The notes under the pieces: model-generated
Told to the model about the DNA's origin: nothing
The model's database searches: none
What the model saw: the letters and a program-made list of their open reading frames with translations, nothing else
Translations under genes and position numbers: made by a program
Shown here: piece after piece, positions 1 to 64,000 of the stretch
Layout: every line of letters starts with the position of its first letter
Position numbering within the stretch: the stretch's first letter is position 1
NCBI GenBank assembly: GCA_944389145.1
Contig: CALXLH010000023.1
Location: 1 to 64,000 of the forward strand
Length of the DNA: 64,000 bases
Direction: 5' to 3'
Source: an uncultured Spirochaetaceae bacterium
GTDB taxonomy: Bacteria; Spirochaetota; Spirochaetia; Sphaerochaetales; Sphaerochaetaceae

Positions 1-394
1 AGCGTCCATCCTTCTTCATCAGATGCGCAAGCTTGTGCGCCGCCGTCGTCTTACCGGAACCCTGAAGGCCCATAAGGAGTATGATGGAGGTAGTATCCTT
101 GCCCTTCAGATGGAGCGCTGAAGACTCCTCTCCTCCAAGGAGCGAGACCATCCTGTCATATACTATCTTCGTGAACTGCTGGCCAGGATTGACGGAATTG
201 AGGACCTTCTCTCCCAAGGCTTCATCAAGGGTCGCGTTTACGAAACGGCGGACGACACGCAGGTTCACATCGGCGTCAAGGAGCGCATCCTTGATCTCCT
301 CGACTGCATCGCGCACGTTCTTCTCGGTAATCTTACCCTTGCCCGAGAGGGTTCTCATCACTCCGCTGAATTTCGACGTTATACTCTCAAACAT
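1..394 (-). CDS. ffh: Signal recognition particle GTPase Ffh, N-terminal part (cut by window edge)
   Basis: Reading from an ATG at 394, the protein begins MFESITSKFSGVMRTLSGKG and continues through the four-helix N domain to the start of the G domain. The P-loop (GLQGSGKTTAAHKLA) lies close to the window edge. Ffh binds 4.5S RNA and signal sequences and delivers nascent membrane and secreted proteins to FtsY. The rest of the G domain and the M domain lie outside the window. It follows smc on the same strand with an 81-base gap that holds its own promoter. The Shine-Dalgarno (AGGA) is only two bases from the ATG, so initiation may be weak or helped by the leader hairpin at 405-419 (TTGCC/GGCAA). 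Confidence 0.95.
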   Translation of the reverse strand, partial: MFESITSKFSGVMRTLSGKGKITEKNVRDAVEEIKDALLDADVNLRVVRRFVNATLDEALGEKVLNSVNPGQQFTKIVYDRMVSLLGGEESSALHLKGKDTTSIILLMGLQGSGKTTAAHKLAHLMKKDGR

Positions 395-427
395 ATCCTA
401 AGGCTTGCCACGCGGGCAACGCTACGA

Positions 428-457
428 CTTATACATCATTAAGTGTCGACTTGTCAA
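428..457 (-). promoter_or_regulatory. Sigma-70 promoter of ffh
   Basis: On the minus strand TTGACA (452-457) and TATAAG (428-433) are separated by 18 bases, in the smc-ffh gap. A small hairpin (TTGCC/GGCAA, 405-419) falls in the predicted leader. Confidence 0.7.
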
Positions 458-475
458 TAATCAGGAACAAGCCGC

Positions 476-3307
476 TCACTGCGCCCGTCCATCGCTGGAG
501 AACGAGACCGCCTTATTGTCCTCGCTGAGTATCACCGGCTCACCCTCGAGATTGCCCAGCTTGTATGTGACCGTCGTAGAGACGCCCGCCTCGATCTGCG
601 TCACGCCCAGGAGCGTCTGCGATCCCATTACCGTATGGGGATTATGGGTGATTATGATGAACTGGCTGGACTTGGCGAAATCCTGCAGCACCGAAAGGAA
701 GAATCCTATGTTCCTGTCATCAAGAGGAGCATCAAGCTCATCGAGTATGCAGAACGGGGAAGGCTTAACCTGATAGGTCGCGAATAGGAGCGCGACCGCC
801 GTCATGGCCCTCTCCCCTCCGGAGAGCTGGCCAAGGAACTGAGGCTTCTTCCCTGGCGGCTGGGCCAGGATGTCTATGCCGCTAGTGAGGACATTCTCAG
901 GATCGTCGAGCGTGATCTCAGCGCGTCCTCCGCCGAAAAGGCGGCGGAACATCGTCTGGAAGTTCGAGCTGATCTCCTTGTAGGTCTTGGTAAAAAGCTC
1001 CTCGGAACGGGACTGTATCTCCGCAAGTACCTGCTCAAGGTCAGCCTTTGCCTTGCCTAGGTCCTCAAGCTGCTTGGCGTAGAACTTATACTGCTCGAGT
1101 GATTCCTCATACTCCTGCTCTGCCATCCAGTTGACGTTCCCGTATCCAGATAGCTCCCGCTGGACCTCCTGAAGCTCATTCTGGATAAGCTGCTCATTAG
1201 GAAGCTCCTTATCCTCATACTCCTTCATGAACTCACCGAGATTACGCGTGTACTTATTGAAGAAGTTGGTGAGTATCGTCTCCGTGAACGCGCCGCTTGA
1301 ATCCACCTGTCCCTGGATCTGCGCCATATCGTTCTGGGTGCGCGTGAGAAGGTTGATTATCCTCTCCCGCTCCTGCCTCTTCCGCTCAAGCTCTTCGCCT
1401 CTCGTACCGCGGTCCCTGCCGGCATCTGCCGCTTCCTCCCTCTTCTTCGAGAGATCATCTGCCAGGGCTATCTTCTCCTCATCCTTGGCCCTCAGCTCCT
1501 CCTGTATCTCCTCCATGCGGCGCCTGGCGCTCTCTGCCTGGAAGATGGCGTCATCAAGGCTGATCCTGCGCTCCTCGATCGCCCGCTTCTTGCTGTCTAT
1601 TATTGCCTCGGAAGCCTCCAGCGATGTCTTTAGCGCTATATAGCTCTCATTCGCTGCATCGATGGTTCCCCTCAGGTTCTCCATGTCAGCACGCGTGGAC
1701 TGTATCTCCGCCCTGTGCGCGGCGATCATGATCCTGTTCTCATTCATCTCTGTGCGGGCAGCCGTCTCCCTCTTCTCGATATCCCTCTTCTTGCCGATAA
1801 GTCCCTCGGGTGAAAGGAGCGTGTCTATAACGGGAGGTATCGTGGCGACATATGCCTCGAAGAGCGCTATGAGGCCTTCGACCGCCTCGTCCGTCCTCTT
1901 GAGATCCATCAGCATGACATCCCTTGATATCGGAATGCTATCCTTGAGCGAGGAGAGATATCCTATCTTCTCATCCAGAAGCTTACGTACCTCCTCACCC
2001 TTTGCCCTGAATGCCTGGGCGGCCCTGTCCTTGCGCTCCTTCGAGTACTCCGCGCCTGTATTCTCATCAACCTCGGCGATGAGGCTCTCGATGACCTCCT
2101 TAAGCTCCTCGGAGAGGGCGATGAGCTCTGAGTCGATCTCCTCGTTGCGCTTCTCCCTACGGCCGGCCTCGGCCTCAAGGGACTCAACCTTGGCGCTGCC
2201 CTCCTCAAGCATCTTCCTCAGCCGTTCCAGATGCCGTCCGCTCTCCTCCAGCTGATCACGCTTCTCCGATAGCGAATCAACGTAATCGTCAAGCTCCGCG
2301 GTATCACGATCGAGCTGGGCGCGGATATTGCCGGCCCTCTCATCATATTCGGATGCCCTCAGCGATGATTCCTGGAAGCTCCTGGTGAAGAGTCCGATCG
2401 TCTGATCGGCGTTGCTTATCCTGCCCTCTATGGTATTGATCTCGAGCTGGAGGCGGTGCAGCAGCTCATCCTGAGCCCTCATCTCCTCCTGGGCCTTCCC
2501 TATCTCCTGCGAAAGCTCCTCCTCATCCTTGCGGTACTTCGCGATGAGCGCCTCACCCTCGCCAAGCATCCTCAGCCGCTCGTCATTCGTGCGCTGATAG
2601 TTCCTGAGCTGCCCTATGTGGAACTGGATATCGAGCTGGAACAGCCGTTCCCTGAGGTCCTTTGCCTTGCGCGCTCGGTCTGCCTGGGAACGCGTCCTGC
2701 TGCAGGTCTTCTCGGCTTCCCTGGCCTGCACCTCTATATCCCTTATATTCTCATCGGTCCTCGCTATCTTGTTCTGGGCCTCGTTGCACTGCTGCTTGAA
2801 TCTGGATATCCCCGCGGCCTCCTCGAAGACATAGCGTCTGTCCTCAGGCTTGCTGGACAGGATCTGGTCGATCTTTCCCTGCTCAAGTATGGAGTACGCG
2901 CTCTTTCCGACACCGGTATCATAGAAAAGCTCCAGGATGTTGCGCAGGAGGCATCTGTTCTTGTTGAGGTAGTATTCGCTGTCGCCGGAACGGAACACCC
3001 TTCTCCTTATCTCGATCTCCTCGACCTCCGTAGGCAGCCGGTGCTCGCTGTTGTCGATCACGAGCGTCACCTCCGCGAATGTCATCGGCTTTCGGGTATC
3101 GGTACCGTTGAAGATGACATCCTCCTTCTTTCCGGCCCTGATCGTCTTCATGCTCTGCTCTCCAAGGACCCACTTCACCGCATCGACGATATTCGACTTT
3201 CCGCAGCCATTCGGGCCGAGAAGCGACGTGATGCCATCCGAGAAATCGATATGGGTCTTATCTGCAAAGCTCTTGAAGCCAAACATGTCTAGGGATTTGA
3301 GGAACAA
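476..3307 (-). CDS. smc: Chromosome segregation ATPase SMC, short form
   Basis: SMC proteins compact and segregate chromosomes as long antiparallel coiled-coil dimers with an ABC-type head. The N-terminal head starts MFLKSLDMFGFKSFADKT, with Walker A GPNGCGKSN near residues 31-39. The C-terminal head has signature LSGGERAMTAVALLFA (from about 828) and Walker B CILDELDAPLDD (about 855). Between them is a long Glu/Arg/Lys-rich coiled coil. At 943 residues it is well short of the 1150-1200 usual in bacteria. I cannot find a canonical glycine-rich hinge in the middle, only a stretch around residues 400-500 with prolines that breaks the coil. It is divergent from rnhB (50 bases apart). Short SMC proteins are known in spirochaetes (Borrelia P115). 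Confidence 0.95.
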   Translation of the reverse strand: MFLKSLDMFGFKSFADKTHIDFSDGITSLLGPNGCGKSNIVDAVKWVLGEQSMKTIRAGKKEDVIFNGTDTRKPMTFAEVTLVIDNSEHRLPTEVEEIEIRRRVFRSGDSEYYLNKNRCLLRNILELFYDTGVGKSAYSILEQGKIDQILSSKPEDRRYVFEEAAGISRFKQQCNEAQNKIARTDENIRDIEVQAREAEKTCSRTRSQADRARKAKDLRERLFQLDIQFHIGQLRNYQRTNDERLRMLGEGEALIAKYRKDEEELSQEIGKAQEEMRAQDELLHRLQLEINTIEGRISNADQTIGLFTRSFQESSLRASEYDERAGNIRAQLDRDTAELDDYVDSLSEKRDQLEESGRHLERLRKMLEEGSAKVESLEAEAGRREKRNEEIDSELIALSEELKEVIESLIAEVDENTGAEYSKERKDRAAQAFRAKGEEVRKLLDEKIGYLSSLKDSIPISRDVMLMDLKRTDEAVEGLIALFEAYVATIPPVIDTLLSPEGLIGKKRDIEKRETAARTEMNENRIMIAAHRAEIQSTRADMENLRGTIDAANESYIALKTSLEASEAIIDSKKRAIEERRISLDDAIFQAESARRRMEEIQEELRAKDEEKIALADDLSKKREEAADAGRDRGTRGEELERKRQERERIINLLTRTQNDMAQIQGQVDSSGAFTETILTNFFNKYTRNLGEFMKEYEDKELPNEQLIQNELQEVQRELSGYGNVNWMAEQEYEESLEQYKFYAKQLEDLGKAKADLEQVLAEIQSRSEELFTKTYKEISSNFQTMFRRLFGGGRAEITLDDPENVLTSGIDILAQPPGKKPQFLGQLSGGERAMTAVALLFATYQVKPSPFCILDELDAPLDDRNIGFFLSVLQDFAKSSQFIIITHNPHTVMGSQTLLGVTQIEAGVSTTVTYKLGNLEGEPVILSEDNKAVSFSSDGRAQ

Positions 3308-3357
3308 CGCTGCCTCCTTGAAAGAGAATCGGAAGGATTATAGCATCTTGTCTGTCT

Positions 3358-3957
3358 ATGGAAAACACTCTTTTCGATATCAATCCCGGTGTCATATGCG
3401 GAAGCGATGAGGCGGGTCGCGGGCCGCTAGCAGGTCCAGTGGTAGCAGCTGCAGTGATACTTCCTCCGGGCTTCCCTGTAAGCATGCTTGGCGACAGCAA
3501 GAGCCTTACGGAGAGGCAGCGCGATGAGGCCGCGGCGATGATAAGGGAGAAGGCTGTATGGGCAACAGCCGCCGTAAGCCATCAGGTCATCGACAGGATA
3601 AACATACTGCAGGCATCGCTTCTGGCGATGCGGAAGGCCTATGAGAAGGTTGCCGCAAAGGCAAGGCCGGATGTGCTCCTCGTAGATGGCAACAAGACGC
3701 CCGATGTCCCTATTCCATGCATTGCGATCGTGAAGGGGGATGCGAAGGTGCCTGAGATAATGGCAGCCTCCATACTCGCGAAATGCGAACGGGACAGGCT
3801 GATGGCGCTTGCTGACAGGAAATGGCCGCAGTACGGCTACGCCAGGCACAAGGGATATCCTACACCGGCCCACAGGGCCGCGATAGCGGAGCATGGCCCA
3901 TCCCCTATCCAGCGGATGAGCTTTGCCGCGAAACCGAAGGAAAGGGAGCTGTTCTAG
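3358..3957 (+). CDS. rnhB: Ribonuclease HII
   Basis: It removes the RNA strand of RNA-DNA hybrids and single ribonucleotides embedded in DNA. The family core is clear: DEAGRGPLAG with catalytic Asp17-Glu18, LLVDG with Asp110, then AASILAKCERD with Asp146. At 199 residues it has the normal length for a single-domain RNase HII. The chosen ATG lacks a good Shine-Dalgarno. A TATAGC element 13 bases upstream suggests a very short leader. Its stop codon overlaps that of the convergent PUR-domain gene in a shared CTAG. Confidence 0.96.
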   Translation: MENTLFDINPGVICGSDEAGRGPLAGPVVAAAVILPPGFPVSMLGDSKSLTERQRDEAAAMIREKAVWATAAVSHQVIDRINILQASLLAMRKAYEKVAAKARPDVLLVDGNKTPDVPIPCIAIVKGDAKVPEIMAASILAKCERDRLMALADRKWPQYGYARHKGYPTPAHRAAIAEHGPSPIQRMSFAAKPKERELF

Positions 3958-4247
3958 TCCTCCCCTTCCTTCCTCTCTGTCCTCCTGACGATCCTTGGGG
4001 CGGCAGGACGCCTCGATCCATGCTGCTTGATGAAATCCAGCGACTTCTGGAATTCCTTTATGAATTCGCCAAGGTCCTCCTGGTAGACTATAACCGACTG
4101 CCTGAGGTATCTTCCCTCGGTATCGGTCGGCCTTGACTCAACGATGTTGAGGAACAGGTCGCCGTATATATTCTCCTTCACGTTGAAGAAATACGTCCTG
4201 TCATTCCTCATAAGCTTGGTCGCGAAGACCTCTCCACGCTCTCCCAT
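3954..4247 (-). CDS. PUR-domain nucleic-acid-binding protein (BpuR-like, DUF3276)
   Basis: This 97-residue protein has the single PUR repeat found in Bacteroidetes and spirochaetes. It opens MGERGEVFATKLMRNDRTYFF and contains the pattern N-Y-G-D-L-F-L-N-I-V-E-S and R-Q-S-V-I-V-Y-Q-E-D-L-G-E-F, ending in a basic-then-acidic tail. In Borrelia the homologue BpuR binds DNA and RNA and tunes expression of other genes, so a post-transcriptional or transcriptional regulator is likely here. A strong GGAGGG lies seven bases before the ATG. The neighbourhood smc-rnhB-PUR matches Borrelia, which supports both the family and the spirochaete origin. Confidence 0.88.
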   Translation of the reverse strand: MGERGEVFATKLMRNDRTYFFNVKENIYGDLFLNIVESRPTDTEGRYLRQSVIVYQEDLGEFIKEFQKSLDFIKQHGSRRPAAPRIVRRTERKEGED

Positions 4248-4275
4248 ATGGGTACCCTCCGTTAAATGTATCCTG

Positions 4276-4304
4276 AGGATAGCATATTAGCCGTTCATGT
4301 ACAA
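4276..4304 (-). promoter_or_regulatory. Putative sigma-70 promoter of the PUR-domain gene
   Basis: Minus-strand TTGTAC (4299-4304) and TATCCT (4276-4281) are 17 bases apart, about 30 bases upstream of the ATG at 4247. The match is moderate. The rest of the 4262-4401 gap holds the start region of the efflux operon, with GGGAG upstream of the ATG at 4402. Confidence 0.45.
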
Positions 4305-4401
4305 ACCGCCGGAATCTTCACGAAGACAACACACAATCTTTTTATCCATCTATTGATTCTGACAGATGAAATAATTAACAAATCATAATGGGAGTAGATT
4401 T

Positions 4402-5784
4402 ATGAACAGAGTATTGACCGCAGCGGCACTTCTGATGACGCTGCTCTCGCCCCTTGCCGCATCCGCAGACGTTCCGGTCGTGAGCCTTGAAGATGCGCTT
4501 GACTCTGCAGAGAAGAACAGCATCAGCCTCGAGAGCGCGAGGATCGCGCTTGAGATGGAACTGCGCAGGCAGGATGCTGCCATGACCACGTTCATGCCTG
4601 ATCTATCGGTCTCTGCCGGAGTCTCGACCGGGGTAGCATTTCCTGGAACCAATGCCATGTCATATGGCCTATCCGGAGATCTGACGGAGCCTGCATTCGC
4701 AGGCCTGACGGTGAATGCATCCGCAAATGCATCATTCTCATTCACCGGCAATATGATAACAGACGGCGAGTCAAGGAGGCTTGCCAAGGAGAGCGCGCGC
4801 CTCAGCTATGAGGACACCTATGACTCGCTTGAGGAGTCAATCACCTCTGCCTACTGGAACATTGCCGCGACAGATACCGCCATAGAGAGCGCCAGGCTTG
4901 CCGCAGATGATGCCCAGGCCCAATATGAGTCGGCCCTGGAGATGTATGACAACGGCCTCATCGATGAGCTATCGGTCATCCAGCTCGAGATAGCCGCGAA
5001 GAACGCCCTCCTCAACGTCAAGACCCTTGAGGATAACAGGGCGCTGCTTTGCTCATCATTCCGCAGCCTTACCGGTATCGAGGGGGATTTCACCACAGAG
5101 CCCTTTCCTGGGATGACCGAGCTGACGCTGCCTTCGCCGGAGCAGCTCTTTGACCAGTATGGTGAGGGCACGGTGGATATCAGGAGCGCACGCAACGCGC
5201 TTGCCACGAGCGAGAACGCCGTGGATACCGCACGCCTGTCGACATATGTTCCCGTGGTCACTGCCTCTGTCGGATACTCCTATGCAGGATCGGGATACCA
5301 GAGGTATCAGGGCTTGATGGCCGACTATGACCACAGCTCCAACGCGCTGACAGGCTCACTCGTGGTCACGCTTCCCATAAGCTCGATGCTTCCCGGCTCC
5401 TCCTCATCCATAGCGATAAAGGATGCTGAGGATGCAGTGAGGGTCTCATCGCTATCGCTGCAGAATGCCAAGGACACGCTCCTTGAGACGATAAGGGAGT
5501 GCGTCATGCAGATCGAGCAGGCCCAGGAGAGCGTAGGGATGCAGCGCTCGTCGTATGCCGCGGCCCAGCGTTCCTATGAGCTTTCGCAGGAAGCCTTCGA
5601 TGCCGGGCTCATCACGGCCGATGACCTTGCATCCGCACGCAATGATATGCTCTCTGCAGAGCTTTCGCTGCTCTCTACGGAGCTTAACCACCTGCTTTCA
5701 TGCTATTCGCTATCGTTCGCGCTTGGCATGGATATCGATGAACTGACCGCAAGCTACGCTACAAGCGAGGAGAATATTCAATGA
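4402..5784 (+). CDS. TolC-family outer-membrane efflux protein
   Basis: It has a signal peptide (MNRVLTAAALLMTLLSPLAASA) followed by two homologous helical halves (roughly residues 25-225 and 240-455) rich in Ala, Glu and Ser. This is the outer-membrane-factor pattern that forms a trimeric barrel plus periplasmic helical tunnel. At 460 residues the length is typical. It is the first gene of a tripartite efflux operon and overlaps the next gene by four bases (ATGA). GGGAG sits about eight bases before the start. Substrate cannot be told from sequence. Confidence 0.92.
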   Translation: MNRVLTAAALLMTLLSPLAASADVPVVSLEDALDSAEKNSISLESARIALEMELRRQDAAMTTFMPDLSVSAGVSTGVAFPGTNAMSYGLSGDLTEPAFAGLTVNASANASFSFTGNMITDGESRRLAKESARLSYEDTYDSLEESITSAYWNIAATDTAIESARLAADDAQAQYESALEMYDNGLIDELSVIQLEIAAKNALLNVKTLEDNRALLCSSFRSLTGIEGDFTTEPFPGMTELTLPSPEQLFDQYGEGTVDIRSARNALATSENAVDTARLSTYVPVVTASVGYSYAGSGYQRYQGLMADYDHSSNALTGSLVVTLPISSMLPGSSSSIAIKDAEDAVRVSSLSLQNAKDTLLETIRECVMQIEQAQESVGMQRSSYAAAQRSYELSQEAFDAGLITADDLASARNDMLSAELSLLSTELNHLLSCYSLSFALGMDIDELTASYATSEENIQ

Positions 5785-6764
5785 GCGAAGAGAACAAGAA
5801 GGACCTCACCGAGCAGGTAGAGGACTCGAAGATATCATTCAAGGACCTGTCCAAGAAGGGAAAGTCATCACGCTTTGATAAGATCACGACGCTCGTGCTT
5901 CTTCTGATCTGCATAGCGCTTGCATTGTATGTCATATTCGGAACGGTGACGGTAAAGGCTCCCGAAGCCGTGTCCACGGTGACGGAGACAAGCATAAACG
6001 TCTCTGTCGAAACTGCCGAGCCCGGGCTTTTCCAGCGCTTTACGCGCCTCAACGGTGAGATCGGCAGCGATAATTCAGATGTATCGGTGCTGCCAGATAC
6101 ATCAGGCACAGTCTCCTCCGTGCTTGTCAGGAGAGGAGACAGCGTCGCTAAGGATCAGGTAATCGCATATATCGACCCATCCCGTCCGGGCCAGAGCTAC
6201 AAGGAGAGCCCTGTGACCAGTCCGGTGGATGGCATCATCACGGCCATCCCTGTCTCGATCGGCGAGACCGTATCCGCATCGACGCCTGTCGCGACGATCT
6301 CCGGAGATAAGACGCTGTATATCGAGGCATCGCTGCCTGAACGCTACACAGGGACCGCCGAGGTCGGGATGAGCGCATACTTTACCAGCGTCGCATATCC
6401 TGGCGAGCAGTTCGAGGCAAGGCTCTCCTTCATCTCCCCCAGCGTCAACACGGCGAACCGCACATCGGATATCGAGCTTGAGATCGTAAGCGGTGCCGAG
6501 AAGCTGAAGGAAGGCATGTTCGTCACCATTGATCTCGTCACGGAGGAGCAGGATGGAGTGATAACCGTGCCTTCCAGCTCGCTTACTTCCGTGCTTGACG
6601 GAAGCATCGTATATACGGTCGTTGATGGAAAGGCTGTCAGGACACCTGTCGAAACAGGCAGCAGCAATGATACGCGCACAGTCATAACAAGCGGAATCGA
6701 GCCCGGAGATACCATCATAACCGCGGGAACCGTCTCTGACGGAAGCAGCGTCAATATTCTTTGA
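5781..6764 (+). CDS. RND efflux periplasmic adaptor (membrane fusion protein)
   Basis: This 327-residue adaptor has a cytoplasmic N-terminus of about 33 residues, one membrane anchor (TTLVLLLICIALALYVIFG), then the lipoyl/barrel-sandwich halves (VSVLPDTSGTVSSVLVRRGD and SPVDGIITAIPVSIGETV) and the beta-barrel and membrane-proximal domains. The alpha-helical hairpin between the lipoyl halves is nearly absent, so tunnel contact with TolC must differ from AcrA. It bridges the inner-membrane RND pump and the outer-membrane channel. It overlaps the tolC-like gene by four bases and ends 13 bases before the pump gene. Confidence 0.92.
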   Translation: MSEENKKDLTEQVEDSKISFKDLSKKGKSSRFDKITTLVLLLICIALALYVIFGTVTVKAPEAVSTVTETSINVSVETAEPGLFQRFTRLNGEIGSDNSDVSVLPDTSGTVSSVLVRRGDSVAKDQVIAYIDPSRPGQSYKESPVTSPVDGIITAIPVSIGETVSASTPVATISGDKTLYIEASLPERYTGTAEVGMSAYFTSVAYPGEQFEARLSFISPSVNTANRTSDIELEIVSGAEKLKEGMFVTIDLVTEEQDGVITVPSSSLTSVLDGSIVYTVVDGKAVRTPVETGSSNDTRTVITSGIEPGDTIITAGTVSDGSSVNIL

Positions 6765-6777
6765 TAAGGAGCGAGCG

Positions 6778-9700
6778 ATGACATTATCTGAACTATCGGT
6801 AAGACGACCGGTTCTGATGACGATGATCTATCTTCTGATCGTCGTGATCGCGCTGGTCTTCCTTCCAAGGATGGAGATAGCGCTCTATCCTGATATCGAC
6901 CTTCCGGTAATCACGGTCTTCGTCGACTGCAATGATGCAGGTCCGGAGGAAATCGAGCAGCAGGTGGCGAAGGAGCTTGAGGAGTATTTCAGCTCGCTTG
7001 AGAACCTGGATAACATCACGACGGTATCGAGCGACGGAAGCTGCATCGCGATCCTTGAGTACGATTACGGCACAGACCTGGATGATTCGGAGCGTGACCT
7101 GAACTCGGTCATCACGATCCTTTCCCAGCTCCTTCCTACATGGACAGAGACTCCTCAGTACTTCCGTCTCGACTCGATGGGCGCATCATCGGCGCTTACC
7201 CTCTCGCTCACCAGCGATACGATGACGCTTGATGAGCTGAAGATGCTGGGCGAGAACACGATCTCTCCCCTTATCGAGAGGCTTCCAGGGGTCGGACAGG
7301 TATCGGTCAGGGGCGGAAGCGATGTCGAGTACCATATCGATGTAGATCCGAACAGGCTCGAGGCATACGGACTCACCCTTTCCCAGATCATCGCGGCAAT
7401 ATCCGCAGACAATATCCAGGCAACAGGCGGACAGATCACGGAGAACAGCATGAATCTCCAGGTCGCGGCTGATGCCAGATACGTCAGGTTCTCGGATATC
7501 GGCAACACGGTGATCACGACTATCGACGGCGCGCCAATAAAGATAAATGACGTGGCTACTGTCGTAAGAGGCAATGACGACACATCAAGGAGCGAATCCT
7601 ATCTCGGCACGGAGAGGATCGTCACCATGAGCATCACGAACGACTCTGACAGCAATGCCACGACAGTCGCATCCACGGTGCTTGCCCAGCTGGATTCTAT
7701 CAGGCAGGAGCTGCCTGAAGGCGTGAGCCTCGACCTTCTCCGCGATTCCACGGAGATGGTGCAGAGTACCATGAGCGAGGCCTTCAATTCCCTCTGGCAG
7801 GGCGTGCTTCTTGCAGCGCTGATCATATGGCTCTTCCTGCGCGGCATAAAGACGACGATCATCATCTCGCTCTCGATGCCTATCTGCGTGCTGATAACGA
7901 TGATGCTTATGTCGATATTCGACGTCACGATCAACTCGATGAGCATGTCCGGCCTCATCCTCGGCATAGGAATGATAGTCGATGCGTCGATCGTCATCCT
8001 CGAGAATACGTACTCATACCGCCAGCTTGGCGAGAAGAGCGCTGTCGCCGCGATCCTCGGAAGCAAGAACATGTTCAATGCGATCATGGCTTCGACGCTC
8101 ACGACGATCTGCGTATTCATACCGGTCATCATCTTCAAGAACGACCTTGAGTTCCTTGGCATCATGTTCCAGGATATCGTCATCACGGTCTGTATCTCGC
8201 TCGCCTGCTCGCTCTTCGTCGCCGTTACGCTCGTACCGGCCCTCTGCGGCTCGATACTGCGCATCAACACGAGGACGCAGAAGCCGCTGAGGATAAGATG
8301 GATGAGGAAGATAGACGATGCGATGGCCGGCTTCGAGCTGTCGATGAACAGAGGATATGTGCGCGTGCTTGCCTACTTCATGAGGCACCGCTTCCTCCTT
8401 ATCGTGCTGCTTATCCTGCTTCTGGCGTTCTGCCTTAAGCTCTTCCCTCTCCTGGGATTCGACCTCATGCCTCAGCAGACGACCGATGACGAGGTCACGA
8501 TGAATCTCGAGCTTGAGATGGGAACCAGCATCGATGTGACGAGGGAGTACATGATGGATATGTACGACAAGATAGAGTCGGTACTTCCAGAGGGTTCCTA
8601 TGAGAGCATCCAGCTTTATATAGGAACAGGCATGCTCACGACCTCTGAGAACTCGGGAAGCATCTCTATCAAGCTGCCTGACATCACGGAGCAGACGATA
8701 AGCGCTTCCGAGGTGCAGGATCTCGTCAGGCCATTCATGGATGATGACCCCTCTGCAGACTGGATCTTCGAATCAAATGCCGTAGGCGGCTCGAGCGCGA
8801 TCGACGTTGAGATCCACAGCGAGGACATAGATGCGGCAAAGTATACGGCAGACCAGATCGTTGCGATCATGCATGAGCATGTGGCAGGAGCTACGAATAT
8901 CGACAGCGATGCGGACAACGGCTCTCCGAAGGTCAGCGTCATCATCGATAAGGATCTTGCCTCTGATTACGGCATAACGCCTTCAACGATCACCAGCGTG
9001 CTGCAGACAGCGATCTCCGGCACTACGGCATCGACGATCTCGACATTCAGCAGCTCTGAGACATACGATGTCGTCGTCGAGATAGATCCGGAGACGCTGA
9101 CGACGGTCGATCAGCTCGGCCAGCTCCTCATACCATCGAATTACGGAATGATCCGCCTCGATACGGTGGCATCGTTCGAACGCACGACATCGCCTGTGTC
9201 GATCACGCGTGAGAACAGGGTCAGGGTCAATCATGTTACGGCGGACCTGCTTCCTGGCTACAGCGCATCGGTCGTGCAGAACGAGGTAAACGCGGCGCTC
9301 GATGAGTATCTCATACTCCCAGACGGGATAGAGATCGTACAGAGCGGTTCGATGAGTGATTTCGCAGGTTATATGGGAACGCTCATCATGATCGTCCTGC
9401 TTGCCCTCTTCCTGGTATATGCGGTCATGGCAGCGCAGTTCGAATCTCTGATCGATCCGCTGATCATATTCGCGACGATCCCGCTCCTGATGATCGGAGT
9501 GATAGCCATCCATCTCATCTATGGGCAGTCGTTCTCGCTCTTCTCGATCGTCGGCATCGTCGCCCTCATCGGAGTCGTCGTCAACAATGGCATAGTCCTT
9601 ATCGACTGCATCAACCGTCTGGTAAGGCAGCGCGTACCTGTGCGCCAGGCATGCCTGCAGGCTGCATATGGACGTCTCAGGCCGATCCTCATGACGACGC

Positions 9701-9954
9701 TCACGACGATCCTCGGCCTCATCCCTATGGCATTCTTCCCAGGAGAAGGCGCGGAGATGCTTCAGCCTATCGCGCTGACATTCACCGGAGGAATCCTCAC
9801 GGGTGCGTTCCTGACGCTCCTCCTCTCCCCCGTCCTCTATTCGATATTCAACGAGAGGCGTGAGAAGAGGTACGATGATCCTGAATCGCTTACCAACCAG
9901 CTCAGGGAGTACGATGGCAGGAGGCTGATGAAGCTCGATGATTTCGTAGGCTGA
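6778..9954 (+). CDS. RND-family multidrug efflux pump (HAE-type inner-membrane subunit)
   Basis: At 1058 residues it shows the full RND layout: TM1, a large periplasmic loop, TM2-7, a second periplasmic loop, then TM8-12. It opens MTLSELSVRRPVLMTMIYLL, and the tail carries the conserved FAGYMGTLIMIVLLALFLVY and PILMTTLTTILGLIPMAFF segments. In TM4 the motif reads GMIVDASIVILEN, so only one of the two AcrB-type aspartates of the proton relay is kept, as in many non-proteobacterial pumps. It exports drugs or lipophilic compounds using the proton gradient, together with the two preceding genes. AAGGAG precedes the ATG. Confidence 0.95.
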   Translation: MTLSELSVRRPVLMTMIYLLIVVIALVFLPRMEIALYPDIDLPVITVFVDCNDAGPEEIEQQVAKELEEYFSSLENLDNITTVSSDGSCIAILEYDYGTDLDDSERDLNSVITILSQLLPTWTETPQYFRLDSMGASSALTLSLTSDTMTLDELKMLGENTISPLIERLPGVGQVSVRGGSDVEYHIDVDPNRLEAYGLTLSQIIAAISADNIQATGGQITENSMNLQVAADARYVRFSDIGNTVITTIDGAPIKINDVATVVRGNDDTSRSESYLGTERIVTMSITNDSDSNATTVASTVLAQLDSIRQELPEGVSLDLLRDSTEMVQSTMSEAFNSLWQGVLLAALIIWLFLRGIKTTIIISLSMPICVLITMMLMSIFDVTINSMSMSGLILGIGMIVDASIVILENTYSYRQLGEKSAVAAILGSKNMFNAIMASTLTTICVFIPVIIFKNDLEFLGIMFQDIVITVCISLACSLFVAVTLVPALCGSILRINTRTQKPLRIRWMRKIDDAMAGFELSMNRGYVRVLAYFMRHRFLLIVLLILLLAFCLKLFPLLGFDLMPQQTTDDEVTMNLELEMGTSIDVTREYMMDMYDKIESVLPEGSYESIQLYIGTGMLTTSENSGSISIKLPDITEQTISASEVQDLVRPFMDDDPSADWIFESNAVGGSSAIDVEIHSEDIDAAKYTADQIVAIMHEHVAGATNIDSDADNGSPKVSVIIDKDLASDYGITPSTITSVLQTAISGTTASTISTFSSSETYDVVVEIDPETLTTVDQLGQLLIPSNYGMIRLDTVASFERTTSPVSITRENRVRVNHVTADLLPGYSASVVQNEVNAALDEYLILPDGIEIVQSGSMSDFAGYMGTLIMIVLLALFLVYAVMAAQFESLIDPLIIFATIPLLMIGVIAIHLIYGQSFSLFSIVGIVALIGVVVNNGIVLIDCINRLVRQRVPVRQACLQAAYGRLRPILMTTLTTILGLIPMAFFPGEGAEMLQPIALTFTGGILTGAFLTLLLSPVLYSIFNERREKRYDDPESLTNQLREYDGRRLMKLDDFVG

Positions 9955-9962
9955 TGAAAAAG

Positions 9963-10021
9963 ACGGAATGAATCGGAAAGCTATTGACATGATATGCCAT
10001 AAAGCGCTAGATTCATTCCGT
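9963..10021. repeat. 12-bp perfect inverted repeat around the tRNA-Gly promoter
   Basis: ACGGAATGAATC (9963-9974) and GATTCATTCCGT (10010-10021) are exact inverse complements, separated by 35 bases. The spacer contains the -35 box of the tRNA gene, and the right arm covers most of the -10. Transcripts reading through from the RND operon could fold here. Alternatively the arms are a protein-binding pair. Confidence 0.7.
9984..10013 (+). promoter_or_regulatory. Promoter of tRNA-Gly
   Basis: A perfect TTGACA (9984-9989) is followed after 18 bases by TAGATT (10008-10013). The expected start is about seven bases upstream of the mature tRNA. Confidence 0.65.
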
Positions 10022-10027
10022 TGTCTT

Positions 10028-10099
<72 letters not shown>

Positions 10100-10105
10100 T
10101 AAGGG

Positions 10106-10130
10106 CCCCGGATATCATCCGGGGTTTCTT
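10106..10130 (+). terminator. Rho-independent terminator of tRNA-Gly
   Basis: An 8-bp GC-rich stem (CCCCGGAT/ATCCGGGG) with a 3-base loop is followed by TTTCTT, seven bases after the tRNA. Confidence 0.88.
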
Positions 10131-10241
10131 AATGCCTTATCCCTACATATTCAGGCATTCTGCCGATAACCCGACAGATGCTGCGGAATGCGTTGATAGA
10201 ACTATCTGGCGAAGGCGCTATGATATCCATAGAGGCATTCC

Positions 10242-11198
10242 ATGAGATATCACTGCATCATTCCAGCTACGATCGCCACGCTCCTCTCGTTCTCCTGCGC
10301 ATCCGCAGACATTCCGCAGGAAGGCTGCGAGATCACGGTGGAGCCTGAGCCTGTGGTTATGGTGATCAATGAAGTGAAGGAGGAGGAAGGACAGGAGCCT
10401 GCGGCAAAGGCTGATGAGGAGCCTGCCTTCTCGATAATCTCCTCCAGCCCAGGCCTGCAATCAGCGCTCCTGACGATCGCATATCCCAAATCTGCCGATC
10501 TCTCGCTCCTTTCCGTCGATGGCGGCGGCCATATCACAAGGATAGAGGCTGATGGAAGGACCGCATACGTAACGATAGGCGGACTGGAGAGCCTTACCTC
10601 CTATGACCTGACGATCTGTTATTCAGATTCACCTGCCGCAGGCCCGATCAGCCTGACGACAGGCTCATTCGCCGGAAGGTACAGCTGGACACCTGCGGAC
10701 GGCAGCGCCGCAGATTCGTTCATCCTCCGCGTCAGCGAGGCTCCAGAAGGTTCTGCATACCGCTATCATATATTCCTCGATCCTGAGGACTCCGCATTCC
10801 CAGACGGGCATGACGAGGACATCCGCATTGCTCCGCTCGTGGAGGCTGGAGAGCCATCGCTTGACGGCATGAGATACAAGGATGCCCCTGCATCATACAA
10901 GTGGACGAACGAGAAGTGGAACACAGGCAGCATGGAGCCTTCGAAGATAAGATACGTCAAGGCTGCCGATACCGGGACAGGCGATGAGATACGCACCCTC
11001 GTCGCCTCAGTGGCCCTTGGCTTCACCGCGGAGGCAGATGTGCGCTATGCCTTCCATGAGGATGGAGGGACTGCATATCTCGCGTTCTACAACCGCATGG
11101 ATCCGGGTATTGCGAACGGATTCCTGAAGAAGAATCCCTCGCCGGGAATACGGCCGTACGAGAGCGATGAGTACTGGTATGCCCTGGAGCGTGAATAG
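10242..11198 (+). CDS. Lipoprotein with a C-terminal module shared with the 27.6-29.3 kb lipoprotein
   Basis: The 318-residue product begins with a lipoprotein signal (MRYHCIIPATIATLLSFSC, lipobox LSFSC) and a Glu-rich linker. It then has a fibronectin-like stretch (GGLESLTSYDLTICY) and a C-terminal module starting TGSFAGRYSWTP. The same order of motifs (GLESLT.YD, TTGSF.G.Y.WT, the -RYKYYIY-/-AYRYHIF- strand, a Lys/Asn-Trp segment) occurs in the lipoprotein at 27627-29342, so the two are paralogues. Function is unknown; a surface or periplasmic location is inferred. AGAGG lies seven bases before the ATG. It stands alone, downstream of the tRNA-Gly terminator. Confidence 0.8.
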   Translation: MRYHCIIPATIATLLSFSCASADIPQEGCEITVEPEPVVMVINEVKEEEGQEPAAKADEEPAFSIISSSPGLQSALLTIAYPKSADLSLLSVDGGGHITRIEADGRTAYVTIGGLESLTSYDLTICYSDSPAAGPISLTTGSFAGRYSWTPADGSAADSFILRVSEAPEGSAYRYHIFLDPEDSAFPDGHDEDIRIAPLVEAGEPSLDGMRYKDAPASYKWTNEKWNTGSMEPSKIRYVKAADTGTGDEIRTLVASVALGFTAEADVRYAFHEDGGTAYLAFYNRMDPGIANGFLKKNPSPGIRPYESDEYWYALERE

Positions 11199-11241
11199 AA
11201 GGTAGTTTCCCTTCTGTCCTCTTCCTCATATACTCTACTCC

Positions 11242-12390
11242 ATGGACATTCTCTTGGAGCGTTATGCAGAGCTTATCGTGCGCGGTGCGCTTAAGCTTGA
11301 GAAAGGTGATATCCTCTCGATAAATACCGAGGAGGAGAATTCGGAGCTGGCACATCAGGTTGCCAGGATAGCCAGGACAGTCACCGGTAACGGCAGCTAT
11401 ATCCAGCTTATCGAGAATGGGAAGGTCACGGAGACCGAGGAAGCAGAGAGCGAATATCCTATGACAGGACGGGCAACCGCGCTGCTCTATCTGCCGGTCT
11501 ACCGCGCCTTCAAGGAGGCAGAGGAAGGAAAGCTCTACTCCGCGCCGGAGATCCAGGAGTTCAGGCATCTCTCTGAGCCTCTCGACAACCAGGAGCCTGC
11601 CATTCCGTTCGTAACCGCTCCTGTTCCCTCCTCCGCATGGGGAAAGGCGATCGATGAGGATGGAGGCATAAGGGACGCAGCCTCGCTGCTCTCAGACCTT
11701 CTGTCGCTTGAGGAGGATGATTACCTCTCGCTTCATGGAGAGGGAGAGGATGTGCTTATCTATGAGCGCGACAGGCTCAACGAAAGAGCGTTCACCCGCT
11801 GCCGCATCACGGATGAGGAGGGAACGGACATATCATTCGCGTTCCTTCCTGGTTCCGCGTTCGCGACAACGTTATCCGTACTGCGCTCCGGACGTCGCTT
11901 CGTCCCCACGGTGTTCGCTTCAGACATATTCCGTGCCATTGATCCGGCGTCGGCTGAGGGATATATCACCATAACGCGGCCCGTGATGGTCTTCGGCAAG
12001 GCCATAAGGCATCTCTCATGCCGCATCGAGGGAGGAAGGATCGTTGATTTCACCACGGACGATGAGTCTGGAAGGCTCCTCTCCCTATTCCTATCTCAGG
12101 ATGAGGGGGCTGGAAGGATATCTGAGCTTTCCCTCTCAGAGGATGGATCAAGGGCTTCTGAGATAGAGCTGTTCGCCATCCCTGAATGGGACAGGATGCG
12201 TACGGTCGCACTGACCATCGGAGGCCCAAGGCCCGAAAGCCTCAAGGATGACGAGTCGAGAGGAAGGGCCAACGACTCCCTGCTTACCCTTTCGCTTCCG
12301 ATCGGCTCGGATACCACCTCTGTCTATGGATATGACGGAAGCGGTGATGAGAGCGTGATCATGGAAGACGGGTTCCTCGTGGAAGGATGA
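11242..12390 (+). CDS. M29 aminopeptidase-like protein lacking metal ligands
   Basis: The fold of the M29 (AmpS/PepS, thermophilic aminopeptidase) family is recognisable over 382 residues. It has the N-terminal ERYAELIVRGALKLEKGD block, GTDISFAF (194-201) and the C-terminal NDSLLTLSLPIGSD (344-357). In active M29 enzymes two cobalt or zinc ions are held by Glu in P-x-G-E-V, by other Glu residues, and by His and Asp in the final N-x-S-x-x-H-x-D motif. Here those motifs read PTVFASDIF and NDSLLTLSLPIG, so the ligands are gone. It is probably not a metallopeptidase. A TATACT element ends eight bases before the ATG and there is no Shine-Dalgarno, suggesting a leaderless message. It abuts coaX tail to tail. 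Confidence 0.75.
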   Translation: MDILLERYAELIVRGALKLEKGDILSINTEEENSELAHQVARIARTVTGNGSYIQLIENGKVTETEEAESEYPMTGRATALLYLPVYRAFKEAEEGKLYSAPEIQEFRHLSEPLDNQEPAIPFVTAPVPSSAWGKAIDEDGGIRDAASLLSDLLSLEEDDYLSLHGEGEDVLIYERDRLNERAFTRCRITDEEGTDISFAFLPGSAFATTLSVLRSGRRFVPTVFASDIFRAIDPASAEGYITITRPVMVFGKAIRHLSCRIEGGRIVDFTTDDESGRLLSLFLSQDEGAGRISELSLSEDGSRASEIELFAIPEWDRMRTVALTIGGPRPESLKDDESRGRANDSLLTLSLPIGSDTTSVYGYDGSGDESVIMEDGFLVEG

Positions 12391-13155
12391 TCAGGAATTG
12401 AGATCCGCCACGAGCTTCAGGCCTCGCAGCGTATGAAGCGAATCAACGGAATCAAGGCGTGGTATGAGATCGCGGATCGTATGGGAGAGCCCGCCTGTCG
12501 CCATGACATAGAGCTCCTCGCCTATCTCCTTCTCCGTATGGGCGATCAGGGAATCGACAAGGCCGGCATAGCCAAGCATTATGCCGCCACGTATCGACTC
12601 CTGCGAATCACGTCCCATGACCCGGTCCGTAACCTTCAGCTCGACCTGGGGAAGCTGTGCAGTGCTGCCGAAGAGCGCGTTTACGGCCGTGACGAGACCT
12701 GGCGCAATGGAACATCCCAGCACCTCTGCCCTCTCATTGACCGCTGATAGCGTCAGTGCCGTGCCGAAGTCCACCACCATCACTGCCCTGTCAGGCTTCA
12801 CATGATGGGCATAGGCAAGGTTGCATAGGATATCAGAGCCAAGCTCCGGCGGTATCGAGCTTCTCACAAGCCCCGTCTCGATATCATGGGAGACGATCAG
12901 CGGATTTATGTGGAAGAGCCGCTGGAGGTTCTTCTCGACCGACCTCGTGAGATTAGGCACGACCGAAGAGATTATCGCGCGGTCGACAGCGTCCGGCCTG
13001 ATGCCGCTCTCACGGAAGAGAGCGTTGAAGACCACGAAGTACTCATCGCTCGTCTTGCGCGTGTCGGTATAGACGCGGAATGACTGGACGAAGCTTTCGC
13101 CATCGAATATGGCGATCACGATATTCGTATTTCCGATATCCGCCGTGACAAGCAT
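12391..13155 (-). CDS. coaX: Type III pantothenate kinase
   Basis: This enzyme catalyses the first step of coenzyme A synthesis, phosphorylation of pantothenate, and belongs to the ASKHA fold. It shows the phosphate-binding DIGNTNIVIAIFDG near the N-terminus, the pantothenate-site region (PPELGSDILCNLAYA), DFGTALTLS and GCSIAPGL. At 254 residues it is the normal length. Its ATG overlaps the stop of the upstream ABC-F gene by one base (TGATG), so the two are translationally coupled. Confidence 0.95.
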   Translation of the reverse strand: MLVTADIGNTNIVIAIFDGESFVQSFRVYTDTRKTSDEYFVVFNALFRESGIRPDAVDRAIISSVVPNLTRSVEKNLQRLFHINPLIVSHDIETGLVRSSIPPELGSDILCNLAYAHHVKPDRAVMVVDFGTALTLSAVNERAEVLGCSIAPGLVTAVNALFGSTAQLPQVELKVTDRVMGRDSQESIRGGIMLGYAGLVDSLIAHTEKEIGEELYVMATGGLSHTIRDLIPRLDSVDSLHTLRGLKLVADLNS

Positions 13156-14792
13156 CAGATCAGAACCACCTGCTTCGTATTCCTGTAGGCCTTGGCTCTC
13201 TGGGCGTTTATCGCCTCATCGCTGATGTAGTCCTCGAAGCTCATCAGCTTATCGATCAGGCCATCGGGAGTGAACTCGATGATGCGGTTCGCGATCGAAT
13301 CGACGAACTGGTGGTCATGGGAGTTGAAGAGCACGACACCCTTGAACTCGATGATTCCGTTGTTGAGCGCCTGGATAGACTCTAGGTCGAGGTGCGACGT
13401 AGGCTCATCGAAGATCATGCAGTTCGCTCCTTCAAGCATCATGCGTGCAAGCACGACCCTGACCCTCTCTCCGCCGGAAAGCACATTGCAGGGCTTCAGA
13501 GCCTCATCGCCCGTGAAGAGCATCCTGCCGAGGAATGAGCGCACATATGTGTCGTCGTCCTCGGTCGAGAACTGCTGGAGATAGTCCGCGATCGACTCGT
13601 TTTCCTTGAACATCCCGGAGTTGTCCTTAGGGAAGTACGAGAGCGAGGTAGTCACGCCCCAGGCGTATGAGCCGGAATCAGGCTCCATCTCGCCGGCAAG
13701 GATCTGGAACAGGACAGTCTTCGCAAAGTGATTAGGACCGACGAACGCGACCTTATCACCGGGATTGATGACGAGGGAGAGGTTGTCAAGCACCTTCTCA
13801 CCTTCGATCGTCTTCGATAGGTTCTTGATCTCCAGGACGTTCTTGCCTATATCCCTGTTAGGCTTGAATGCAACGTACGGGAAGCGCCTGGATGATGGCT
13901 TGATGTCATCGATGGTAAGCTTGTCGATGAGCTTCTTGCGGCTAGTAGCCTGCTTTGCCTTTGCGACGTTGGATGAGAAGCGCTGGATGAACTCCTTCAG
14001 CTCGGCGATCTTCTCCTCCCTCCTCTTCTTCTCATCCTTCAGCTGCTTTGCCGCGAGCTGCGAGGACATATACCAGAAGTCATAGTTGCCGACATAAAGC
14101 TGGATCTTGCCATAGTCTATATCGCAGATATGGGTACAGACGGTATTGAGGAAGTGCCTGTCGTGTGATACGACGATGACGGTGTTATTGAAATCCTCAA
14201 GGTAGTCCTCAAGCCAGTGGATGGACTCAAGGTCAAGATGGTTCGTAGGCTCGTCCAGGAGGAGGATATCAGGATTGCCGAACAGGGCCTGGGCAAGAAG
14301 CACGCGGACCTTGAGGTTATCCTCGATCTCGGACATCTTCTTCTCATGCATATCCTGAGGAATCCCGAGGCCGTCAAGCATCTGTCCGGCATTTGCCTCG
14401 GCCTCCCAGCCGCCAAGCTCTGCGAACTCGCCTTCAAGCTCCGCAGCCTTGATGCCATCCTCCTCGGAGAAATCCTCCTTGGAATAGATCGCATCACGCT
14501 CCTGCATGACGTCGTAGAGCTTCTGGTGTCCCATGATGACGGTATCGATGACACGGTAGTCATTGAACGCGAAGTGATCCTGGCGAAGCACCGTCATCCT
14601 CTCTCCGGGGGTGACGATCACCTCTCCTGTATCAGGCTCGATCTCGCCTGAGAGTATCTTGAGGAACGTGGATTTGCCTGCACCGTTTGCACCGATGATT
14701 CCATAGCAGTTTCCTGGAGTGAACTTGATGTTCACTTCCTTGAATAGCACCTGTGTTCCGTATGAGAGCGAAATATTTGAGGCAGTAATCAT
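13155..14792 (-). CDS. ABC-F family ATPase (YbiT-type translation factor)
   Basis: It has two ABC domains joined by a charged linker and no membrane segments, the ABC-F pattern of ribosome-bound translation factors. The first domain has Walker A GANGAGKST (34-42) and Walker B ILLLDEPTNHLDLES. Its signature is replaced by MSEIEDNLKVRV, as in YbiT. The second domain has a proper LSGGERVRVVLARM and DEPTSHLDLES, but its P-loop reads GPNHFAKT, a deviation seen in some YbiT-like proteins. At 545 residues it is of usual length. It forms an operon with coaX. The gap upstream contains two hairpins (14858-14876 and 14924-14945). Confidence 0.9.
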   Translation of the reverse strand: MITASNISLSYGTQVLFKEVNIKFTPGNCYGIIGANGAGKSTFLKILSGEIEPDTGEVIVTPGERMTVLRQDHFAFNDYRVIDTVIMGHQKLYDVMQERDAIYSKEDFSEEDGIKAAELEGEFAELGGWEAEANAGQMLDGLGIPQDMHEKKMSEIEDNLKVRVLLAQALFGNPDILLLDEPTNHLDLESIHWLEDYLEDFNNTVIVVSHDRHFLNTVCTHICDIDYGKIQLYVGNYDFWYMSSQLAAKQLKDEKKRREEKIAELKEFIQRFSSNVAKAKQATSRKKLIDKLTIDDIKPSSRRFPYVAFKPNRDIGKNVLEIKNLSKTIEGEKVLDNLSLVINPGDKVAFVGPNHFAKTVLFQILAGEMEPDSGSYAWGVTTSLSYFPKDNSGMFKENESIADYLQQFSTEDDDTYVRSFLGRMLFTGDEALKPCNVLSGGERVRVVLARMMLEGANCMIFDEPTSHLDLESIQALNNGIIEFKGVVLFNSHDHQFVDSIANRIIEFTPDGLIDKLMSFEDYISDEAINAQRAKAYRNTKQVVLI

Positions 14793-14857
14793 TCAGCTTT
14801 TACCCTAAATCTATCATTCAGATGGAATAAGACATTGTCTGCAATCAGATTGCACCA

Positions 14858-14945
14858 TCAGGCACTCTACCTGATATGCGCACCAAAGTCAATTATAGCC
14901 TGCAAAAGCCTTCCCTATGGCATGCCCTGCGCAGAACGGCAGGGC
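14858..14945. other. Intergenic stretch with two hairpins upstream of the ABC-F gene
   Basis: Two inverted repeats are visible: ATCAGG/CCTGAT (14858-14876) and GCCCTGC/GCAGGGC (14924-14945). Neither has a T-run, so they are not clear terminators. The second may end or stabilise the transcript of the gene at 14957-15841. The first could lie in the ABC-F leader. Confidence 0.4.
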
Positions 14946-14956
14946 GCAAGGGGTGT

Positions 14957-15841
14957 CTACTGCATCATGCCATAGACATGCGTGAGACGTATCACATCCT
15001 TCATCACCCTCTGCAGATCAATGCCAGGCTCCTCTCCATCGATAAGAAGGCGTGGCACGATGCACATGGCCGCAGAATCCGAAGAGAGCGTGGCAAGGCC
15101 GATCAAGTCCAGCAGGTCGAGCATCCCGCAGCCAGAGAGGGCATCTATCACCTCCGCGCCCGAAGCGCTCTCTACGTCAAGGCCAAGGACAAGGGAAAGG
15201 AGATCCGCAGACAGCTCAGCCCTGGCCGTCTCCATTCCGTACTCCCTCAGCTCAGAGCGCGTCATGCCTATCAGGCCAAGGTACTTATCCAGCTTCTCCT
15301 CATCGAGGAACAATGAGAGTTCGATGCATCCATCCGCTATCGTCGTGCCTGCATCGACGGATACCGTCAGAAGAGGCTCCGTCCTGACTGATGCTGAGAC
15401 GACGCTCTTCCCGCTGATCGAGCCCGTATCCATCAGGCCTCCGCCACGGTAAAGCAGCTCAACATCATCATAGAGGATTGCGATGGATGCCTTTCCTTCC
15501 TCGAAATCCACGTCAGGCAGCACGGAGACCGTTCCCCTTCCCTCGACGATCATCACGTCGGCAAGCGAGCTGGAGATCATCGCTACATCCCATAGGGCCT
15601 TCGTCTTATCAAGAAAGCCGCCGAGGAACAATGAATCGAATGAGATGCCGGAATCCTCGATTAGGAACGGAAGCGCAAGGGGAATCGCCATAGGATAGCG
15701 GTCCATCTCCTCTCCAAGGTCATAGATGCCGCCGCCTGTCATGGCTGGAGCGGCCGTAGAGAGCACCACCAGCGGCTCTGCGCCGGCAAATGCGGAGAAC
15801 GATAACAGGATAGCCGATATGGCTGCAATGATTCTCTTCAT
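14957..15841 (-). CDS. Secreted protein of unknown function
   Basis: I do not recognise this family. The 294-residue product has a clear signal peptide (MKRIIAAISAILLSFSAFAGA). A mature part follows that is rich in Leu, Ser, Asp and Gly with no transmembrane helix, no cysteine cluster and no catalytic motif. Two cysteines occur late (GCGMLDLL and AMCIVPRL). The location is probably periplasmic or outer-membrane associated. It stands alone between a small ORF upstream and the ABC-F gene downstream, all on the minus strand. Confidence 0.75.
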   Translation of the reverse strand: MKRIIAAISAILLSFSAFAGAEPLVVLSTAAPAMTGGGIYDLGEEMDRYPMAIPLALPFLIEDSGISFDSLFLGGFLDKTKALWDVAMISSSLADVMIVEGRGTVSVLPDVDFEEGKASIAILYDDVELLYRGGGLMDTGSISGKSVVSASVRTEPLLTVSVDAGTTIADGCIELSLFLDEEKLDKYLGLIGMTRSELREYGMETARAELSADLLSLVLGLDVESASGAEVIDALSGCGMLDLLDLIGLATLSSDSAAMCIVPRLLIDGEEPGIDLQRVMKDVIRLTHVYGMMQ

Positions 15842-15867
15842 GTCATGATGATAGCGTATGAAGGCAA

Positions 15868-16104
15868 TCAGAGGAAAGGGAATCGCCTTCCTGCCGCCAT
15901 CGCCCTGCCCTTCTCCGTAAGCCTCGCGCCTGAGAGCGAGAGCTCCTGGCTATCGCAGAAGGAGATATAGACGCCCTCTATCAGCCCCTCGGCCAGGGCG
16001 TCGGAGACGAGGCGGACGAACTCCTCGCTGCCAAGGCGGAGATCATCCTTAGCCGGTACCTTGCCTTTCAAGAGCATCCTGAGCATCCTGTGCTTCGCAT
16101 CCAT
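15868..16104 (-). CDS. Small protein, winged-helix-like (YjcQ-like?)
   Basis: The ORF can be read from a TTG at 16131, but the ATG at 16104 gives a more sensible 78-residue protein starting MDAKHRMLRMLLKGK. The pattern (helical start, SEEFVRLVSDALAEGLIEGV, then a strand pair and LSGARLTEKGRAMAAG) resembles small YjcQ-type winged-helix proteins, in which the end reads L-T-x-x-G. No Shine-Dalgarno is visible at either start. Function is unknown. It lies directly downstream of the tRNA-Gln/Glu terminator. Confidence 0.6.
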   Translation of the reverse strand: MDAKHRMLRMLLKGKVPAKDDLRLGSEEFVRLVSDALAEGLIEGVYISFCDSQELSLSGARLTEKGRAMAAGRRFPFL

Positions 16105-16130
16105 AAGCTGATGATAGCAGATGATGAGCA

Positions 16131-16161
16131 AAAGAAAAAACCGGAAGCATCACGCTTCCGG
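16131..16161 (-). terminator. Rho-independent terminator of the tRNA-Gln/tRNA-Glu unit
   Basis: On the minus strand an 8-bp stem CCGGAAGC/GCTTCCGG is followed by TTTTTTCTTT, just after tRNA-Glu. Confidence 0.92.
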
Positions 16162-16165
16162 CCTA

Positions 16166-16237
16166 TAGTTCCTAGGGGAATCGAACCCCTATTTAGAGAC
16201 TGAGAATCTCCTGTCCTAACCATTAGACGAAGGAACC
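16166..16237 (-). tRNA. tRNA-Glu (anticodon CTC)
   Basis: The minus strand folds as a cloverleaf. The acceptor pairs GGTTCCT with AGGAACT (one terminal G-T), the anticodon loop TTCTCAG gives anticodon CTC, and the T arm is GGGG-TTCGATT-CCCC. CCA is not encoded. It is 14 bases downstream of tRNA-Gln, so the two are co-transcribed. Confidence 0.93.
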
Positions 16238-16251
16238 ATCTAGAATCCTGA

Positions 16252-16322
16252 CTGGGATGGAGGGACTCGAACCCCCAAAGGCAGAACCAGAATCTGCAGT
16301 GTTACCGTTACACCACATCCCA
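16252..16322 (-). tRNA. tRNA-Gln (anticodon CTG)
   Basis: Acceptor TGGGATG pairs with CATCCCA. Anticodon stem GCAGA/TCTGC encloses TTCTGGT (anticodon CTG), and the T loop is TTCGAGT. It is first in the two-tRNA transcript. Confidence 0.93.
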
Positions 16323-16340
16323 ATTACTGAATCCTCAGCA

Positions 16341-16369
16341 AGACTACAGAATACGCGAAAGAATGTCAA
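16341..16369 (-). promoter_or_regulatory. Promoter of the tRNA-Gln/tRNA-Glu unit
   Basis: Minus-strand TTGACA (16364-16369) is followed after 17 bases by TAGTCT (16341-16346), about 20 bases upstream of tRNA-Gln. Confidence 0.65.
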
Positions 16370-16426
16370 CAGCATTTTACGAAAAATTTACATCCATTTT
16401 GCATCTTCTGCCACAAGAAGGAATTA

Positions 16427-17440
16427 TCATGCCTTCTTAAAAGCAGAGACGCGGGCAGACGCACTCAGGTGGCTATCATCTCTGAGACCGTCCCTGAGAT
16501 ACATGTATCCAAGTCCCGCAACCATTGCGCCGTTGTCGGTGCAGAGCTTGAGAGACGGGAATGTAACGGTATAGCCACCCTTCTCCAATGCCTTGAGCTC
16601 TGAGCGCAGAAGCGAATTGGCAGCAACGCCTCCGCCTGCCGATACCCTCTTCAGCCCCGTATCCTTCAAGGCCTTCCTCACCCTTCTCATGAGGATTCCC
16701 ACGGCCTGCCTCTGGAACGATGCAGCGATATTCTCCGGCGTATCCTCAGCCCCTTCGCTGCGGAACTTGTCCTTCTGGTTTATCACGGCAGTCTTGAGGC
16801 CGGAGTAGCTCATATCATAAGGATGCTCGTTCCTGTCCAGCGTAGGACCAGGGAAGAGGAACGCATTCGGATCCCCATCCTTGGAGAGGCGGTCTATGAC
16901 GACACCTCCGGGGAATCCAAGGTCATAGAACTTCGCGACCTTATCGAAGGCCTCGCCTATCGCATCATCGATCGTCGTACCCATGACCTCGACCTTGTCA
17001 TAGCCATCGACGCGGCAGATTACGGTATGGCCGCCGGATACAAGTACCCCAAGATAGGGATACTCAAGCGGATTCTCAATCTGCGATGCATAGAGATGAG
17101 CCCTTATGTGGTCTATCCCTATGAAGGGGATATGCAGGGCCGATGCAAAGCACTTGGCGAAGCTCACGCCGACAAGCAGCGACCCAAGAAGCCCCGGGCG
17201 CGATGTCACGGCAACCGCATCAAGGTCCTTCTTCGTGATTCCAGCCTGTGCTATCGCAGCCTCAACCACCTGCGCTATCCATTCGGTATGCAGACGCGAG
17301 GCAAGCTCCGGCACGACTCCCTGATAGGGCTTATGAAGCTCTATCTGCGTAGCAATGACATTCGACAGTATCTCCCTGCCGTCACGTACGACGGCAGCGC
17401 TGCATTCATCACAGCTTGTCTCTATTCCCAATACGATCAT
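16427..17440 (-). CDS. tsaD: tRNA N6-adenosine threonylcarbamoyltransferase TsaD
   Basis: TsaD transfers the threonylcarbamoyl group to A37 of tRNAs that read ANN codons. The ASKHA-fold signature is clear: GIETSCDECSAAVV at the start, the metal-binding HIRAH pair (His-x3-His), GVLVSGGHT, SYSGLKTAV, AGGGVAANS and LCTDNGAM. At 337 residues it is normal. A small gene of unknown function overlaps its start by four bases (ATGA). The other genes of the pathway (tsaB, tsaC, tsaE) are not in the window. Confidence 0.97.
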   Translation of the reverse strand: MIVLGIETSCDECSAAVVRDGREILSNVIATQIELHKPYQGVVPELASRLHTEWIAQVVEAAIAQAGITKKDLDAVAVTSRPGLLGSLLVGVSFAKCFASALHIPFIGIDHIRAHLYASQIENPLEYPYLGVLVSGGHTVICRVDGYDKVEVMGTTIDDAIGEAFDKVAKFYDLGFPGGVVIDRLSKDGDPNAFLFPGPTLDRNEHPYDMSYSGLKTAVINQKDKFRSEGAEDTPENIAASFQRQAVGILMRRVRKALKDTGLKRVSAGGGVAANSLLRSELKALEKGGYTVTFPSLKLCTDNGAMVAGLGYMYLRDGLRDDSHLSASARVSAFKKA

Positions 17441-17661
17441 TCAGCTTCCATATCGACGACCTGCCCGCCGGCCGCGGTCTCAAGGATAGCCTGCAGGTCA
17501 ACGGCATTCCCCTGCTCGAAGAGATACTCATAGACACTCTTCGCCCATGGCACTCCGATCTGCACGCCATTCTGCATCGATTTCTCGGTGAGGTCCTGAA
17601 GATAGGACAGGCCGATATTGCCAAGATCTATCTCAAAGGAATCGATGTTCTTCTCATCCAT
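17437..17661 (-). CDS. Small conserved-looking protein coupled to tsaD, function unknown
   Basis: A start at the ATG 17661 is chosen because GGAGGGG lies eight bases upstream. The longer reading from 17715 has no such site. The 74-residue product (MDEKNIDSFEIDLGNIGLS...) is acidic, without membrane segments or a known motif. It ends in an ATGA overlap with tsaD, so the two are probably co-translated. I do not recognise the family. Confidence 0.72.
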   Translation of the reverse strand: MDEKNIDSFEIDLGNIGLSYLQDLTEKSMQNGVQIGVPWAKSVYEYLFEQGNAVDLQAILETAAGGQVVDMEAE

Positions 17662-17758
17662 GCTCAAGCCCCTCCTAGTATCCTTACGAAAGAAGATAAT
17701 CACCACTGGTAGCATAAGTCAACAAGAATCTACGCTACCCATGCCTTTTTCACTGACT

Positions 17759-17785
17759 AAAAAAGCTCCCTCTGCAGAAGGAGCC
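17759..17785 (-). terminator. Terminator of tRNA-Thr
   Basis: On the minus strand a stem GCTCCTTCTG/CAGAGGGAGC (one G-T pair, tight loop) is followed by six T, three bases after the tRNA. Confidence 0.85.
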
Positions 17786-17787
17786 TC

Positions 17788-17859
17788 AGCCAAAGATGGG
17801 AGTCGAACCCGCGACCTGCTCATTACGAGTGAGCTGCTCTACCACTGAGCTACTTTGGC
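17788..17859 (-). tRNA. tRNA-Thr (anticodon CGT)
   Basis: Acceptor GCCAAAG/CTTTGGC. Anticodon stem GCTCA/TGAGC encloses CTCGTAA (anticodon CGT). The D arm has GCTCAGTGGTAGAGC and the T loop TTCGACT. CCA is not encoded. Confidence 0.94.
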
Positions 17860-17869
17860 GTACTGGGAG

Positions 17870-17898
17870 AGTATAGCTAATCAAAACATGAGATGCAA
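17870..17898 (-). promoter_or_regulatory. Promoter of tRNA-Thr
   Basis: Minus-strand TTGCAT (17893-17898) and TATACT (17870-17875) are exactly 17 bases apart, placing the start just upstream of the tRNA. Confidence 0.72.
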
Positions 17899-18004
17899 GT
17901 ACCTTTTGAGGTTTATTCTCCTGATCGGCGAATCATGTCTCTGATTTCCTGATAAAAAGCAAGAACTAAAGGAGAAAGGCATGTTCCATGCACAAAGTCA
18001 TATA

Positions 18005-18043
18005 CACAATCGTGTTGTTCATTATATCACAATCGTGTATCTT
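18005..18043 (+). promoter_or_regulatory. Promoter with two operator-like repeats for the Phd/PIN module
   Basis: CACAATCGTGT occurs twice in direct orientation (18005-18015 and 18028-18038), 23 bp apart or about two helical turns. Each copy is itself an imperfect palindrome (ACAC...GTGT). They flank and overlap a promoter TTGTTC (18015-18020) - 17 bases - TATCTT (18038-18043). This is the expected layout for autorepression by a Phd-type antitoxin. Confidence 0.65.
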
Positions 18044-18060
18044 ATTTATGGAGGAATGTC

Positions 18061-18333
18061 ATGGAATTCTATTCTGCAAGAGAACTCAGAACCAATATGA
18101 AATCAATCTGGAAAGAGCTTTCAGAAGACAATGATGTCGTCATAACGAACAATGGGAAACCATGTGCCCTGATGGTGGGAATCCCGGAAGGACGGTTTGA
18201 GGAGACCGTACGAGCCCTCAGGCAGGCCAAGGCGATAGCCGCAATGGACAGGATGAGGAGAAAGGCGGAAAAGGACGGCTTCATGTCTGACCAGGAGATT
18301 GATGAAGCAGTAAAAGAAGCGAGGAAAGCGTGA
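18061..18333 (+). CDS. Antitoxin of the Phd/YefM family
   Basis: This 90-residue protein starts MEFYSARELRTNMKSIWKEL and contains DDVVITNNGKPCALMVGIP-like residues typical of the Phd/YefM DNA-binding domain. A Glu/Lys/Arg-rich C-terminal tail would wrap the toxin. It should bind the operators upstream and neutralise the PIN toxin. GGAGGA is five bases before the ATG. The toxin start (GTG) overlaps its stop by four bases. Confidence 0.88.
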   Translation: MEFYSARELRTNMKSIWKELSEDNDVVITNNGKPCALMVGIPEGRFEETVRALRQAKAIAAMDRMRRKAEKDGFMSDQEIDEAVKEARKA

Positions 18334-18722
18334 ACGTCGTCATTGATACGAATGTGCTGGTATCGGCAATGTTGTCACCTGGACGGAAGGCTTACGGAAT
18401 AATTCAATCTGTCATTTTCGGCGATTTCCAATTGATATACGACTTCAGGATCATGGACGAGTATGTCCAGATGCTGCATTATGGGAAATTCGGTTTCGAT
18501 GAGGATGACATCGCTGATTTCCTGTCACCAATAAGGGAGCACGGCCTCCAGATAGCGGTGCCTCCGATGAAAGATGTGGCATTCAGCGATGAATCAGACA
18601 GGAAGTTCTTCGAGGTTGCGAAGGCTTCTGGAGCCGTCCTAGTAACCGGGAATATGAAGCATTTCCCTAAAGATCCGATAGTCATGAGCGTATCTGACTT
18701 CTATGAAAGGTTCCTCAATTGA
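18330..18722 (+). CDS. PIN-domain toxin (ribonuclease)
   Basis: The 130-residue protein starts at a GTG in a GTGA overlap with the antitoxin. PIN-domain acidic residues are visible: Asp6 (VIDTNVLVSAM), Glu44 (MDEYVQML), Asp87/Asp90 (DESDRKFFEVA), then LVTGN. It fits the PIN_3 group of putative toxins, which cleave RNA with divalent metal. It forms a complete toxin-antitoxin operon just downstream of tRNA-Thr, a common entry point for accessory DNA. Confidence 0.88.
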   Translation: MNVVIDTNVLVSAMLSPGRKAYGIIQSVIFGDFQLIYDFRIMDEYVQMLHYGKFGFDEDDIADFLSPIREHGLQIAVPPMKDVAFSDESDRKFFEVAKASGAVLVTGNMKHFPKDPIVMSVSDFYERFLN

Positions 18723-18734
18723 GGAAACAGCGCA

Positions 18735-18960
18735 AATCCATACCGCATCCTGGGACAACGTATAGTCTTGGTCGATGACCTTGAGGTTGTTGCATCAGAG
18801 CACGTTCACAAACTGGCATAGGTGTTGTAGCTTATATCGGGATCCCCGCTGAGGTTGAGATGTTCCAGCGGATCCAGGTCCTCCAGCGTCAATGGCGTAA
18901 ATAGTTCTCTAAGAGGTCACGGACCTCAAGACGGGTCCTCGCATCTTCTCTGAACTCAAA
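18735..18960 (-). pseudogene. Decayed leucine-rich-repeat gene remnant
   Basis: Minus-strand translation in more than one frame gives fragments that look like leucine-rich repeats: PLTLEDLDPLEHLNLSG, followed by DPDISYN, and, after a frameshift and a stop codon, CNNLKVIDQDYTLSQ. A further fragment (DARTRLEVRDLLENYLRH then stop) lies upstream in a third reading. No intact start or frame spans the region. It appears to be the wreck of a repeat-containing surface or internal protein, lying between the toxin-antitoxin pair and the surface operon. Confidence 0.45.
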
Positions 18961-18969
18961 AAACGTGCA

Positions 18970-19545
18970 TCAGATGATTGCAAGCATTACCCCTAATCCT
19001 CTGTATTCGTTATACGAAGGAAATATTGGAATCTGATAATAGATTCCGATTGCCATGTTGTAATGCCGCGCGAATTGGAATTCCGTAACTACCTTCGGCC
19101 TAAGCATCAGCCCATTATGCGCAAGGAATATTCCTGCAGCAGGATCTTGAGGTATCTCCGCATATTGCATGAAATATCCTATATCCAATCCAAGATATGT
19201 ACGCGTACGCCACACCTGCATGAATTTCCAAGAGAAAGTAATACCTGGCTCGATCGAAAACTCGAGGGAAGCCGCTCCTCCCTGCCCTCCTAACGGACTG
19301 AGATAATAGTCTCCGATAGCATAGATTTCGAATTTGAAGGAATCGGTCTTTATGCCAAGATCGATTCCTCCTCCAACCGCGAGGGAGTTGCTCCTGACCA
19401 TGCTCACGCGGCCAAATAGGTCATATGTAAACTCCGGCTTCTCTGGCGGCATTTCCCACCATTCAAGCTCACTGGCAGATCCTTCAGCTGCGCTGACCGG
19501 CATTATGGAGAGGCAAAGCGCAATCAAGACAATAAGGAATCTCAT
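18970..19545 (-). CDS. Small outer-membrane beta-barrel-like protein
   Basis: The 191-residue product has a signal peptide (MRFLIVLIALCLSIMPVSAA). The rest is made of alternating hydrophobic/polar strands with many Tyr and Gly (FEIYAIGDYYLSPLGG, TYLGLDIGYFMQYAEI, NMAIGIYYQIPIFPS), ending GVMLAII. This suggests an 8-strand-type barrel of the outer membrane. It is the last gene of a four-gene operon and overlaps the preceding lipoprotein gene by four bases. Family and function are unknown. Confidence 0.72.
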   Translation of the reverse strand: MRFLIVLIALCLSIMPVSAAEGSASELEWWEMPPEKPEFTYDLFGRVSMVRSNSLAVGGGIDLGIKTDSFKFEIYAIGDYYLSPLGGQGGAASLEFSIEPGITFSWKFMQVWRTRTYLGLDIGYFMQYAEIPQDPAAGIFLAHNGLMLRPKVVTEFQFARHYNMAIGIYYQIPIFPSYNEYRGLGVMLAII

Positions 19546-20153
19546 ACGCCCTCCTCCTCTGATGCATCAGCATCCGAAGAATCAGGATCTTCTGATTCTC
19601 CAGGATCTTCAGAAGGCTCTTCCGTATCCTCTCCTGGATCCTCGGTATCTTCATCGCTTCCTCCAGAAATCTCATCAGGGAGGATGGATTGTATCGAATC
19701 AAGCTTATCTGCAGATCCAATATACTCGAACTCAAAGTTCTTTGAGCTATCATCGGCGTCAGTGACAAGCGTCAAGGAAACAGGCCCTGAATTCCTATCG
19801 CATGTCCAATCAAAGAGGAATGTATTCTGTCCTTCTTTCATGACTAAACCACTTATAGCATCAGGAATCTCTCCATCAGGTACTGTAAATACAATGGATC
19901 CGTCAGCTGATATGAAATCATAGGAATGCAAGGATATATCGTATGTACCATCAATCCTGACCTGATACTGGCTACTCGATGAGATAAGCTCCACATATAT
20001 GAACGTACCATCCGCCTTAAGCGCAAGGGCACCATTATCAAGGACAGGATTCGAGTAAGCTGGCATGGCATAAGAGCCAATCACTGGATTTGGTATTGAT
20101 TGATTACAACCGATTAAAAGCAATATCGGAAATGCAAGAAAAATCCTTCTCAT
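19542..20153 (-). CDS. Lipoprotein with acidic repetitive tail
   Basis: A lipoprotein signal (MRRIFLAFPILLLIGC) is followed by a beta-rich domain of about 140 residues (ADGTFIYVELISSSSQYQVRI, ...). A low-complexity Asp/Glu/Pro/Ser/Gly tail of about 40 residues ends the protein, with repeated EDPGED/EEPSEDPGE blocks. The tail may be a flexible or metal-binding spacer. It starts one base from the end of the upstream fibronectin-repeat lipoprotein and overlaps the barrel gene by four bases (ATGA), so the whole set is one operon. Function is unknown. Confidence 0.75.
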   Translation of the reverse strand: MRRIFLAFPILLLIGCNQSIPNPVIGSYAMPAYSNPVLDNGALALKADGTFIYVELISSSSQYQVRIDGTYDISLHSYDFISADGSIVFTVPDGEIPDAISGLVMKEGQNTFLFDWTCDRNSGPVSLTLVTDADDSSKNFEFEYIGSADKLDSIQSILPDEISGGSDEDTEDPGEDTEEPSEDPGESEDPDSSDADASEEEGV

Positions 20154-22430
20154 TCATAACCCCAGATTATTCGGATCTACATCCTCAGCGGCTCTTCCAG
20201 TCTGCGTAACAGTATAAGTACCTACAAATTCCTGACTTCTTACACTTATGTTCTCAAAGCCGATTGAGGCAGGATACCACCCGGTTATCGTGATAGCTCC
20301 TGTGCAGGATCCCGTTCCATTATAATCGACATCCATAACATAGCTTCCATTTATCTTCATGAAAGAAGTCTCTCCAAAGTCCTTATACTGGAACGTAATA
20401 TGACCTCCGATTCCTGCAATTGATGCAGAATATCCAATCGTACCGCCGTCTCCCTGTATACTATCCTGACTGATGACTGCCCCATTTGTCAGGCTTCCTG
20501 GGCCAGCTTCATTCACCTTAGAATAAATACTGCTATCCTTCCATCGCTGATTCAACCCAGATGATCCCGGATACTGCGTAAGCAAGGCCGTGTCAATATA
20601 TTCCCATGGCTTCAGGCAATAGACCTGCATAGCCTGGATAAGCTTAGCTCCTGTCAATGCGCTATAACCGGAATCTATCTTGCTCCACTCGCCTTCCCTG
20701 CCTATCTTATCGACTCCTTGTATGGCGATCCAGCACTGCCTGCCAAAATCAGGGGTATACAGATCGTTGAGTATGGCCATATCCTCACCATTGGCATATT
20801 CAGAGAACGTCGCGGTCTTTTCGATATATCCTTCAGTGTCTATGCTGGACGGCTCCGTCGTCCAGATCCTGACATTGTAATAGTCAACACGGTTATCGAT
20901 CTTCATCGTTGCCGCAACGGGATACAGACCTCCAGATGCAGTCATTCCAGAGGTAAAAAGATTATCTGACACATTATAGCTATCAGGAGCATCAGGCCGG
21001 CCGAAGCTTATGACCTCATAACCACCTAGCTCAGTATCGCAAAGATATGCGCTTAACTGCGAACCATTCCATGTAGCAACGGTGAAGTATTCATAAGATG
21101 TCGTCCCACCGCTTATAGAACGCGTGGCAGAAGAGTATTCAAACTCTACGGTCCTGTCAGATTCAGAGACAGGAATCTCAAGGAGATTAGCCCATGTGCC
21201 GCTAGCAGCATCTGATCTTCCATATACGACATACTTCCAATCAGAATGTCCCTCATCCGATGCGCCAAGCGCATCGACTATCGTGAATGTGAATCTGCTT
21301 GGGTTCTGAAGGATATTCACAGATGCTGGATCTACCGTAGGCGGAGAAAGCAGGAATCCTGAGGCAATCGATGGATCTCCATTCGCCGTAACGCCATTTA
21401 CCTCTCCTATCGCCCTTACGCTATATGAATACTCTACTCCAGGCTTTAGGTTCGATGTATCGACATAGCTCATCCGCCCTCCGGATTCAGCAGGTTGATC
21501 ATTACCAGCCACAGTGGAATAAATCCTTCGTTCTGATTCACCGTCGGAATAGCGATAGATTTCCCAATCAAAGGCCTTAGAAGGATCGTCATCAGGATAC
21601 ATAGCTTCCCAGGAGAGGGTTATCGAAGTTAAGGAATCACCTCTTGATGCTGTGAAATCAACAGGAGCCGAAGGCGCACCAGGAATACGGGTATATCCTA
21701 CTCGTCTTGAGCCGGGCTCACTGCTTTCCCCAGAATAGGATACAGAAACAATCCTGAAGAATATCGACTGACCGTAATACTGCGTATCAGGGTAGAAATC
21801 AAAGGTATTCGTATTCCAGGAAATAATATAATCATCGGCATCAAGGGAAGTAGGCGTAGCCGTATTCCAGTCACCATCATATCCGGTAGTACTCCACTGG
21901 ATCCTATATCCGCGGATATTCTCGAGAGGAGACCACTGAAGCCTTATGTACTCCTCTGATTCACCCTGAGTAGCGGTAAGATCAGATGGGGCGGCAAGCA
22001 GCCAGCCGAATGTGATATCAGAGAAAGAGCCGACCAAGTCAACGATAGAGAAACTTCTGGCTCTTACGCGATAAGCATATACCTTTCCCACCTCTACATC
22101 ATTATCCGTATATGACGTTCCTGTAGGCGCATCTGCAAGCCTTTCCCATTCCAGTGATTCCTCATCCACTTCGGTTGATCCAGCCTCTGCCCTGTATACC
22201 TCGTAATAGTCAGCGCCATTAACGCCGTTCCAGCTTATGATTATCCGAGAGGAGTTAGACGCCTTCGTCGCAAATACCGCAGTTGGAGCCGTACCTGTGA
22301 AATCAAGGCTTGATGATGTTTCTCCAGTCCCTGTTCCATAATCAACAGAGCTATCATCCCAGATGGAAAGATTGCAGGATGAGAATAAAACGATGAAAAA
22401 AGATATTAGAATAAGACTTACCTGCTTCAT
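20154..22430 (-). CDS. Large lipoprotein with fibronectin-III-like repeats (758 aa)
   Basis: It has a lipoprotein signal (MKQVSLILISFFIVLFSSC). About four to five fibronectin-III-like units then follow, seen as repeated A-P-x-x-x-x-A-T/S-x(8-12)-I-x-L-x-W then a Y-x-V/I-x-R/W strand (for example near APTAVFATKASNSSRIIISW, APSDLTATQGESEEYIRLQW and APVDFTASRGDSLTSITLSW). The last about 180 residues form a different domain ending in GTYTVTQTGRAAED, which resembles the end of the adjacent 1245-residue protein. It is probably exported and surface-exposed or periplasmic, in adhesion or carbohydrate binding. That role is inference; no catalytic motif is visible. Confidence 0.8.
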   Translation of the reverse strand: MKQVSLILISFFIVLFSSCNLSIWDDSSVDYGTGTGETSSSLDFTGTAPTAVFATKASNSSRIIISWNGVNGADYYEVYRAEAGSTEVDEESLEWERLADAPTGTSYTDNDVEVGKVYAYRVRARSFSIVDLVGSFSDITFGWLLAAPSDLTATQGESEEYIRLQWSPLENIRGYRIQWSTTGYDGDWNTATPTSLDADDYIISWNTNTFDFYPDTQYYGQSIFFRIVSVSYSGESSEPGSRRVGYTRIPGAPSAPVDFTASRGDSLTSITLSWEAMYPDDDPSKAFDWEIYRYSDGESERRIYSTVAGNDQPAESGGRMSYVDTSNLKPGVEYSYSVRAIGEVNGVTANGDPSIASGFLLSPPTVDPASVNILQNPSRFTFTIVDALGASDEGHSDWKYVVYGRSDAASGTWANLLEIPVSESDRTVEFEYSSATRSISGGTTSYEYFTVATWNGSQLSAYLCDTELGGYEVISFGRPDAPDSYNVSDNLFTSGMTASGGLYPVAATMKIDNRVDYYNVRIWTTEPSSIDTEGYIEKTATFSEYANGEDMAILNDLYTPDFGRQCWIAIQGVDKIGREGEWSKIDSGYSALTGAKLIQAMQVYCLKPWEYIDTALLTQYPGSSGLNQRWKDSSIYSKVNEAGPGSLTNGAVISQDSIQGDGGTIGYSASIAGIGGHITFQYKDFGETSFMKINGSYVMDVDYNGTGSCTGAITITGWYPASIGFENISVRSQEFVGTYTVTQTGRAAEDVDPNNLGL

Positions 22431-22433
22431 ATC

Positions 22434-25400
22434 TCACCTGCTAGGACTGATGAATGGTCGAATTATATCTTCACGATCCACAATCGATTCGGCAGCTTTT
22501 CCATCAATGGTGATAGTGTATACACCTTTATCTGTACCAAATGTGCCATAATTATCACCATTGAATTCTTTGGTATAATCACTGAAAAGGGGGAAAATAT
22601 TCTTATAATTTATTTCTGCATTATAGTAACGATTATCGGTCATAGAAACATTTATTGTACCATTTCCATTATAACCAATTAAAATAAGATAATCAGTGCT
22701 TATTGTTGATCCATCACTCCCCTCATCAACATCAAACTGAATGTTTGATGTTGTGGAAAGTGATATGGCATTATTAAATCCAGTATATCCAGTTAATGTG
22801 AGATAATTTTCTGAAGGATTATAGTCCATTTGAAAACCATCTGAATGCAAATGGATTTTTACAGTCTCATCATAATAAGAAAGATCTCTAGTGTCACCAG
22901 TTAGTCCCGCATATAAAAACCAATCGCTATAAAGATCTCCATCAGCATCACCTAAGGGTGACTGTAACATTTGATTAACAAAAACGATATACTCTTCCGC
23001 CTTCAGCTCTCGTGTCACCTCTGTATCATTGCTTACAGGATTGGTTTCCTTGTTTTCGCTATCAATAGCTGTGATCGAATTAGTGAAAGTAAGTGAATCC
23101 TTCATCGTTCCATGGGTGTTAGGATCATTGTATGTGTAGATACCATCGCTGTAGCCAAGATAGCCTGGCTGACTGCTGTCCTTTATGTCCCAGCCATCAT
23201 CCGAATGGACATCTGTGATATCAAGCTCAACGCCTACTCCGCCATCAATGGAATTGTGCAACATATACCTTGTCGCACCCTTAACGGCAGGCCATGTCAT
23301 TCTGATGTACGGCTGGTATTTCCCATCTGTTTCGACGGTCTCAACGGTTAGCGAAGATGGTGCAACGAGGGAGTATCCAAGATTAGCATCCTCAGATTCA
23401 CCGAAGACATTTTCTGTCTTCCTAAATCCGTTCTGATAAAGGGATTCATCACTTCCCTTTACGGATTGGACACTATAGTAATAATCCTTGGATCCAGTAA
23501 TTGCTGCATTATCGGTAAATGTTGTTCCAGTAACCTGTTTTTCTACAAAGGTACCATCAATAATCAGGTTCCCATCAGATCCTTTGGTATAGCGCTGGAT
23601 GTTATATGAAGTTGCATGAGGATTGCTATTCCATGTAATCCTGATAGCATCGATCAGTCCACCTTTTGTTGCCTGTATATTTGCAGGAGGTCCGAAAAGG
23701 GATCCTTCGACTTCATTTATCTTTCCCAGAAGATTTGTCTCTGCATCGGTATCAGAGGTCTGTTCTTTTACAGGAAGAACCTTGTAGTAATACGTTGCAG
23801 ATAATGGTTCAGGATTCGCTTCAGAAGGACTCATTGAAGCAATAGCAGTATCTTCATATTCAAGCTCGCCGCTCATCCCTGATGTGACATTGATCTGCCC
23901 TTCAAGCTTATTGAACTTCTCATTCGAATTAGGCTCGGACCTGTAAATAAGATAATGGCCTGTGCCGTTCACATGATTCCATTTCAGGGTAATCGTATCT
24001 GGGCTCTCGGCTAACGTCGCAGTAAGATTCATACCTGCAATACCGAAGACGCATCCCTGATCAACATCAGATTCAATATATGCATCAGAGTCTGTCTTGA
24101 TCTGCTCCTTATTGTATGCACGGACCTTGAAGTCATAGACCGTTCCATTCGTATCATCACCAGCAGATGAAATCTCACCTGAATTTGATGTAGAGGTTGA
24201 CACCTTCTTCCAAGCATCATCGCCCTCTTCAAGTCCCTTCTGATATACTTCGTATTCGATGTTTTCCGAGGTCTTTCCTTTCCAGCTGAAAGCTATCTTA
24301 TCAACATAATCACCATCAGAGGCAGAGAAGGATTCGGGCTTTGTCAGAACTCCGCCCTTGACCTGTTCAGGAAGATTCTGTGTCAAGGAATCCGTTGTTG
24401 ATGATGTTCTGGTGCATGATATCCTATAGCTTAATTCCTTATCAGCATCCAGCATCACATACCGCTTATTACCATCTTCCTTAACATCATTGAGAGCAGA
24501 GCCTGTACCATTGTCTATGGAAACAGAGAAAGAGTATGTAGCATCTGTATCCTGCAAGGCGCTATCGCTCATCTCCCATTCCAGTCTTACGACTCCAATG
24601 TAATCCGTTGTGGCAGTCAGTGATCCTTCCTTGATGAATTCAGTATCGATCTTCGTTCCGAGAGAGACGAAATCATTATCTGTTCCTGATACTGAATTCG
24701 AAACTGTGAACGAATTGACTTCTTCACCGTTGAATACCTGAATGAGCGTAAATCTATATTCGTGATAATCCCCATCAGTATTTTCCAAGGTAAGGGTATC
24801 AGAATAGCTCGCTGATGCAACATCCCTCGTAGAATATGATGTATTACCTGACAGCTGATCCCAATCGCTTATCGAGATCTTCCAGCTAACGCCATCTTCA
24901 GCTTCCGGGGGATTATAATTCCAGCTTATTTCAATGGTTGCTGATTCGGTAGATTGTCCGGACACCTTGAATACAACGTTCTCAGGGATCCATAGCTTCC
25001 AGCCAGCATCAGAAACGACCTTATCCTTATCATCAGTCCCTTCATAGATTACTGCCCCATCTGCATTTCCATAGCCATTGGTGATCCTATACTGATACTT
25101 GGTATTGTCTTCCACCGACGTGTCTATCCAGGTAAATGATGTGCCATTCCCTGATACACCAGCGGTAGCATTATTCTCACCAAGCAGTACGACCGACCAA
25201 TCAGATGTTCCGGCAATGCATCTCTCCACCTTGAAGGCATTTGTAACATTAGTAAGATTGGCAGGCTTTCTTGGGGCAATCCATGTCACCTCAATTCCAT
25301 CTGCAAGGGTTCCGTGTGATGCCGCTACGCTAGTTATCGGCTGAGGATTAAGCGTTGAATCCGTCAAAACCGGATAATCAATGCTATACGGAGTATTTAT

Positions 25401-26171
25401 TACTGCGCTTTCCCCTTTTGCTCCTTCATACACATTCATCTCAATGCGGAAATAAACAGTAGAATCAACTCCGAATGCATACTCGTCAGTTGAAAGCGAG
25501 ATCGAAAAATCCGTGATATCAGACTTTGCGGTCTTCCAGTCAGGGGACTGTGTAGGATCTCTATACAATATAGAGAAATCATATTCATAAAGGGATTTAT
25601 TCTGTTCAAGTATGGAAAAGATATTCGGAACACTCCAATAAAGCATTACCTCATTTGCATTGGCTATTCCAGAGATATCTATGCTGTTCCTGGATGTAAG
25701 TGTTCCACCCTCTACGAACTCGCTTGGCTCTGAATACAGCAGACCCAAAGAAGAGGTCGCATCAGATGGATTGCGAACAGCGATCACGGAGAATACATAT
25801 CCCTTATTTCCTGACTGATTGAATGAATACTCAGTCGTACCGGAAGAAAGGCTTTGCACAAGTGAAAAGCCTCTTTGCTGAAGATCCGAAATCGAGGATA
25901 AGGACTCTCCATCATCCTCTATCGTTCCATATTTCGTATTCTCTATTCTCCATACCTGATAACTCGTTGCATTCTCAACAGGATCCCAGGAAACAGTAAT
26001 CGATCCTTCATAACCATTACTCGCCTTTACATTCTCTGGCGCATTAGGAGCCCCGTTTGGATTATATTCCTCCATTGGATCCATCGGAGGAGAGGCTGGA
26101 CAGGATATGAAAACAGTAGCCGCGAAAACAGTAAGAACGAAAAGGCAGATATATGTATGAAGCCGCTTCAT
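22434..26171 (-). CDS. Very large lipoprotein with about nine fibronectin-III-like repeats (1245 aa)
   Basis: It starts MKRLHTYICLFVLTVFAATV and has lipobox VFISC. At least seven and perhaps nine fibronectin-III-like units follow, each with a P-x-N/S-x-x-A-S-x-G start and an I-x-V/I-S/T-W strand (APENVKASNGYEGSITVSW; KPESFSASDGDYVDKIAFSW; PPANIQATKGGLIDAIRITW). A C-terminal domain of about 190 residues starts at EEYIVFVNQML and ends GVYTITIDGKAAES, similar to the neighbouring 758-residue protein. The gene is visibly more AT-rich than the core genes around the region. It is first in its operon, behind the palindromic promoter at 26243-26308. Function is unknown. Confidence 0.8.
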   Translation of the reverse strand: MKRLHTYICLFVLTVFAATVFISCPASPPMDPMEEYNPNGAPNAPENVKASNGYEGSITVSWDPVENATSYQVWRIENTKYGTIEDDGESLSSISDLQQRGFSLVQSLSSGTTEYSFNQSGNKGYVFSVIAVRNPSDATSSLGLLYSEPSEFVEGGTLTSRNSIDISGIANANEVMLYWSVPNIFSILEQNKSLYEYDFSILYRDPTQSPDWKTAKSDITDFSISLSTDEYAFGVDSTVYFRIEMNVYEGAKGESAVINTPYSIDYPVLTDSTLNPQPITSVAASHGTLADGIEVTWIAPRKPANLTNVTNAFKVERCIAGTSDWSVVLLGENNATAGVSGNGTSFTWIDTSVEDNTKYQYRITNGYGNADGAVIYEGTDDKDKVVSDAGWKLWIPENVVFKVSGQSTESATIEISWNYNPPEAEDGVSWKISISDWDQLSGNTSYSTRDVASASYSDTLTLENTDGDYHEYRFTLIQVFNGEEVNSFTVSNSVSGTDNDFVSLGTKIDTEFIKEGSLTATTDYIGVVRLEWEMSDSALQDTDATYSFSVSIDNGTGSALNDVKEDGNKRYVMLDADKELSYRISCTRTSSTTDSLTQNLPEQVKGGVLTKPESFSASDGDYVDKIAFSWKGKTSENIEYEVYQKGLEEGDDAWKKVSTSTSNSGEISSAGDDTNGTVYDFKVRAYNKEQIKTDSDAYIESDVDQGCVFGIAGMNLTATLAESPDTITLKWNHVNGTGHYLIYRSEPNSNEKFNKLEGQINVTSGMSGELEYEDTAIASMSPSEANPEPLSATYYYKVLPVKEQTSDTDAETNLLGKINEVEGSLFGPPANIQATKGGLIDAIRITWNSNPHATSYNIQRYTKGSDGNLIIDGTFVEKQVTGTTFTDNAAITGSKDYYYSVQSVKGSDESLYQNGFRKTENVFGESEDANLGYSLVAPSSLTVETVETDGKYQPYIRMTWPAVKGATRYMLHNSIDGGVGVELDITDVHSDDGWDIKDSSQPGYLGYSDGIYTYNDPNTHGTMKDSLTFTNSITAIDSENKETNPVSNDTEVTRELKAEEYIVFVNQMLQSPLGDADGDLYSDWFLYAGLTGDTRDLSYYDETVKIHLHSDGFQMDYNPSENYLTLTGYTGFNNAISLSTTSNIQFDVDEGSDGSTISTDYLILIGYNGNGTINVSMTDNRYYNAEINYKNIFPLFSDYTKEFNGDNYGTFGTDKGVYTITIDGKAAESIVDREDIIRPFISPSR

Positions 26172-26213
26172 GCAACCTCCGTAAAGTCAAGTAAACAAAC
26201 ACTGTGTTGGAAG

Positions 26214-26246
26214 AAAAAAGACACTTCCATCAACTTTGTTGGAAAG
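26214..26246 (-). terminator. Hairpin with T-run between the two surface operons
   Basis: On the minus strand CTTTCCAAC-AAA-GTTGATGGAAG (one bulge) is followed by TGTCTTTTTT. It would end readthrough from the 29.3-26.4 kb operon. The -10 box of the next promoter lies inside the upstream arm, so transcripts starting there would lack a full hairpin and escape termination. Confidence 0.55.
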
Positions 26247-26308
26247 TATCATAAATAACATATAATAGCAAGTTATCGAACAAAAAACTGCATTTCTGTT
26301 CGATAACT
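26243..26308 (-). promoter_or_regulatory. Palindrome-promoter element, copy 1
   Basis: AGTTATCGAACA (26271-26282) and TGTTCGATAACT (26297-26308) form a perfect 12-bp inverted repeat with a 14-base spacer. On the minus strand it touches TTGCTA (26266-26271), followed after 17 bases by TACTTT (26243-26248). The same arrangement occurs upstream of the lipoprotein gene at 29342. A dimeric activator or repressor bound next to the -35 is the simplest reading. Confidence 0.7.
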
Positions 26309-26351
26309 CCAGAACATAATCAGGCAAATGTCTAAAAATATCCAAAAGCTC

Positions 26352-27623
26352 TCATATGCTGCAGCCAACCTTGAAGCCAAAGGCAAGCCTGTCGAGGCGA
26401 GATGAAAGCTCGATATCAAGATCATTCCATTCCAGACCGACTCGAAGGCTTCTATACTCTACCTTCGCGCTTACCGTCATATCCTCATTGATATCATAGC
26501 CAAAGTACAGCTTAGGAATGATCCAGTGATCATAGATGTAGTTATCAAGGGAACAGGCCCAGACTACCTGTGAGACGGCATCGCTCAGCTCGACTCCAAG
26601 ATGATAAGGCCCCAGATCGTAAAGGACAGAGAATGACAGGTCTGGAGGTGTCAGGTAGAGGTTCCTGTCATAGTGAAGCCTAAAGCCATTCATTATATCC
26701 TCGGCAGTGAAGTACCAATACGTACGCAGTGCCGGAATATCCCTGAGATCGACCATGAAGGCAAGTTCCTCATTCATACGGTACATGACGCCGAGATTGA
26801 ATCCAAGGCCGAAGCCTGCGTTATACCTGTTGGATGCCAGTGCCCCGATCACGTCCCCGTTCAAGCGTGCAGAGAGATAATCTCCATTGGTAAGGGAAGT
26901 ATCAAAGAAGAATCTTGGGGACAAGGAGAATCCAACGGAGAGCCTATCCTCTATGATATACTTCGCATACCCGATATCGGCACCTGCCGAGATATACAGC
27001 TCATTACCATAGTATTTGTTCGCATACCCGTAGCTATACTGGTCCAGAAGATCGTCTGCTCCATCGAATCCAAGGTCAACGATCCACTTCAGGCCAAAGC
27101 CCTCCTTTATCGCTCCCCAGCTGAAATCCATGAGGATGTCAAAGTCATTCGGAAGATAGCCGTGGGGAAGCAAGGCCGGATCAATAGAGAGGAGCGCCGC
27201 CAAGGCAAGTGCCTTGTCATTATCGGGAAGGGTGTCAAATCCACCCTCATCAGCAAAATACTCCCTGACGAAATATGCCGTCTCGGCATCTGTATGCCCA
27301 GCTGTTGGGAAGTTTCTATCAAAATCAAAGGCTGCCGCGATGCTCTCATAGTTGGAAGCTATGAATTCGTCGCTCAGGCCCTGCATAGCCTCGCCAAGAT
27401 GGCTCATGCCATCCTTCAATGCATCAACGGGATCTGCAAGGAACATCATGCCATTCACCGCAGACGATGCATCAAGGCTCATTGAGAAGTTCGACTCCTC
27501 CTCTATCTCAATAAGCCTTGCAGGACTGCGGAAGGTATCAGAGGTGAAGGACAAGGAAGGAACCGCGGCAGACAATGAAGAGGCAATCAAAAGGAAACAG
27601 GATAAGATAGCTAATCTCTTCAT
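26352..27623 (-). CDS. Predicted outer-membrane beta-barrel protein (423 aa)
   Basis: A signal peptide (MKRLAILSCFLLIASSLSAA) leads into an N-terminal, partly helical region of about 150 residues. A long series of amphipathic strands follows (ELYISAGADIGYAKYIIED, LSVGFSLSPRFFFDT, GFGLGFNLGVMYRM, SFSVLYDLGPYHLGVEL, MTVSAKVEYRSLRVGLEW), ending FGFKVGCSI. This looks like a PorV/FadL-like or DUF5723-type outer-membrane barrel, but I cannot name the family with confidence. It is the second gene of a two-gene operon after the lipoprotein, four bases apart. Confidence 0.75.
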   Translation of the reverse strand: MKRLAILSCFLLIASSLSAAVPSLSFTSDTFRSPARLIEIEEESNFSMSLDASSAVNGMMFLADPVDALKDGMSHLGEAMQGLSDEFIASNYESIAAAFDFDRNFPTAGHTDAETAYFVREYFADEGGFDTLPDNDKALALAALLSIDPALLPHGYLPNDFDILMDFSWGAIKEGFGLKWIVDLGFDGADDLLDQYSYGYANKYYGNELYISAGADIGYAKYIIEDRLSVGFSLSPRFFFDTSLTNGDYLSARLNGDVIGALASNRYNAGFGLGFNLGVMYRMNEELAFMVDLRDIPALRTYWYFTAEDIMNGFRLHYDRNLYLTPPDLSFSVLYDLGPYHLGVELSDAVSQVVWACSLDNYIYDHWIIPKLYFGYDINEDMTVSAKVEYRSLRVGLEWNDLDIELSSRLDRLAFGFKVGCSI

Positions 27624-27626
27624 TGC

Positions 27627-29342
27627 TTACTCTCCAATATACTGCATGGGAAAAGTCCATTTCTCATCTTCATTAGTTGCATTTGGATTTGAATACATCC
27701 CTAAAGAAGCTGTTGAATCTCCTTTATTTTTGAAATTGATTGATGTAATCAAATCAATATCTTCTACCATATCAAAAGAGGTATTTGTTGCTGTTTCTCC
27801 AACACTTGTCTTCGTTCGAACAACTGTTTCCACATAATCGCTGTTCTTTCCGGCAATAGAATTTGAAATTGTCCAGCTTGAAATCAGAGAAGCTCCCATA
27901 TTTCCAAAAAGGCCATCCTTCCAATGATTATAATTCCATCCATATGCCTCATTGGCATTTGCATATTCAGCATCAGGATTTTTAAAATTGATGGTTATCT
28001 TCTGTAGTTCGTCCAACGGCTTATCGATCAGAGGACATATCTGATATTCCTTATCACCGTCTATCGCATAGATGTAATACTTATATCTTGGAGACTCTGT
28101 CGCCTTATCTACTCGGATAGTGAATGTCCTTTTCTCATCGCCTTCCGGCGCAGTCCATCTATACATTCCTTCGAAGCTTCCGGTCGTGACTGTATCAAGA
28201 GGGATATCCACGGAGGCAAGGCCGGATGTGACAGTGATCGTCGGGGCATCGTATTCAGTAAGGCTTTCCAGCCCGGATATCACTGCAGTTGCCGTGTTGC
28301 CGGATATCGTTATATCCACACCATCACCGATACTTGATGATCCGCTCAGGCCAGCCACGTCGGAAGAGACCTGGAAGCTGATCATATGATGCTGCCTGCC
28401 TGTCGTCGTCCTTGAGATTTCAGGTACAGAGGAGTAATAGGCGAACTCCTCAGACTGCGCGGCATTGCCATTCCCATCCTCTGCGAATATCTGGAATGTC
28501 CCTATATCAAAGGAGGGAAAGAGGGATGCAGGGAATGTATGGGTCTCTCCTGATACTCTCTCCTCCTTTATGGTGATATCCGGCTCCCCTGCCTTGACAA
28601 GCCTGATGGACGTGAATCCTTCAGGAATGCCTGCGACCTCTATATCCCTCGTAGCCTCATCGATATCCACCGTGATGGCAGCATACTGCCCTATCATGAC
28701 CTCTGCAGTCAGGGGACCGTAGTCCGCATCTTCCCTGTACTTATGGTAAATAGTCGCGGAATAGGACTTAGCCGGATCAAGGCCTGAGATGCTGATGGCA
28801 GATGCCGATGATGTGATAGCCTTCCCCTCTATCGTGATTCTGTACTGCATGTCTGGCTCAGGAGCGTCGATGATGGTTATGACAGCCTCGGTCTCATTCC
28901 TTTCCGTCACCTCTGCCTTAGGAGCTATGGTGCTTATCTCAGGACGTACATATGGCGCGCTTATCGTGAAAAGCTCCGTCCATGCATCAGGGGAAAGGGA
29001 TGATGAGGCAAAGAATCTCAAAGAGACAGATGATGATTGTCTGATGGTTCCATCAGGAAGCTCCACGTATGCCTTGTATGTGCCATCCTCCAGGACCGGT
29101 GAGAGCCGGATCTTCTCCTCGCTGCCATCCAGGGATATCGCATAGGTCCTTGCCCCGGAGACAGGCTTGAACGAGAGGCTGATGCCTCGCCTGTCATTGG
29201 ATGCGGTCATATCGATCTCCTCTGCATCTGCTGCGATTGTCACATCTTCCTTTGGAATGGTTGTCTCCTCGATTGGAGAGCATGAGACCGTAAAGATAAG
29301 AAACAGGAAAAGCATTCCGAAAAAGGTTAATCTTCTATTCAT
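27627..29342 (-). CDS. Lipoprotein with fibronectin-like domains and a C-terminal paralogous module (571 aa)
   Basis: The ATG at 29342 is chosen over 29363 because AAAGGA lies eight bases upstream and it gives a clean lipoprotein signal (MNRRLTFFGMLFLFLIFTVSC). Several beta-sandwich units follow (ISLSFKPVSGARTYAISLDG; AVITIIDAPEPDMQYRITI; ITVDIDEATRDIEVAGIP). The last about 210 residues (GLESLTEYDAP, TTGSFEGMYRWTAPEG, RYKYYIYAIDG, AYGWNYNHWKDG) are homologous to the C-terminal part of the lipoprotein at 10242-11198. It heads the operon with the barrel gene. Surface location is inferred and function is unknown. Confidence 0.8.
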   Translation of the reverse strand: MNRRLTFFGMLFLFLIFTVSCSPIEETTIPKEDVTIAADAEEIDMTASNDRRGISLSFKPVSGARTYAISLDGSEEKIRLSPVLEDGTYKAYVELPDGTIRQSSSVSLRFFASSSLSPDAWTELFTISAPYVRPEISTIAPKAEVTERNETEAVITIIDAPEPDMQYRITIEGKAITSSASAISISGLDPAKSYSATIYHKYREDADYGPLTAEVMIGQYAAITVDIDEATRDIEVAGIPEGFTSIRLVKAGEPDITIKEERVSGETHTFPASLFPSFDIGTFQIFAEDGNGNAAQSEEFAYYSSVPEISRTTTGRQHHMISFQVSSDVAGLSGSSSIGDGVDITISGNTATAVISGLESLTEYDAPTITVTSGLASVDIPLDTVTTGSFEGMYRWTAPEGDEKRTFTIRVDKATESPRYKYYIYAIDGDKEYQICPLIDKPLDELQKITINFKNPDAEYANANEAYGWNYNHWKDGLFGNMGASLISSWTISNSIAGKNSDYVETVVRTKTSVGETATNTSFDMVEDIDLITSINFKNKGDSTASLGMYSNPNATNEDEKWTFPMQYIGE

Positions 29343-29369
29343 CGATATTCCTTTCCCACCCATTAAGGT

Positions 29370-29435
29370 ACAGTAGCATAGAAAGCATGCAAAAGCAAGT
29401 TATCGAACAAAAAGCGGCAATTTTGTTCGATAACT
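29370..29435 (-). promoter_or_regulatory. Palindrome-promoter element, copy 2
   Basis: A 15-bp perfect inverted repeat (29398-29412 and 29421-29435; arms AGTTATCGAACAAAA and its complement, 8-base spacer) adjoins minus-strand TTGCTT (29393-29398). After 17 bases comes TACTGT (29370-29375). The transcript start would lie about 20 bases before the ATG at 29342. The inner 12 bp and the TTGCT-17-TACT[G/T]T spacing match copy 1 at 26243-26308. The divergent gene at 29532 could also be controlled from here. Confidence 0.75.
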
Positions 29436-29531
29436 CCATAATCACAGGCTTCAAATTATGTAAATTACGACAAAATGTTGGAATATAAATCTAGGCTTCC
29501 CCTCAAGATAATCCATGATAACCTTATAGGC

Positions 29532-30281
29532 ATGAAGAAGCTCATGACTATATTCTTGCTTGCTGCCCTGATGGCCCTTCCGGCCTCCGCCGAGTTCGTT
29601 CCGATCGTTCATGATGATGTGATCTACATACTTGATACTGAGACAGGAGAGACTCCTGCGATGATAGCGGAAGGCGCGAGATTCGAGATCTTCGATAGCA
29701 GGGAGTACATGGACTGGTTACTGGACTTTCAGGTCCCAGACTGGCTCAAGGGAACATGGATGATAGACGATGAGGGCTACATCAGCTTCTCTGATGATGA
29801 CATCGTAGCAAATGGAGAATCCTTCAAGCGAAATGCCGCATCCTATCTCCTGGAGAATGGCGATTACCAGACCATGCATAAGGCGGGGAGCCTAGTAACG
29901 GATGACATGTTCCTGCTTCAGGCAGACAGAAATGATAAGCAATATTTCCTGAAGACTGCCAATCCCAATCTCATAGTCATGACATTCGATTATCCTTCAT
30001 CGAGATATGAAAGCAATCTTCTGTTCAAGGCCGGCCATCCATATGGCTCTACCCTCTTCTTTCCCTCATGGATGCAGGGAGCATGGCAATCTGATGCCGG
30101 AGTCGACGTGATCATCACATCGGGAGACTTCCTTGTTGATGGCAATTCGTTCGCAGAGGATATCCTTCAGGAATCTCTCATGTGGGTTGATGGGCTTCCC
30201 TATCTTTCAGGCGATGCAAGCATCAGCGAGGATGAGTCCGGAGCATATATTCGCTATTATGCATGTTGCAAGGATGGATGA
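29532..30281 (+). CDS. Exported protein with an internal duplication, function unknown
   Basis: The ATG at 29532 gives a clean signal peptide (MKKLMTIFLLAALMALPASA). The earlier ATG at 29475 would bury it. The 249-residue product contains two similar segments: VPDWLKGTWMIDDEGYISFS through DDDIVANGESF, and FPSWMQGAWQSDAGVDVIIT through SGDFLVDGNSF. Each has a W-x-x-G-x-W-x-x-D start and an N-G-x-S-F end, so it is a tandem-domain protein. The first motif resembles small extracytoplasmic beta-barrel modules. It is divergent from the lipoprotein operon across palindrome copy 2. Confidence 0.75.
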   Translation: MKKLMTIFLLAALMALPASAEFVPIVHDDVIYILDTETGETPAMIAEGARFEIFDSREYMDWLLDFQVPDWLKGTWMIDDEGYISFSDDDIVANGESFKRNAASYLLENGDYQTMHKAGSLVTDDMFLLQADRNDKQYFLKTANPNLIVMTFDYPSSRYESNLLFKAGHPYGSTLFFPSWMQGAWQSDAGVDVIITSGDFLVDGNSFAEDILQESLMWVDGLPYLSGDASISEDESGAYIRYYACCKDG

Positions 30282-30419
30282 TCCGGATACGCTGCTGGTA
30301 AGCTCTGACATATATGACAAGGATATAATCCTTACGCGGATATCCCGCGCCCTCTGGTGATTGCTGGCTGTTTCTTCCCATGGAAGATGGCAGGAGGCCA
30401 TCATGAATACCCTTCTTGA

Positions 30420-30455
30420 TAAAAAATATCCGGACCGATCACTCAGTCCGGATAT
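30420..30455 (-). terminator. Terminator of ppdK
   Basis: On the minus strand a 10-bp stem ATATCCGGAC/GTCCGGATAT with a 10-base loop is followed by a T-run. It may also stop the convergent gene at 29532. Confidence 0.88.
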
Positions 30456-30472
30456 ATTCTCTGATATCTTGA

Positions 30473-33175
30473 TCAGTTCTTGCCTGCGTTGATCGCAGCC
30501 TGCGCCGCAGCAAGGCGTGCTATAGGCACCCTGAACGGTGAGCAGGATACATAATCAAGTCCCACGGACTGGCAGAACGCGATCGACTTCGGATCGCCTC
30601 CATGCTCTCCGCAGATACCCATCTTCATGCCAGGCCTCGTCTCACGCCCAAGCTTCACAGCCATCTTGATCATCTTGCCGACACCATCGAAATCGATCGT
30701 GGCGAACGGATCATAGGCATAGAACTGCTTGTCCGGATCGTTGACGTAGTGCGAGAGGAACGATGCCGCATCATCGCGAGAGAAGCCGCAGGTCATCTGG
30801 GTCAGGTCATTCGTTCCGAATGAGAAGAACTCAGCTTCCTTAGCGATCTCGTCAGCGGTTATCGCAGCACGCGGAACCTCGACCATCGTTCCGATCTTGT
30901 ACTCGACCTTCAGGCCCTGCTCATCGAAGACCTTTTCGATGACCGCGAGCGCATGCTTCTTGCAGAAGTCGAACTCCTTCCAGATGCCCACGAGAGGGAT
31001 CATGATCTCAGGATGGACATCCACGCCCTGCCTCTTGACGGTGATGGCAGCCTCGATGATCGCCCTGACCTGCATCTCAAGGATCTCAGGGTACACGATC
31101 GCAAGACGGCATCCACGGAAGCCAAGCATCGGGTTGAACTCCTGGAGAGCATTGATCTTCTTGGAGATCGCCTCGACAGTCGTCCCAAGCTGGAGAGCCA
31201 TCTCATGGCGTGAGGTATGGTCGTTCGGCAGGAACTCATGAAGCGGCGGATCGAGAAGGCGGATAGTCACAGGAAGTCCCTTGAGCTCACGGAAGATCCC
31301 GATGAAGTCCTCCCTCTGCATCGGCAGAAGCTCGGAGAGCGCGATCTGTCTCTCACCGTAGGTATCGGCAAGGATCATCTTGCGCATCGATATGATCCTC
31401 CTGCCGCCGAAGAACATATGCTCGGTGCGGCAGAGGCCTACGCCCTCGGCACCAAGCTGGACAGCGTGATGGGCATCCTGAGGAGTATCAGCGTTGGTGC
31501 GTACCGCCATCGTCTTGATCTCATTCACATAGTCCATGAACTTCCTGTAGTTCTGGTAGAGGATGGAATCATTCTCGTTCATCGTACCATCAAGGACCTG
31601 CATGATCTCGGAAGGCTTCACTGGGATCTTCTGGGCATACACTGCACCTGTAAATCCATCGATGGACATATAATCACCCTCAGAGAGGATCTTTCCATCG
31701 ACTTCCAGGGTCTTCTTGATCTCATCCACATGGATCTCGCCGCAGCCGGATACGCACGGGCAGCCCATGCCACGGGCAACGACCGCCGCATGGCTGGTCA
31801 TGCCGCCACGGCAGGTGACGATACCCTTCGATACGGCCATTCCGCCGATATCCTCAGGGCTGGTCTCCGTCCTGACAAGGAGGACATCCTTGCCGAGCGC
31901 GGCCGCATCCTCCGCTTCCTTGGCGGTGAAGTAGATCTGGCCGCATGCGCCTCCCGGGGATGCGTTAAGGCCATGTGTCGTCTCCTTGAGGTTAAGCTCC
32001 TTGATGTAGTTGTTATCAAGGATAGGAGCGAAGAGCTTGTTGAACTCGGATGCAGGAACGCGGGAGACAGCCGTCTTCTTATCGATCAGGCCCTCCTCAA
32101 CCATCTCCACCTGGCTTCTGAGCCATGCGAAGATCGTCCTCTTTCCGCTCCTGGTCTGAAGCATGAAGAGCTTGCCTTCCTGGATCGTGAACTCGATATC
32201 CTGCATATCATGATAATGGCTCTCAAGGATCGAGCGGATCTTGCAGAGCTGATCATATACGCCGGGATTGACCTTCAGGAGCGTGTCGAGCTTCTGCGGA
32301 GTCCTGATGCCGGCCACGACATCCTCTCCCTGGGCATTCATGAGGTACTCGCCATAGAACTTGTTCTCACCCGATGACGGATCGCGTGTGAACGCGACAC
32401 CGGTACCTGAAGTGTCACCCATGTTGCCGAAGACCATCGACTGGACGTTGACGGCCGTTCCAAGAAGTCCCCTGATATCATTCATGAGCCTGTACTTGAT
32501 GGCCCTGTCATTGTTCCATGACCTGAAGACAGCATCGATCGTCTTGAACAGCTGGTACTCCGGATCTGTCGGGAAGTCCTCTCCCGTAGCCTTCTTGTAG
32601 ATAATCTTATAGCGCTTGATGACCTCCTTGAGGTTGTCCACATCAAGCTCCGTGTCGAAATGCTTGCCGTTCTCATCCTTAACGGACTGGAGCGCATACT
32701 CGAACTGCGCATGCGGAACGCCCATGACGACATCGCCGAACATCTGTATGAAGCGGCGGTAGCTGTCCCATGCGAAGCGCTCATTGCCGGTCTTCTTTAT
32801 AAGAGCCTGGAGCGAGTCGGGATTCAGTCCGAGGTTGAGGACCGTATCCATCATGCCCGGCATCGACTGCGCGGCGCCGGAACGTACGGAGACAAGCAGA
32901 GGATTCTCCTTATCTCCGAGCCTGGCGCCCATCATATCCTCAAGCCTCTTGAGGTTCTCAAGTACCTCTTCCCTCATGCCCTCAGGATAAGCCTTATGAG
33001 CATCCCAGAAGGCACAAGCCTCTGTCGTGATGGTGAATCCGGGAGGAACCGGAAGGCCTATGGAGGTCATATCGGCAAGATTAGCGCCCTTGCCTCCAAG
33101 AAGGCCCTTCATGTCTGCAGATCCTTCAGCCTTACCATTGCCGAAGAAATAAACGTACTTCTTTTTCTCTGCCAT
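30473..33175 (-). CDS. ppdK: Pyruvate, phosphate dikinase
   Basis: PPDK interconverts pyruvate + ATP + Pi with PEP + AMP + PPi, and in fermentative anaerobes usually runs in the glycolytic, PPi-using direction. All domains are present over 900 residues. The N-terminal ATP-grasp part has GGKGANLADMTSIGLPVPPG and SVRSGAAQSMPGMMDTVLNLG. The swivelling phosphohistidine domain has GGMTSHAAVVARGMGCPCV with the catalytic His. The PEP-binding barrel has FFGTNDLTQMTCGFSRDD-type and MGICGEHGGDP sequences with the catalytic Cys. AAAGAAGA precedes the ATG. It is a single-gene unit. Confidence 0.98.
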   Translation of the reverse strand: MAEKKKYVYFFGNGKAEGSADMKGLLGGKGANLADMTSIGLPVPPGFTITTEACAFWDAHKAYPEGMREEVLENLKRLEDMMGARLGDKENPLLVSVRSGAAQSMPGMMDTVLNLGLNPDSLQALIKKTGNERFAWDSYRRFIQMFGDVVMGVPHAQFEYALQSVKDENGKHFDTELDVDNLKEVIKRYKIIYKKATGEDFPTDPEYQLFKTIDAVFRSWNNDRAIKYRLMNDIRGLLGTAVNVQSMVFGNMGDTSGTGVAFTRDPSSGENKFYGEYLMNAQGEDVVAGIRTPQKLDTLLKVNPGVYDQLCKIRSILESHYHDMQDIEFTIQEGKLFMLQTRSGKRTIFAWLRSQVEMVEEGLIDKKTAVSRVPASEFNKLFAPILDNNYIKELNLKETTHGLNASPGGACGQIYFTAKEAEDAAALGKDVLLVRTETSPEDIGGMAVSKGIVTCRGGMTSHAAVVARGMGCPCVSGCGEIHVDEIKKTLEVDGKILSEGDYMSIDGFTGAVYAQKIPVKPSEIMQVLDGTMNENDSILYQNYRKFMDYVNEIKTMAVRTNADTPQDAHHAVQLGAEGVGLCRTEHMFFGGRRIISMRKMILADTYGERQIALSELLPMQREDFIGIFRELKGLPVTIRLLDPPLHEFLPNDHTSRHEMALQLGTTVEAISKKINALQEFNPMLGFRGCRLAIVYPEILEMQVRAIIEAAITVKRQGVDVHPEIMIPLVGIWKEFDFCKKHALAVIEKVFDEQGLKVEYKIGTMVEVPRAAITADEIAKEAEFFSFGTNDLTQMTCGFSRDDAASFLSHYVNDPDKQFYAYDPFATIDFDGVGKMIKMAVKLGRETRPGMKMGICGEHGGDPKSIAFCQSVGLDYVSCSPFRVPIARLAAAQAAINAGKN

Positions 33176-33207
33176 TCTTCTTTGTCCTATTGATTTTCCG
33201 CTTGCAT

Positions 33208-33234
33208 ATTATACAGAACAGGACATTCCGTCAA
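33208..33234 (-). promoter_or_regulatory. Promoter of ppdK
   Basis: Minus-strand TTGACG (33229-33234) and a perfect TATAAT (33208-33213) are 15 bases apart. Taking TAATAT two bases further on gives 17. Either fits a strong housekeeping promoter. Confidence 0.65.
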
Positions 33235-33333
33235 CGCGAATGGATTTTTCGTACGATTACTCCTTATATGGCATTAAGTTGTGAAATAAAAATGAAACAT
33301 TGTTCCACTTTTGGCGAAAAAAGGCGCCGAGGT

Positions 33334-33361
33334 ATGACATTCGACGATTTTCCCTTATACT
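33334..33361 (+). promoter_or_regulatory. Promoter of the DtxR-type regulator, pointing to a leaderless start
   Basis: ATGACA (33334-33339) and TATACT (33356-33361) are 16 bases apart. The expected transcription start coincides with the ATG at 33368. Confidence 0.55.
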
Positions 33362-33367
33362 ATGGAT

Positions 33368-33766
33368 ATGACCATACAGGAATCAGCAGAGATGTACCTT
33401 GAGACAATACTGAAGCTATCGCTCTCACGCCCGATAGTCCGCTCTATCGATGTGGCGCATGAGATGGGATTCTCGAAGCCCAGCGTGAGCCGCGCGATAA
33501 AGAACCTCAAGGAGAATGGATATATCGCGGTAGATGCCGACACGGGAAGCCTCACGCTGCTTCCCTCCGGAGAGGCGATCGCAAAGACGATCTATGAGCG
33601 CCATACGGTGCTTACCGAATATCTTGAGCGCATCGGCGTCAATCCGGTGACGGCACAGGAGGATGCCTGCCGCATAGAGCATGTGATATCGGATGAATCC
33701 TTCCGTGCGATCCAGCATCATGTGGAGAAGAGCCTTAAGGAGATGGATAAGGCCGCCCATCAATGA
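33368..33766 (+). CDS. Metal-dependent transcriptional regulator of the DtxR/MntR family (short, TroR-like)
   Basis: I choose the second ATG (33368, MTIQESAEMYLETILKLS), because the -10 box directly abuts the first ATG at 33362 and transcription should begin at 33368. The 132-residue product has the winged helix (VRSIDVAHEMGFSKPSVSRAIKNLKENGY) and the metal-binding dimerisation domain (RHTVLTEYLERIGV, EEDACRIEHVIS-like residues with Glu and His). It has no C-terminal SH3 domain, as in MntR and Treponema TroR. It likely represses metal-uptake genes when Mn or Fe is bound. It converges on the sigma-factor gene. Confidence 0.87.
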   Translation: MTIQESAEMYLETILKLSLSRPIVRSIDVAHEMGFSKPSVSRAIKNLKENGYIAVDADTGSLTLLPSGEAIAKTIYERHTVLTEYLERIGVNPVTAQEDACRIEHVISDESFRAIQHHVEKSLKEMDKAAHQ

Positions 33767-33772
33767 GCGGCC
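33751..33772. terminator. Possible shared hairpin at the end of two convergent genes
   Basis: GGCCGC (33751-33756) and GCGGCC (33767-33772) pair around the DtxR-like stop codon, between convergent genes. There is no T-run, so termination is uncertain. Confidence 0.35.
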
Positions 33773-33781
33773 TCCGATCTA

Positions 33782-34663
33782 TCAGCATGCTTCGCTGAAC
33801 ACCCCGACGTCCTTCTCCTCAGAGTAGGTCCTCAGCTTCTCAAGCGCCCTTTTCTCTATCTGGCGTATCCTCTCCTTCGTAAGGGAGTACTTCACGCCGA
33901 TCTCCTTGAGCGACATCGGCTTCTCACCGCCAAGCCCATACCTAAGCTCTATGATATCCCTCTCCTTGTCGGAAAGGCGTGTCAGAAGAGCCCTTACCTC
34001 CTCACGGAGCGCGCTGTCGATGACCTGCTTCTCAGGCCCATCGGACTCATCCTCGATGAATTCGCCAAGCGCGGTATCGCTTTCCTCTCCCTTCTTCACA
34101 GGGCTGTCTATCGATACGATATCCTGGCTTATCGTAAGAAGATCGCTGACAAGGCTGCTGTCAAGTCCGGTCACCTCGGCAATCTCCTCGATGGAAGGAT
34201 CAGCCGTCTCCCTGTCATGGATCAGGGACTTCTGCGCCTTCTGGATCTGCATCAGCTCATTCGCCCTGTTCAGAGGAAGCCTGACGGTCCTGCCCTTCTC
34301 CGAGATAGCCTTCATTATCGACTGGCGGATCCACCATACGGCATATGATATGAAGTGATAGCCCTTCTCCGGCTCGAACTTGTCAAGCGCGGTTATCAGC
34401 CCGATATTTCCTTCGTTTATGAGATCTGAGAGAGGCAGTCCCTGACCACGGAACTTCTTTGCCACCGATACTACGAAGCGGAGATTGGCATTGAGAAGCC
34501 TCTCGCGTGCCGCCTTGTCACCCTTCCTGGCCCTGAGGGCAAGCTCGTACTCCTCCTCATGGGAAATGAGCGGGATCCTATTTATCTCAGCAAGATATAT
34601 GGAGAGGACCTCATTGTCGCTGTCCATCACCATCATATCGTTATCCTTTCTTGCGCCTTCCAT
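33782..34663 (-). CDS. Alternative sigma-70-family factor (RpoS-like group)
   Basis: The start at 34663 is set by AAGGAGGG eight bases upstream. The ATG at 34693 lies at the predicted transcription start. The 293-residue product has sigma regions 1.2 (DNEVLSIYLAEINRIPLIS), 2 (NLRFVVSVAKKFRGQGLPLSD, then LINEGNIGLITALDKFEP and YAVWWIRQSI), 3 (SIEEIAEVTGLD) and 4 (LSDKERDIIELRYGL; LKEIGVKYSLTKERIRQIEK). It lacks region 1.1 and the long insert of primary sigma factors. Its size and make-up suit an RpoS-like factor. It lies behind a sigma-54 promoter. Confidence 0.88.
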   Translation of the reverse strand: MEGARKDNDMMVMDSDNEVLSIYLAEINRIPLISHEEEYELALRARKGDKAARERLLNANLRFVVSVAKKFRGQGLPLSDLINEGNIGLITALDKFEPEKGYHFISYAVWWIRQSIMKAISEKGRTVRLPLNRANELMQIQKAQKSLIHDRETADPSIEEIAEVTGLDSSLVSDLLTISQDIVSIDSPVKKGEESDTALGEFIEDESDGPEKQVIDSALREEVRALLTRLSDKERDIIELRYGLGGEKPMSLKEIGVKYSLTKERIRQIEKRALEKLRTYSEEKDVGVFSEAC

Positions 34664-34701
34664 ATCAGCTACCCTCCTTATATTGGGTCTCATACAATAT
34701 T

Positions 34702-34718
34702 TGCAGGAACCGTGCCAA
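34702..34718 (-). promoter_or_regulatory. Sigma-54 (-24/-12) promoter of the RpoS-like gene
   Basis: The minus strand reads TTGGCACGGTTCCTGCA, differing at one base from the consensus YTGGCACGRNNNTTGCW, with the invariant GG and GC exactly ten bases apart. The predicted start (about 34691) leaves a 28-base leader that contains the strong Shine-Dalgarno. No competing -35/-10 pair of equal quality is seen. Confidence 0.8.
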
Positions 34719-34724
34719 TTGGAT

Positions 34725-34739
34725 TAATACATTGTATTA
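34725..34739. repeat. 15-bp palindrome just upstream of the -24/-12 promoter
   Basis: TAATACA-T-TGTATTA is a perfect palindrome seven bases upstream of the -24 element. It could be a site for an accessory activator or repressor, since it lies closer than usual enhancer sites. Confidence 0.55.
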
Positions 34740-34776
34740 TAAATAAATATGCATTCTGACAATTATGAAGAACTGA

Positions 34777-34800
34777 AGAAAAGCGGGTCAGAAAGACCCA
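34777..34800 (-). terminator. Weak terminator of the 34.8-35.2 kb gene
   Basis: On the minus strand a 5-bp stem GGGTC/GACCC with loop TTTCT is followed by GCTTTTCTTC. Confidence 0.5.
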
Positions 34801-34839
34801 CAGGAGCGGCAAGATCATATAAAAGAGTCAGAATGACAC

Positions 34840-35217
34840 TCAGAGGATATCCTTCTCATCATCCGTGTCACTCTGCCACGGAAACGGTATCCTCACGGAC
34901 TCGAGCAGGTTCACCCGCCCTTCTCCCGTGATGTTGAAAGGAGAGCCATCCACCGCCTTCAGGAAGTCCTCATAGCTCTGAAGGATAAGGTCGGAGATCA
35001 TGTCCCCCTCAGGAAGGGAAAGGATGAATACCGGCTTTGCCTTGAGATATGAGTACAGCTGATATCGGTAGAACGAGACGAACTCAAGCGTAAGGTCTGC
35101 TCCGGAAAGACGGGAGAGGAAGGCGTCGACATATGATTCGAACGCCGCATCAAGCTCGTTGTTCCTCGCTTCCCTGCTTCCTTCCTTGTATATGATAATG
35201 CTCAGAGCGTTGTCCAT
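34840..35217 (-). CDS. Small protein of unknown function
   Basis: The ATG at 35217 has AGGTG five bases upstream and leaves room for the groES promoter. The longer reading from 35313 overlaps that promoter and has no such site. The 125-residue product (MDNALSIIIYKEGSREARNNE...) is acidic and soluble, without a recognised motif. It has a hydrophobic core segment (PVFILSLPEGDMISDLILQSY) and a polar acidic tail. Divergent from groES. Confidence 0.68.
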   Translation of the reverse strand: MDNALSIIIYKEGSREARNNELDAAFESYVDAFLSRLSGADLTLEFVSFYRYQLYSYLKAKPVFILSLPEGDMISDLILQSYEDFLKAVDGSPFNITGEGRVNLLESVRIPFPWQSDTDDEKDIL

Positions 35218-35296
35218 GCTATCACCTACAATCGGAATATAATAATGATCAAGAAAAAGTGAAGAGCTTGTGTAGATTACTTTTTTGACTTCCATC

Positions 35297-35325
35297 TTGC
35301 CGTTTGCCTTCACTCTATGTATATT
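35297..35325 (+). promoter_or_regulatory. Promoter of groES
   Basis: TTGCCG (35297-35302) and TATATT (35320-35325) are 17 bases apart. I looked for a CIRCE element (TTAGCACTC-N9-GAGTGCTAA) and found none, so heat control by HrcA is not supported here. Confidence 0.62.
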
Positions 35326-35372
35326 CCATTATGGTCTAGGACCTATAACATCAGTATTCAGAGGTGAAGAAT

Positions 35373-35636
35373 ATGAAGATCAATCCACTTGGCGACAGGG
35401 TTCTTGTCAAGGCGAAGGCTGTCGAGGAGAAGACAGCATCCGGCATCTATATTCCGCAGACTGCGCAGGAGAAGACTCAGATCGCGACGGTCGTTGCCAT
35501 CGGCGATGACGAGTCCATCAAGGTCAAGGTCGGCGATGAGGTCATCCATGACAAGTATGCAGGAACGCAGTTCAAGGACAATGGCGATGAGTACCTCATC
35601 CTGAACTATGCGGATATCCTGGCCGTTATCGGCTGA
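35373..35636 (+). CDS. groES: Co-chaperonin GroES
   Basis: The ATG at 35373 is preceded by AGAGGTGA. An upstream GTG lies inside that site and is not the start. The 87-residue protein (MKINPLGDRVLVKAKAVEE) has the mobile loop (KTASGIYIPQTAQEKTQ) and roof region (KVGDEVIHDKYAGTQFK). It caps the GroEL ring during protein folding. groEL is absent next to it, as in Treponema and Borrelia, where the two genes are apart. Confidence 0.97.
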   Translation: MKINPLGDRVLVKAKAVEEKTASGIYIPQTAQEKTQIATVVAIGDDESIKVKVGDEVIHDKYAGTQFKDNGDEYLILNYADILAVIG

Positions 35637-35660
35637 TAGAGAAGACAGCGAGTCTATCGG

Positions 35661-35687
35661 GACGGGCTTCCAAGGCCCGTCTTTTTT
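35661..35687 (+). terminator. Rho-independent terminator of groES
   Basis: A 7-bp stem GACGGGC/GCCCGTC with loop TTCCAAG is followed by six T. Confidence 0.93.
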
Positions 35688-35689
35688 CA

Positions 35690-37753
35690 TCAGAACAGGA
35701 ATCTCTCGATCTTATCCGGGATATTCCCGATCATCGTATCCTCAGGTACATAGCAGCGAGGAAGCGCGGAGAGCATCGCGCGGCCATAGTATGTAGAGAG
35801 GATGCGCGTATCAAGGATCAGCACGACGCCCCTGTCCTCCTCGTTCCTTATCAGCCGCCCCAGTCCCTGCTTGAGACGCAGTGTCGCCTCCGGAACCGCT
35901 ATCTCCATGAAAGGCCGCCCTCCGCTCTTCTCAAGATGCGCCGAGCGCGCCGCGGCTATAGGCGTCGATGGCACGGAGAAAGGCAGCTTCACGATTATCA
36001 CCAGACGCAGCGTATCGCCGGGGGCATCTATGCCCTCCCAGAATGAGGAGACAGCGAGAAGTGAGCTGTCCTTCCTCTCCCTGAATGAAGCCAGAAGCGA
36101 TGCCCTGGAGGCCCTGTCATCCTGCAGCAGTAGATCATCGATATCCCCGCTTATCCGCTGATAGACGCTCCTCATCATCTCCTTGGAGGTAAAGAGCACC
36201 AGCGCGCCGCCGCCTGATGACTGGATCGCGTCCTTAACCACGGATGAGACATACTCAGCATAGGAAGCGCTCTCTCCGCTTGAGAAGGAACGTCCGTCCT
36301 GCGGGACGAGAAGCATCAGATTGCGCTCATACCTGAAAGGAGAGCCGAACGACGCAGAGAGCATCCTCTCCCTCTCCTCGGCAAGCCCGGAACGCCTTGC
36401 GAAGTATTCGAATGAGTCTCCTATGGAGACTGTCGCCGAGGAGTAGATCATCGAAGAGATGTTCCTCAGGAGCATCCTGCTGAGGACAGGGCCGGTATCC
36501 ATCGGCGCAAGCCGTATCTCCCAGCGGCCTCCCCTTTCCACGGCATACGGTATCCTCTCATCCCAGTCGGAGAAGCGGATGAATGATGATAGCACGTCGG
36601 CATAGGAGGCCAGCGTTTCCGTATAACGAACGAGAAGCTCCATATAGGAGGCGTTCTCCTCAGCCGGGCTCTCGCTGTAGCCGGAATAGACGTCGGCATG
36701 GATGCGCCTCAGCTCCTCAGAGATAGCCTCGCCTTCACGGAGCCTGTCGCGGCATCTCTCATAGAATCCGGGGGTAAGCAGCAGCTCTCCCCTGTCAGCT
36801 CCCAGGATAGAGGAAAGAAGCCGGTCATACTCCTGCAGCATCGTCCTGATATGCGCGATACGTTCCTTTATCCTCGCCCCGATTCCCCTGTCCTTCTCCT
36901 CGATGGAGAGGAAATCGAGGATGGAAGCCGATCCGAAGCGTCTCTCCTTGCGGGTAAGATAATCAAGATAGCGGCTGACCCTGTCGGAAGAATAGGCATC
37001 GGAGAGTACCTCCGTAGCCTCATCCTCGATATGATGGGCCTCATCCAGGATCGCATAGCGATAGCCTGGAAGCACCGCATCCTCGCTGAAGTCCTTTCCG
37101 TTCTCCGCCCTGTTCCTCGCATCCAGGAGCAGGAGATGATGATTGGTCACGACGATCCTTGCCTTCAGTGCCGCTCGCCTAGCCGAATAGAAGAAGCAGC
37201 GCGAGTAGTATGGACAGCGGAACGAAGGGCAGTCCTTCTCATCGGAGGCAAGCGCTGAGAAGAGCCGTCCTAAGGCTTCGCTATCAAGCTCCGGAAGCGC
37301 TCCGGTATCAGTGGCATCGACCCACTCGTCAAAGGCCTTCTCCTCATCTGACGGCTGGACCTTCAGGCTTTCCTTCTCAAGACGCTGATCCTCATAGCGC
37401 CTCAGGCAGAGGTAATTGGAACGGCCGAAGAGGATGGCTGTAGGCACATCAAGGCCGAGGGCTCCCTTAAGAAGGGGAATATCCTTATCATAGAGCTGCT
37501 TCTGCAGCGTAATCGTGGAAGTGGCGACGATGCACGCCGAACTTTCGTCAGAAGCGATCTGCAGGAATGCAGGGGCAAGGTAGGCAAAGCTCTTTCCAAT
37601 GCCTGTCCCGGCCTCGACGACGAGATGCTTATCCTCCCTCATCGCCTTTTCCACGAGCCTTGCCATCTCAAGCTGTCCCTCGCGGAAGGAGAAGCCAGGA
37701 AGTGCCGAGTCAAGCTCTCCTCCCGGAGAGAAGATGGAGTCGATATCCATCAC
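35690..37753 (-). CDS. dinG: DinG-family ATP-dependent DNA helicase
   Basis: An XPD-like superfamily-2 helicase that unwinds DNA with 5'-3' polarity and handles R-loops or damaged forks. Visible motifs are I (EAGTGIGKSFAYLAP), the Fe-S cluster cysteines (DCPSFRCPYYSRC), II (ILDEAHHIEDEA), III-IV (YSSATVS), V-VI (SFWEGIDAPGDTLRLVIIVKLPF; QGLGRLIRNEEDRG). At 687 residues it is normal. It is the last gene of a five-gene operon and overlaps the response-regulator gene by four bases, an unusual partnership. Confidence 0.93.
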   Translation of the reverse strand: MMDIDSIFSPGGELDSALPGFSFREGQLEMARLVEKAMREDKHLVVEAGTGIGKSFAYLAPAFLQIASDESSACIVATSTITLQKQLYDKDIPLLKGALGLDVPTAILFGRSNYLCLRRYEDQRLEKESLKVQPSDEEKAFDEWVDATDTGALPELDSEALGRLFSALASDEKDCPSFRCPYYSRCFFYSARRAALKARIVVTNHHLLLLDARNRAENGKDFSEDAVLPGYRYAILDEAHHIEDEATEVLSDAYSSDRVSRYLDYLTRKERRFGSASILDFLSIEEKDRGIGARIKERIAHIRTMLQEYDRLLSSILGADRGELLLTPGFYERCRDRLREGEAISEELRRIHADVYSGYSESPAEENASYMELLVRYTETLASYADVLSSFIRFSDWDERIPYAVERGGRWEIRLAPMDTGPVLSRMLLRNISSMIYSSATVSIGDSFEYFARRSGLAEERERMLSASFGSPFRYERNLMLLVPQDGRSFSSGESASYAEYVSSVVKDAIQSSGGGALVLFTSKEMMRSVYQRISGDIDDLLLQDDRASRASLLASFRERKDSSLLAVSSFWEGIDAPGDTLRLVIIVKLPFSVPSTPIAAARSAHLEKSGGRPFMEIAVPEATLRLKQGLGRLIRNEEDRGVVLILDTRILSTYYGRAMLSALPRCYVPEDTMIGNIPDKIERFLF

Positions 37754-39111
37754 TCCTCGTCCTTGCCAGCGTACTCTGCGAGCTTGCGATGCAGCGTCTT
37801 GCGTCCGATATCAAGAAGCTCAGCGGCCTTCGTCTTATTGCCGCCGCAGAAGGAGATCGTATCGAGGATGAGGCGTTTCTCAGCCTCGGACAGGGTTATG
37901 GGCAGCGTGAGCGTGAGAGTGCTTCCGCTCCCCTTCTCCCTTATCTGGGAAGGCAGGTCATCCACATCGATCACACGGTTCCGGCATAGTACGACAGCAG
38001 CCTCTATGCTGTTCCTGAGTTCCCTGACATTGCCCGGCCATGGATATGAGAAGAGAGCCTTCCTTGCAGCTGGCGTGAAGCCCTCGATCTTCCTGCCATC
38101 CTCGCTGTTGAACGTGCTGAGGAAGGACTGCGCAAGCAGCTCTATATCCTCCTTCCTCTCGCGAAGCGGCGGCACCTCGATATGCACGACATTGAGACGA
38201 TAGTACAGATCCTCGCGGAAGCGTCCCTCCCTAACCTCTGCGGCAAGATCACGGTTTGTCGCGCATATGACACGGACATCCACGGTGATGGTCTTCTCTC
38301 CTCCGACTCTCTCGAACTGCCTCTCCTGAAGCACCCTGAGAAGCTTCACCTGCGTCGCGGCATCTATCTCTCCGATCTCATCCAGGAAGAGAGTGCCTGT
38401 ATCCGCAAGCTCGAAGCGTCCCTTCTTCTGAGCGACAGCCCCTGTGAACGCTCCCTTCTCATGACCGAAAAGCTCATCCTCAAGGAGATTCGACGAGAGC
38501 GACGCGCAATGCACCTTCACGAAAGGCCTGCCATGCCTGTCAGAAAGGGACTCTATCGCATCTGCCACAAGCTCCTTGCCCGTACCTGATTCCCCGGTTA
38601 TGAGGACGCTCGCCTTTGTCGGGGCAACCTGGGCTATCGTCTGCATCAGGGCAGAGATCCGTCCTGACTTTCCGATTATCTTCCCATAGCCCTGCTGCTT
38701 CTTGAGCTTATCGATCTCCTCGGTAAGCCTCCTGTTCTGCTCGGCAAGGGATGATGCCGCGATGCTCTTCTTCACGACAAGCGAGAGCTTGTCTATATCT
38801 ACGGGCTTGGTGAAGAAGTCGATCGCGCCGTCACGCATCGTCTCCACGGCAGTCTCTATCGTGCCATGGCCGGTGAGTACTATCACAGGAAGCGTAGGAT
38901 AGGCCGAGCTGATCCTCTTCAGAAGCTCATATCCATCCATCTCAGGCATCCGCAGGTCGGTGATCACAAGGTCGATGCTGTTCTTATTGATCTTATCCCA
39001 GGCCTCCCTGCCATCAGCGGCCGTCATCACCTGATAGCCTTCATCCTCGAAGGCAAGCTCAAGACCTGAGCGTATGTTTTTCTCGTCATCAGCGATCAGC
39101 AGCGTTGCCAC
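37750..39111 (-). CDS. NtrC-family sigma-54-dependent response regulator
   Basis: It has a receiver domain with phospho-acceptor Asp52 (LVITDLRMPEMDG) and Lys102 (FFTKP). The AAA+ domain follows, with Walker A GESGTGKE (173-180), the sigma-54-contacting GAFTGA loop (220-225) and Walker B TLFLDEIGEI. A Fis-type helix-turn-helix ends the protein (GGNKTKAAELLDIGRKTLHRKL). It activates promoters of the -24/-12 class, so it is the best candidate activator of the RpoS-like gene at 34.7 kb. That link is inference. It overlaps the histidine-kinase gene by 23 bases. Confidence 0.96.
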   Translation of the reverse strand: MATLLIADDEKNIRSGLELAFEDEGYQVMTAADGREAWDKINKNSIDLVITDLRMPEMDGYELLKRISSAYPTLPVIVLTGHGTIETAVETMRDGAIDFFTKPVDIDKLSLVVKKSIAASSLAEQNRRLTEEIDKLKKQQGYGKIIGKSGRISALMQTIAQVAPTKASVLITGESGTGKELVADAIESLSDRHGRPFVKVHCASLSSNLLEDELFGHEKGAFTGAVAQKKGRFELADTGTLFLDEIGEIDAATQVKLLRVLQERQFERVGGEKTITVDVRVICATNRDLAAEVREGRFREDLYYRLNVVHIEVPPLRERKEDIELLAQSFLSTFNSEDGRKIEGFTPAARKALFSYPWPGNVRELRNSIEAAVVLCRNRVIDVDDLPSQIREKGSGSTLTLTLPITLSEAEKRLILDTISFCGGNKTKAAELLDIGRKTLHRKLAEYAGKDEE

Positions 39112-40285
39112 TCTCTTCCTCCTTATCTACCAATGCCCTTCTCTGGTTGCCAGGAACGGGAAGCTTTATGGTGAATACCGTACCCTTCCCCTGCTCTGAG
39201 GTTACGAAGATATCCCCGCGATGCTCCTTTATCACCTTGTATACCACGGTAAGCCCGAGGCCGGTCCCGCTTGCCTTCGTGGTGAAGTATGGCTCGAAGA
39301 TCTTCGAAAGGCTCTCCTCGTCTATTCCGGTACCGTTATCCTCTATCCTGATCGTCTCGAAGTCCCCATCGAGCTTCGTCGCTATCCTCAGCACTCCACC
39401 GCCAGGCATCGCTGCGAATGCGTTCTCCACGAGATTCAGCAGGCACTGCCTCAGATAGCGCTGATCCAGCTCCACAGAGGGCATGAAGCTCTCAAGCTCT
39501 GTACGTATCTCAATCTTCTTGTCACCTGCCTCAGGCGTAAGGAAGACAACGAGATCATCTATCACGGAATTTATCGAGCCAAGCCTCAGCTCGACGTTCA
39601 TCGGCCGCACTGCGAAGAGGAAATCCACGGCAATCGTATTCAGATGGTCTATCTCCTCATCCAGCACCGAGAGATAGCGGTCAGCATCATCCCCGGTAAG
39701 AGACCCCTTCGCGGAGAATGCCTTGCGCAGCAGCTGCAGATGTATCTTCATCGCCGCCAGGGGATTCTTTATCTCATGCGCGATACCGGCAGCCATCGTC
39801 GTCATAGAGGCAAGGGATTCCGAGCGGCGGAGCCTGGTCTCCCTGTTCATCTCCTCGGTTATATCCCTTACGACGATATCGGTATAGCGCTCGCTATCGA
39901 TATCGATCGAGGAGAAGGAGACACGCAACAGCCTCGTCTCCTCTCCCTGCTGGAAGGCGAAATCCCTGGCATCCGGCCTCTCCTTTCCAGTAAGGACGGA
40001 AAGCACGTATCTCTTCACATCGCCATCGAATGATGCATCATCTATCCTTGCGCCCTCACGGATCCTGTGCCTCCTGTCTGAGGGGATAAGGCGCATCATC
40101 GTCTTATTGGCGAGCATGATCTTACGCTCCTTGGAGACAACGACATGCCCGTCAGCAAGGGAGTCGAAGAGAGCGCGGCTGAGATCGATCTCCTCGATGC
40201 CGCCCTCGATGAGCTTGCGCAGCTCGGAACCGGGCAGGGCATCTATATCATCAAGGATCTTCCTCAATAGCTTATTTGACATCAC
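39089..40285 (-). CDS. Soluble PAS-type sensor histidine kinase (NtrB-like)
   Basis: This 398-residue protein has no membrane segment. An N-terminal PAS domain (about residues 30-145) is followed by HisKA with the phospho-acceptor His170 (AAGIAHEIKNPLAAMK) and a complete HATPase (LLNLVENAFAAMP; IRIEDNGTGIDEE; KASGTGLGLTVVYKV). It should phosphorylate the adjacent NtrC-type regulator in response to an internal cue. It overlaps holB by 14 bases upstream and the regulator gene downstream, so all are translated together. Confidence 0.95.
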   Translation of the reverse strand: MMSNKLLRKILDDIDALPGSELRKLIEGGIEEIDLSRALFDSLADGHVVVSKERKIMLANKTMMRLIPSDRRHRIREGARIDDASFDGDVKRYVLSVLTGKERPDARDFAFQQGEETRLLRVSFSSIDIDSERYTDIVVRDITEEMNRETRLRRSESLASMTTMAAGIAHEIKNPLAAMKIHLQLLRKAFSAKGSLTGDDADRYLSVLDEEIDHLNTIAVDFLFAVRPMNVELRLGSINSVIDDLVVFLTPEAGDKKIEIRTELESFMPSVELDQRYLRQCLLNLVENAFAAMPGGGVLRIATKLDGDFETIRIEDNGTGIDEESLSKIFEPYFTTKASGTGLGLTVVYKVIKEHRGDIFVTSEQGKGTVFTIKLPVPGNQRRALVDKEEESGNAADR

Positions 40286-41459
40286 AGACCTCCCTCAGCG
40301 TCAGATCGAGGGCGAGGCGGAGCGGCATATTGAAGGTATCGCTCCTGAGAAGGTTGCCCGAGAGCGAGCGATACACCCTCTTCGCATCGCCTGGCCGCAT
40401 CCTTCCCTCACGAAGCAGCCCCTCCAGGCGCTGTATCAGGCTTTCCCGGAAGAACTCCTCCCCTCCCGATCTCTCAAGGCCGGAGAATATCTCCTCCTCT
40501 TCCTTCATTCCAAGAGCCTTCCCGCTTACGATAGCATGAAGATATGAGCCGACGTATCCCTCCATGGCCTTCCTTTCGCTCTCGGCAGAGCCCTCCGCGA
40601 AGAAGAAGGCGTCGAATGATGGAAATCCAGAGTAGATAGAGAATTCCTCTCCGATGAATGCGGAGACCTTTGCCTCAGATAGCTCAGGGAAGGAAAAGCG
40701 GCGGCAGCGCGAGAGTATCGTCTCGAGAAGCCTTGACGGGCTCTTGGAGATAAGTATCAGATGGGCATGCTCCGGCGGTTCCTCCAGCAGCTTCAGGAGG
40801 CTGTTCTTCGCCCCTTCGGCATAGTCCTCCGGATTCTCGAATATCACGACCTTCTCATCCACGCCCTCCGCAAGCCATGACTGGACAGCCCTGATCTCCT
40901 CGATGGTTGCTCCCGGTGTCTTCTTTCCGACATTGATCACGGCATCGGTCAGGTAGCCGTCTATCAGCGATGCGATGCTGTCGATCTCCTCTGCGGAATA
41001 CTCCCTGTCAGCCTCAATGGCCATGAGGCTCTCATCGATCAGGGATGCGACCGCGCTTACGGACCTGTCCCCCTCCGTCCTCTCATCACGGGCCTTCGCC
41101 CCTGAGGCCTCCCTGTGAAGCGGGGCGATTGCCTGATGGTACTGCATCAGGACCTTCCTCACCGTCTGGATATAGAAGATGCGCGCACGCCTGTTGCGCT
41201 GGCGCCTGAGAAGGGAGGATGCGGCATTGAGCACCATGCGCATCGGACGGGAAAGGAAAAGGCAGATGGAAGAGGACGAAAGAAGCTCCCTTCCCTCCTC
41301 TCCTGTAAGCGTGAAGGCAAGATCCAGGGCCGCAGTAAGGCGCGAGGAGCCGCGGCAGCCAGAGAAGAGAAGCGTCTGAGGCAGCATCGAGCCATCAAGC
41401 ACGCTCTCTATGCTTTGAGCCATCGCATCCTGGGTGCGCCGGAGGGCATCAAACCCCAT
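40272..41459 (-). CDS. holB: DNA polymerase III delta-prime-like clamp-loader subunit
   Basis: The family signature NSLLKLLEEPPEHAHLILIS is followed by LLETILSRCRRFSF, as in clamp-loader subunits. The P-loop position reads FSGCRGSSRL, lacking the Lys-Thr of a working Walker A, which is normal for delta-prime. Extra helical sequence (residues about 75-165) separates the two motifs and has no clear counterpart. It helps open the beta clamp for loading onto DNA. It lies between cvpA and the histidine kinase with short overlaps on both sides. Confidence 0.85.
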   Translation of the reverse strand: MGFDALRRTQDAMAQSIESVLDGSMLPQTLLFSGCRGSSRLTAALDLAFTLTGEEGRELLSSSSICLFLSRPMRMVLNAASSLLRRQRNRRARIFYIQTVRKVLMQYHQAIAPLHREASGAKARDERTEGDRSVSAVASLIDESLMAIEADREYSAEEIDSIASLIDGYLTDAVINVGKKTPGATIEEIRAVQSWLAEGVDEKVVIFENPEDYAEGAKNSLLKLLEEPPEHAHLILISKSPSRLLETILSRCRRFSFPELSEAKVSAFIGEEFSIYSGFPSFDAFFFAEGSAESERKAMEGYVGSYLHAIVSGKALGMKEEEEIFSGLERSGGEEFFRESLIQRLEGLLREGRMRPGDAKRVYRSLSGNLLRSDTFNMPLRLALDLTLREVCDVK

Positions 41460-41973
41460 CGATCACCTCCAAGAAGGACTCGGTGAGCGTCGGAAAGAGC
41501 GGCCTGATAAGCTCCTTGATGATCAGGCTGCCATCGGTCAGCGCCGAGATATCGATGAACGTCTGGAAATTAAGCACCGCAAGGATTATCGAGAGGGTTA
41601 TCGATGAGGCCAGGAGGCCCCAGATGAAGCCGAGTATCGAGTCGATTGCCCGGAGATGGCTGCTCGCGCCGAGTATCGTCGAAAGCTGGGAGCCGAGTAT
41701 GCAGATGAGCAGATAGACCACCAGCGATAGCCCGACGAACACGATAAGCGTGGACCAGAATAGCGGGATTCCCGTCTGCGATTCGACAAGCGCGGCAAGG
41801 TCCTCCGTGAAAAGAAGCGATACGGGAATCGCGAGAAGAAGGCCGACGAGCCTCGTTGCGGAGACGCTGAAGCCCGTGATGCATCCGGAAATCGCGCCTA
41901 CGAGCACGATGACGACTGTGATTATATCAAGGATGCCGAAGCTCAGCGTCCCGATGGTAAAAGACCAATCCAT
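41449..41973 (-). CDS. cvpA: CvpA-family membrane protein
   Basis: The 174-residue protein has four predicted membrane helices (GILDIITVVIVLVGAISGCI; LVGLLLAIPVSLLF; TLIVFVGLSLVVYLLICIL; FIWGLLASSITLSIILAVL), the CvpA pattern, with the G-F-x-x-S-x-x-R region between helices 1 and 2. CvpA homologues affect envelope stability and colicin export; the precise role is unknown. It is first in the cvpA-holB-kinase-regulator-dinG operon. A TATCAT box ends eight bases before its ATG, suggesting a leaderless message. Confidence 0.88.
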   Translation of the reverse strand: MDWSFTIGTLSFGILDIITVVIVLVGAISGCITGFSVSATRLVGLLLAIPVSLLFTEDLAALVESQTGIPLFWSTLIVFVGLSLVVYLLICILGSQLSTILGASSHLRAIDSILGFIWGLLASSITLSIILAVLNFQTFIDISALTDGSLIIKELIRPLFPTLTESFLEVIDGV

Positions 41974-41980
41974 ATATGAA

Positions 41981-42009
41981 ATGATAGCCGAATCAGGGAC
42001 CGGCTACAA
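41981..42009 (-). promoter_or_regulatory. Promoter of the cvpA-holB-kinase-regulator-dinG operon
   Basis: Minus-strand TTGTAG (42004-42009) and TATCAT (41981-41986) are 17 bases apart. The predicted start falls at or next to the cvpA ATG at 41973. A TACTAT (42061-42066) on the plus strand is similarly placed before secA, so the 102-base gap holds back-to-back promoters. Confidence 0.5.
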
Positions 42010-42075
42010 GGAAGCGTCTAATCATGTTTGCTCCCTTAGCTACACGTTCACACGTTTTTTTACTATCATTCGGGT

Positions 42076-44844
<2,769 letters not shown>

Positions 44845-44861
44845 GCTTAGTATCATCAGAG

Positions 44862-44892
44862 TGCCCACGGAATCCCGTGGGCATATCTATTT
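44862..44892 (+). terminator. Terminator of secA (hairpin copy A)
   Basis: A perfect 9-bp stem TGCCCACGG/CCGTGGGCA with loop AATC is followed by TATCTATTT. Nearly the same hairpin recurs at 46325-46348, after hipA. Confidence 0.75.
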
Positions 44893-44898
44893 AGTACC

Positions 44899-44949
44899 AA
44901 TATATTGATTATTATTCCTATTTTTCAGGAAAAGTGCTAATATATTGAT
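44899..44949 (+). promoter_or_regulatory. Repeats and probable promoter upstream of hipB
   Basis: AATATATTGAT occurs twice in direct orientation (44899-44909 and 44939-44949), 40 bp apart. A TAATAT -10-like box (44938-44943) overlaps the second copy and would start transcription at about 44950, two bases before the hipB ATG. Autorepression by HipB binding to these repeats is the likely mechanism. Confidence 0.5.
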
Positions 44950-44951
44950 AT

Positions 44952-45245
44952 ATGATTAACCTCGATGATTTCGGGAAGACCCCGAAGGAGATCATAGCTG
45001 CCATAGCGTCATCGGAGAAGGAGAAGCGGAAGAGGCTCGGCATCACGCAGAAGGAGATGTCCATACGCTCCGGCATACCGCTATCTACGCTAAGGCGATT
45101 CGAGCAGACTGGGGAGATATCACTGATAAGCCTCGCGAAGATCGCGATCGTCCTTAATGACGAGGACGGCATCACCAGCATATTCCGTAAGGTCGGATAT
45201 GCTTCCATGAAGGAGCTTCTTGATGCAAGACATCACAAAGGTTGA
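44952..45245 (+). CDS. HipB-like antitoxin, XRE-family repressor
   Basis: The 97-residue protein has a central helix-turn-helix (GITQKEMSIRSGIPLSTLRRFEQTG) of the Cro/C1 type, with a short hydrophobic C-terminal part (MKELLDARHHKG). It should bind DNA at its own promoter and hold the HipA kinase inactive. There is no Shine-Dalgarno before the ATG. Its last 23 bases overlap hipA. Confidence 0.88.
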   Translation: MINLDDFGKTPKEIIAAIASSEKEKRKRLGITQKEMSIRSGIPLSTLRRFEQTGEISLISLAKIAIVLNDEDGITSIFRKVGYASMKELLDARHHKG

Positions 45246-46317
45246 CGTATATGCAGGAGATAGGCTGATAGGAACGATCGCTGAATATGACAGAGGCCGT
45301 ACTGCCTTCGAGTATTCCGCGCAATGGCTTGCTACAGGATTCTCAATCAGCCCGTTCTCTCTTCCGCTCAAGCAACAGCTATTCGTGGCGGAGGATAGGA
45401 GCATGGAAGGACTTTTCGGTGTCTTCTATGACTCTCTCCCTGATGGATGGGGGCGTCTTCTTACCGACAGATACCTGAGTTCCCTTGGCATCGAGCGTAT
45501 TACTCCACTGACACGGCTATGCATGCTATCGAAGACATCATCAGGTCTTCTGGAGTACCAGCCATCGATTGCTGATGATGAAATCCTAGAGGGCGATGAT
45601 CTCGACGAACTGCATAGGATCACAGGGGAAATCCTTGAAGATTCAGCCGTGTCTCAGGAGGATCTAGAGAGGCTCTACGCTAAAGGAGGATCATCCGGTG
45701 GTGCCAGACCAAAAGTGAATATCGATATAGACGGAGAGCCTTGGATCGTGAAGTTCCCTACCAGGCTTGACGGACCAGATGCCGGATACATGGAATACGA
45801 GTGCAACAGGAAGGCCGCCGATGCTGGTCTGACTATCCCTGATATCAGGCTTTTACCGTCAAGGTACACCAAGGGATTCTTCGCTGTAAGGCGATTCGAC
45901 AGGCATGGAGGCAGAAGGATACACATGCTATCGCTCTCCGGACTCCTGGAATCATCGCACCGATACCCTGCCTTGGACTATACGCATCTGCTTAAGGCAA
46001 CCCTTATCCTGACAAGATCTGAAGAAGCGCTCTATGAGGCATTCAGGATGGCCTGCTTCAACGTGATGATCGGGAATCAGGATGACCATGGCAAGAACTT
46101 CGCATTCCTGTATGATGAGACGCTCAACGGCTGGCAGCTTGCTCCTGCATATGATCTCACGAAATCAAGCACATCATTCGGAGAGCAATCCACTACAGTG
46201 TGCGGCAAAGGGAGGGACATCAATGATGATGACCTACGGCGTCTTGGGGATATGTTCTCCCTTGACGAGCAGAGACGCAATGAGATCATCAGGGATGTGC
46301 ATGCGGCAGTAGGCTGA
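45223..46317 (+). CDS. HipA-family serine/threonine kinase toxin
   Basis: The start is the ATG at 45223, eight bases after AAGGAG inside hipB. The earlier TTG at 45220 is less likely. The 364-residue protein shows HipA hallmarks: the N-terminal couple_hipA part (VYAGDRLIGTIAEY, YDSLPDGWGRLL), the P-loop-like SSGGARPKVNI, then WIVKFP. The catalytic loop NVMIGNQDDHGKNFAFLYD and metal-binding APAYDLTKS complete the kinase. HipA proteins phosphorylate aminoacyl-tRNA synthetases and stall growth. The hipBA pair sits between two copies of a hairpin. Confidence 0.92.
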   Translation: MQDITKVDVYAGDRLIGTIAEYDRGRTAFEYSAQWLATGFSISPFSLPLKQQLFVAEDRSMEGLFGVFYDSLPDGWGRLLTDRYLSSLGIERITPLTRLCMLSKTSSGLLEYQPSIADDEILEGDDLDELHRITGEILEDSAVSQEDLERLYAKGGSSGGARPKVNIDIDGEPWIVKFPTRLDGPDAGYMEYECNRKAADAGLTIPDIRLLPSRYTKGFFAVRRFDRHGGRRIHMLSLSGLLESSHRYPALDYTHLLKATLILTRSEEALYEAFRMACFNVMIGNQDDHGKNFAFLYDETLNGWQLAPAYDLTKSSTSFGEQSTTVCGKGRDINDDDLRRLGDMFSLDEQRRNEIIRDVHAAVG

Positions 46318-46324
46318 TGAGATG

Positions 46325-46348
46325 ATGCCCACGGAATCCCGCGGGCAT
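46325..46348. repeat. Second copy of the secA terminator hairpin (copy B)
   Basis: This segment matches the secA terminator stem-loop at all but one base (a T to C change in the right arm). It gives an A-C mismatch in the plus-strand hairpin but a G-U pair in the minus-strand RNA. Together with copy A it brackets hipBA, and it lies between hipA and the convergent phosphatase gene. Confidence 0.8.
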
Positions 46349-46369
46349 CGCTGTTATCATATAGGGCGA

Positions 46370-47482
46370 TCAGTTGACGTGGATGCTGCCGGTAAGCTTG
46401 CCGACAAGCCTGTCCACGCCCTCCTCGCTCATTCCATGTGCGACAAGATAGGACCTGGCCGCACCGCTCAGGTCAGCGGTAGCAGGATCCTCGCCTCCGG
46501 TGATGACAGGAAGCATGGCCGCGATATTGTTCTCAAAGATGAACTGATACTTCCTTGCATCGGTCTCCTCGGTCACGCCATAGTAATTTGCCATCGAGAG
46601 CATGAAGTCATCCACGATCTCATCATAGCTTCCTCCAAGAAGGCACTCGAAGAGAGCTGAGACGAATCCAGCCCTGTCCTTTCCCTCCGTGCAGTGGATC
46701 AGATACGGAGGATCAAGCTCTGAGAGCTCCTCGATACCGGCGGCAAGCCTGTTGCCGAAATCATCGGAAAGGAAATCCACGGACAGGCCGAGGGCGAGGA
46801 CCTTGCCATCCTCATAAAGGGAGGCATAGTACTCTGAATCAAAGTCATCGGCTGCGATATAGCTCTCGATATCCTCATTGGTATCCGCAAGGTTCAGGAC
46901 ACCGTTGATGCCTGCAGCCTCTGCGAAGGCATTGGCGTAATGAGCCCTGTTATGCTCGTTGTTTATCGGGGAAGCGGAGCGATAGAGGATTCCCGGTGCC
47001 GCGATATCGCCCATATAGATCTCGCGGAAGTTCGCGAACTGGGCATTGGAGCGGAAGTCGGCACGATCGCTGGAATACTCAAGGGAGTTAAGCTCATACT
47101 CCTCGATCATTCCCTCCTTCTCATCCATGGTGATCGTCACGCCATCACCTACGCCGACGCCTGCGATCTCGTTGATGCGTCCGAAGTTCACACATACCGC
47201 GATATTCGTATCCCCGGGATACGCCCTAAGCACAGGCTCGCCCACTCCGACATAGTAGCCGCTGAAGTACGGGATACCCTCAAGTGTGTAGCCGTTGCTG
47301 AATACGACATTCACCGTATCTCCAAGGTCGTAGCCGGCCTGAGAGGCTTCCTCTATCGTGATATCAAGAAGGGCGTGCCCATACTTCTCGATCTCGATGA
47401 TATTCCCCTCAAGCGTCTCCGCTGCGAAGAGCGTCGCCAGCGACAGAAGCGCCACGAGGATGATAAGCATTGTTCTTTTCAT
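46370..47482 (-). CDS. Secreted PTP-like phosphatase with a SAM-hydroxide-adenosyltransferase-like N-terminal part
   Basis: The ATG at 47482 is preceded by GGAGG at a spacing of five bases and gives a signal peptide (MKRTMLIILVALLSLATLFAA). Residues about 25-125 (IIEIEKYGHALLDITI, LGDTVNVVFSNG) resemble the C-terminal beta domain of SAM hydroxide adenosyltransferases. The second half is a cysteine-dependent phosphatase of the tyrosine_phosphatase_3 type, with P-loop HCTEGKDRAG and ILYRSASP upstream. The target (phosphoprotein, phosphoinositide or inositol phosphate) cannot be told. It is periplasmic or extracellular by its signal. Confidence 0.82.
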   Translation of the reverse strand: MKRTMLIILVALLSLATLFAAETLEGNIIEIEKYGHALLDITIEEASQAGYDLGDTVNVVFSNGYTLEGIPYFSGYYVGVGEPVLRAYPGDTNIAVCVNFGRINEIAGVGVGDGVTITMDEKEGMIEEYELNSLEYSSDRADFRSNAQFANFREIYMGDIAAPGILYRSASPINNEHNRAHYANAFAEAAGINGVLNLADTNEDIESYIAADDFDSEYYASLYEDGKVLALGLSVDFLSDDFGNRLAAGIEELSELDPPYLIHCTEGKDRAGFVSALFECLLGGSYDEIVDDFMLSMANYYGVTEETDARKYQFIFENNIAAMLPVITGGEDPATADLSGAARSYLVAHGMSEEGVDRLVGKLTGSIHVN

Positions 47483-47620
47483 GAGAACCTCCATGCAGAA
47501 CTTAACATGGATTTAACATTAGCACAACATTTACCCATCTTCAGGCAACTGTCTCAAAACACCATCCAGGAAGAGATGAGATGCCTTACGCTCCAGGCCG
47601 GCATGCCTATAGATGTCCGC

Positions 47621-48742
47621 TCAGAACCTGCAGACAGTCTCGGGGTTGATCCTTATGCCATCCTGGCTGACGGAGAAGAGGATCGCGCTGCTTCCATAGT
47701 AGCTGCTGCTCGTACCGATCGTACCGATGGCATCCCCTTCATCCACTTCGCTGCCCGCAGATACAAGTATCCTCTCAAGACCCGTGTATCTGGTAGCATA
47801 GCCATCGTCATGGACAAGCTCGACATAGCGGCGCCTGTCAGGCGTAAAGCCGACGCTCTCCACTGTACCGGATGCAGAAGCAGTGACAGGAGTGCCTGGC
47901 CTTGCGGCAATCACGACTCCATGGATCGTCTCGCCCTTCTCCCTGAAGTACTCAGCGTTATGCATGAGTATCGTTCCGCCTGATACAGGAGAGGAGAATC
48001 TCGGCATACCCTCTATCTCAGATCCGCTTACAGGAATGAAGATCCTCGTTCCCTCGGGAACGGATGTCGATCCGAGCGAATTGAGCTTCGCTATATCCGC
48101 GGCACTCAGCTCAGGGTTATAGCGGCTGACAACATCGCTGAGATCATCTCCTGGCTTCATCACATAAACGATACCGCTATACCGAGGTATAAGGAGCGTA
48201 TCGCCTACAGCGATGGAATTATCGCTCATGGCGTTGAAATCGATGATAGTCTCAGGCGTTATATCATAGGCAGAGGCGATGGACTGAAGGGTATCGCCAT
48301 CCTGCACGATATACTCAGAGGGGACCATGGGCTTGACGGCGGACTCGAGGACGGACTCTTCTATCAGAGGCTCATCAGCAGCTGCAGGAGCTTCCTCCTC
48401 TTCGATAACGGCTGCCTCTGCCTCGGAAGCCTCCTCGACAGCTGCAACCGGCTCGGTATCGGCAGGAACGGGAACCTCTTCCTCGACCGTGATCTCAACA
48501 GGATCCCGGGTGATGCTGGACTCAAGGACCGCCGGCTCAGGAACCTCGACCTCTACGGTGCTTGCTCCGCCACCCGCTTCCTCCGGCGCGGCCTGATGCG
48601 GAGTGTAGAGAAGATATAGGACTATCGCGATGAGAGTGAGGAGTATGCCGACGAACGCTATCACGAACGTTCCACGGCGACCGCCCTCGCGGCGTTCCCT
48701 GTACCCTTCTGGCGGCATATCATCGTAACTATATCTTCCCAT
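47621..48742 (-). CDS. Membrane-anchored LysM protein with a degenerate M23 peptidase domain
   Basis: A short cytoplasmic start is followed by one membrane helix (about residues 25-46) and a long Glu/Ala/Val-rich spacer. Two LysM domains follow (about 143-186 and 192-237), then an M23-like domain (about 245-365). In active M23 enzymes zinc is held by His in H-x-G-x-D, by that Asp, and by His in H-x-H. Here the motifs read HGVVIAA (Asp lost), YTGL for Y-x-H-L, and AILFSV in place of H-x-H, so it should be inactive. Inactive relatives (EnvC, NlpD) act as scaffolds or amidase activators. It is divergent from the PBP-like gene. Confidence 0.85.
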   Translation of the reverse strand: MGRYSYDDMPPEGYRERREGGRRGTFVIAFVGILLTLIAIVLYLLYTPHQAAPEEAGGGASTVEVEVPEPAVLESSITRDPVEITVEEEVPVPADTEPVAAVEEASEAEAAVIEEEEAPAAADEPLIEESVLESAVKPMVPSEYIVQDGDTLQSIASAYDITPETIIDFNAMSDNSIAVGDTLLIPRYSGIVYVMKPGDDLSDVVSRYNPELSAADIAKLNSLGSTSVPEGTRIFIPVSGSEIEGMPRFSSPVSGGTILMHNAEYFREKGETIHGVVIAARPGTPVTASASGTVESVGFTPDRRRYVELVHDDGYATRYTGLERILVSAGSEVDEGDAIGTIGTSSSYYGSSAILFSVSQDGIRINPETVCRF

Positions 48743-48745
48743 CTA

Positions 48746-48775
48746 TCGACAATCCCTCAATCAAATAGGTATTAT
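48746..48775 (+). promoter_or_regulatory. Putative promoter of the PBP-like gene with near-leaderless start
   Basis: TCGACA (48746-48751) and TATTAT (48770-48775) are 18 bases apart. The predicted start is within a few bases of the ATG at 48784, and no Shine-Dalgarno is present. Confidence 0.42.
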
Positions 48776-48783
48776 ATTTTGTT

Positions 48784-49665
48784 ATGATGCAGAAAGGCAA
48801 TAAGCATGGTGTGGTGACCGCCTATATGATAGTCATCATACTTGCCACAGCAACGCTGCTGCGCTTCACATACCTAACCTTCGTCGAAGGAAGCCGGCCT
48901 CGCTATCACGATCCGCTGCTCTCCGAGGTCCTGGTCAGGGGTTCCATATATGACAGGGATGGCAGCCTTCTGGCAATCCAGGCCCCTGATTACGGATTTG
49001 AGATAACGCTCTCGGAATCCTCTCCCTCATACATCGCATCGGTACTTTCTCGCTATACGCCAGAGCCTGCGGTAAGCCTTGAATCAAGGATAAGGAACGG
49101 CGAAGGATTCATAATGATCCCATCCATTCCCTCGATCCCAGAGATGGGTGAGATCAGGGGAGAGCTTGATGACCTGGGTCTCTCGGACGAGGTACGCCTC
49201 ACTACCCGGGAGACAAGGAAGTATCCTTCCTATCAGGAGACATGGAATATCATCGGGGGCGTTGATCAGAGGCTTTCCGGGGTATCGGGACTGGAGAGGA
49301 TATTCGATGATTCCCTCACTCCCCGCCCCTCTCCATTCGAACGCATAGCACGAGGAAAGGACCTGACGCTCACTATCGACCTGGAAGCACAGAAGGCGAT
49401 GATGGAGATGATGCAGGAGATCGGATACGGAGGGGCTGCCGCCCTGATTGCCCCAGACGGCTCTATCGCGGCCTGGACAGGCGGTCCGGACGAGACCGTG
49501 CTGAGGGCTCTCGTGACATCCGAGTCCTCTGGATACAGCGAGGAGGATGCCCATCCGGCCCTCCCCTTCGAAGAGGATGGCCTCATACCGCTCAAGGAGG
49601 GGTTCAGGCTCTATGCCGATGATAAGGAAAGCCTCTCAGCGCTCCTTCCTGAGCTGGCTCTCTGA
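48784..49665 (+). CDS. FtsI/PBP2-like protein without a transpeptidase domain
   Basis: The 293-residue product has one N-terminal membrane helix (about 12-30) and the class-B PBP pedestal or dimerisation domain. The hallmark RGSIYDRDGSLLA occurs at residues 52-64, and GGVDQRLSGVSGLERIFDDSL, KDLTLTIDLEAQKAMME and AAALIAPDGSIAAW appear in order. The region that should carry the catalytic Ser-x-x-Lys, Ser-x-Asn and Lys-Thr-Gly boxes is absent. After AAW only about 50 unrelated residues follow before the stop. It cannot cross-link peptidoglycan. It may still act as a divisome scaffold. Its 3' end overlaps the convergent flhF gene by 30 bases. Confidence 0.85.
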   Translation: MMQKGNKHGVVTAYMIVIILATATLLRFTYLTFVEGSRPRYHDPLLSEVLVRGSIYDRDGSLLAIQAPDYGFEITLSESSPSYIASVLSRYTPEPAVSLESRIRNGEGFIMIPSIPSIPEMGEIRGELDDLGLSDEVRLTTRETRKYPSYQETWNIIGGVDQRLSGVSGLERIFDDSLTPRPSPFERIARGKDLTLTIDLEAQKAMMEMMQEIGYGGAAALIAPDGSIAAWTGGPDETVLRALVTSESSGYSEEDAHPALPFEEDGLIPLKEGFRLYADDKESLSALLPELAL

Positions 49666-50721
49666 GTTCCTCATCACAAGCCCCATTCCCTTCAGGTGAT
49701 CAAGAAGCGCCGACGAAGAGGCCTTCTCTATATCCTCAGGAACCTTCTGCCCATCGGTAAGGAAGATGATCGGAGAGGAAACCCTGTAGGCAAATGATAT
49801 GACATTGCCGATCGTCTCGGTCTCATCGAGCTTGGTCACTGCCAGCGACGGCTTGCCGAATCTGGAATAGACGGAATGCTGCTCAAGCATATCCTCCTCC
49901 TTCATCGTCGCAGGAATCGTCATTATCAGATCGGTCCTGTCAGGGCCAAGGAGCGAGAGCATCGATGTAAGGCGGAGCGTCAGCTCCTTATCCTTCGGAG
50001 AGGTGCCCATCGTATCGACGAAAACGATATCCTTGTCCTGGAAGAGCTCTGCCGCCGCGATAAGCTCATCCTCTGCACCAGCCTTGAGCACAGGAATCGA
50101 CAAGGCGTCTCCGAACGCCTTCACCTGCTCGTATGCCCCTACACGGTATGTATCGAGGGTGATGATGGCAACGTGGCGCCCCTGGCTGGCATAGACATAC
50201 GCCGCCTTGGCAAGGGTCGTAGTCTTTCCGGAGCCCGTAGGTCCGATGAATGCCACGAAATGCCTCGGATGCACCTGATGCTCATAATCGATCGCAACGG
50301 CATGGAGCAGCCTGTCAGAAAGCTCAAGCCCCGGATCCTTATCCGGGGGGAACGCCTCAAGAAGCCTTGAGCGCAGCGGATCAGCAATATGATTCAGGTC
50401 GAGAAGCACCACGGCCTTCTCATTCTCCCTGTATATCTCCGTATCGAGCCGCTCCTTGCTGGATAGGGTGGCAGGATCAGGAGTCCTCGCTTCCTTCTCG
50501 AACTCCCTGATATCCCTATCCCTGCTTGCCGGCCTTTCCTTCGCCTGGGGCCTGGGAGATGAATAGCAGATGATCTCGCAGCGCTTCTGACGGCGCGTGA
50601 AGAATCCGCCTCCCTTCGTGAAATCCCTGCGGGAATGTATGCGTATGTCATCCCCGTAAAGCTCCTTGGCCTTCTTCACGGCCGCTTCATAGCTGTCCGC
50701 CACTACCGTATAGTATTCCAT
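49636..50721 (-). CDS. flhF: FlhF-like SRP-family GTPase
   Basis: An N-terminal basic region (MEYYTVVADSYEAAVKKAKE... IHSRRDFTKGGGFF) typical of FlhF is followed by a linker and an NG-type GTPase. Motifs seen are G1 GPTGSGKTT (160-168), DTYRVGAYEQVKAFGDAL, G3 DTMGTSPKD (236-244, where the usual DTAGR Arg is missing) and G4 TKLDET. FlhF places polar flagella and promotes flagellar assembly. No flagellar gene lies in the window, and the gene ends a cell-division/protease operon. It may serve a non-flagellar role if the organism is non-motile. Confidence 0.87.
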   Translation of the reverse strand: MEYYTVVADSYEAAVKKAKELYGDDIRIHSRRDFTKGGGFFTRRQKRCEIICYSSPRPQAKERPASRDRDIREFEKEARTPDPATLSSKERLDTEIYRENEKAVVLLDLNHIADPLRSRLLEAFPPDKDPGLELSDRLLHAVAIDYEHQVHPRHFVAFIGPTGSGKTTTLAKAAYVYASQGRHVAIITLDTYRVGAYEQVKAFGDALSIPVLKAGAEDELIAAAELFQDKDIVFVDTMGTSPKDKELTLRLTSMLSLLGPDRTDLIMTIPATMKEEDMLEQHSVYSRFGKPSLAVTKLDETETIGNVISFAYRVSSPIIFLTDGQKVPEDIEKASSSALLDHLKGMGLVMRNSESQLRKER

Positions 50722-50724
50722 ATC

Positions 50725-52086
50725 CTAGAGTATATACCTCGTCAGATCCTGATCCTCCACGATATCAGAAAGCCTCTGCCTGACGTAATCGCGGGTTATC
50801 TCCACGCTCTGTCCGTTCAGCTCATTGGCTGAGAACGACAGCTCCTCAAGAAGCTTCTCCATGACCGTGTAGAGCCTGCGCGCACCTATATTGTCATTCG
50901 TCTGGTTCACATCGTGCGCGATCGCTGCTATCTCATGCAGCGCCTCATCGGTGAAGGTCACGGAAACACCTTCCGTGGAAAGCAGCGCGGTATACTGCTT
51001 GGTGATGGCATTCTGCGGCTCTGTGAGGATGCGATAGAACTCCTCGGCCGAAAGATCGTGAAGCTCTACGCGGAGCGGAAAGCGCCCCTGCAGCTCAGGA
51101 ATCAGGTCAGAAGGCTTCGCGAACGAGAACGCTCCTGCAGCGATGAAGAGGATATTCGTGGTGTCTATCACGCCCCACTTGGTCGAGACCTTCGTTCCCT
51201 CGACGATCGGCAGGATATCCCTCTGCACGCCCTCGCGTGACACATCGCTGTTGGAGGAGTTGCCGCGCGATGCGACTTTATCGATCTCATCGATGAATAT
51301 GATACCCATCTCCTCGGCCCGCTCCTTTGCCTCATCGACAGCCTTATCGGGATCGACGACCTTGTCCATCTCCTCTTCCTCGATGATCTCACGGGCACGC
51401 TTGACGGTAATCTTGCGGATCTTCTGCCTGCCCTGCTGCGCGAACATGCTGCCCAGCGATCCGAGTGCCTGCTGCAGCTCCTCCATGTTCGACGAGGATC
51501 CCATGAGCTCGAAGCCGAGATTCTGCCGCATCGACTGGGGCATCTCAACCTCCCTGCTGTCGAAGATTCCCTTGCGCAGCATCTGGCGGAACTGCTCCCG
51601 GGCGCCGTCCGTCGAGACATCGGTATTGCCACCATCCTTCTCGATCGATGGCAGGAGCAGGTCAAGGAGCCTTTCCTCCACCCTCCTGTCGACCTCTTCC
51701 TTCTTGGAGGCGGCCATCTCCTCCCTCACCATCTGCAGCGATGCTCCCATCAGGTCGCGCACCATCGACTCGACATCGCGGCCGACATAGCCGACCTCCG
51801 TGTACTTCGTTGCCTCGACCTTGATGAACGGAGCATCAGCGAGCTTGGCTATGCGCCTGGCGATCTCCGTCTTTCCGACTCCCGTCGAGCCGATCATCAG
51901 GATGTTCTTGGGAGTTATCTCCTCCCGCACCTCCTCAGGCAGCCTCTTGCGCCTGACACGGTTGCGTATGGCCACTGCGATCGTACGCTTGGCCTCATCC
52001 TGGCCGATCACATATTCATCAAGCGCCTTCACTATCTCCGAAGGCACCATATCATCAAGATGCTTCTTACCCTTAAGCCTTTCCAT
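50725..52086 (-). CDS. hslU: ATP-dependent protease ATPase subunit HslU (ClpY)
   Basis: An AAA+ unfoldase that feeds substrates to HslV. Motifs are Walker [18 protein letters not shown], Walker [13 protein letters not shown], the pore loop just before it (GYVGRD), the I domain between, and the C-terminal RYIL that inserts between HslV subunits. At 453 residues it is normal. It overlaps hslV by 14 bases and precedes flhF by three. Confidence 0.97.
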
Positions 52087-52624
52087 CGATTACCTCTGTA
52101 AGAATGTTGTGGTTGGTATATATGCAGATATCAGCGGCAGTCTCAACGCTCTTGCGCGCGATCTCATCCGCACTCCAGTCCACTCCGCTGTCAAGATACG
52201 CCCTTGCGGCAGCCAGGGCATATGCGCCACCCGATCCTATCCCTGCCGCATCACCTTCAGGCTCAAGCACGTCTCCTGATCCCGTTATCAGGAAGAGCTT
52301 GCTTCCATCGGATGTGAGCATCATCGCATTAAGGTTGCGCAGCGCCCTGTCCGTGCGCCACTGCTTGGCCAGCTCCACGGCAGACCTCGTCAGATCGCCG
52401 TTGTACTGCCTCAGCTTGCCCTCGAACAGCTCGAAGAGCGTGAAGGCATCGGCCGTCGCTCCGGCAAAGCCTATGATCACACGACCATCATAGAGCCTCC
52501 TGACCTTGCGGCAGTTGCCCTTCATCACGATGCCACCCTCACCGCTGGTGGCCTGTCCATCTCCGGCTATAGCGACCTTGCCATCCTTCCTGACAGCGCA
52601 GATCGTGGTCCCGTGGATCGTCAT
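52073..52624 (-). CDS. hslV: ATP-dependent protease proteolytic subunit HslV (ClpQ)
   Basis: A proteasome-like N-terminal threonine hydrolase. The sequence opens [15 protein letters not shown], so removal of five residues exposes the catalytic Thr6. [12 protein letters not shown] and [11 protein letters not shown] follow, and [14 protein letters not shown] is in the second half. It forms the double hexamer with HslU. It overlaps xerC by four bases at its start and hslU by 14 at its end, the classical xer-hslV-hslU order. Confidence 0.97.
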
Positions 52625-53514
52625 TGCTTCTCCTTTGCATGAGGATGAGTCCCATCGTAGACGCTCTTGAGCCGTCTGCGGGAGACATGAGTATAGATCT
52701 GCGTCGTGGAGATGCTCTCATGCCCTAGCAGCTCCTGCACGAGGCGGATATCCGCCCCCCTGTCCATCATGTGGGTGGCAAAGGAGTGGCGGAGCGTATG
52801 CGGCGTGAATTCCTTCTGCCAGCCTAGCCTCGCTCTATATTCATCAAAGATAATATGTGCAGAACTAAAGGGCAACCTTCCGCCTCTCTTCCCGATGAAG
52901 AAGGCCTTCTCATCATCGATCCCCCTCTCCCTAAGATAGTCATCCCGCCTCGACAGATACACCCGTATCTCATCGACGGTGGAGGGAGAGAAGAACACGA
53001 AGCGCTCCTTGCTCCCCTTTCCCGTTATGAGGATGCGCCTCTTATCCAGCTCCACATCCCCGACATCCACCGAAAGCGCCTCGGCAATCCTCATCCCGGT
53101 GTTATATATCAGCAGGAAGAGCATATGGTCGCGCTCCTCCTTGAATGATGAGCGAGGGAGCGAGAGAAGAGTCCTTACCTCCTCCTCCGTAAGGACAGAT
53201 GGAAGCCTTGATTCCTTCCTCCTCATGGAGATCGTCGAGAACGGATCGCTGTCGATGACTCCCCTTCTCTCCAGATAGCCATAGAAGGTACGCAGGGCCG
53301 TAAGCTTCCTCAGCACCGAACGCTCGGAGAACTCCGCCATCATCTCCCTTGTGTAGGCCGCGGCATCAGAGCGTGTGAATGATGATACGTCAAGCCCGGT
53401 CTTGGAAAGGAAGAGTGCCCATTCCTCAAGATCCACGCGATAGCTCTTGACCGTATTCTCGGCAAGTCCCCTCACGTCCCCTATATATGCCAGGAAATCC
53501 TCTATCTCTTTCAC
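52621..53514 (-). CDS. xerC: Tyrosine recombinase XerC-type
   Basis: It has an N-terminal SAM-like core-binding domain and a catalytic domain with the full set [16 protein letters not shown] (Arg), ITGKGSKER (Lys), [12 protein letters not shown] (His-x-x-Arg), [15 protein letters not shown] (His and Tyr). At 297 residues it is normal for a chromosome dimer resolvase. It lies between the DprA-like gene and hslV with four-base overlaps. A second, XerD-like recombinase is nearby at 54.9-55.9 kb, so a XerCD pair acting at dif is likely. Confidence 0.93.
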
Positions 53515-54161
53515 AGCCTCATTATATCAAAACGCTCGGAACCGAATCCATATCGGCCATCGGCTGAACGGTAGGCATAGAGGGAAGGAAGGCTCATGAA
53601 TGACGAGAAGGTATCTATGACCGGAGCGCCATCCCTGGCAGCCTCCCTTCCGGCCTCGGAGGAGAGCGAGGAGCGCAGCACGGCCACATCGATGCCGTGG
53701 TCGAGCGCGGAGGTCATCAGCCTTCCTCTTCCAGTGGTTATCAGGACGGAGGAGAACGAGAGCGCCGCTTCGATGGCAGCATCCTCTCCTGCCCCATCAT
53801 CCTCCGCCGCCATGAGGCTTCCACCGGTCCCGAGTACCATCAAGGCACGTTCGGAAAAGCGTCTCTCGACAAGCTCCATCGAAGACGAAGAGACGGAGTG
53901 CAGCCTCCCCTGTCCATCCTCGACTCCCTTTATGATCGAGAACATCCCGCCCCTTCTCGCGATCGTCATGACCTCGTAGCCGGCAAGAGCGGCCTCAAGA
54001 GCGGAAAGATAGAGCGAAAGCCTCTCTTGCTCCGAATGGAAGCGGGACTCCGATGAGATAAGCACGCACCGCGCCCGGGGCAGCGTGCCATGATAGAGGA
54101 ATCTCCGCTCCCCTATAACCGTGGACATTGCGTCCATGTCATGGACATTTCGAATACTCAT
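53511..54161 (-). CDS. DprA/Smf-like Rossmann protein, degenerate
   Basis: Over 216 residues the pattern of the DprA Rossmann core can be traced: a strand-helix start (ARCVLISSESRF, EAALAGYEVMTIARRG), then RALMVLGTGGSLMA. The late half has SSVLITTGRGRLMTSALDHG and VAVL, then AARDGAPVIDTFSSF, echoing the SG-S-x-T-A and L-I-x-x-G-A blocks. The ssDNA-binding G-S-R and G-x-A-x-G-I-D motifs are not intact. The position between xer genes and hslV matches smf in Borrelia, supporting descent from DprA, with function perhaps lost or changed. The start is uncertain because a palindrome lies over the first codons. Confidence 0.62.
   Translation of the reverse strand: MSIRNVHDMDAMSTVIGERRFLYHGTLPRARCVLISSESRFHSEQERLSLYLSALEAALAGYEVMTIARRGGMFSIIKGVEDGQGRLHSVSSSSMELVERRFSERALMVLGTGGSLMAAEDDGAGEDAAIEAALSFSSVLITTGRGRLMTSALDHGIDVAVLRSSLSSEAGREAARDGAPVIDTFSSFMSLPSLYAYRSADGRYGFGSERFDIMRL
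54132..54146. repeat. 15-bp palindrome over the start of the DprA-like gene
   Basis: GTCCATG-T-CATGGAC is a perfect palindrome, and GGACAT/ATGTCC recurs around it (54123-54150). It may be an operator, or it suggests that translation starts further in, at the ATG after it. Confidence 0.5.
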
Positions 54162-54196
54162 GCCCTATATACGCCGCGGCCCAGGGAAAAAAACAA

Positions 54197-54946
54197 TCAG
54201 ACGATAGAGAGCACGACCTCCAGATACAGCATGATCATCACGACGGCAAGGAAGGGCCGTATCGCCCTGTCACCATAGCGGAGTGCGAAGCGTGAGCCGA
54301 TGAAGTTCCCCAGGATAGAGGCAGCGGCGGCAGGTACCGCTATCTGGAATGCTATCGAGCCTGAGAAGAGGAACGTCAGAAGCGCGGATATGTTCGATGC
54401 GGCGTTGACAGCCTTCGTCAGTCCTGCGCTCTCGATCAGGGGAAGGCCGAGGGCCGTGAACCCCAGCGTCAGGAACATGCCGGTTCCAGGCCCGTAGAAT
54501 CCATCATAAAGGCCGCATAGGAAGGCAAGCAGGGCCGACAGGAGGAAAAGATGCGTTCCGGTGACGATGAGATAGCTCTTTGGCCGCGGACGCACGATCG
54601 TCAGGACCGTAAGGACCGGAAGCGTCACGAGAAGCATGCAAGATAGGATCTGTGAGGAATACCTCAGGGCGATTCCTGCACCGATATGCGATCCGATGAT
54701 GGCAAAGGCCGAGGAGAGCATGGCCAGAGGCCAGCGTATCGCACCGCCTCTGGCGTATGAGATCACGGAGATCAGCGTCCCGAACGTCGAGGAGAACTTG
54801 TTCGTTCCAAGCGAGCAGGCTCCGGAGAGTCCGGCAACGCTATAGCCCGTCAGCGAGATCAGCCCTCCGCCGCCCGCTATGGAATCGATGAATCCTGCCA
54901 GCGCTATGAGCGGCAGCAGGAAGATAAGCATATCAGGATATCCCAT
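54197..54946 (-). CDS. TauE/SafE-family membrane transporter
   Basis: The ATG at 54946 follows AGAAGGGG and removes an implausible Pro/Ser-rich extension read from 55048. The 249-residue protein has about eight hydrophobic helices. The family motifs are GFIDSIAGGGGLISL near the start and GLYDGFYGPGTGMFLTLGFTALGLP in the middle. TauE/SafE proteins export sulfite, sulfoacetate or other small organic anions; the substrate is unknown here. It overlaps xerD by 14 bases, so it belongs to the division operon by transcription. Confidence 0.9.
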   Translation of the reverse strand: MGYPDMLIFLLPLIALAGFIDSIAGGGGLISLTGYSVAGLSGACSLGTNKFSSTFGTLISVISYARGGAIRWPLAMLSSAFAIIGSHIGAGIALRYSSQILSCMLLVTLPVLTVLTIVRPRPKSYLIVTGTHLFLLSALLAFLCGLYDGFYGPGTGMFLTLGFTALGLPLIESAGLTKAVNAASNISALLTFLFSGSIAFQIAVPAAAASILGNFIGSRFALRYGDRAIRPFLAVVMIMLYLEVVLSIV

Positions 54947-55850
54947 CGTCCCCTTCTCCCAGAGGAGAATACCTGTCGAAGAAGGCAAGGATCGAGGATG
55001 TATCGAGATGGGTATAGATCTGGGTGGTGCGCACGTCGCTATGCCCAAGCATCTCCTGCACGCTCCTTATATCCGCGCCATGCTCTATCATATGGGTCGC
55101 GAACGAATGGCGCAGGGTATGTATGGTGGCATCGATGCCAAGCTTACCCACGGCCTCATGGAAACGCTTATGGGCAGCCTGTCGGGTGAGCCTTCCGCCC
55201 CTCCTGTTGAGGAACATCGCGCTCTCCCTGTCATTCTTCGCAAGACGCGGCCTGATATTCTCCAGATAGCTGTCCAGCGCCCCTGCCGCGATCTCGCCGA
55301 TGAATACGAGGCGCTCCTTATCGCGCTTGCCTATGACGGCTATCGTACGCTCATCGTGGTGGTAGGAGGAGACATCAAGCGCCACCGCCTCGGATATCCT
55401 CATGCCAGATGAGTAGATAAGCTCGAAAAGCGTGTAATCGCGCTCCGATAGTATATCATCGGATGGGAAGGAGGCAAGAAGCTCATCCACATCCTCCTCG
55501 CTGATTACGCGCGGGAGATGCACGCCGTCCTTGGGCTTCTCGACAAGGGATGCAGGATTCCTCTCCGTCAGCTTCCGCGATAGCAGGAAGGAATAGAATG
55601 ACCTCAGCGATGAGAGTATCCTTCCCTCAGTCCTCTCATCGATACCGTCATTGCGCCGCCTCGATATCAGATAGCCCTCTATCTCGGCGACGCCTGCATC
55701 GGAGAGGGAAGCAGAGGAATCGGCAAGATACGAAAGATACCGTGCCGCCTCCGCAGAATAAGCCTCCCGGGTCTTGTCCGAGAGGCGGCGTTCGAATGTC
55801 AGGCAGTCAGCGAACTCCCTCAGGAGTCCCTGATCCTCATTCCTCATCAT
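54933..55850 (-). CDS. xerD: Tyrosine recombinase XerD-type
   Basis: The catalytic set is complete: SSGMRISEAVAL (Arg), VIGKRDKERLV (Lys), [12 protein letters not shown] (His-x-x-Arg), LGHSDVRTTQIYTHL (His and Tyr). The 305-residue length and N-terminal core-binding domain are standard. It probably works with XerC (52.6-53.5 kb) in dimer resolution. It overlaps ftsZ by 14 bases, linking chromosome resolution to division at the level of the operon. Confidence 0.93.
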   Translation of the reverse strand: MMRNEDQGLLREFADCLTFERRLSDKTREAYSAEAARYLSYLADSSASLSDAGVAEIEGYLISRRRNDGIDERTEGRILSSLRSFYSFLLSRKLTERNPASLVEKPKDGVHLPRVISEEDVDELLASFPSDDILSERDYTLFELIYSSGMRISEAVALDVSSYHHDERTIAVIGKRDKERLVFIGEIAAGALDSYLENIRPRLAKNDRESAMFLNRRGGRLTRQAAHKRFHEAVGKLGIDATIHTLRHSFATHMIEHGADIRSVQEMLGHSDVRTTQIYTHLDTSSILAFFDRYSPLGEGDDGIS

Positions 55851-57102
55851 CGTGGCGTGAGTACCTCAGCACCGCAGGGATAGAATAGTCGCTCTGGCTG
55901 GAGCCGCGCTTTCCAAGCTGCATCTGCAGATCCTGCCATCTGTTGACCGTGATCGTCGCAGGATCCGAACCCTGCTTCTCCGGAGCCTTAGGCTTCGCCT
56001 CGCTCTCCTTCTCATGCTGCGGCGCCATCGCGGCGGCGGCCGCTGCAGCCTTCTCCTGAGGCTCCTCACGACGGCGGAAGATCTCGGTATCAGGCTCGAT
56101 GGAGACAGAGGCCTGCCTCTCCTCGAAACCGGTCGCGACGACCGTTACCTTTATCCTGTCGCCAAGGGACTGGTTATAGCTCTGCCCGGCGATGATGAGC
56201 GCATCCTCCGCGCAGTTCTCCGTGATAAGCTCAACCACATCCTGATACTCCTGGAGCGTAAGATCATCTCCGCCCGCAAGATTGACGAGAACCGACTTGG
56301 CGCCATCGATGCTGGCATTCTCAAGAAGAGGATTGGATATCGCGAGCCTGGCTGCATCGACAGCCCTGTTCGCCCCCTCTCCGAATCCCAGTCCTATGAG
56401 CGCATCGCCCTTACCCTTCATGACGGTCTTCACGTCAGCGAAGTCTATGTTGATCTCACCGGGCTCGGTGATGAGATCCGATATTCCCTGGACAGACTGA
56501 AGCAGGGCGCTATCAGCGATAAGGAATGCCTGCTTGATCGGCGTATTGTTCTCTACGACCTTGAGCAGATGCTGGTTAGGGATGAGTATAAGGGTATCGA
56601 CCTGCTTGCGGAGCTTCTCTATGCCCTGCTGGGCCAGAAGCAGCTTCTTCTTGCCCTCGAAGGCGAATGGAGTCGTGACGACAGCTACGGTAAGCGCGCC
56701 GCATGACTTCGCGATCTCCGCTACCACCGCCGCGGCTCCCGTTCCCGTTCCGCCTCCCATTCCGGCGGTGATGAAGATCATGTCAGAGTTCTCAAGCTCT
56801 GCCTTGATCTCCTCCTTGGACTCAAGCGCCGCCTTCTCTCCGATCTCCGGCACGCCTCCGGCTCCCAGGCCTCCGGTAAGCTCCTTGCCGATCGCTATCC
56901 TGGTCTGTGCATTGGAGCGCTGCAGCGCCTGGACATCGGTATTGAGCGCTACGAACGAGACCTTCCTGAGGCCTGACGCGATCATCCTGTTGACAGCGTT
57001 CCCTCCGCCGCCGCCTACCCCTACGACCTTGATTATCGTCGGAGCGGCCTCCTCTGCCGCAGTTGCATCCTCGATGTCGAAAATGTCAAAATCCATACCC
57101 AT
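55837..57102 (-). CDS. ftsZ: Cell division GTPase FtsZ
   Basis: The start at 57102 (MGMDFDIFDIED) follows AGAGGTG and lies ten bases after the ftsA stop. The longer reading from 57168 runs back into ftsA. The tubulin-like motifs are GVGGGGGNAVNRM, the GTP-binding GMGGGTGTGAA and NIDFADVKTVM. A variable linker is rich in Ala, Glu and Lys, and the conserved C-terminal peptide (DYSIPAVLRYSR) binds FtsA. At 421 residues it is slightly long because of the linker. It forms the Z-ring. Confidence 0.98.
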   Translation of the reverse strand: MGMDFDIFDIEDATAAEEAAPTIIKVVGVGGGGGNAVNRMIASGLRKVSFVALNTDVQALQRSNAQTRIAIGKELTGGLGAGGVPEIGEKAALESKEEIKAELENSDMIFITAGMGGGTGTGAAAVVAEIAKSCGALTVAVVTTPFAFEGKKKLLLAQQGIEKLRKQVDTLILIPNQHLLKVVENNTPIKQAFLIADSALLQSVQGISDLITEPGEINIDFADVKTVMKGKGDALIGLGFGEGANRAVDAARLAISNPLLENASIDGAKSVLVNLAGGDDLTLQEYQDVVELITENCAEDALIIAGQSYNQSLGDRIKVTVVATGFEERQASVSIEPDTEIFRRREEPQEKAAAAAAAMAPQHEKESEAKPKAPEKQGSDPATITVNRWQDLQMQLGKRGSSQSDYSIPAVLRYSRHDDEE

Positions 57103-57112
57103 CTTGCACCTC

Positions 57113-58345
57113 TCAAAATAGCTTTCCAAAGAAATTCCTGACCTTGCCCCCGATTCCCTTCTTGTCATTGGGACTCTGGCTGAGCGTCGGATTCTCCCTA
57201 TACTTCTTTGCCTCGATCCTCAGCAGCCCCAGAAGCGTCGAGTACCTGGGATCTATATACATCCTGTCAAGACCGTTTATCGCCTCAGGAAAGCCAATGC
57301 GCGCAGGTATCCTGAATATCTCGGAGGCAAGCTCCGTCGCACCGGAAAGCAGCGCACCGCCGCCAACCAGGATGATACCAGCGCCGAATGACCCGGCGAT
57401 CTCGTTCTTCTCAAGCTCTCCGGAGAGCATGGAGAAGATCTCCGCCATCCTTGGCTCTATCAGCTTCGCAAGCTCCTTCCGAGGAAGCCTGATGGACGGC
57501 TTGCCGCCGACGGCAGGCGTTACCACCATCTCAGAGTCGGGGATGGACGGAGTATGGCAGCATCCGTCGGATATCTTCAGCGATTCCGCAGCTGCCCTCG
57601 GTATCTGCAGCATGTATGCGATATCCCCGGTGACATTATCGCCGCCAAGCGGGATTCCTCCGCAGTAGACCGGAGCGCCGCCGACATAGGCGATCGCGTT
57701 GGTAGTACCCGATCCGATGTTTATTATCAGGGCGCCCATATCACGCTCATCCGGGGCAAGGACGACCTCGCTGTCCGCAAGGCTCTGCAGCACCATCCTC
57801 TGTACCTGCAGCCCGGCCTTCTGGACGCACTTGCGAAGATTCTGGCAGATCGATGACGAGCCGGTGACAAGCAGGACGCTGGTATCAAGCCGGTGGCCGA
57901 GCATATCTATCGGATCCTTTATGCCAGAGCGTGAATCCACCTGGAAATCCTGGACAAGCGTATGGATGATCTCAGTATCCTTAGGCAGCTCACGCGCCCT
58001 CGCGACATCGATCGATCTCCTTATATCCTCCCTCTTGATCTCCTGATCCTTGCTCTGGATACCGACGACGCCCGATGACTGGATTCCCCTTATATGATCG
58101 CCGCCGATGCCGAGTATCAGGGATGAGACCTCGCTTCCGGCCTGCAGCTCCGCATCGGAGATGACAGCATTTATGACCTTCAGGGTCTGCTCTATATTGA
58201 CGATAGATCCGGATCTTACGCCATCGCTGGCACGTTCCGCTATCGCCTCGATCATCAGCTGTCCGTCGCGAGAGACCGAGCCGATCGCCGCCCTCACCCA
58301 GCTTGTGCCTATATCAAGTCCAACAAGAGTCTTATCAGAAACCAA
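57113..58345 (-). CDS. ftsA: Cell division protein FtsA
   Basis: The start codon is TTG at 58345, close after the ftsQ-like stop, with AGGG upstream. The actin-like ATPase motifs are GLDIGTSWVRAAIG at the N-terminus, INIGSGTTNAIAYVGG and GIILVGGGALLSG. A C-terminal amphipathic membrane helix (KGIGGKVRNFFGKLF) anchors FtsZ filaments. At 410 residues it is normal. The 1C domain is present. It directly precedes ftsZ. Confidence 0.97.
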   Translation of the reverse strand: MVSDKTLVGLDIGTSWVRAAIGSVSRDGQLMIEAIAERASDGVRSGSIVNIEQTLKVINAVISDAELQAGSEVSSLILGIGGDHIRGIQSSGVVGIQSKDQEIKREDIRRSIDVARARELPKDTEIIHTLVQDFQVDSRSGIKDPIDMLGHRLDTSVLLVTGSSSICQNLRKCVQKAGLQVQRMVLQSLADSEVVLAPDERDMGALIINIGSGTTNAIAYVGGAPVYCGGIPLGGDNVTGDIAYMLQIPRAAAESLKISDGCCHTPSIPDSEMVVTPAVGGKPSIRLPRKELAKLIEPRMAEIFSMLSGELEKNEIAGSFGAGIILVGGGALLSGATELASEIFRIPARIGFPEAINGLDRMYIDPRYSTLLGLLRIEAKKYRENPTLSQSPNDKKGIGGKVRNFFGKLF

Positions 58346-58349
58346 CGCC

Positions 58350-58907
58350 CTACCCCTTCATACCTATGGAGAGCATATCCGCGCTCTCACTATATACATT
58401 ATCATCAATAGCCTCAGGGGTGGAAGATGCAGCCGCCTGAGCCGCTCCCCTCAGCACATCGAAATCAAAGCCGAAGAGCCTGTAGTACTCCATGGCCTCT
58501 TCGCTGATGATGGCCGCCGGATATACCTTCATCAGAGAAGGAAGATCGTCAAGGCTGACAGATGCAGAACCATCATCGAAGACAAGGACAGCATCGGATG
58601 GAGCAAGGGCAAGGACCCCACCATCGCGGAAGCCGAGATCCATCATCATGCCGCCATCGGCAAATGTCGATGAGACATAGTCGATATAATACAGCCGCGA
58701 GATCAGGGCCTCTGACCTCAGCCTCTCCTGTGATAGATAAGGCAGCCCCTTCAGGGGAAGGGAAAGCCGATACACGGAGGCAGTCGGCTGCATGGAGTAG
58801 CTGATCCTGTCTATGCGCGTCGTACCGATATAAGGAAGGGAGAGCGCCAGCGCGATGCCAAGCAGCAGCAGGACGGCGGCGGAGGCCTTCAGCTCAGGAT
58901 GCCTCAT
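58350..58907 (-). CDS. ftsQ: FtsQ/DivIB-position membrane protein (divergent)
   Basis: The 185-residue protein has one N-terminal membrane helix (about residues 8-26) and an extracytoplasmic part. That part contains a POTRA-like beginning (RLSLPLKGLPYLSQERLRSEALI) and a DivIB-like core (ALAPSDAVLVFDDGSASVSL). Assignment rests mainly on its place between ftsW and ftsA and its topology. It is shorter than usual FtsQ (about 250-280). It would bridge early and late divisome proteins. It overlaps ftsW by 14 bases. Confidence 0.7.
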   Translation of the reverse strand: MRHPELKASAAVLLLLGIALALSLPYIGTTRIDRISYSMQPTASVYRLSLPLKGLPYLSQERLRSEALISRLYYIDYVSSTFADGGMMMDLGFRDGGVLALAPSDAVLVFDDGSASVSLDDLPSLMKVYPAAIISEEAMEYYRLFGFDFDVLRGAAQAAASSTPEAIDDNVYSESADMLSIGMKG

Positions 58908-60075
58908 GAGCTTCCCTCCCCATCATATAGACCAGGCGATAGAGCATCACGGAAGAGAGTATCGTCATGGCCTCCTCCGAAAGCGAATAGCTGAAGAACG
59001 GCATCAGGATTCCCGGCAGGGGAAGAAGGCCTGATACATAGAGCATGTTGCATAGCGCCTTCAGGACGACCATGAGCGTCAATCCGAAGGCAAGCGAGGC
59101 TGACTTCTCCCTTTCCATCCCCATCCCTCTCTTCGAGGTCCTTATGCCGATGATCAGGAAGAGAACGAACATCAGCACCACGAAAGATGCCCCGGCGAGC
59201 CCAAGCTCCTCCACGAACACGGAAAAGATGAACTGGCTCTCAGGACTTGGCAGGACTCCGAGCTTATATACGCTGGACCCCAGCCCTAGCCCTGCGATCC
59301 CTCCGTCCGCTATCGCATTGACGGAAGCCGTGAGAGCCGCATCATAGAGCGATGGATCGGAAACAGGAAGCACGGATGAGAAGAGAGGAGAGAGCAGGGT
59401 CGGGAACAGCATTGGAAGGGCTCCTCCTGTGACAAGCATGAAGAGAAGGACCAGCAGAAGCGGGATCTTCCCCACCGAGCGCCGGCGCAGCAGGAGCAGG
59501 GTAAGCACCGATGAGAGGAGGTACCACGATATCCCTCCGGCAAGGAGAGAGAGGACAAGGAGCAATGCCGTGAACAGAGAGGAGAGGACGATCTTCAATC
59601 CCCTTCTCTCAGCCTCATCCTTCTCTGGCAGCAGGCAGGAAACGGTGAATATGATCCCCAGCAGCGCGACAGACGGGGCCTGGATGATCCTATAGCCTCC
59701 GATGACAAGGCTGGTGCCGTATGAGAAGCCTGGAATAAGCTGGAGGACGAGAAGTGCCAGGGAGAGAGGGATGAAGAGAAGATATCCCCGTTCCAGGGCG
59801 CTCCTGGGTATCAGGGTGAAAACGGCGCCGACGGCAAGGGAGACTGCGGCGACTATCGCCTGCCTCATGAAGAACCAGTAATGGGGCAATCCCAGATCGA
59901 CAGCCTTTGCGTATGACGCCGAATAGAGAGAGACAAGTCCCATGAGCGTAAGCACAAGGGAGATGCACAGGAACGTGAAAGGAGAAAAAGAGCCGGATGA
60001 ATCCTTCCGGCCCCCTTCTGCCTTGTATGTGATATCGTCGTAGCTTCTTTCAGAGATCAGGCGCGGCATAGTCAT
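58894..60075 (-). CDS. ftsW: FtsW-like SEDS protein lacking the catalytic aspartate
   Basis: The 393-residue protein has about ten membrane helices in SEDS order. The tenth-loop motif of FtsW normally reads LPEAHTDFIFAVIAEELG, whose Asp (Asp297 in E. coli) is essential for glycan polymerisation. Here it reads LPSPESQFIFSVFVEELG (275-292), with Gln281 at that place. The usual G-A-R-R-W-I...F-Q-P-S-E is GGYRIIQAPSVA. The protein is therefore a SEDS relative unlikely to make glycan strands. A perfect TATAAT (60078-60083, minus) lies just before its start and may be an internal promoter. Confidence 0.9.
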   Translation of the reverse strand: MTMPRLISERSYDDITYKAEGGRKDSSGSFSPFTFLCISLVLTLMGLVSLYSASYAKAVDLGLPHYWFFMRQAIVAAVSLAVGAVFTLIPRSALERGYLLFIPLSLALLVLQLIPGFSYGTSLVIGGYRIIQAPSVALLGIIFTVSCLLPEKDEAERRGLKIVLSSLFTALLLVLSLLAGGISWYLLSSVLTLLLLRRRSVGKIPLLLVLLFMLVTGGALPMLFPTLLSPLFSSVLPVSDPSLYDAALTASVNAIADGGIAGLGLGSSVYKLGVLPSPESQFIFSVFVEELGLAGASFVVLMFVLFLIIGIRTSKRGMGMEREKSASLAFGLTLMVVLKALCNMLYVSGLLPLPGILMPFFSYSLSEEAMTILSSVMLYRLVYMMGREAHEAS

Positions 60076-60099
60076 GGATTATACACGACAGGCGCCTCT

Positions 60100-60351
60100 T
60101 CAAATAGATGCGCTGAGCAGGAAATCTCCCTCAGCTTCCGGCAGGCCCGCCGCAACGGCTGCCCTGAGGGCCCTGCCTTCCCTATCCACATCGGTCATAT
60201 CAGCCTTGACGATCATCTCCGGATCCGATGTGCTCCGGGAGCCGATCTGCCATAGGGGAATCAGGGTAACGATGAAGATAAGCGATAGCATCGCAACGAT
60301 AAGGCACTTTACCGGCATCGTGATATTCCTGCTGACTTCCAGATCCTTCAT
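60100..60351 (-). CDS. ftsL: FtsL-position small membrane protein
   Basis: The 83-residue protein has a short cytoplasmic start, one membrane helix (MPVKCLIVAMLSLIFIVTLIPL) and a short external tail. Its place between rsmH and ftsW is where ftsL sits in dcw clusters. The external part lacks a leucine-zipper-like coiled coil, so the assignment depends on position and topology. FtsL normally links FtsQ/FtsB with FtsW/FtsI. Confidence 0.6.
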   Translation of the reverse strand: MKDLEVSRNITMPVKCLIVAMLSLIFIVTLIPLWQIGSRSTSDPEMIVKADMTDVDREGRALRAAVAAGLPEAEGDFLLSASI

Positions 60352-60363
60352 AATGCAAACCTC

Positions 60364-61254
60364 TTATATCCTTTCCACTACCCTTAGCTTCGCGCTGCGA
60401 GAAGGCGTGTTCTCTTCCTCTTCTTCCTGCGACGGCACGATAGGCTTCCTGGTGATGATGCGGATCTCGGCATCATCCTTTGCCGCCTCGTCCTTGAAGA
60501 ACCATTTCACTATCCTGTCTTCAAGGGAGTGGAAGGTAATCACTGCTATCCTTCCACCCCTCTTGACGACCTTGATAGCACTCCTCAAGGCTGGTTCGAT
60601 CCTAGAGAGTTCCCCATTGACTTCGATCCTCAAAGCCTGGAACGTCCGGGTTGCCGGGTGGATGCGCCCATATCTATACTCGCGCGGTACGGCTCGGGAG
60701 ATTATCTCCGCAAGCTCTGAGGAAAGCTCGATCTCCTTTTCCTGACGTCTCTCCACTATGGCCCGTGAGATCCGTCTGGAGTATCGTTCCTCCCCGTAGC
60801 GGTATATGACATCGGCCAGGGCCTCCTCCGAGTATCCATTGACTATGTCGGCTGCGCTTATCCCCTCGTCGGGATTGAGACGCATATCAAGCTTCTCATC
60901 GCGGCGGAAGGAGAATCCCCTCTCGCTCTCAAGATAATGAAACATGCTTATCCCAAGATCGAAGAGGATCGCATCAGCGCTGTCCGGTTTCGCCGACGCC
61001 AGGTATTCATCGAATGAGCATAGGACAGGGGTGAAACGGTCTCCGAACGGGCTAAGGCGCTCGATGGCCTTCCTCTGGATCACCCTGTCCCTGTCCAGCC
61101 CGATGACCCGCAGGTCAGGATACTTCGACAGGAAGAGCGACGTATGGCCACCCTCACCTGTGGTGCAGTCGATGAGGAGAGCTTGTCCCGAGGGGATCGG
61201 AAGGCTCTCAAGGACCTCTCTATGCATCACAGGATAATGGACGGCTTCCATCAC
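60364..61254 (-). CDS. rsmH: 16S rRNA (cytosine(1402)-N4)-methyltransferase RsmH (MraW)
   Basis: RsmH methylates C1402 of 16S rRNA in the ribosomal decoding site. The protein opens HYPVMHREVLESLPIPSG and has the SAM-binding DCTTGEGGHTSLFL, IGLDRDRVI, DAILFDLGISMFHYL, and the C-terminal GRIAVITFHSLEDRIVKWFF. At 296 residues it is normal. It overlaps mraZ by four bases (ATGA) and ends 12 bases before the ftsL-like gene. Confidence 0.97.
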   Translation of the reverse strand: MMEAVHYPVMHREVLESLPIPSGQALLIDCTTGEGGHTSLFLSKYPDLRVIGLDRDRVIQRKAIERLSPFGDRFTPVLCSFDEYLASAKPDSADAILFDLGISMFHYLESERGFSFRRDEKLDMRLNPDEGISAADIVNGYSEEALADVIYRYGEERYSRRISRAIVERRQEKEIELSSELAEIISRAVPREYRYGRIHPATRTFQALRIEVNGELSRIEPALRSAIKVVKRGGRIAVITFHSLEDRIVKWFFKDEAAKDDAEIRIITRKPIVPSQEEEEENTPSRSAKLRVVERI

Positions 61255-61703
61255 TCCTTCTCCTCATAAAGGCTCTGTGCCAGATCCGCGATCGACTCGT
61301 CAGCCTCGAATGCCTCATAGACATCGGGATTCCAGATCTCGACCGCGTAGCCAGTGCCCACGAGAAGAGCCTCTCCCTTGTTAGGCAGGGAAAAGGCCTC
61401 CCTGTCCTTCAAGGGAATATTGATCCTTCCAGAGCTGTCGATGTCGATATACTGCGCCGGTGATATGAGCTTTCTGATAAGGATGCGTTTCTTCTTATCG
61501 AGCATAGCCATTGGGGATGAGAGAATAGGCCCGGAAAACTCCTTCTCAAAATACTCAGGCGTCATCAGCATCAGATGATTTCCATCCAGTCCTGGAAGAA
61601 CTACTACAGTCTCGGATGAGAGCGCCGTGCGGAGCCTTGAAGGCAGGGAAAGACGACCCTTGTCGTCAAACCTTGCATTATAGACTCCTGTCAACAGCTG
61701 CAT
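61251..61703 (-). CDS. mraZ: Transcriptional regulator MraZ
   Basis: Two AbrB-like swapped-hairpin repeats are visible over 150 residues: NARFDDKGRLSLPSRLRTAL and QYIDIDSSGRINIPLKDREA. MraZ forms octamers or dodecamers and represses its own dcw operon by binding repeated TGG-containing boxes upstream. Such boxes with 10-bp periodicity are visible at 61708-61763. GGTGG precedes the ATG. It is first gene of the long division operon. Confidence 0.96.
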   Translation of the reverse strand: MQLLTGVYNARFDDKGRLSLPSRLRTALSSETVVVLPGLDGNHLMLMTPEYFEKEFSGPILSSPMAMLDKKKRILIRKLISPAQYIDIDSSGRINIPLKDREAFSLPNKGEALLVGTGYAVEIWNPDVYEAFEADESIADLAQSLYEEKE

Positions 61704-61707
61704 ACAT

Positions 61708-61774
61708 CCACCATTCTATGGGAATTTATCCCATTTCTTGCCACAACTCTACACCAACCTCCATTTCTTGGCAA
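61708..61774 (-). promoter_or_regulatory. Promoter and MraZ-box-like repeats of the division operon
   Basis: Minus-strand TTGCCA (61769-61774) and TAGAGT (61746-61751) are 17 bases apart. Counting along the minus strand, TGG trinucleotides fall at positions spaced 20, 10 and 20 bases (starting at 61763, 61743, 61733, 61713), in phase with a 10-bp period. CAAGAAATGG is repeated exactly 30 bases apart. MraZ operators in other bacteria are TGGGA-type repeats with such spacing. Confidence 0.6.
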
Positions 61775-62309
61775 GGAAGATTTACAAATATTATTAAGAA
61801 ATACACTTCTTCTTGGTAATGTCAGGAAAACCGGGCTATACTGCCCATCGCAGATACAAGCTGATCCAAGGATGGCACAAGATGATCGCCTATGCCTTCA
61901 CAGCGGCAGGAAGACGGCAGCATGAGGTCATGGCATCATGCCTCTGGGAATGCTGAAGATGCAGGCGATGCCTCAGCAGATGGCACGCTGAGACAGATGA
62001 TCGCGAAGGATTGCCAAGGCAGCTTATCGCGGGTCAAGGCAGAAGGATCATCCCCCTCCTTACTGATCCTCGCTGATGCCCTCTGCCCTTCCGGCCCATT
62101 CAAGGACGATATCATCATCAGGAGACCAGGCGGAGCTCAGCTCCTCCACGTCCCCATCCTTTCTTCCTTCATCGGTGCACATAGGATGGAATCTACACAT
62201 ATCCTCGGTATTGTGCAAGCTGTATTGCATATTCATGCATGTTTTGTTTCCAATACGTATTTTTATTCATAAAATTTGCAATTTTATATATCAAATTGCC
62301 ACATTAGCC
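61775..62309. other. 535-base intergenic region without a convincing gene
   Basis: Short ORFs exist: a 45-codon ORF from ATG 61819 on plus, and a 40-codon minus-strand ORF ending near 62057. Neither has a Shine-Dalgarno or a recognisable protein. No tmRNA, RNase P, 6S or SRP RNA signature was found. The first 400 bases are as GC-rich as coding DNA. The last 130 are strongly AT-rich and contain GCAATTT/AAATTGC (62278-62299), probably regulatory for the TRAP operon. A decayed gene or an unrecognised small RNA is possible. Confidence 0.45.
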
Positions 62310-62339
62310 TTGACATGATGGCAACCTATCCTTGATGAT
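62310..62339 (+). promoter_or_regulatory. Putative promoter of the TRAP operon
   Basis: A perfect TTGACA (62310-62315) is followed after 18 bases by GATGAT (62334-62339, four of six). The leader would be about 90 bases. Confidence 0.45.
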
Positions 62340-62434
62340 AGTACCATGCATATATAGAAATACCATCATATTCCCTTTATATGCAATCAGATAATTGAAT
62401 GATTCCACGGGTTCGCCCGTATCAAGGAGGGACA

Positions 62435-63391
62435 ATGAAGAAGACAATAGCTCTATTGGTCGTCATGGTGCTTGCTCTTTCCGCACCGCTGATGGCATCG
62501 GGAAGCAATGAGACGCTCAGATTCGGAACAGGCGGAGACCAGGGAACCTACTATGGCTTTGGAAACATCCTCGCCCAGAGGGTTTCCTCCGAGACGGACA
62601 CGAAGGTCACCGCCGTCGTAAGCGCTGGCAGCCAGGATAACATCGAGATGATGGATATGGGCAGCTACCAGCTCGGCTTCGTCCAGTCGGATGTGATGAG
62701 CTATGCATATAACGGCACGAACCTCTTTGCCGAGACCGGTGCGATCGATGGCTTCTCAACAGTCGCGGCACTCTATCTCGAGCAGGTTCAGATCGTGACG
62801 CTTGATCCGAACATCAACACGGTCGCAGACCTCAAGGGAAAGACGGTCTCGATCGGATCATCCGGTTCAGGCGTATACTACAATGCCCTCGATATCCTCG
62901 GTGCATACGGCATCACCGAAAGCGATATCTCCCCGACATACCAGAGCTTCGGTGACAGCGTAGACGCGCTTCAGGATGGAAAGATCGATGCGGCATTCGT
63001 CGTGGCAGGCGCCCCGACCGTGGCCGTATCCACGCTCGCAAGCACGCATAAGGTACGTCTTGTCTCCATCGATGATGAGCATATCGCGAAGCTTCTTGAG
63101 ACATCACCCTACTACACGCCTTACACGATCAAGTCCTCCGTTTACGGCACGGATTCTGATTGCCAGACCGTTGCCGTGGCGGCTGTCGTGATCGCGAACA
63201 ACACCGTTTCCGAGGATGCGGTCTATGACTTCGTCTCCACGGTGTTCAATGACAAGGCCGAGATCGCGAAGAGCCACGACAAGGGCAACGAGCTCGATCT
63301 CGCTTTCGCATCATCAGTTACGAACGTGCCATATCATCCAGGTGCCGCAAGGTACTTTGCTGAGCAGGGAATCGAGGTTCCGACGAACTGA
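62435..63391 (+). CDS. TAXI-family TRAP transporter solute-binding protein
   Basis: The ATG at 62435 follows AAGGAGGG and starts the signal peptide MKKTIALLVVMVLALSAPLMA. The reading from 62399 is longer but unlikely. The 318-residue mature protein has the TAXI pattern (RFGTGGDQGTYYGFGNILAQR, VSAGSQDNIEMM, LGFVQSDVMSYAYNG, GKTVSIGSSGSGVYYNALDIL). TAXI proteins bind organic acids or amino acids such as glutamate in the periplasm and deliver them to a fused TRAP permease, which follows. Confidence 0.93.
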   Translation: MKKTIALLVVMVLALSAPLMASGSNETLRFGTGGDQGTYYGFGNILAQRVSSETDTKVTAVVSAGSQDNIEMMDMGSYQLGFVQSDVMSYAYNGTNLFAETGAIDGFSTVAALYLEQVQIVTLDPNINTVADLKGKTVSIGSSGSGVYYNALDILGAYGITESDISPTYQSFGDSVDALQDGKIDAAFVVAGAPTVAVSTLASTHKVRLVSIDDEHIAKLLETSPYYTPYTIKSSVYGTDSDCQTVAVAAVVIANNTVSEDAVYDFVSTVFNDKAEIAKSHDKGNELDLAFASSVTNVPYHPGAARYFAEQGIEVPTN

Positions 63392-63410
63392 GATGGCATC
63401 CGGAAGATGC

Positions 63411-63440
63411 GGGGCTGTCGAAAGGCAGCCCCTTATTTCT
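63411..63440 (+). terminator. Partial terminator between binding protein and permease
   Basis: A 7-bp stem GGGGCTG/CAGCCCC with an 8-base loop is followed by TTATTTCT, 20 bases after the binding-protein stop. It would give more binding protein than permease, or stabilise the upstream mRNA end. Confidence 0.6.
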
Positions 63441-63466
63441 ATATACGATTTCAATAGGAGAAAGAC

Positions 63467-64000
63467 TTGAGCAAGAAGAACGATAACCACGTGATCCATG
63501 ACGATTCAGTCGGAACGATGGCTGATGTCGAAGCGGTAATGAAGAAGTATGACAGGGAATCGAACATACGCATCTGGGAAGGAATACCGAAGCTTGTCAT
63601 ACACTACCTGATGGCGGCCTTCGCCCTATACTGCATCATCGATGCGATATTCCTCACCACCCTTCCCGAGATACGCTATTCATTCTTCATGGGCATGATA
63701 GTCCTGCTCGGATTCCTCACCTTCCCGATAAGGAAAGGAGTCGAGAGGGTCAATCATATCCCCTGGTATGATATAATAATAATGGTCCTCGGAGCCGGTG
63801 CGTTCTTCTTCTATGCCGCTAATGCCATGACGGTGATACGGCTTTCGGCGCGCATAATGGCCAATCCGCTATACATGGCCGTAGGTGCCATAGGAATACT
63901 TGCACTCATCGAGCTCTGCCGCCGCTGCGTCGGACTTCCGATACTCTGCGTCGCCGGCGTGCTCGTGATCTACACCATCATCAACGGGATGAGTACCGGC
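63467..64000 (+). CDS. TRAP transporter fused permease (4TM+12TM), 5' part, cut by window edge
   Basis: The likely start is TTG at 63467, six bases after AGGAG. The next in-frame ATG is at 63518. The reading frame stays open to the window end (178 codons). After a hydrophilic start of about 40 residues it shows helices LVIHYLMAAFALYCIIDAIF, SFFMGMIVLLGFLTFPI, DIIIMVLGAGAFFFYA and LYMAVGAIGILALIELC, the small-subunit half of a fused TRAP permease. The substrate is that of the TAXI protein before it. It is sodium- or proton-coupled by family. Confidence 0.9.
   Translation, partial: MSKKNDNHVIHDDSVGTMADVEAVMKKYDRESNIRIWEGIPKLVIHYLMAAFALYCIIDAIFLTTLPEIRYSFFMGMIVLLGFLTFPIRKGVERVNHIPWYDIIIMVLGAGAFFFYAANAMTVIRLSARIMANPLYMAVGAIGILALIELCRRCVGLPILCVAGVLVIYTIINGMSTG

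Follow-up and report, generated by a model that had tools for sequence, protein, structure and literature searches.

The CIRCE element takes the form TTAGCACTC-N9-GAGTGCTAA, and regulators of the MntR/DtxR family are associated with short contiguous palindromes. Among other described operators, the PurBoxes of the Firmicutes are an AT-rich pair in inverted orientation, each box centred on CGAA and 14 bp long, which lie 16-17 bp apart and immediately upstream of the -35 box (PMC8789054). The BirA biotin operator comprises 9-bp inverted arms, TTGTAAACC-[N14/15]-GGTTTACAA (PMC545781), and the AraC/XylS family regulator RhaS recognises two separated half-sites at rhaBAD, the proximal one of which reaches the -35 box (PMC12858550). 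Two 38-base palindromes in the window, the whole 64-kb stretch of DNA analysed here, can be compared with each of these. The closest resemblance in both sequence and position is to the PurR/PurBox system, with which they share the CGAA centre, the AT-richness and the inverted arrangement of the boxes, and their place next to the -35 box on its upstream side. However, the gap between CGAA and TTCG is 18 bp here and approximately 26-27 bp in the PurBoxes (computed from the description in PMC8789054), 9-bp core arms with an N14 spacer replace the longer and differently spaced boxes, and the targets are surface proteins rather than purine genes. The geometry of the BirA operator, 9-bp arms with a spacer of N14/15, is likewise found here, but its half-site is TTGTAAACC-like whereas that of the window is TATCGAACA, and no biotin genes were seen among the downstream genes, which code for lipoproteins, outer-membrane proteins and an OPT transporter. 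AraC/XylS sites such as those of RhaS at rhaBAD are similar in having separated half-sites on opposite strands, proximity to the -35 box and an activator logic, but differ in half-site length (16-17 bp) and sequence. HrcA/CIRCE is comparable as a long inverted repeat with 9-bp arms lying upstream of operons in few copies per genome, while its arms, spacer and targets differ. The general traits of transcription-factor operators, namely symmetric half-sites, fixed spacing and a position upstream of related genes across species, are all present. Literature searches for the half-site returned nothing relevant, and the element is thus undescribed in the searched literature but ordinary in kind, representing a new operator and regulon. 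One gene regulator very probably binds the palindromes, and a probability of roughly 0.85 can be assigned to the view that they form the operator of one envelope-protein regulator in the genus. What the sequence itself provides is the operator, its near-strict N14 spacing, the independence of its half-sites and its position before homologous surface-protein genes in many species.

Both palindromes are exact, with perfect 12-bp arms and a 14-bp spacer (Table 1), as described in the first-pass annotation, and a whole-window inverted-repeat scan places both (I3 and I4) near the top in strength. No palindrome pair of this kind was obtained in 100 dinucleotide shuffles of the window. The geometry relative to the minus-strand boxes, with TTGCT adjoining the palindrome and TACT[G/T]T at exactly 17 bases, was also confirmed to be the same in both copies. 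The reported lack of a third copy in the window was borne out, and no further copies, whether of the 24-base or of the 18-base form, occur at up to three mismatches in the genome of this organism (G000; 2.13 Mb in 42 contigs, 95% complete). The description of the two copies as independent proved overstated, as the promoter regions look duplicated. Since 30 bp of promoter DNA (73% identity) and the spacer (71% identity) are alike between the copies, the two copies may have originated by local duplication. The independent support for the palindromes comes from other species, rather than from the two window copies.

Table 1 Coordinates of the predicted operators, adjoining boxes and neighbouring genes in the window
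Feature	Position	Strand	Remarks
Operator 1	26271..26308	.	AGTTATCGAACA-N14-TGTTCGATAACT; core TATCGAACA-N14-TGTTCGATA at 26274-26305; core kept in relatives
-35-like box TTGCTA	26266..26271	-	One base common to operator 1; position fixed in relatives
-10-like box TACTTT	26243..26248	-	17 bases after TTGCTA; TGa before; weak consensus match
P0001, 1245-aa lipoprotein with fibronectin-III domains	22434..26171	-	First gene after operator 1
P0002, 758-aa fibronectin-III lipoprotein	20154..22430	-	Probable same operon as P0001
203-aa lipoprotein-like ORF	19542..20153	-	Probable same operon as P0001
191-aa exported protein	18970..19545	-	Probable same operon as P0001
Operator 2	29398..29435	.	AGTTATCGAACA-N14-TGTTCGATAACT; core 29401-29432
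-35-like box TTGCTT	29393..29398	-	One base common to operator 2; position fixed in relatives
-10-like box TACTGT	29370..29375	-	17 bases after TTGCTT; TGc before; weak consensus match
P0003, 578-aa lipoprotein (lipobox, fibronectin-III-like)	27627..29363	-	First gene after operator 2
P0004, 423-aa exported, probable outer-membrane protein	26352..27623	-	Second gene of P0003 operon

The products of P0001-P0004 are predicted to be surface proteins on the basis of their lipoprotein signals and domains. P0004 shows weak similarity to FadL/TodX, and an AlphaFold model of this protein alone was set aside given its mean pLDDT of 32. Operator 1 sits between P0004 and P0001. Additional control of the divergent gene at 29532, initially put forward as a possibility, is unsupported. 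The neighbour at this position differs in relatives, being an unrelated divergent gene in G035 and a co-directional gene in G004, and a consensus promoter scan found no promoter-like boxes adjoining the palindrome on that side. Several other features of the surrounding DNA can be recorded. A strong inverted repeat (AAAATATCCGGACCGA/TCAGTCCGGATATATT; window 30423-30458), likely a bidirectional terminator, lies where the 29532 gene and ppdK converge, between their ends. The surface operons adjoin the pyruvate phosphate dikinase gene (window 30473-33175) in several species (L115, L124, L133, L156 and L157), a sign of either conserved synteny or a site that surface-gene cassettes favour, and in some species a MntR/DtxR-like gene and a sigma-factor-like gene occur nearby. 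A plus-strand 130-aa ORF (window 18330-18722) with an N-terminus resembling a PIN-domain toxin and a 90-aa ORF just upstream (18061-18333) form a possible toxin-antitoxin pair, as judged by eye.

Homologues of P0003 are found in 32/48 genomes of the genus and those of P0001 in 25/48. In G004 and G035, the palindromes in the flanks first revealed TTATCGAACA..TGTTCGATAA before the counterparts of these two operons. When the arms were set to 8 bases and the spacing was left free between 12 and 20, 12/13 sites, those of the window included, had the same spacing; one of the twelve, in a genome of another family (G062), differs in its inner bases and may be due to chance. At up to two mismatches, the core TATCGAACA-N14-TGTTCGATA occurs at 44 sites in 24/48 genus genomes, against four sites for a reversed control pattern, and it is also present in three genomes of the sister genus. 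These sites lie upstream of P0003-like operons, P0001-like fibronectin-III lipoprotein genes and other lipoproteins, an outer-membrane protein gene beside enolase in several genomes, and a gene for an OPT (peptide) transporter, which is divergent from a beta-barrel gene in G018 and also carries a site in G025. A few matches fall inside coding sequence instead, and those checked within housekeeping ORFs are of the kind expected by chance. Furthermore, loci chosen by protein homology and not by motif revealed additional, weaker sites before the same gene families. Half of the genus genomes are without the motif at this stringency, and the genome-level association between the motif and the lipoprotein homologues is not significant (Fisher p = 0.22-0.45). 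Only the core is kept among the relatives, the outer arm bases being variable, and exact 10-bp arms had no match outside the own genome when sought in 99 relatives. A search for the 10-bp-arm pattern in 84,980 genomes gave nine unrelated matches, a number near chance, with assorted spacers and none with the inner spacing of 16 seen in the window, and the core had a single match in viral contigs, inside a coding region.

The genome-wide search that the first-pass annotation had called for thus returned two copies in the genome and sites located mainly upstream of genes in the genus. A generic repeat would be expected in many copies, placed at random or at convergent 3' positions; such a distribution was looked for and seen in neither. 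The proposal of one regulator for both operons is strongly supported by the genus-wide palindrome, its N14 spacer and its same position before homologous operons. In the relatives, the predicted regulon extends beyond two operons. The two identical inverted-repeat sites bracket a 3.1-kb segment with one operon, an arrangement which would also suit the ends of a mobile element, or of a segment that inverts or moves by recombination. This is the least probable of the readings weighed here, given that in many genomes only one site is present, in front of a gene, that such sites occupy unrelated loci and combine a strict N14 spacing with a variable spacer sequence, and that no recombinase was seen immediately beside the sites among the window ORFs.

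A motif scan of 672 kb of fetched loci and the window yielded 57 matches with a spacer of 14, against 0-3 at each other spacer length between 8 and 21, although many of the 57 are training sites and the weight rests on the added ones outside the training set. The half-site consensus is A-G-T-T-A-T-C-(G/T)-A-A-C-A, in which CNAACA is nearly invariant, with the qualification that site selection at up to two mismatches inflates half-site conservation. The half-site centres are 23 bp apart, or approximately 2.2 helical turns. Between species or paralogues the arms are 94-100% identical, compared to 19-42% for the upstream flanks, and in the P0003 promoters of three species the operator and the first promoter bases form an island of identity in diverged DNA. 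The likeness of the two window promoters could also be accounted for by a mere duplicated promoter region with no regulator, but the conservation of the arms next to flanks at background identity, and the occurrence of sites before unrelated genes, render this very improbable. The promoter-proximal half-site is better conserved than the distal one (35 versus 13 sites; Wilcoxon p = 1.6e-4). Arm substitutions are overwhelmingly one-sided and pair-breaking (35), with only two that are compensatory. The half-sites therefore vary independently, as would be expected of a protein-bound DNA operator and not of an RNA hairpin, terminator or repeat. Together with the symmetry, the near-fixed spacing and the location before related genes, this points to an operator recognised by a symmetric protein. 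This imbalance largely refutes the reading of the palindrome as a transcribed RNA element, acting as a 5'-UTR hairpin or terminator, in spite of a terminator scan which flags both copies (stem of 16-17 pairs) and the location of site 1 downstream of P0004. Site 2 does not follow a gene end, no T-tract follows the palindrome and many copies lie upstream of a predicted -35 box, leaving such an element a slim prospect indeed.

A protein binding the operator as a dimer, or as a pair of dimers, would read the two inverted CGAACA-type half-sites, and in the window would set transcription of the P0003-P0004 and P0001-P0002 operons together. As sigma-70 promoters the window boxes are weak, matching 6-7/12 consensus positions, and neither promoter was listed in the consensus promoter scan at its 9/12 threshold. 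Each -10-like box is preceded by TGn. The TTG of the -35 box starts exactly at +3 after the core in 19/46 sites, where the mean is 1.6 per offset; the proximal half-site hence adjoins the -35 box at a fixed position in about 40% of sites. Common ancestry of the promoters may explain part of this fixed geometry. The regulator may recruit RNA polymerase to these weak promoters as an activator centred near -54. Activation is favoured at the sites abutting the -35 box, where the operator lies outside the core promoter at a fixed distance, where weak promoters are involved and where the proximal half carries the most weight, and an activator is accordingly rated the most likely form of regulator at these promoters, at about even odds. 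Repression comes next, as a tentative second choice, in which the same operator would be bound by a repressor at or just upstream of the -35 box, occluding or wrapping the promoter until a signal releases it, as does PurR in Bacillus, where the similarly placed PurBoxes repress (PMC8789054). Motif and gene are separated by widely differing distances from one gene family to another, and in some genomes (L102, L132, L122, L134 and L145) the motif precedes the start codon by as little as 5-30 bp. In G020/G021, G001, G014 and the sister genus it is found at this distance or over the likely -10/-35 boxes, a position which suits a repressor but not an activator bound upstream of -35. Against repression stands the largest group of sites, where the motif is outside the core promoter at fixed spacing and the -10 boxes are weak. 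An automatic best-promoter search across the sites gave mixed positions, which again suits a repressor. A separate arrangement is seen in L104, L106, L109, L114, L120 and L125, where the operator centre lies at a constant distance of approximately 90 bp upstream of the -35 box of an outer-membrane protein gene, which has a strong promoter (TTGACA-N18-TACAAT) and is located beside enolase in most.

No regulator gene linked to the sites was found. PurR itself was rejected as a candidate, with no match to its N-terminal domain (PF09182) in G000 and none above the cut-off in the 48 genomes, in a search which detects the Bacillus subtilis and Lactococcus lactis controls; of two sub-threshold matches, one looks by eye like a WYL-type regulator and the other like an unrelated protein. 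AraC-type regulators occur commonly across the genus. In G001, where there are two sites, just one full AraC-type protein (674 aa) is encoded; it matches proteins of G000 and G011 through the HTH domain alone, and no full-length AraC-type orthologue is common to these three motif-bearing genomes. A common AraC-type regulator is thus unlikely, subject to the incompleteness of the genomes and the chance of non-orthologous replacement. In the own genome, one protein of 1043 aa (L226; G000:C17:29000-35000) carries an AraC-type DNA-binding domain at its C-terminus and looks like a large sensor-regulator. Many genus genomes encode proteins of approximately 1000-1090 aa with a domain of this kind, and those compared are 38-49% identical over their full length. 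Beside ppdK, some genomes keep the MntR/DtxR-like gene that lies at 33362 in the window, but the short contiguous palindromes of this family do not fit the element. In two species (L110:1994-2305 and L127:1953-2429), the OPT gene that bears an operator has downstream of it, in the same direction, a small gene of the XRE-type helix-turn-helix class, which is a possible regulator candidate.

A more far-reaching reading, which must be considered rather doubtful, is that a lineage-specific global regulator of the outer surface, belonging to a family with no characterised CGAACA-N14 operator, acts as a common switch for whole sets of surface lipoproteins and porins, in this diderm genus as well as in its sister, having dwindled in this species to one locus with two sites. 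With the operator of a single envelope-protein regulator as the preferred reading, the observation of two sites becomes a predicted regulon in some two dozen species. The 38-bp operator, its consensus and its target genes provide a precise handle on how a diderm genus may control the proteins shown to its surroundings, and naming the regulator would tie a signal to the cell-surface repertoire.

Follow-up and report, generated by a model that had tools for sequence, protein, structure and literature searches.

The usual explanation for the retention of FtsW and FtsI is that they make septal peptidoglycan. The locus described here raises the question of what an FtsI is kept for when its catalytic part is gone. 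It lies in the window, by which we mean the whole stretch of 64,000 nucleotides analyzed, from a 2.1 Mb, 95% complete 'Candidatus Ornithospirochaeta'-type MAG of the Sphaerochaetaceae (genome G000). We infer that the genus is Candidatus Ornithospirochaeta, a spirochaete genus whose name was found among related loci. For comparison, 139 genomes of the family were sorted genus by genus: 14 genera (66 genomes) count as walled and eight (73 genomes) as wall-less, namely g1, which is the window's, g3, g4, g8, g14, g18, g21 and g22, 'wall-less' being predicted from genes throughout.

A gutted FtsI at the ftsI locus

The open reading frame in question is closed by a normal TGA stop, and its 3' end overlaps that of the convergent flhF gene (49636-50721, minus strand). 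Two parts of a class B PBP of the FtsI type, the N-terminal membrane helix and the PBP_dimer pedestal, are present (Table 1), while the transpeptidase domain is absent and none of its SxxK, SxN and KTG boxes is found in the protein. Orthology to the FtsI proteins of relatives is upheld by position (synteny) as well as by sequence (hhalign, E=1e-39). By both measures the frame is a catalytically gutted FtsI orthologue. The first-pass annotation had already recognized the membrane helix and pedestal, the missing boxes, and the normal stop next to the end of flhF on the other strand, from which it excluded a simple frameshift; all of this was borne out. Its description of a protein reduced to the pedestal is only partly correct: the pedestal is intact and the boxes are gone, but the protein runs on into the transpeptidase fold, of which it keeps the first ~45 residues and probably also the final strands and helix.

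Table 1 Features of the window around the gutted FtsI and the division gene cluster
Feature	Position	Strand	Evidence
Gutted FtsI orthologue, 293 aa + stop	48784..49665	+	PF03717 25.1 bits (cut-off 24.4); relatives in 125/139 family genomes; no catalytic box
Membrane helix, residues 7-35	48802..48888	+	AlphaFold2 model
Pedestal, residues ~46-190	48919..49353	+	PF03717 match residues 52-161; hhalign against full FtsI
Retained start of transpeptidase fold (first helix + two strands), residues ~191-235	49354..49488	+	hhalign through residue 232; PDB PBP matches with residues 186-293
C-terminal tail, residues ~236-293, probable remnant of last strands + helix of transpeptidase fold	49489..49662	+	Whole-model structural alignment; sequence support only in second clade
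LysM/M23-like protein, divergent neighbour of gutted FtsI, zinc ligands missing	47621..48742	-	PF01476 + PF01551; alignment
FtsZ	55837..57168	-	Sequence + synteny
FtsA	57113..58345	-	TIGR01174 385 bits
FtsQ	58350..58907	-	Position; iterative profile, 56/60 loci
FtsW pseudo-enzyme	58894..60075	-	TIGR02614 149 bits (cut-off 337.5); catalytic set lost
Junction where murF + mraY lie in walled relatives	60076..60099	.	Synteny of 60 loci
FtsL	60100..60351	-	Position; iterative profile, 50/60 loci
RsmH	60364..61254	-	Sequence + synteny
MraZ	61251..61703	-	Sequence + synteny

Could the short frame be an artefact of assembly or a frameshift? The wall-less genomes appear to be MAGs, which would invite such an explanation, but the same architecture recurs in dozens of assemblies, several of them more than 95% complete, with the convergent flhF alongside. 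The 36 orthologues fetched from relatives, a comparison proposed by the first-pass annotation, show it too, which excludes both a break in the assembly and a local frameshift. With the architecture conserved across assemblies, we rule this explanation out for all practical purposes.

Mapping of 60 loci revealed the gene order MraZ-RsmH-FtsL-MurF-MraY-FtsW-FtsQ-FtsA-FtsZ in walled relatives and, some kilobases away, FlhF convergent with FtsI and an M23/LysM gene divergent from it. In the window's genus this order is kept minus MurF and MraY, and the gutted protein occupies the place of FtsI. Iterative profiles recover FtsL and FtsQ in walled and wall-less groups. FtsB was not clearly identified in these searches; one weak candidate of the FtsB/DivIC kind (L131:1459-1761, plus strand), which has a membrane helix and a coiled coil, stays below the cut-off, and archaeal controls match likewise. 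The degenerate M23 protein was discarded as a sign that the wall is gone, since the zinc ligands are missing in walled relatives too, and its degeneracy therefore predates the loss. The flhF frame encodes an FlhF-type GTPase, which members of the family retain next to hslUV whether they are walled or wall-less; known members of the family have no flagella. The gene at 46370-47494 (minus strand) encodes a member of the tyrosine phosphatase family whose N-terminal part weakly matches SAM-hydroxide adenosyltransferase-like proteins.

Predicted loss of peptidoglycan synthesis

The search of G000 for any transpeptidase-domain protein, likewise proposed by the first-pass annotation, returned no match to PF00905. 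There is also no YkuD (L,D-transpeptidase) domain, no MraY/WecA and no Amidase_3 in this genome, and its sole Mur-ligase-type protein is FolC (TIGR01499, 284 bits). An Omp85/BamA-type protein is present, and the cell is therefore probably diderm. Bacteria classed as peptidoglycan-negative (PGn) have lost most lipid II pathway genes; in G000, MraY, the Mur ligases and a strong MurJ match are absent, MurA, MurB and MurG lying outside the search. From these genes we predict that the window's lineage has lost peptidoglycan synthesis, a statement that stays at the level of prediction because the wall-less genomes appear to be MAGs. This background was missing from the first-pass annotation.

The family survey draws the same line. 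PF00905 occurs in 59 of 66 walled genomes and in none of the 73 wall-less ones, MraY exceeds the cut-off in 62/66 and 0/73, respectively (one wall-less genome has a match below the cut-off), and sets of Mur ligases are confined to walled genomes. One wall-less genome carries a single strong Mur-ligase-type match (G132:C62:3437-4000, E=6e-47), which may stem from contamination or transfer. An alternative crosslinker was considered and rejected, G000 having no YkuD protein; the two found in the family, one in walled G006 and one in wall-less G118, are similar lipoproteins that were probably transferred and are probably unrelated to the wall (L136:1518-2252, minus strand; L138:1870-2613, plus strand).

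Despite their lack of MraY and Mur ligases, genomes G036, G049, G054, G060, G065, G068 and G072 of the window's genus encode a MurJ-like protein that is full-length but matches weakly (E 1e-17 to 1e-22). Together with the restriction of the search noted above for MurA, MurB and MurG, it is what would speak for cells that still make a peptidoglycan-like polymer with unrecognized enzymes, aided by the FtsW-FtsI pair. This is very improbable, given that MraY, Mur ligases and YkuD proteins are all missing and that the active site of FtsW is lost, as described next.

FtsW as a putative pseudo-enzyme with conserved FtsI contacts

The FtsW of the window is homologous to SEDS proteins over the whole domain (PF01098, E=2.2e-36). 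At the positions of D297, W138 and R243 of Escherichia coli FtsW it has Q, a gap and L, i.e., the catalytic residues of the SEDS glycosyltransferase are absent. Complete FtsW copies of walled genomes match with E values of ~1e-75 to 1e-92, those of wall-less genomes with ~1e-7 to 1e-45. A mutational study of E. coli FtsW lists residues whose change kills the protein while binding of FtsI persists (PMC8765783). Eleven of the listed catalytic positions are invariant in walled relatives and were scored for retention. On average they are retained at 16% in the window's genus and at 18% in the remaining wall-less genera, compared with 53% for other positions invariant in walled relatives (permutation p of 0.0015 and 0.0047); R137 and W138 are gaps in all wall-less proteins. 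Retained are the glycines 274, 278, 280 and 282 of ECL4 as well as E306 and G308 adjoining TM8, and in the FtsWIQBL structure the FtsI-contact regions of FtsW are TM8, TM9 and ECL4 (PMC7614612). Judged from these aligned positions, FtsW of wall-less members has lost its active site yet kept the regions that contact FtsI.

The same data bear on a role of FtsW-FtsI elsewhere in the envelope, for example in signalling or in the transport of lipids or glycans, for which the pair could have been recruited independently of division. FtsW keeps a membrane transporter-like fold, the gutted FtsI keeps a periplasmic head and the LysM/M23 neighbour persists; on the other hand, synteny with FtsQ, FtsL, FtsA and FtsZ is maintained and so are the FtsI-contact regions of FtsW, and we consider such a recruitment unlikely.

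What is left of the transpeptidase domain

In profile comparison, the window family aligns with full FtsI beyond the pedestal up to residue 232 (hhalign, E=1e-39), so that the match also takes in the helix and strands with which the transpeptidase fold begins. Residues 186-293, used as a profile by themselves, match PBP chains in the PDB (E=2e-6). In the second wall-less lineage, the C-terminal tail can be recognized by sequence as the terminal part of the transpeptidase domain (E=2e-5, small set). There, sequence comparison thus indicates that the catalytic middle of the domain was deleted and that its end was not cut off. The tail of the proteins from the window's genus has diverged too far for the sequence test that worked in the second lineage. 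The AlphaFold2 model of the window protein (pLDDT 86.5) aligns with whole PBP chains over residues 46-293, up to the C-terminal end (best Z 14.6, 172 residues, rmsd 2.9), and by this model the tail probably corresponds to the strands and helix that close the transpeptidase fold. When the C-terminal domain is folded alone, pLDDT drops to 72.8, and the structures matched, all weakly (Z up to 6), include Rag/roadblock, profilin and GAF folds besides PBPs.

The transpeptidase domain of Pseudomonas aeruginosa FtsI contacts FtsL, FtsB and FtsQ through R226, Y229 and R233 near its start, through R551, N554 and P556-P557 at its end and, in addition, through P477-G478 (PMC7614612). The retained ends of the fold match the contact sites R226-R233 and R551-P557. 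Because of this correspondence the remnant may, by analogy, be a docking platform for FtsL and FtsQ.

Purifying selection and two origins

The gutted FtsI is under purifying selection, with dN/dS values of 0.08-0.17 for nine pairs from both clades, dS being saturated in several, and it evolves faster than FtsA and FtsZ. The first-pass annotation had stated that its reading would fall if relatives showed no such selection. The protein finds a relative in 125 of the 139 family genomes and is retained in 44 of 48 genomes of the window's genus. The four others (G030, G037, G043 and G071) have a match for FtsW but none for the window protein, and in genus g22 neither FtsW nor the gutted FtsI was detected. 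The joint absence in g22 fits a joint function of the pair; at the same time, the complex is therefore not indispensable everywhere.

Decaying relics, that is, a functionless FtsW and FtsI slowly being lost after the wall genes had gone, would account for the situation in g22 and for the very short length of some of the proteins (L082, 236 aa). Against such decay speak the low dN/dS in both clades, the lack of stops within the matches, the degree of retention in the window's genus and the conservation of the FtsW contact positions, and we rate it as quite improbable.

Trees built on FtsA, FtsZ, RsmH and MraZ (FastTree and SH-aLRT) divide the wall-less genomes between two clades, one being the window's genus, beside the walled genus g2, and the other the remainder, near g7 and g10. 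The latter two are long rows whose exact place in the tree is uncertain. Holding all wall-less genomes in one clade was rejected (delta lnL 180, p-AU 1.7e-8), which rules out a single origin. The wall-less state thus arose at least twice. Since long branches would pull fast-evolving rows together, the separation into two clades is if anything conservative.

Two genomes of walled genus g2, G004 and G006, keep MurF, MraY and FtsW with its catalytic set, and their FtsI proteins (472 and 478 aa) have lost SxxK, the SxN block and KTG. In each genome the only FtsI (L134:1446-2864, minus strand, in G004; L135:1708-3144, plus strand, in G006) lacks all three boxes. Going by their gene content, these organisms may make uncrosslinked peptidoglycan. 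A dead FtsI alongside retained mur genes indicates that loss of crosslinking can precede loss of the wall.

A proposed chemistry-free divisome complex

What, then, is the gutted FtsI kept for? We propose, with a probability of about 0.7, that it is the periplasmic half of a chemistry-free FtsQ-FtsL-FtsW-FtsI divisome complex that assembles and serves division. Its membrane helix and pedestal would pair with the pseudo-enzyme FtsW via TM8-TM9 and loop ECL4, the contact regions that are conserved in FtsW. The leftover transpeptidase core would keep the surfaces where FtsL and FtsQ dock in known divisomes, and the complex would relay or stabilize constriction driven by FtsZ and FtsA. The first-pass annotation had suggested a scaffold-only FtsI partner for an inactive FtsW. 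This agrees with the lost catalytic residues and kept contact regions of FtsW, with a genome devoid of transpeptidase domains and with a reduced architecture that is conserved and under purifying selection; it needs amendment in that the protein still has part of the transpeptidase fold, and that it acts as a scaffold is our inference.

That a dead FtsW and FtsI are kept after apparent wall loss suggests a second job of the division complex that needs no wall chemistry. At slightly better than even odds, FtsW-FtsI has an important chemistry-independent function in division, and the two lineages that lost the wall have exposed a relay, allosteric or mechanical, that links the periplasm to the FtsZ/FtsA ring and was kept by selection. 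A natural lineage that has FtsW and FtsI after predicted wall loss, apparently twice independently, offers a direct way to part structural role from chemistry, and the gutted FtsI shows which parts of the transpeptidase fold stay under selection without catalysis.

Comparison with known systems

No precedent for a retained pseudo-FtsW with a gutted FtsI was found in the open-access literature. With FtsI/PBP3 of the FtsWIQBL core (PMC7614612, PDB 8bh1) the window protein shares the membrane helix, the pedestal, the neighbours FtsQ and FtsL, presumably the pairing with FtsW and, probably, those portions of the transpeptidase fold by which FtsL, FtsB and FtsQ are contacted. It differs in lacking the boxes and most of the transpeptidase domain, in the lost active site of its FtsW and in that no substrate pathway was found. 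The FtsI proteins of walled Sphaerochaetaceae (Sphaerochaeta-type genera and g2) occupy the same locus, with flhF convergent and LysM/M23 divergent; unlike the window protein, the full-length ones have 537-560 aa and intact boxes, and their genomes contain mur genes and mraY. Sphaerochaeta and Bullifex porci lack several PBPs and keep the mur genes, and muropeptides of B. porci have been measured (PMC7738495).

Loss of the peptidoglycan synthesis pathway, predicted here from genes, is shared with peptidoglycan-negative bacteria (PGn of PMC8406291; Mycoplasma genitalium, PMC8475190). Those bacteria, however, have also lost SEDS and class B PBP genes, as a survey of closed genomes found for PGn bacteria (PMC8406291), and some intracellular groups have lost FtsI and FtsW together (PMC10591338), whereas most wall-less genomes of this family retain both in reduced form. 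A further parallel may be drawn to dominant-negative mutants of E. coli FtsW (PMC8765783), in which the dead protein is still found at midcell and binds and recruits FtsI. Those are laboratory mutants of a walled cell to which the dead protein is toxic, in contrast to the pair described here.
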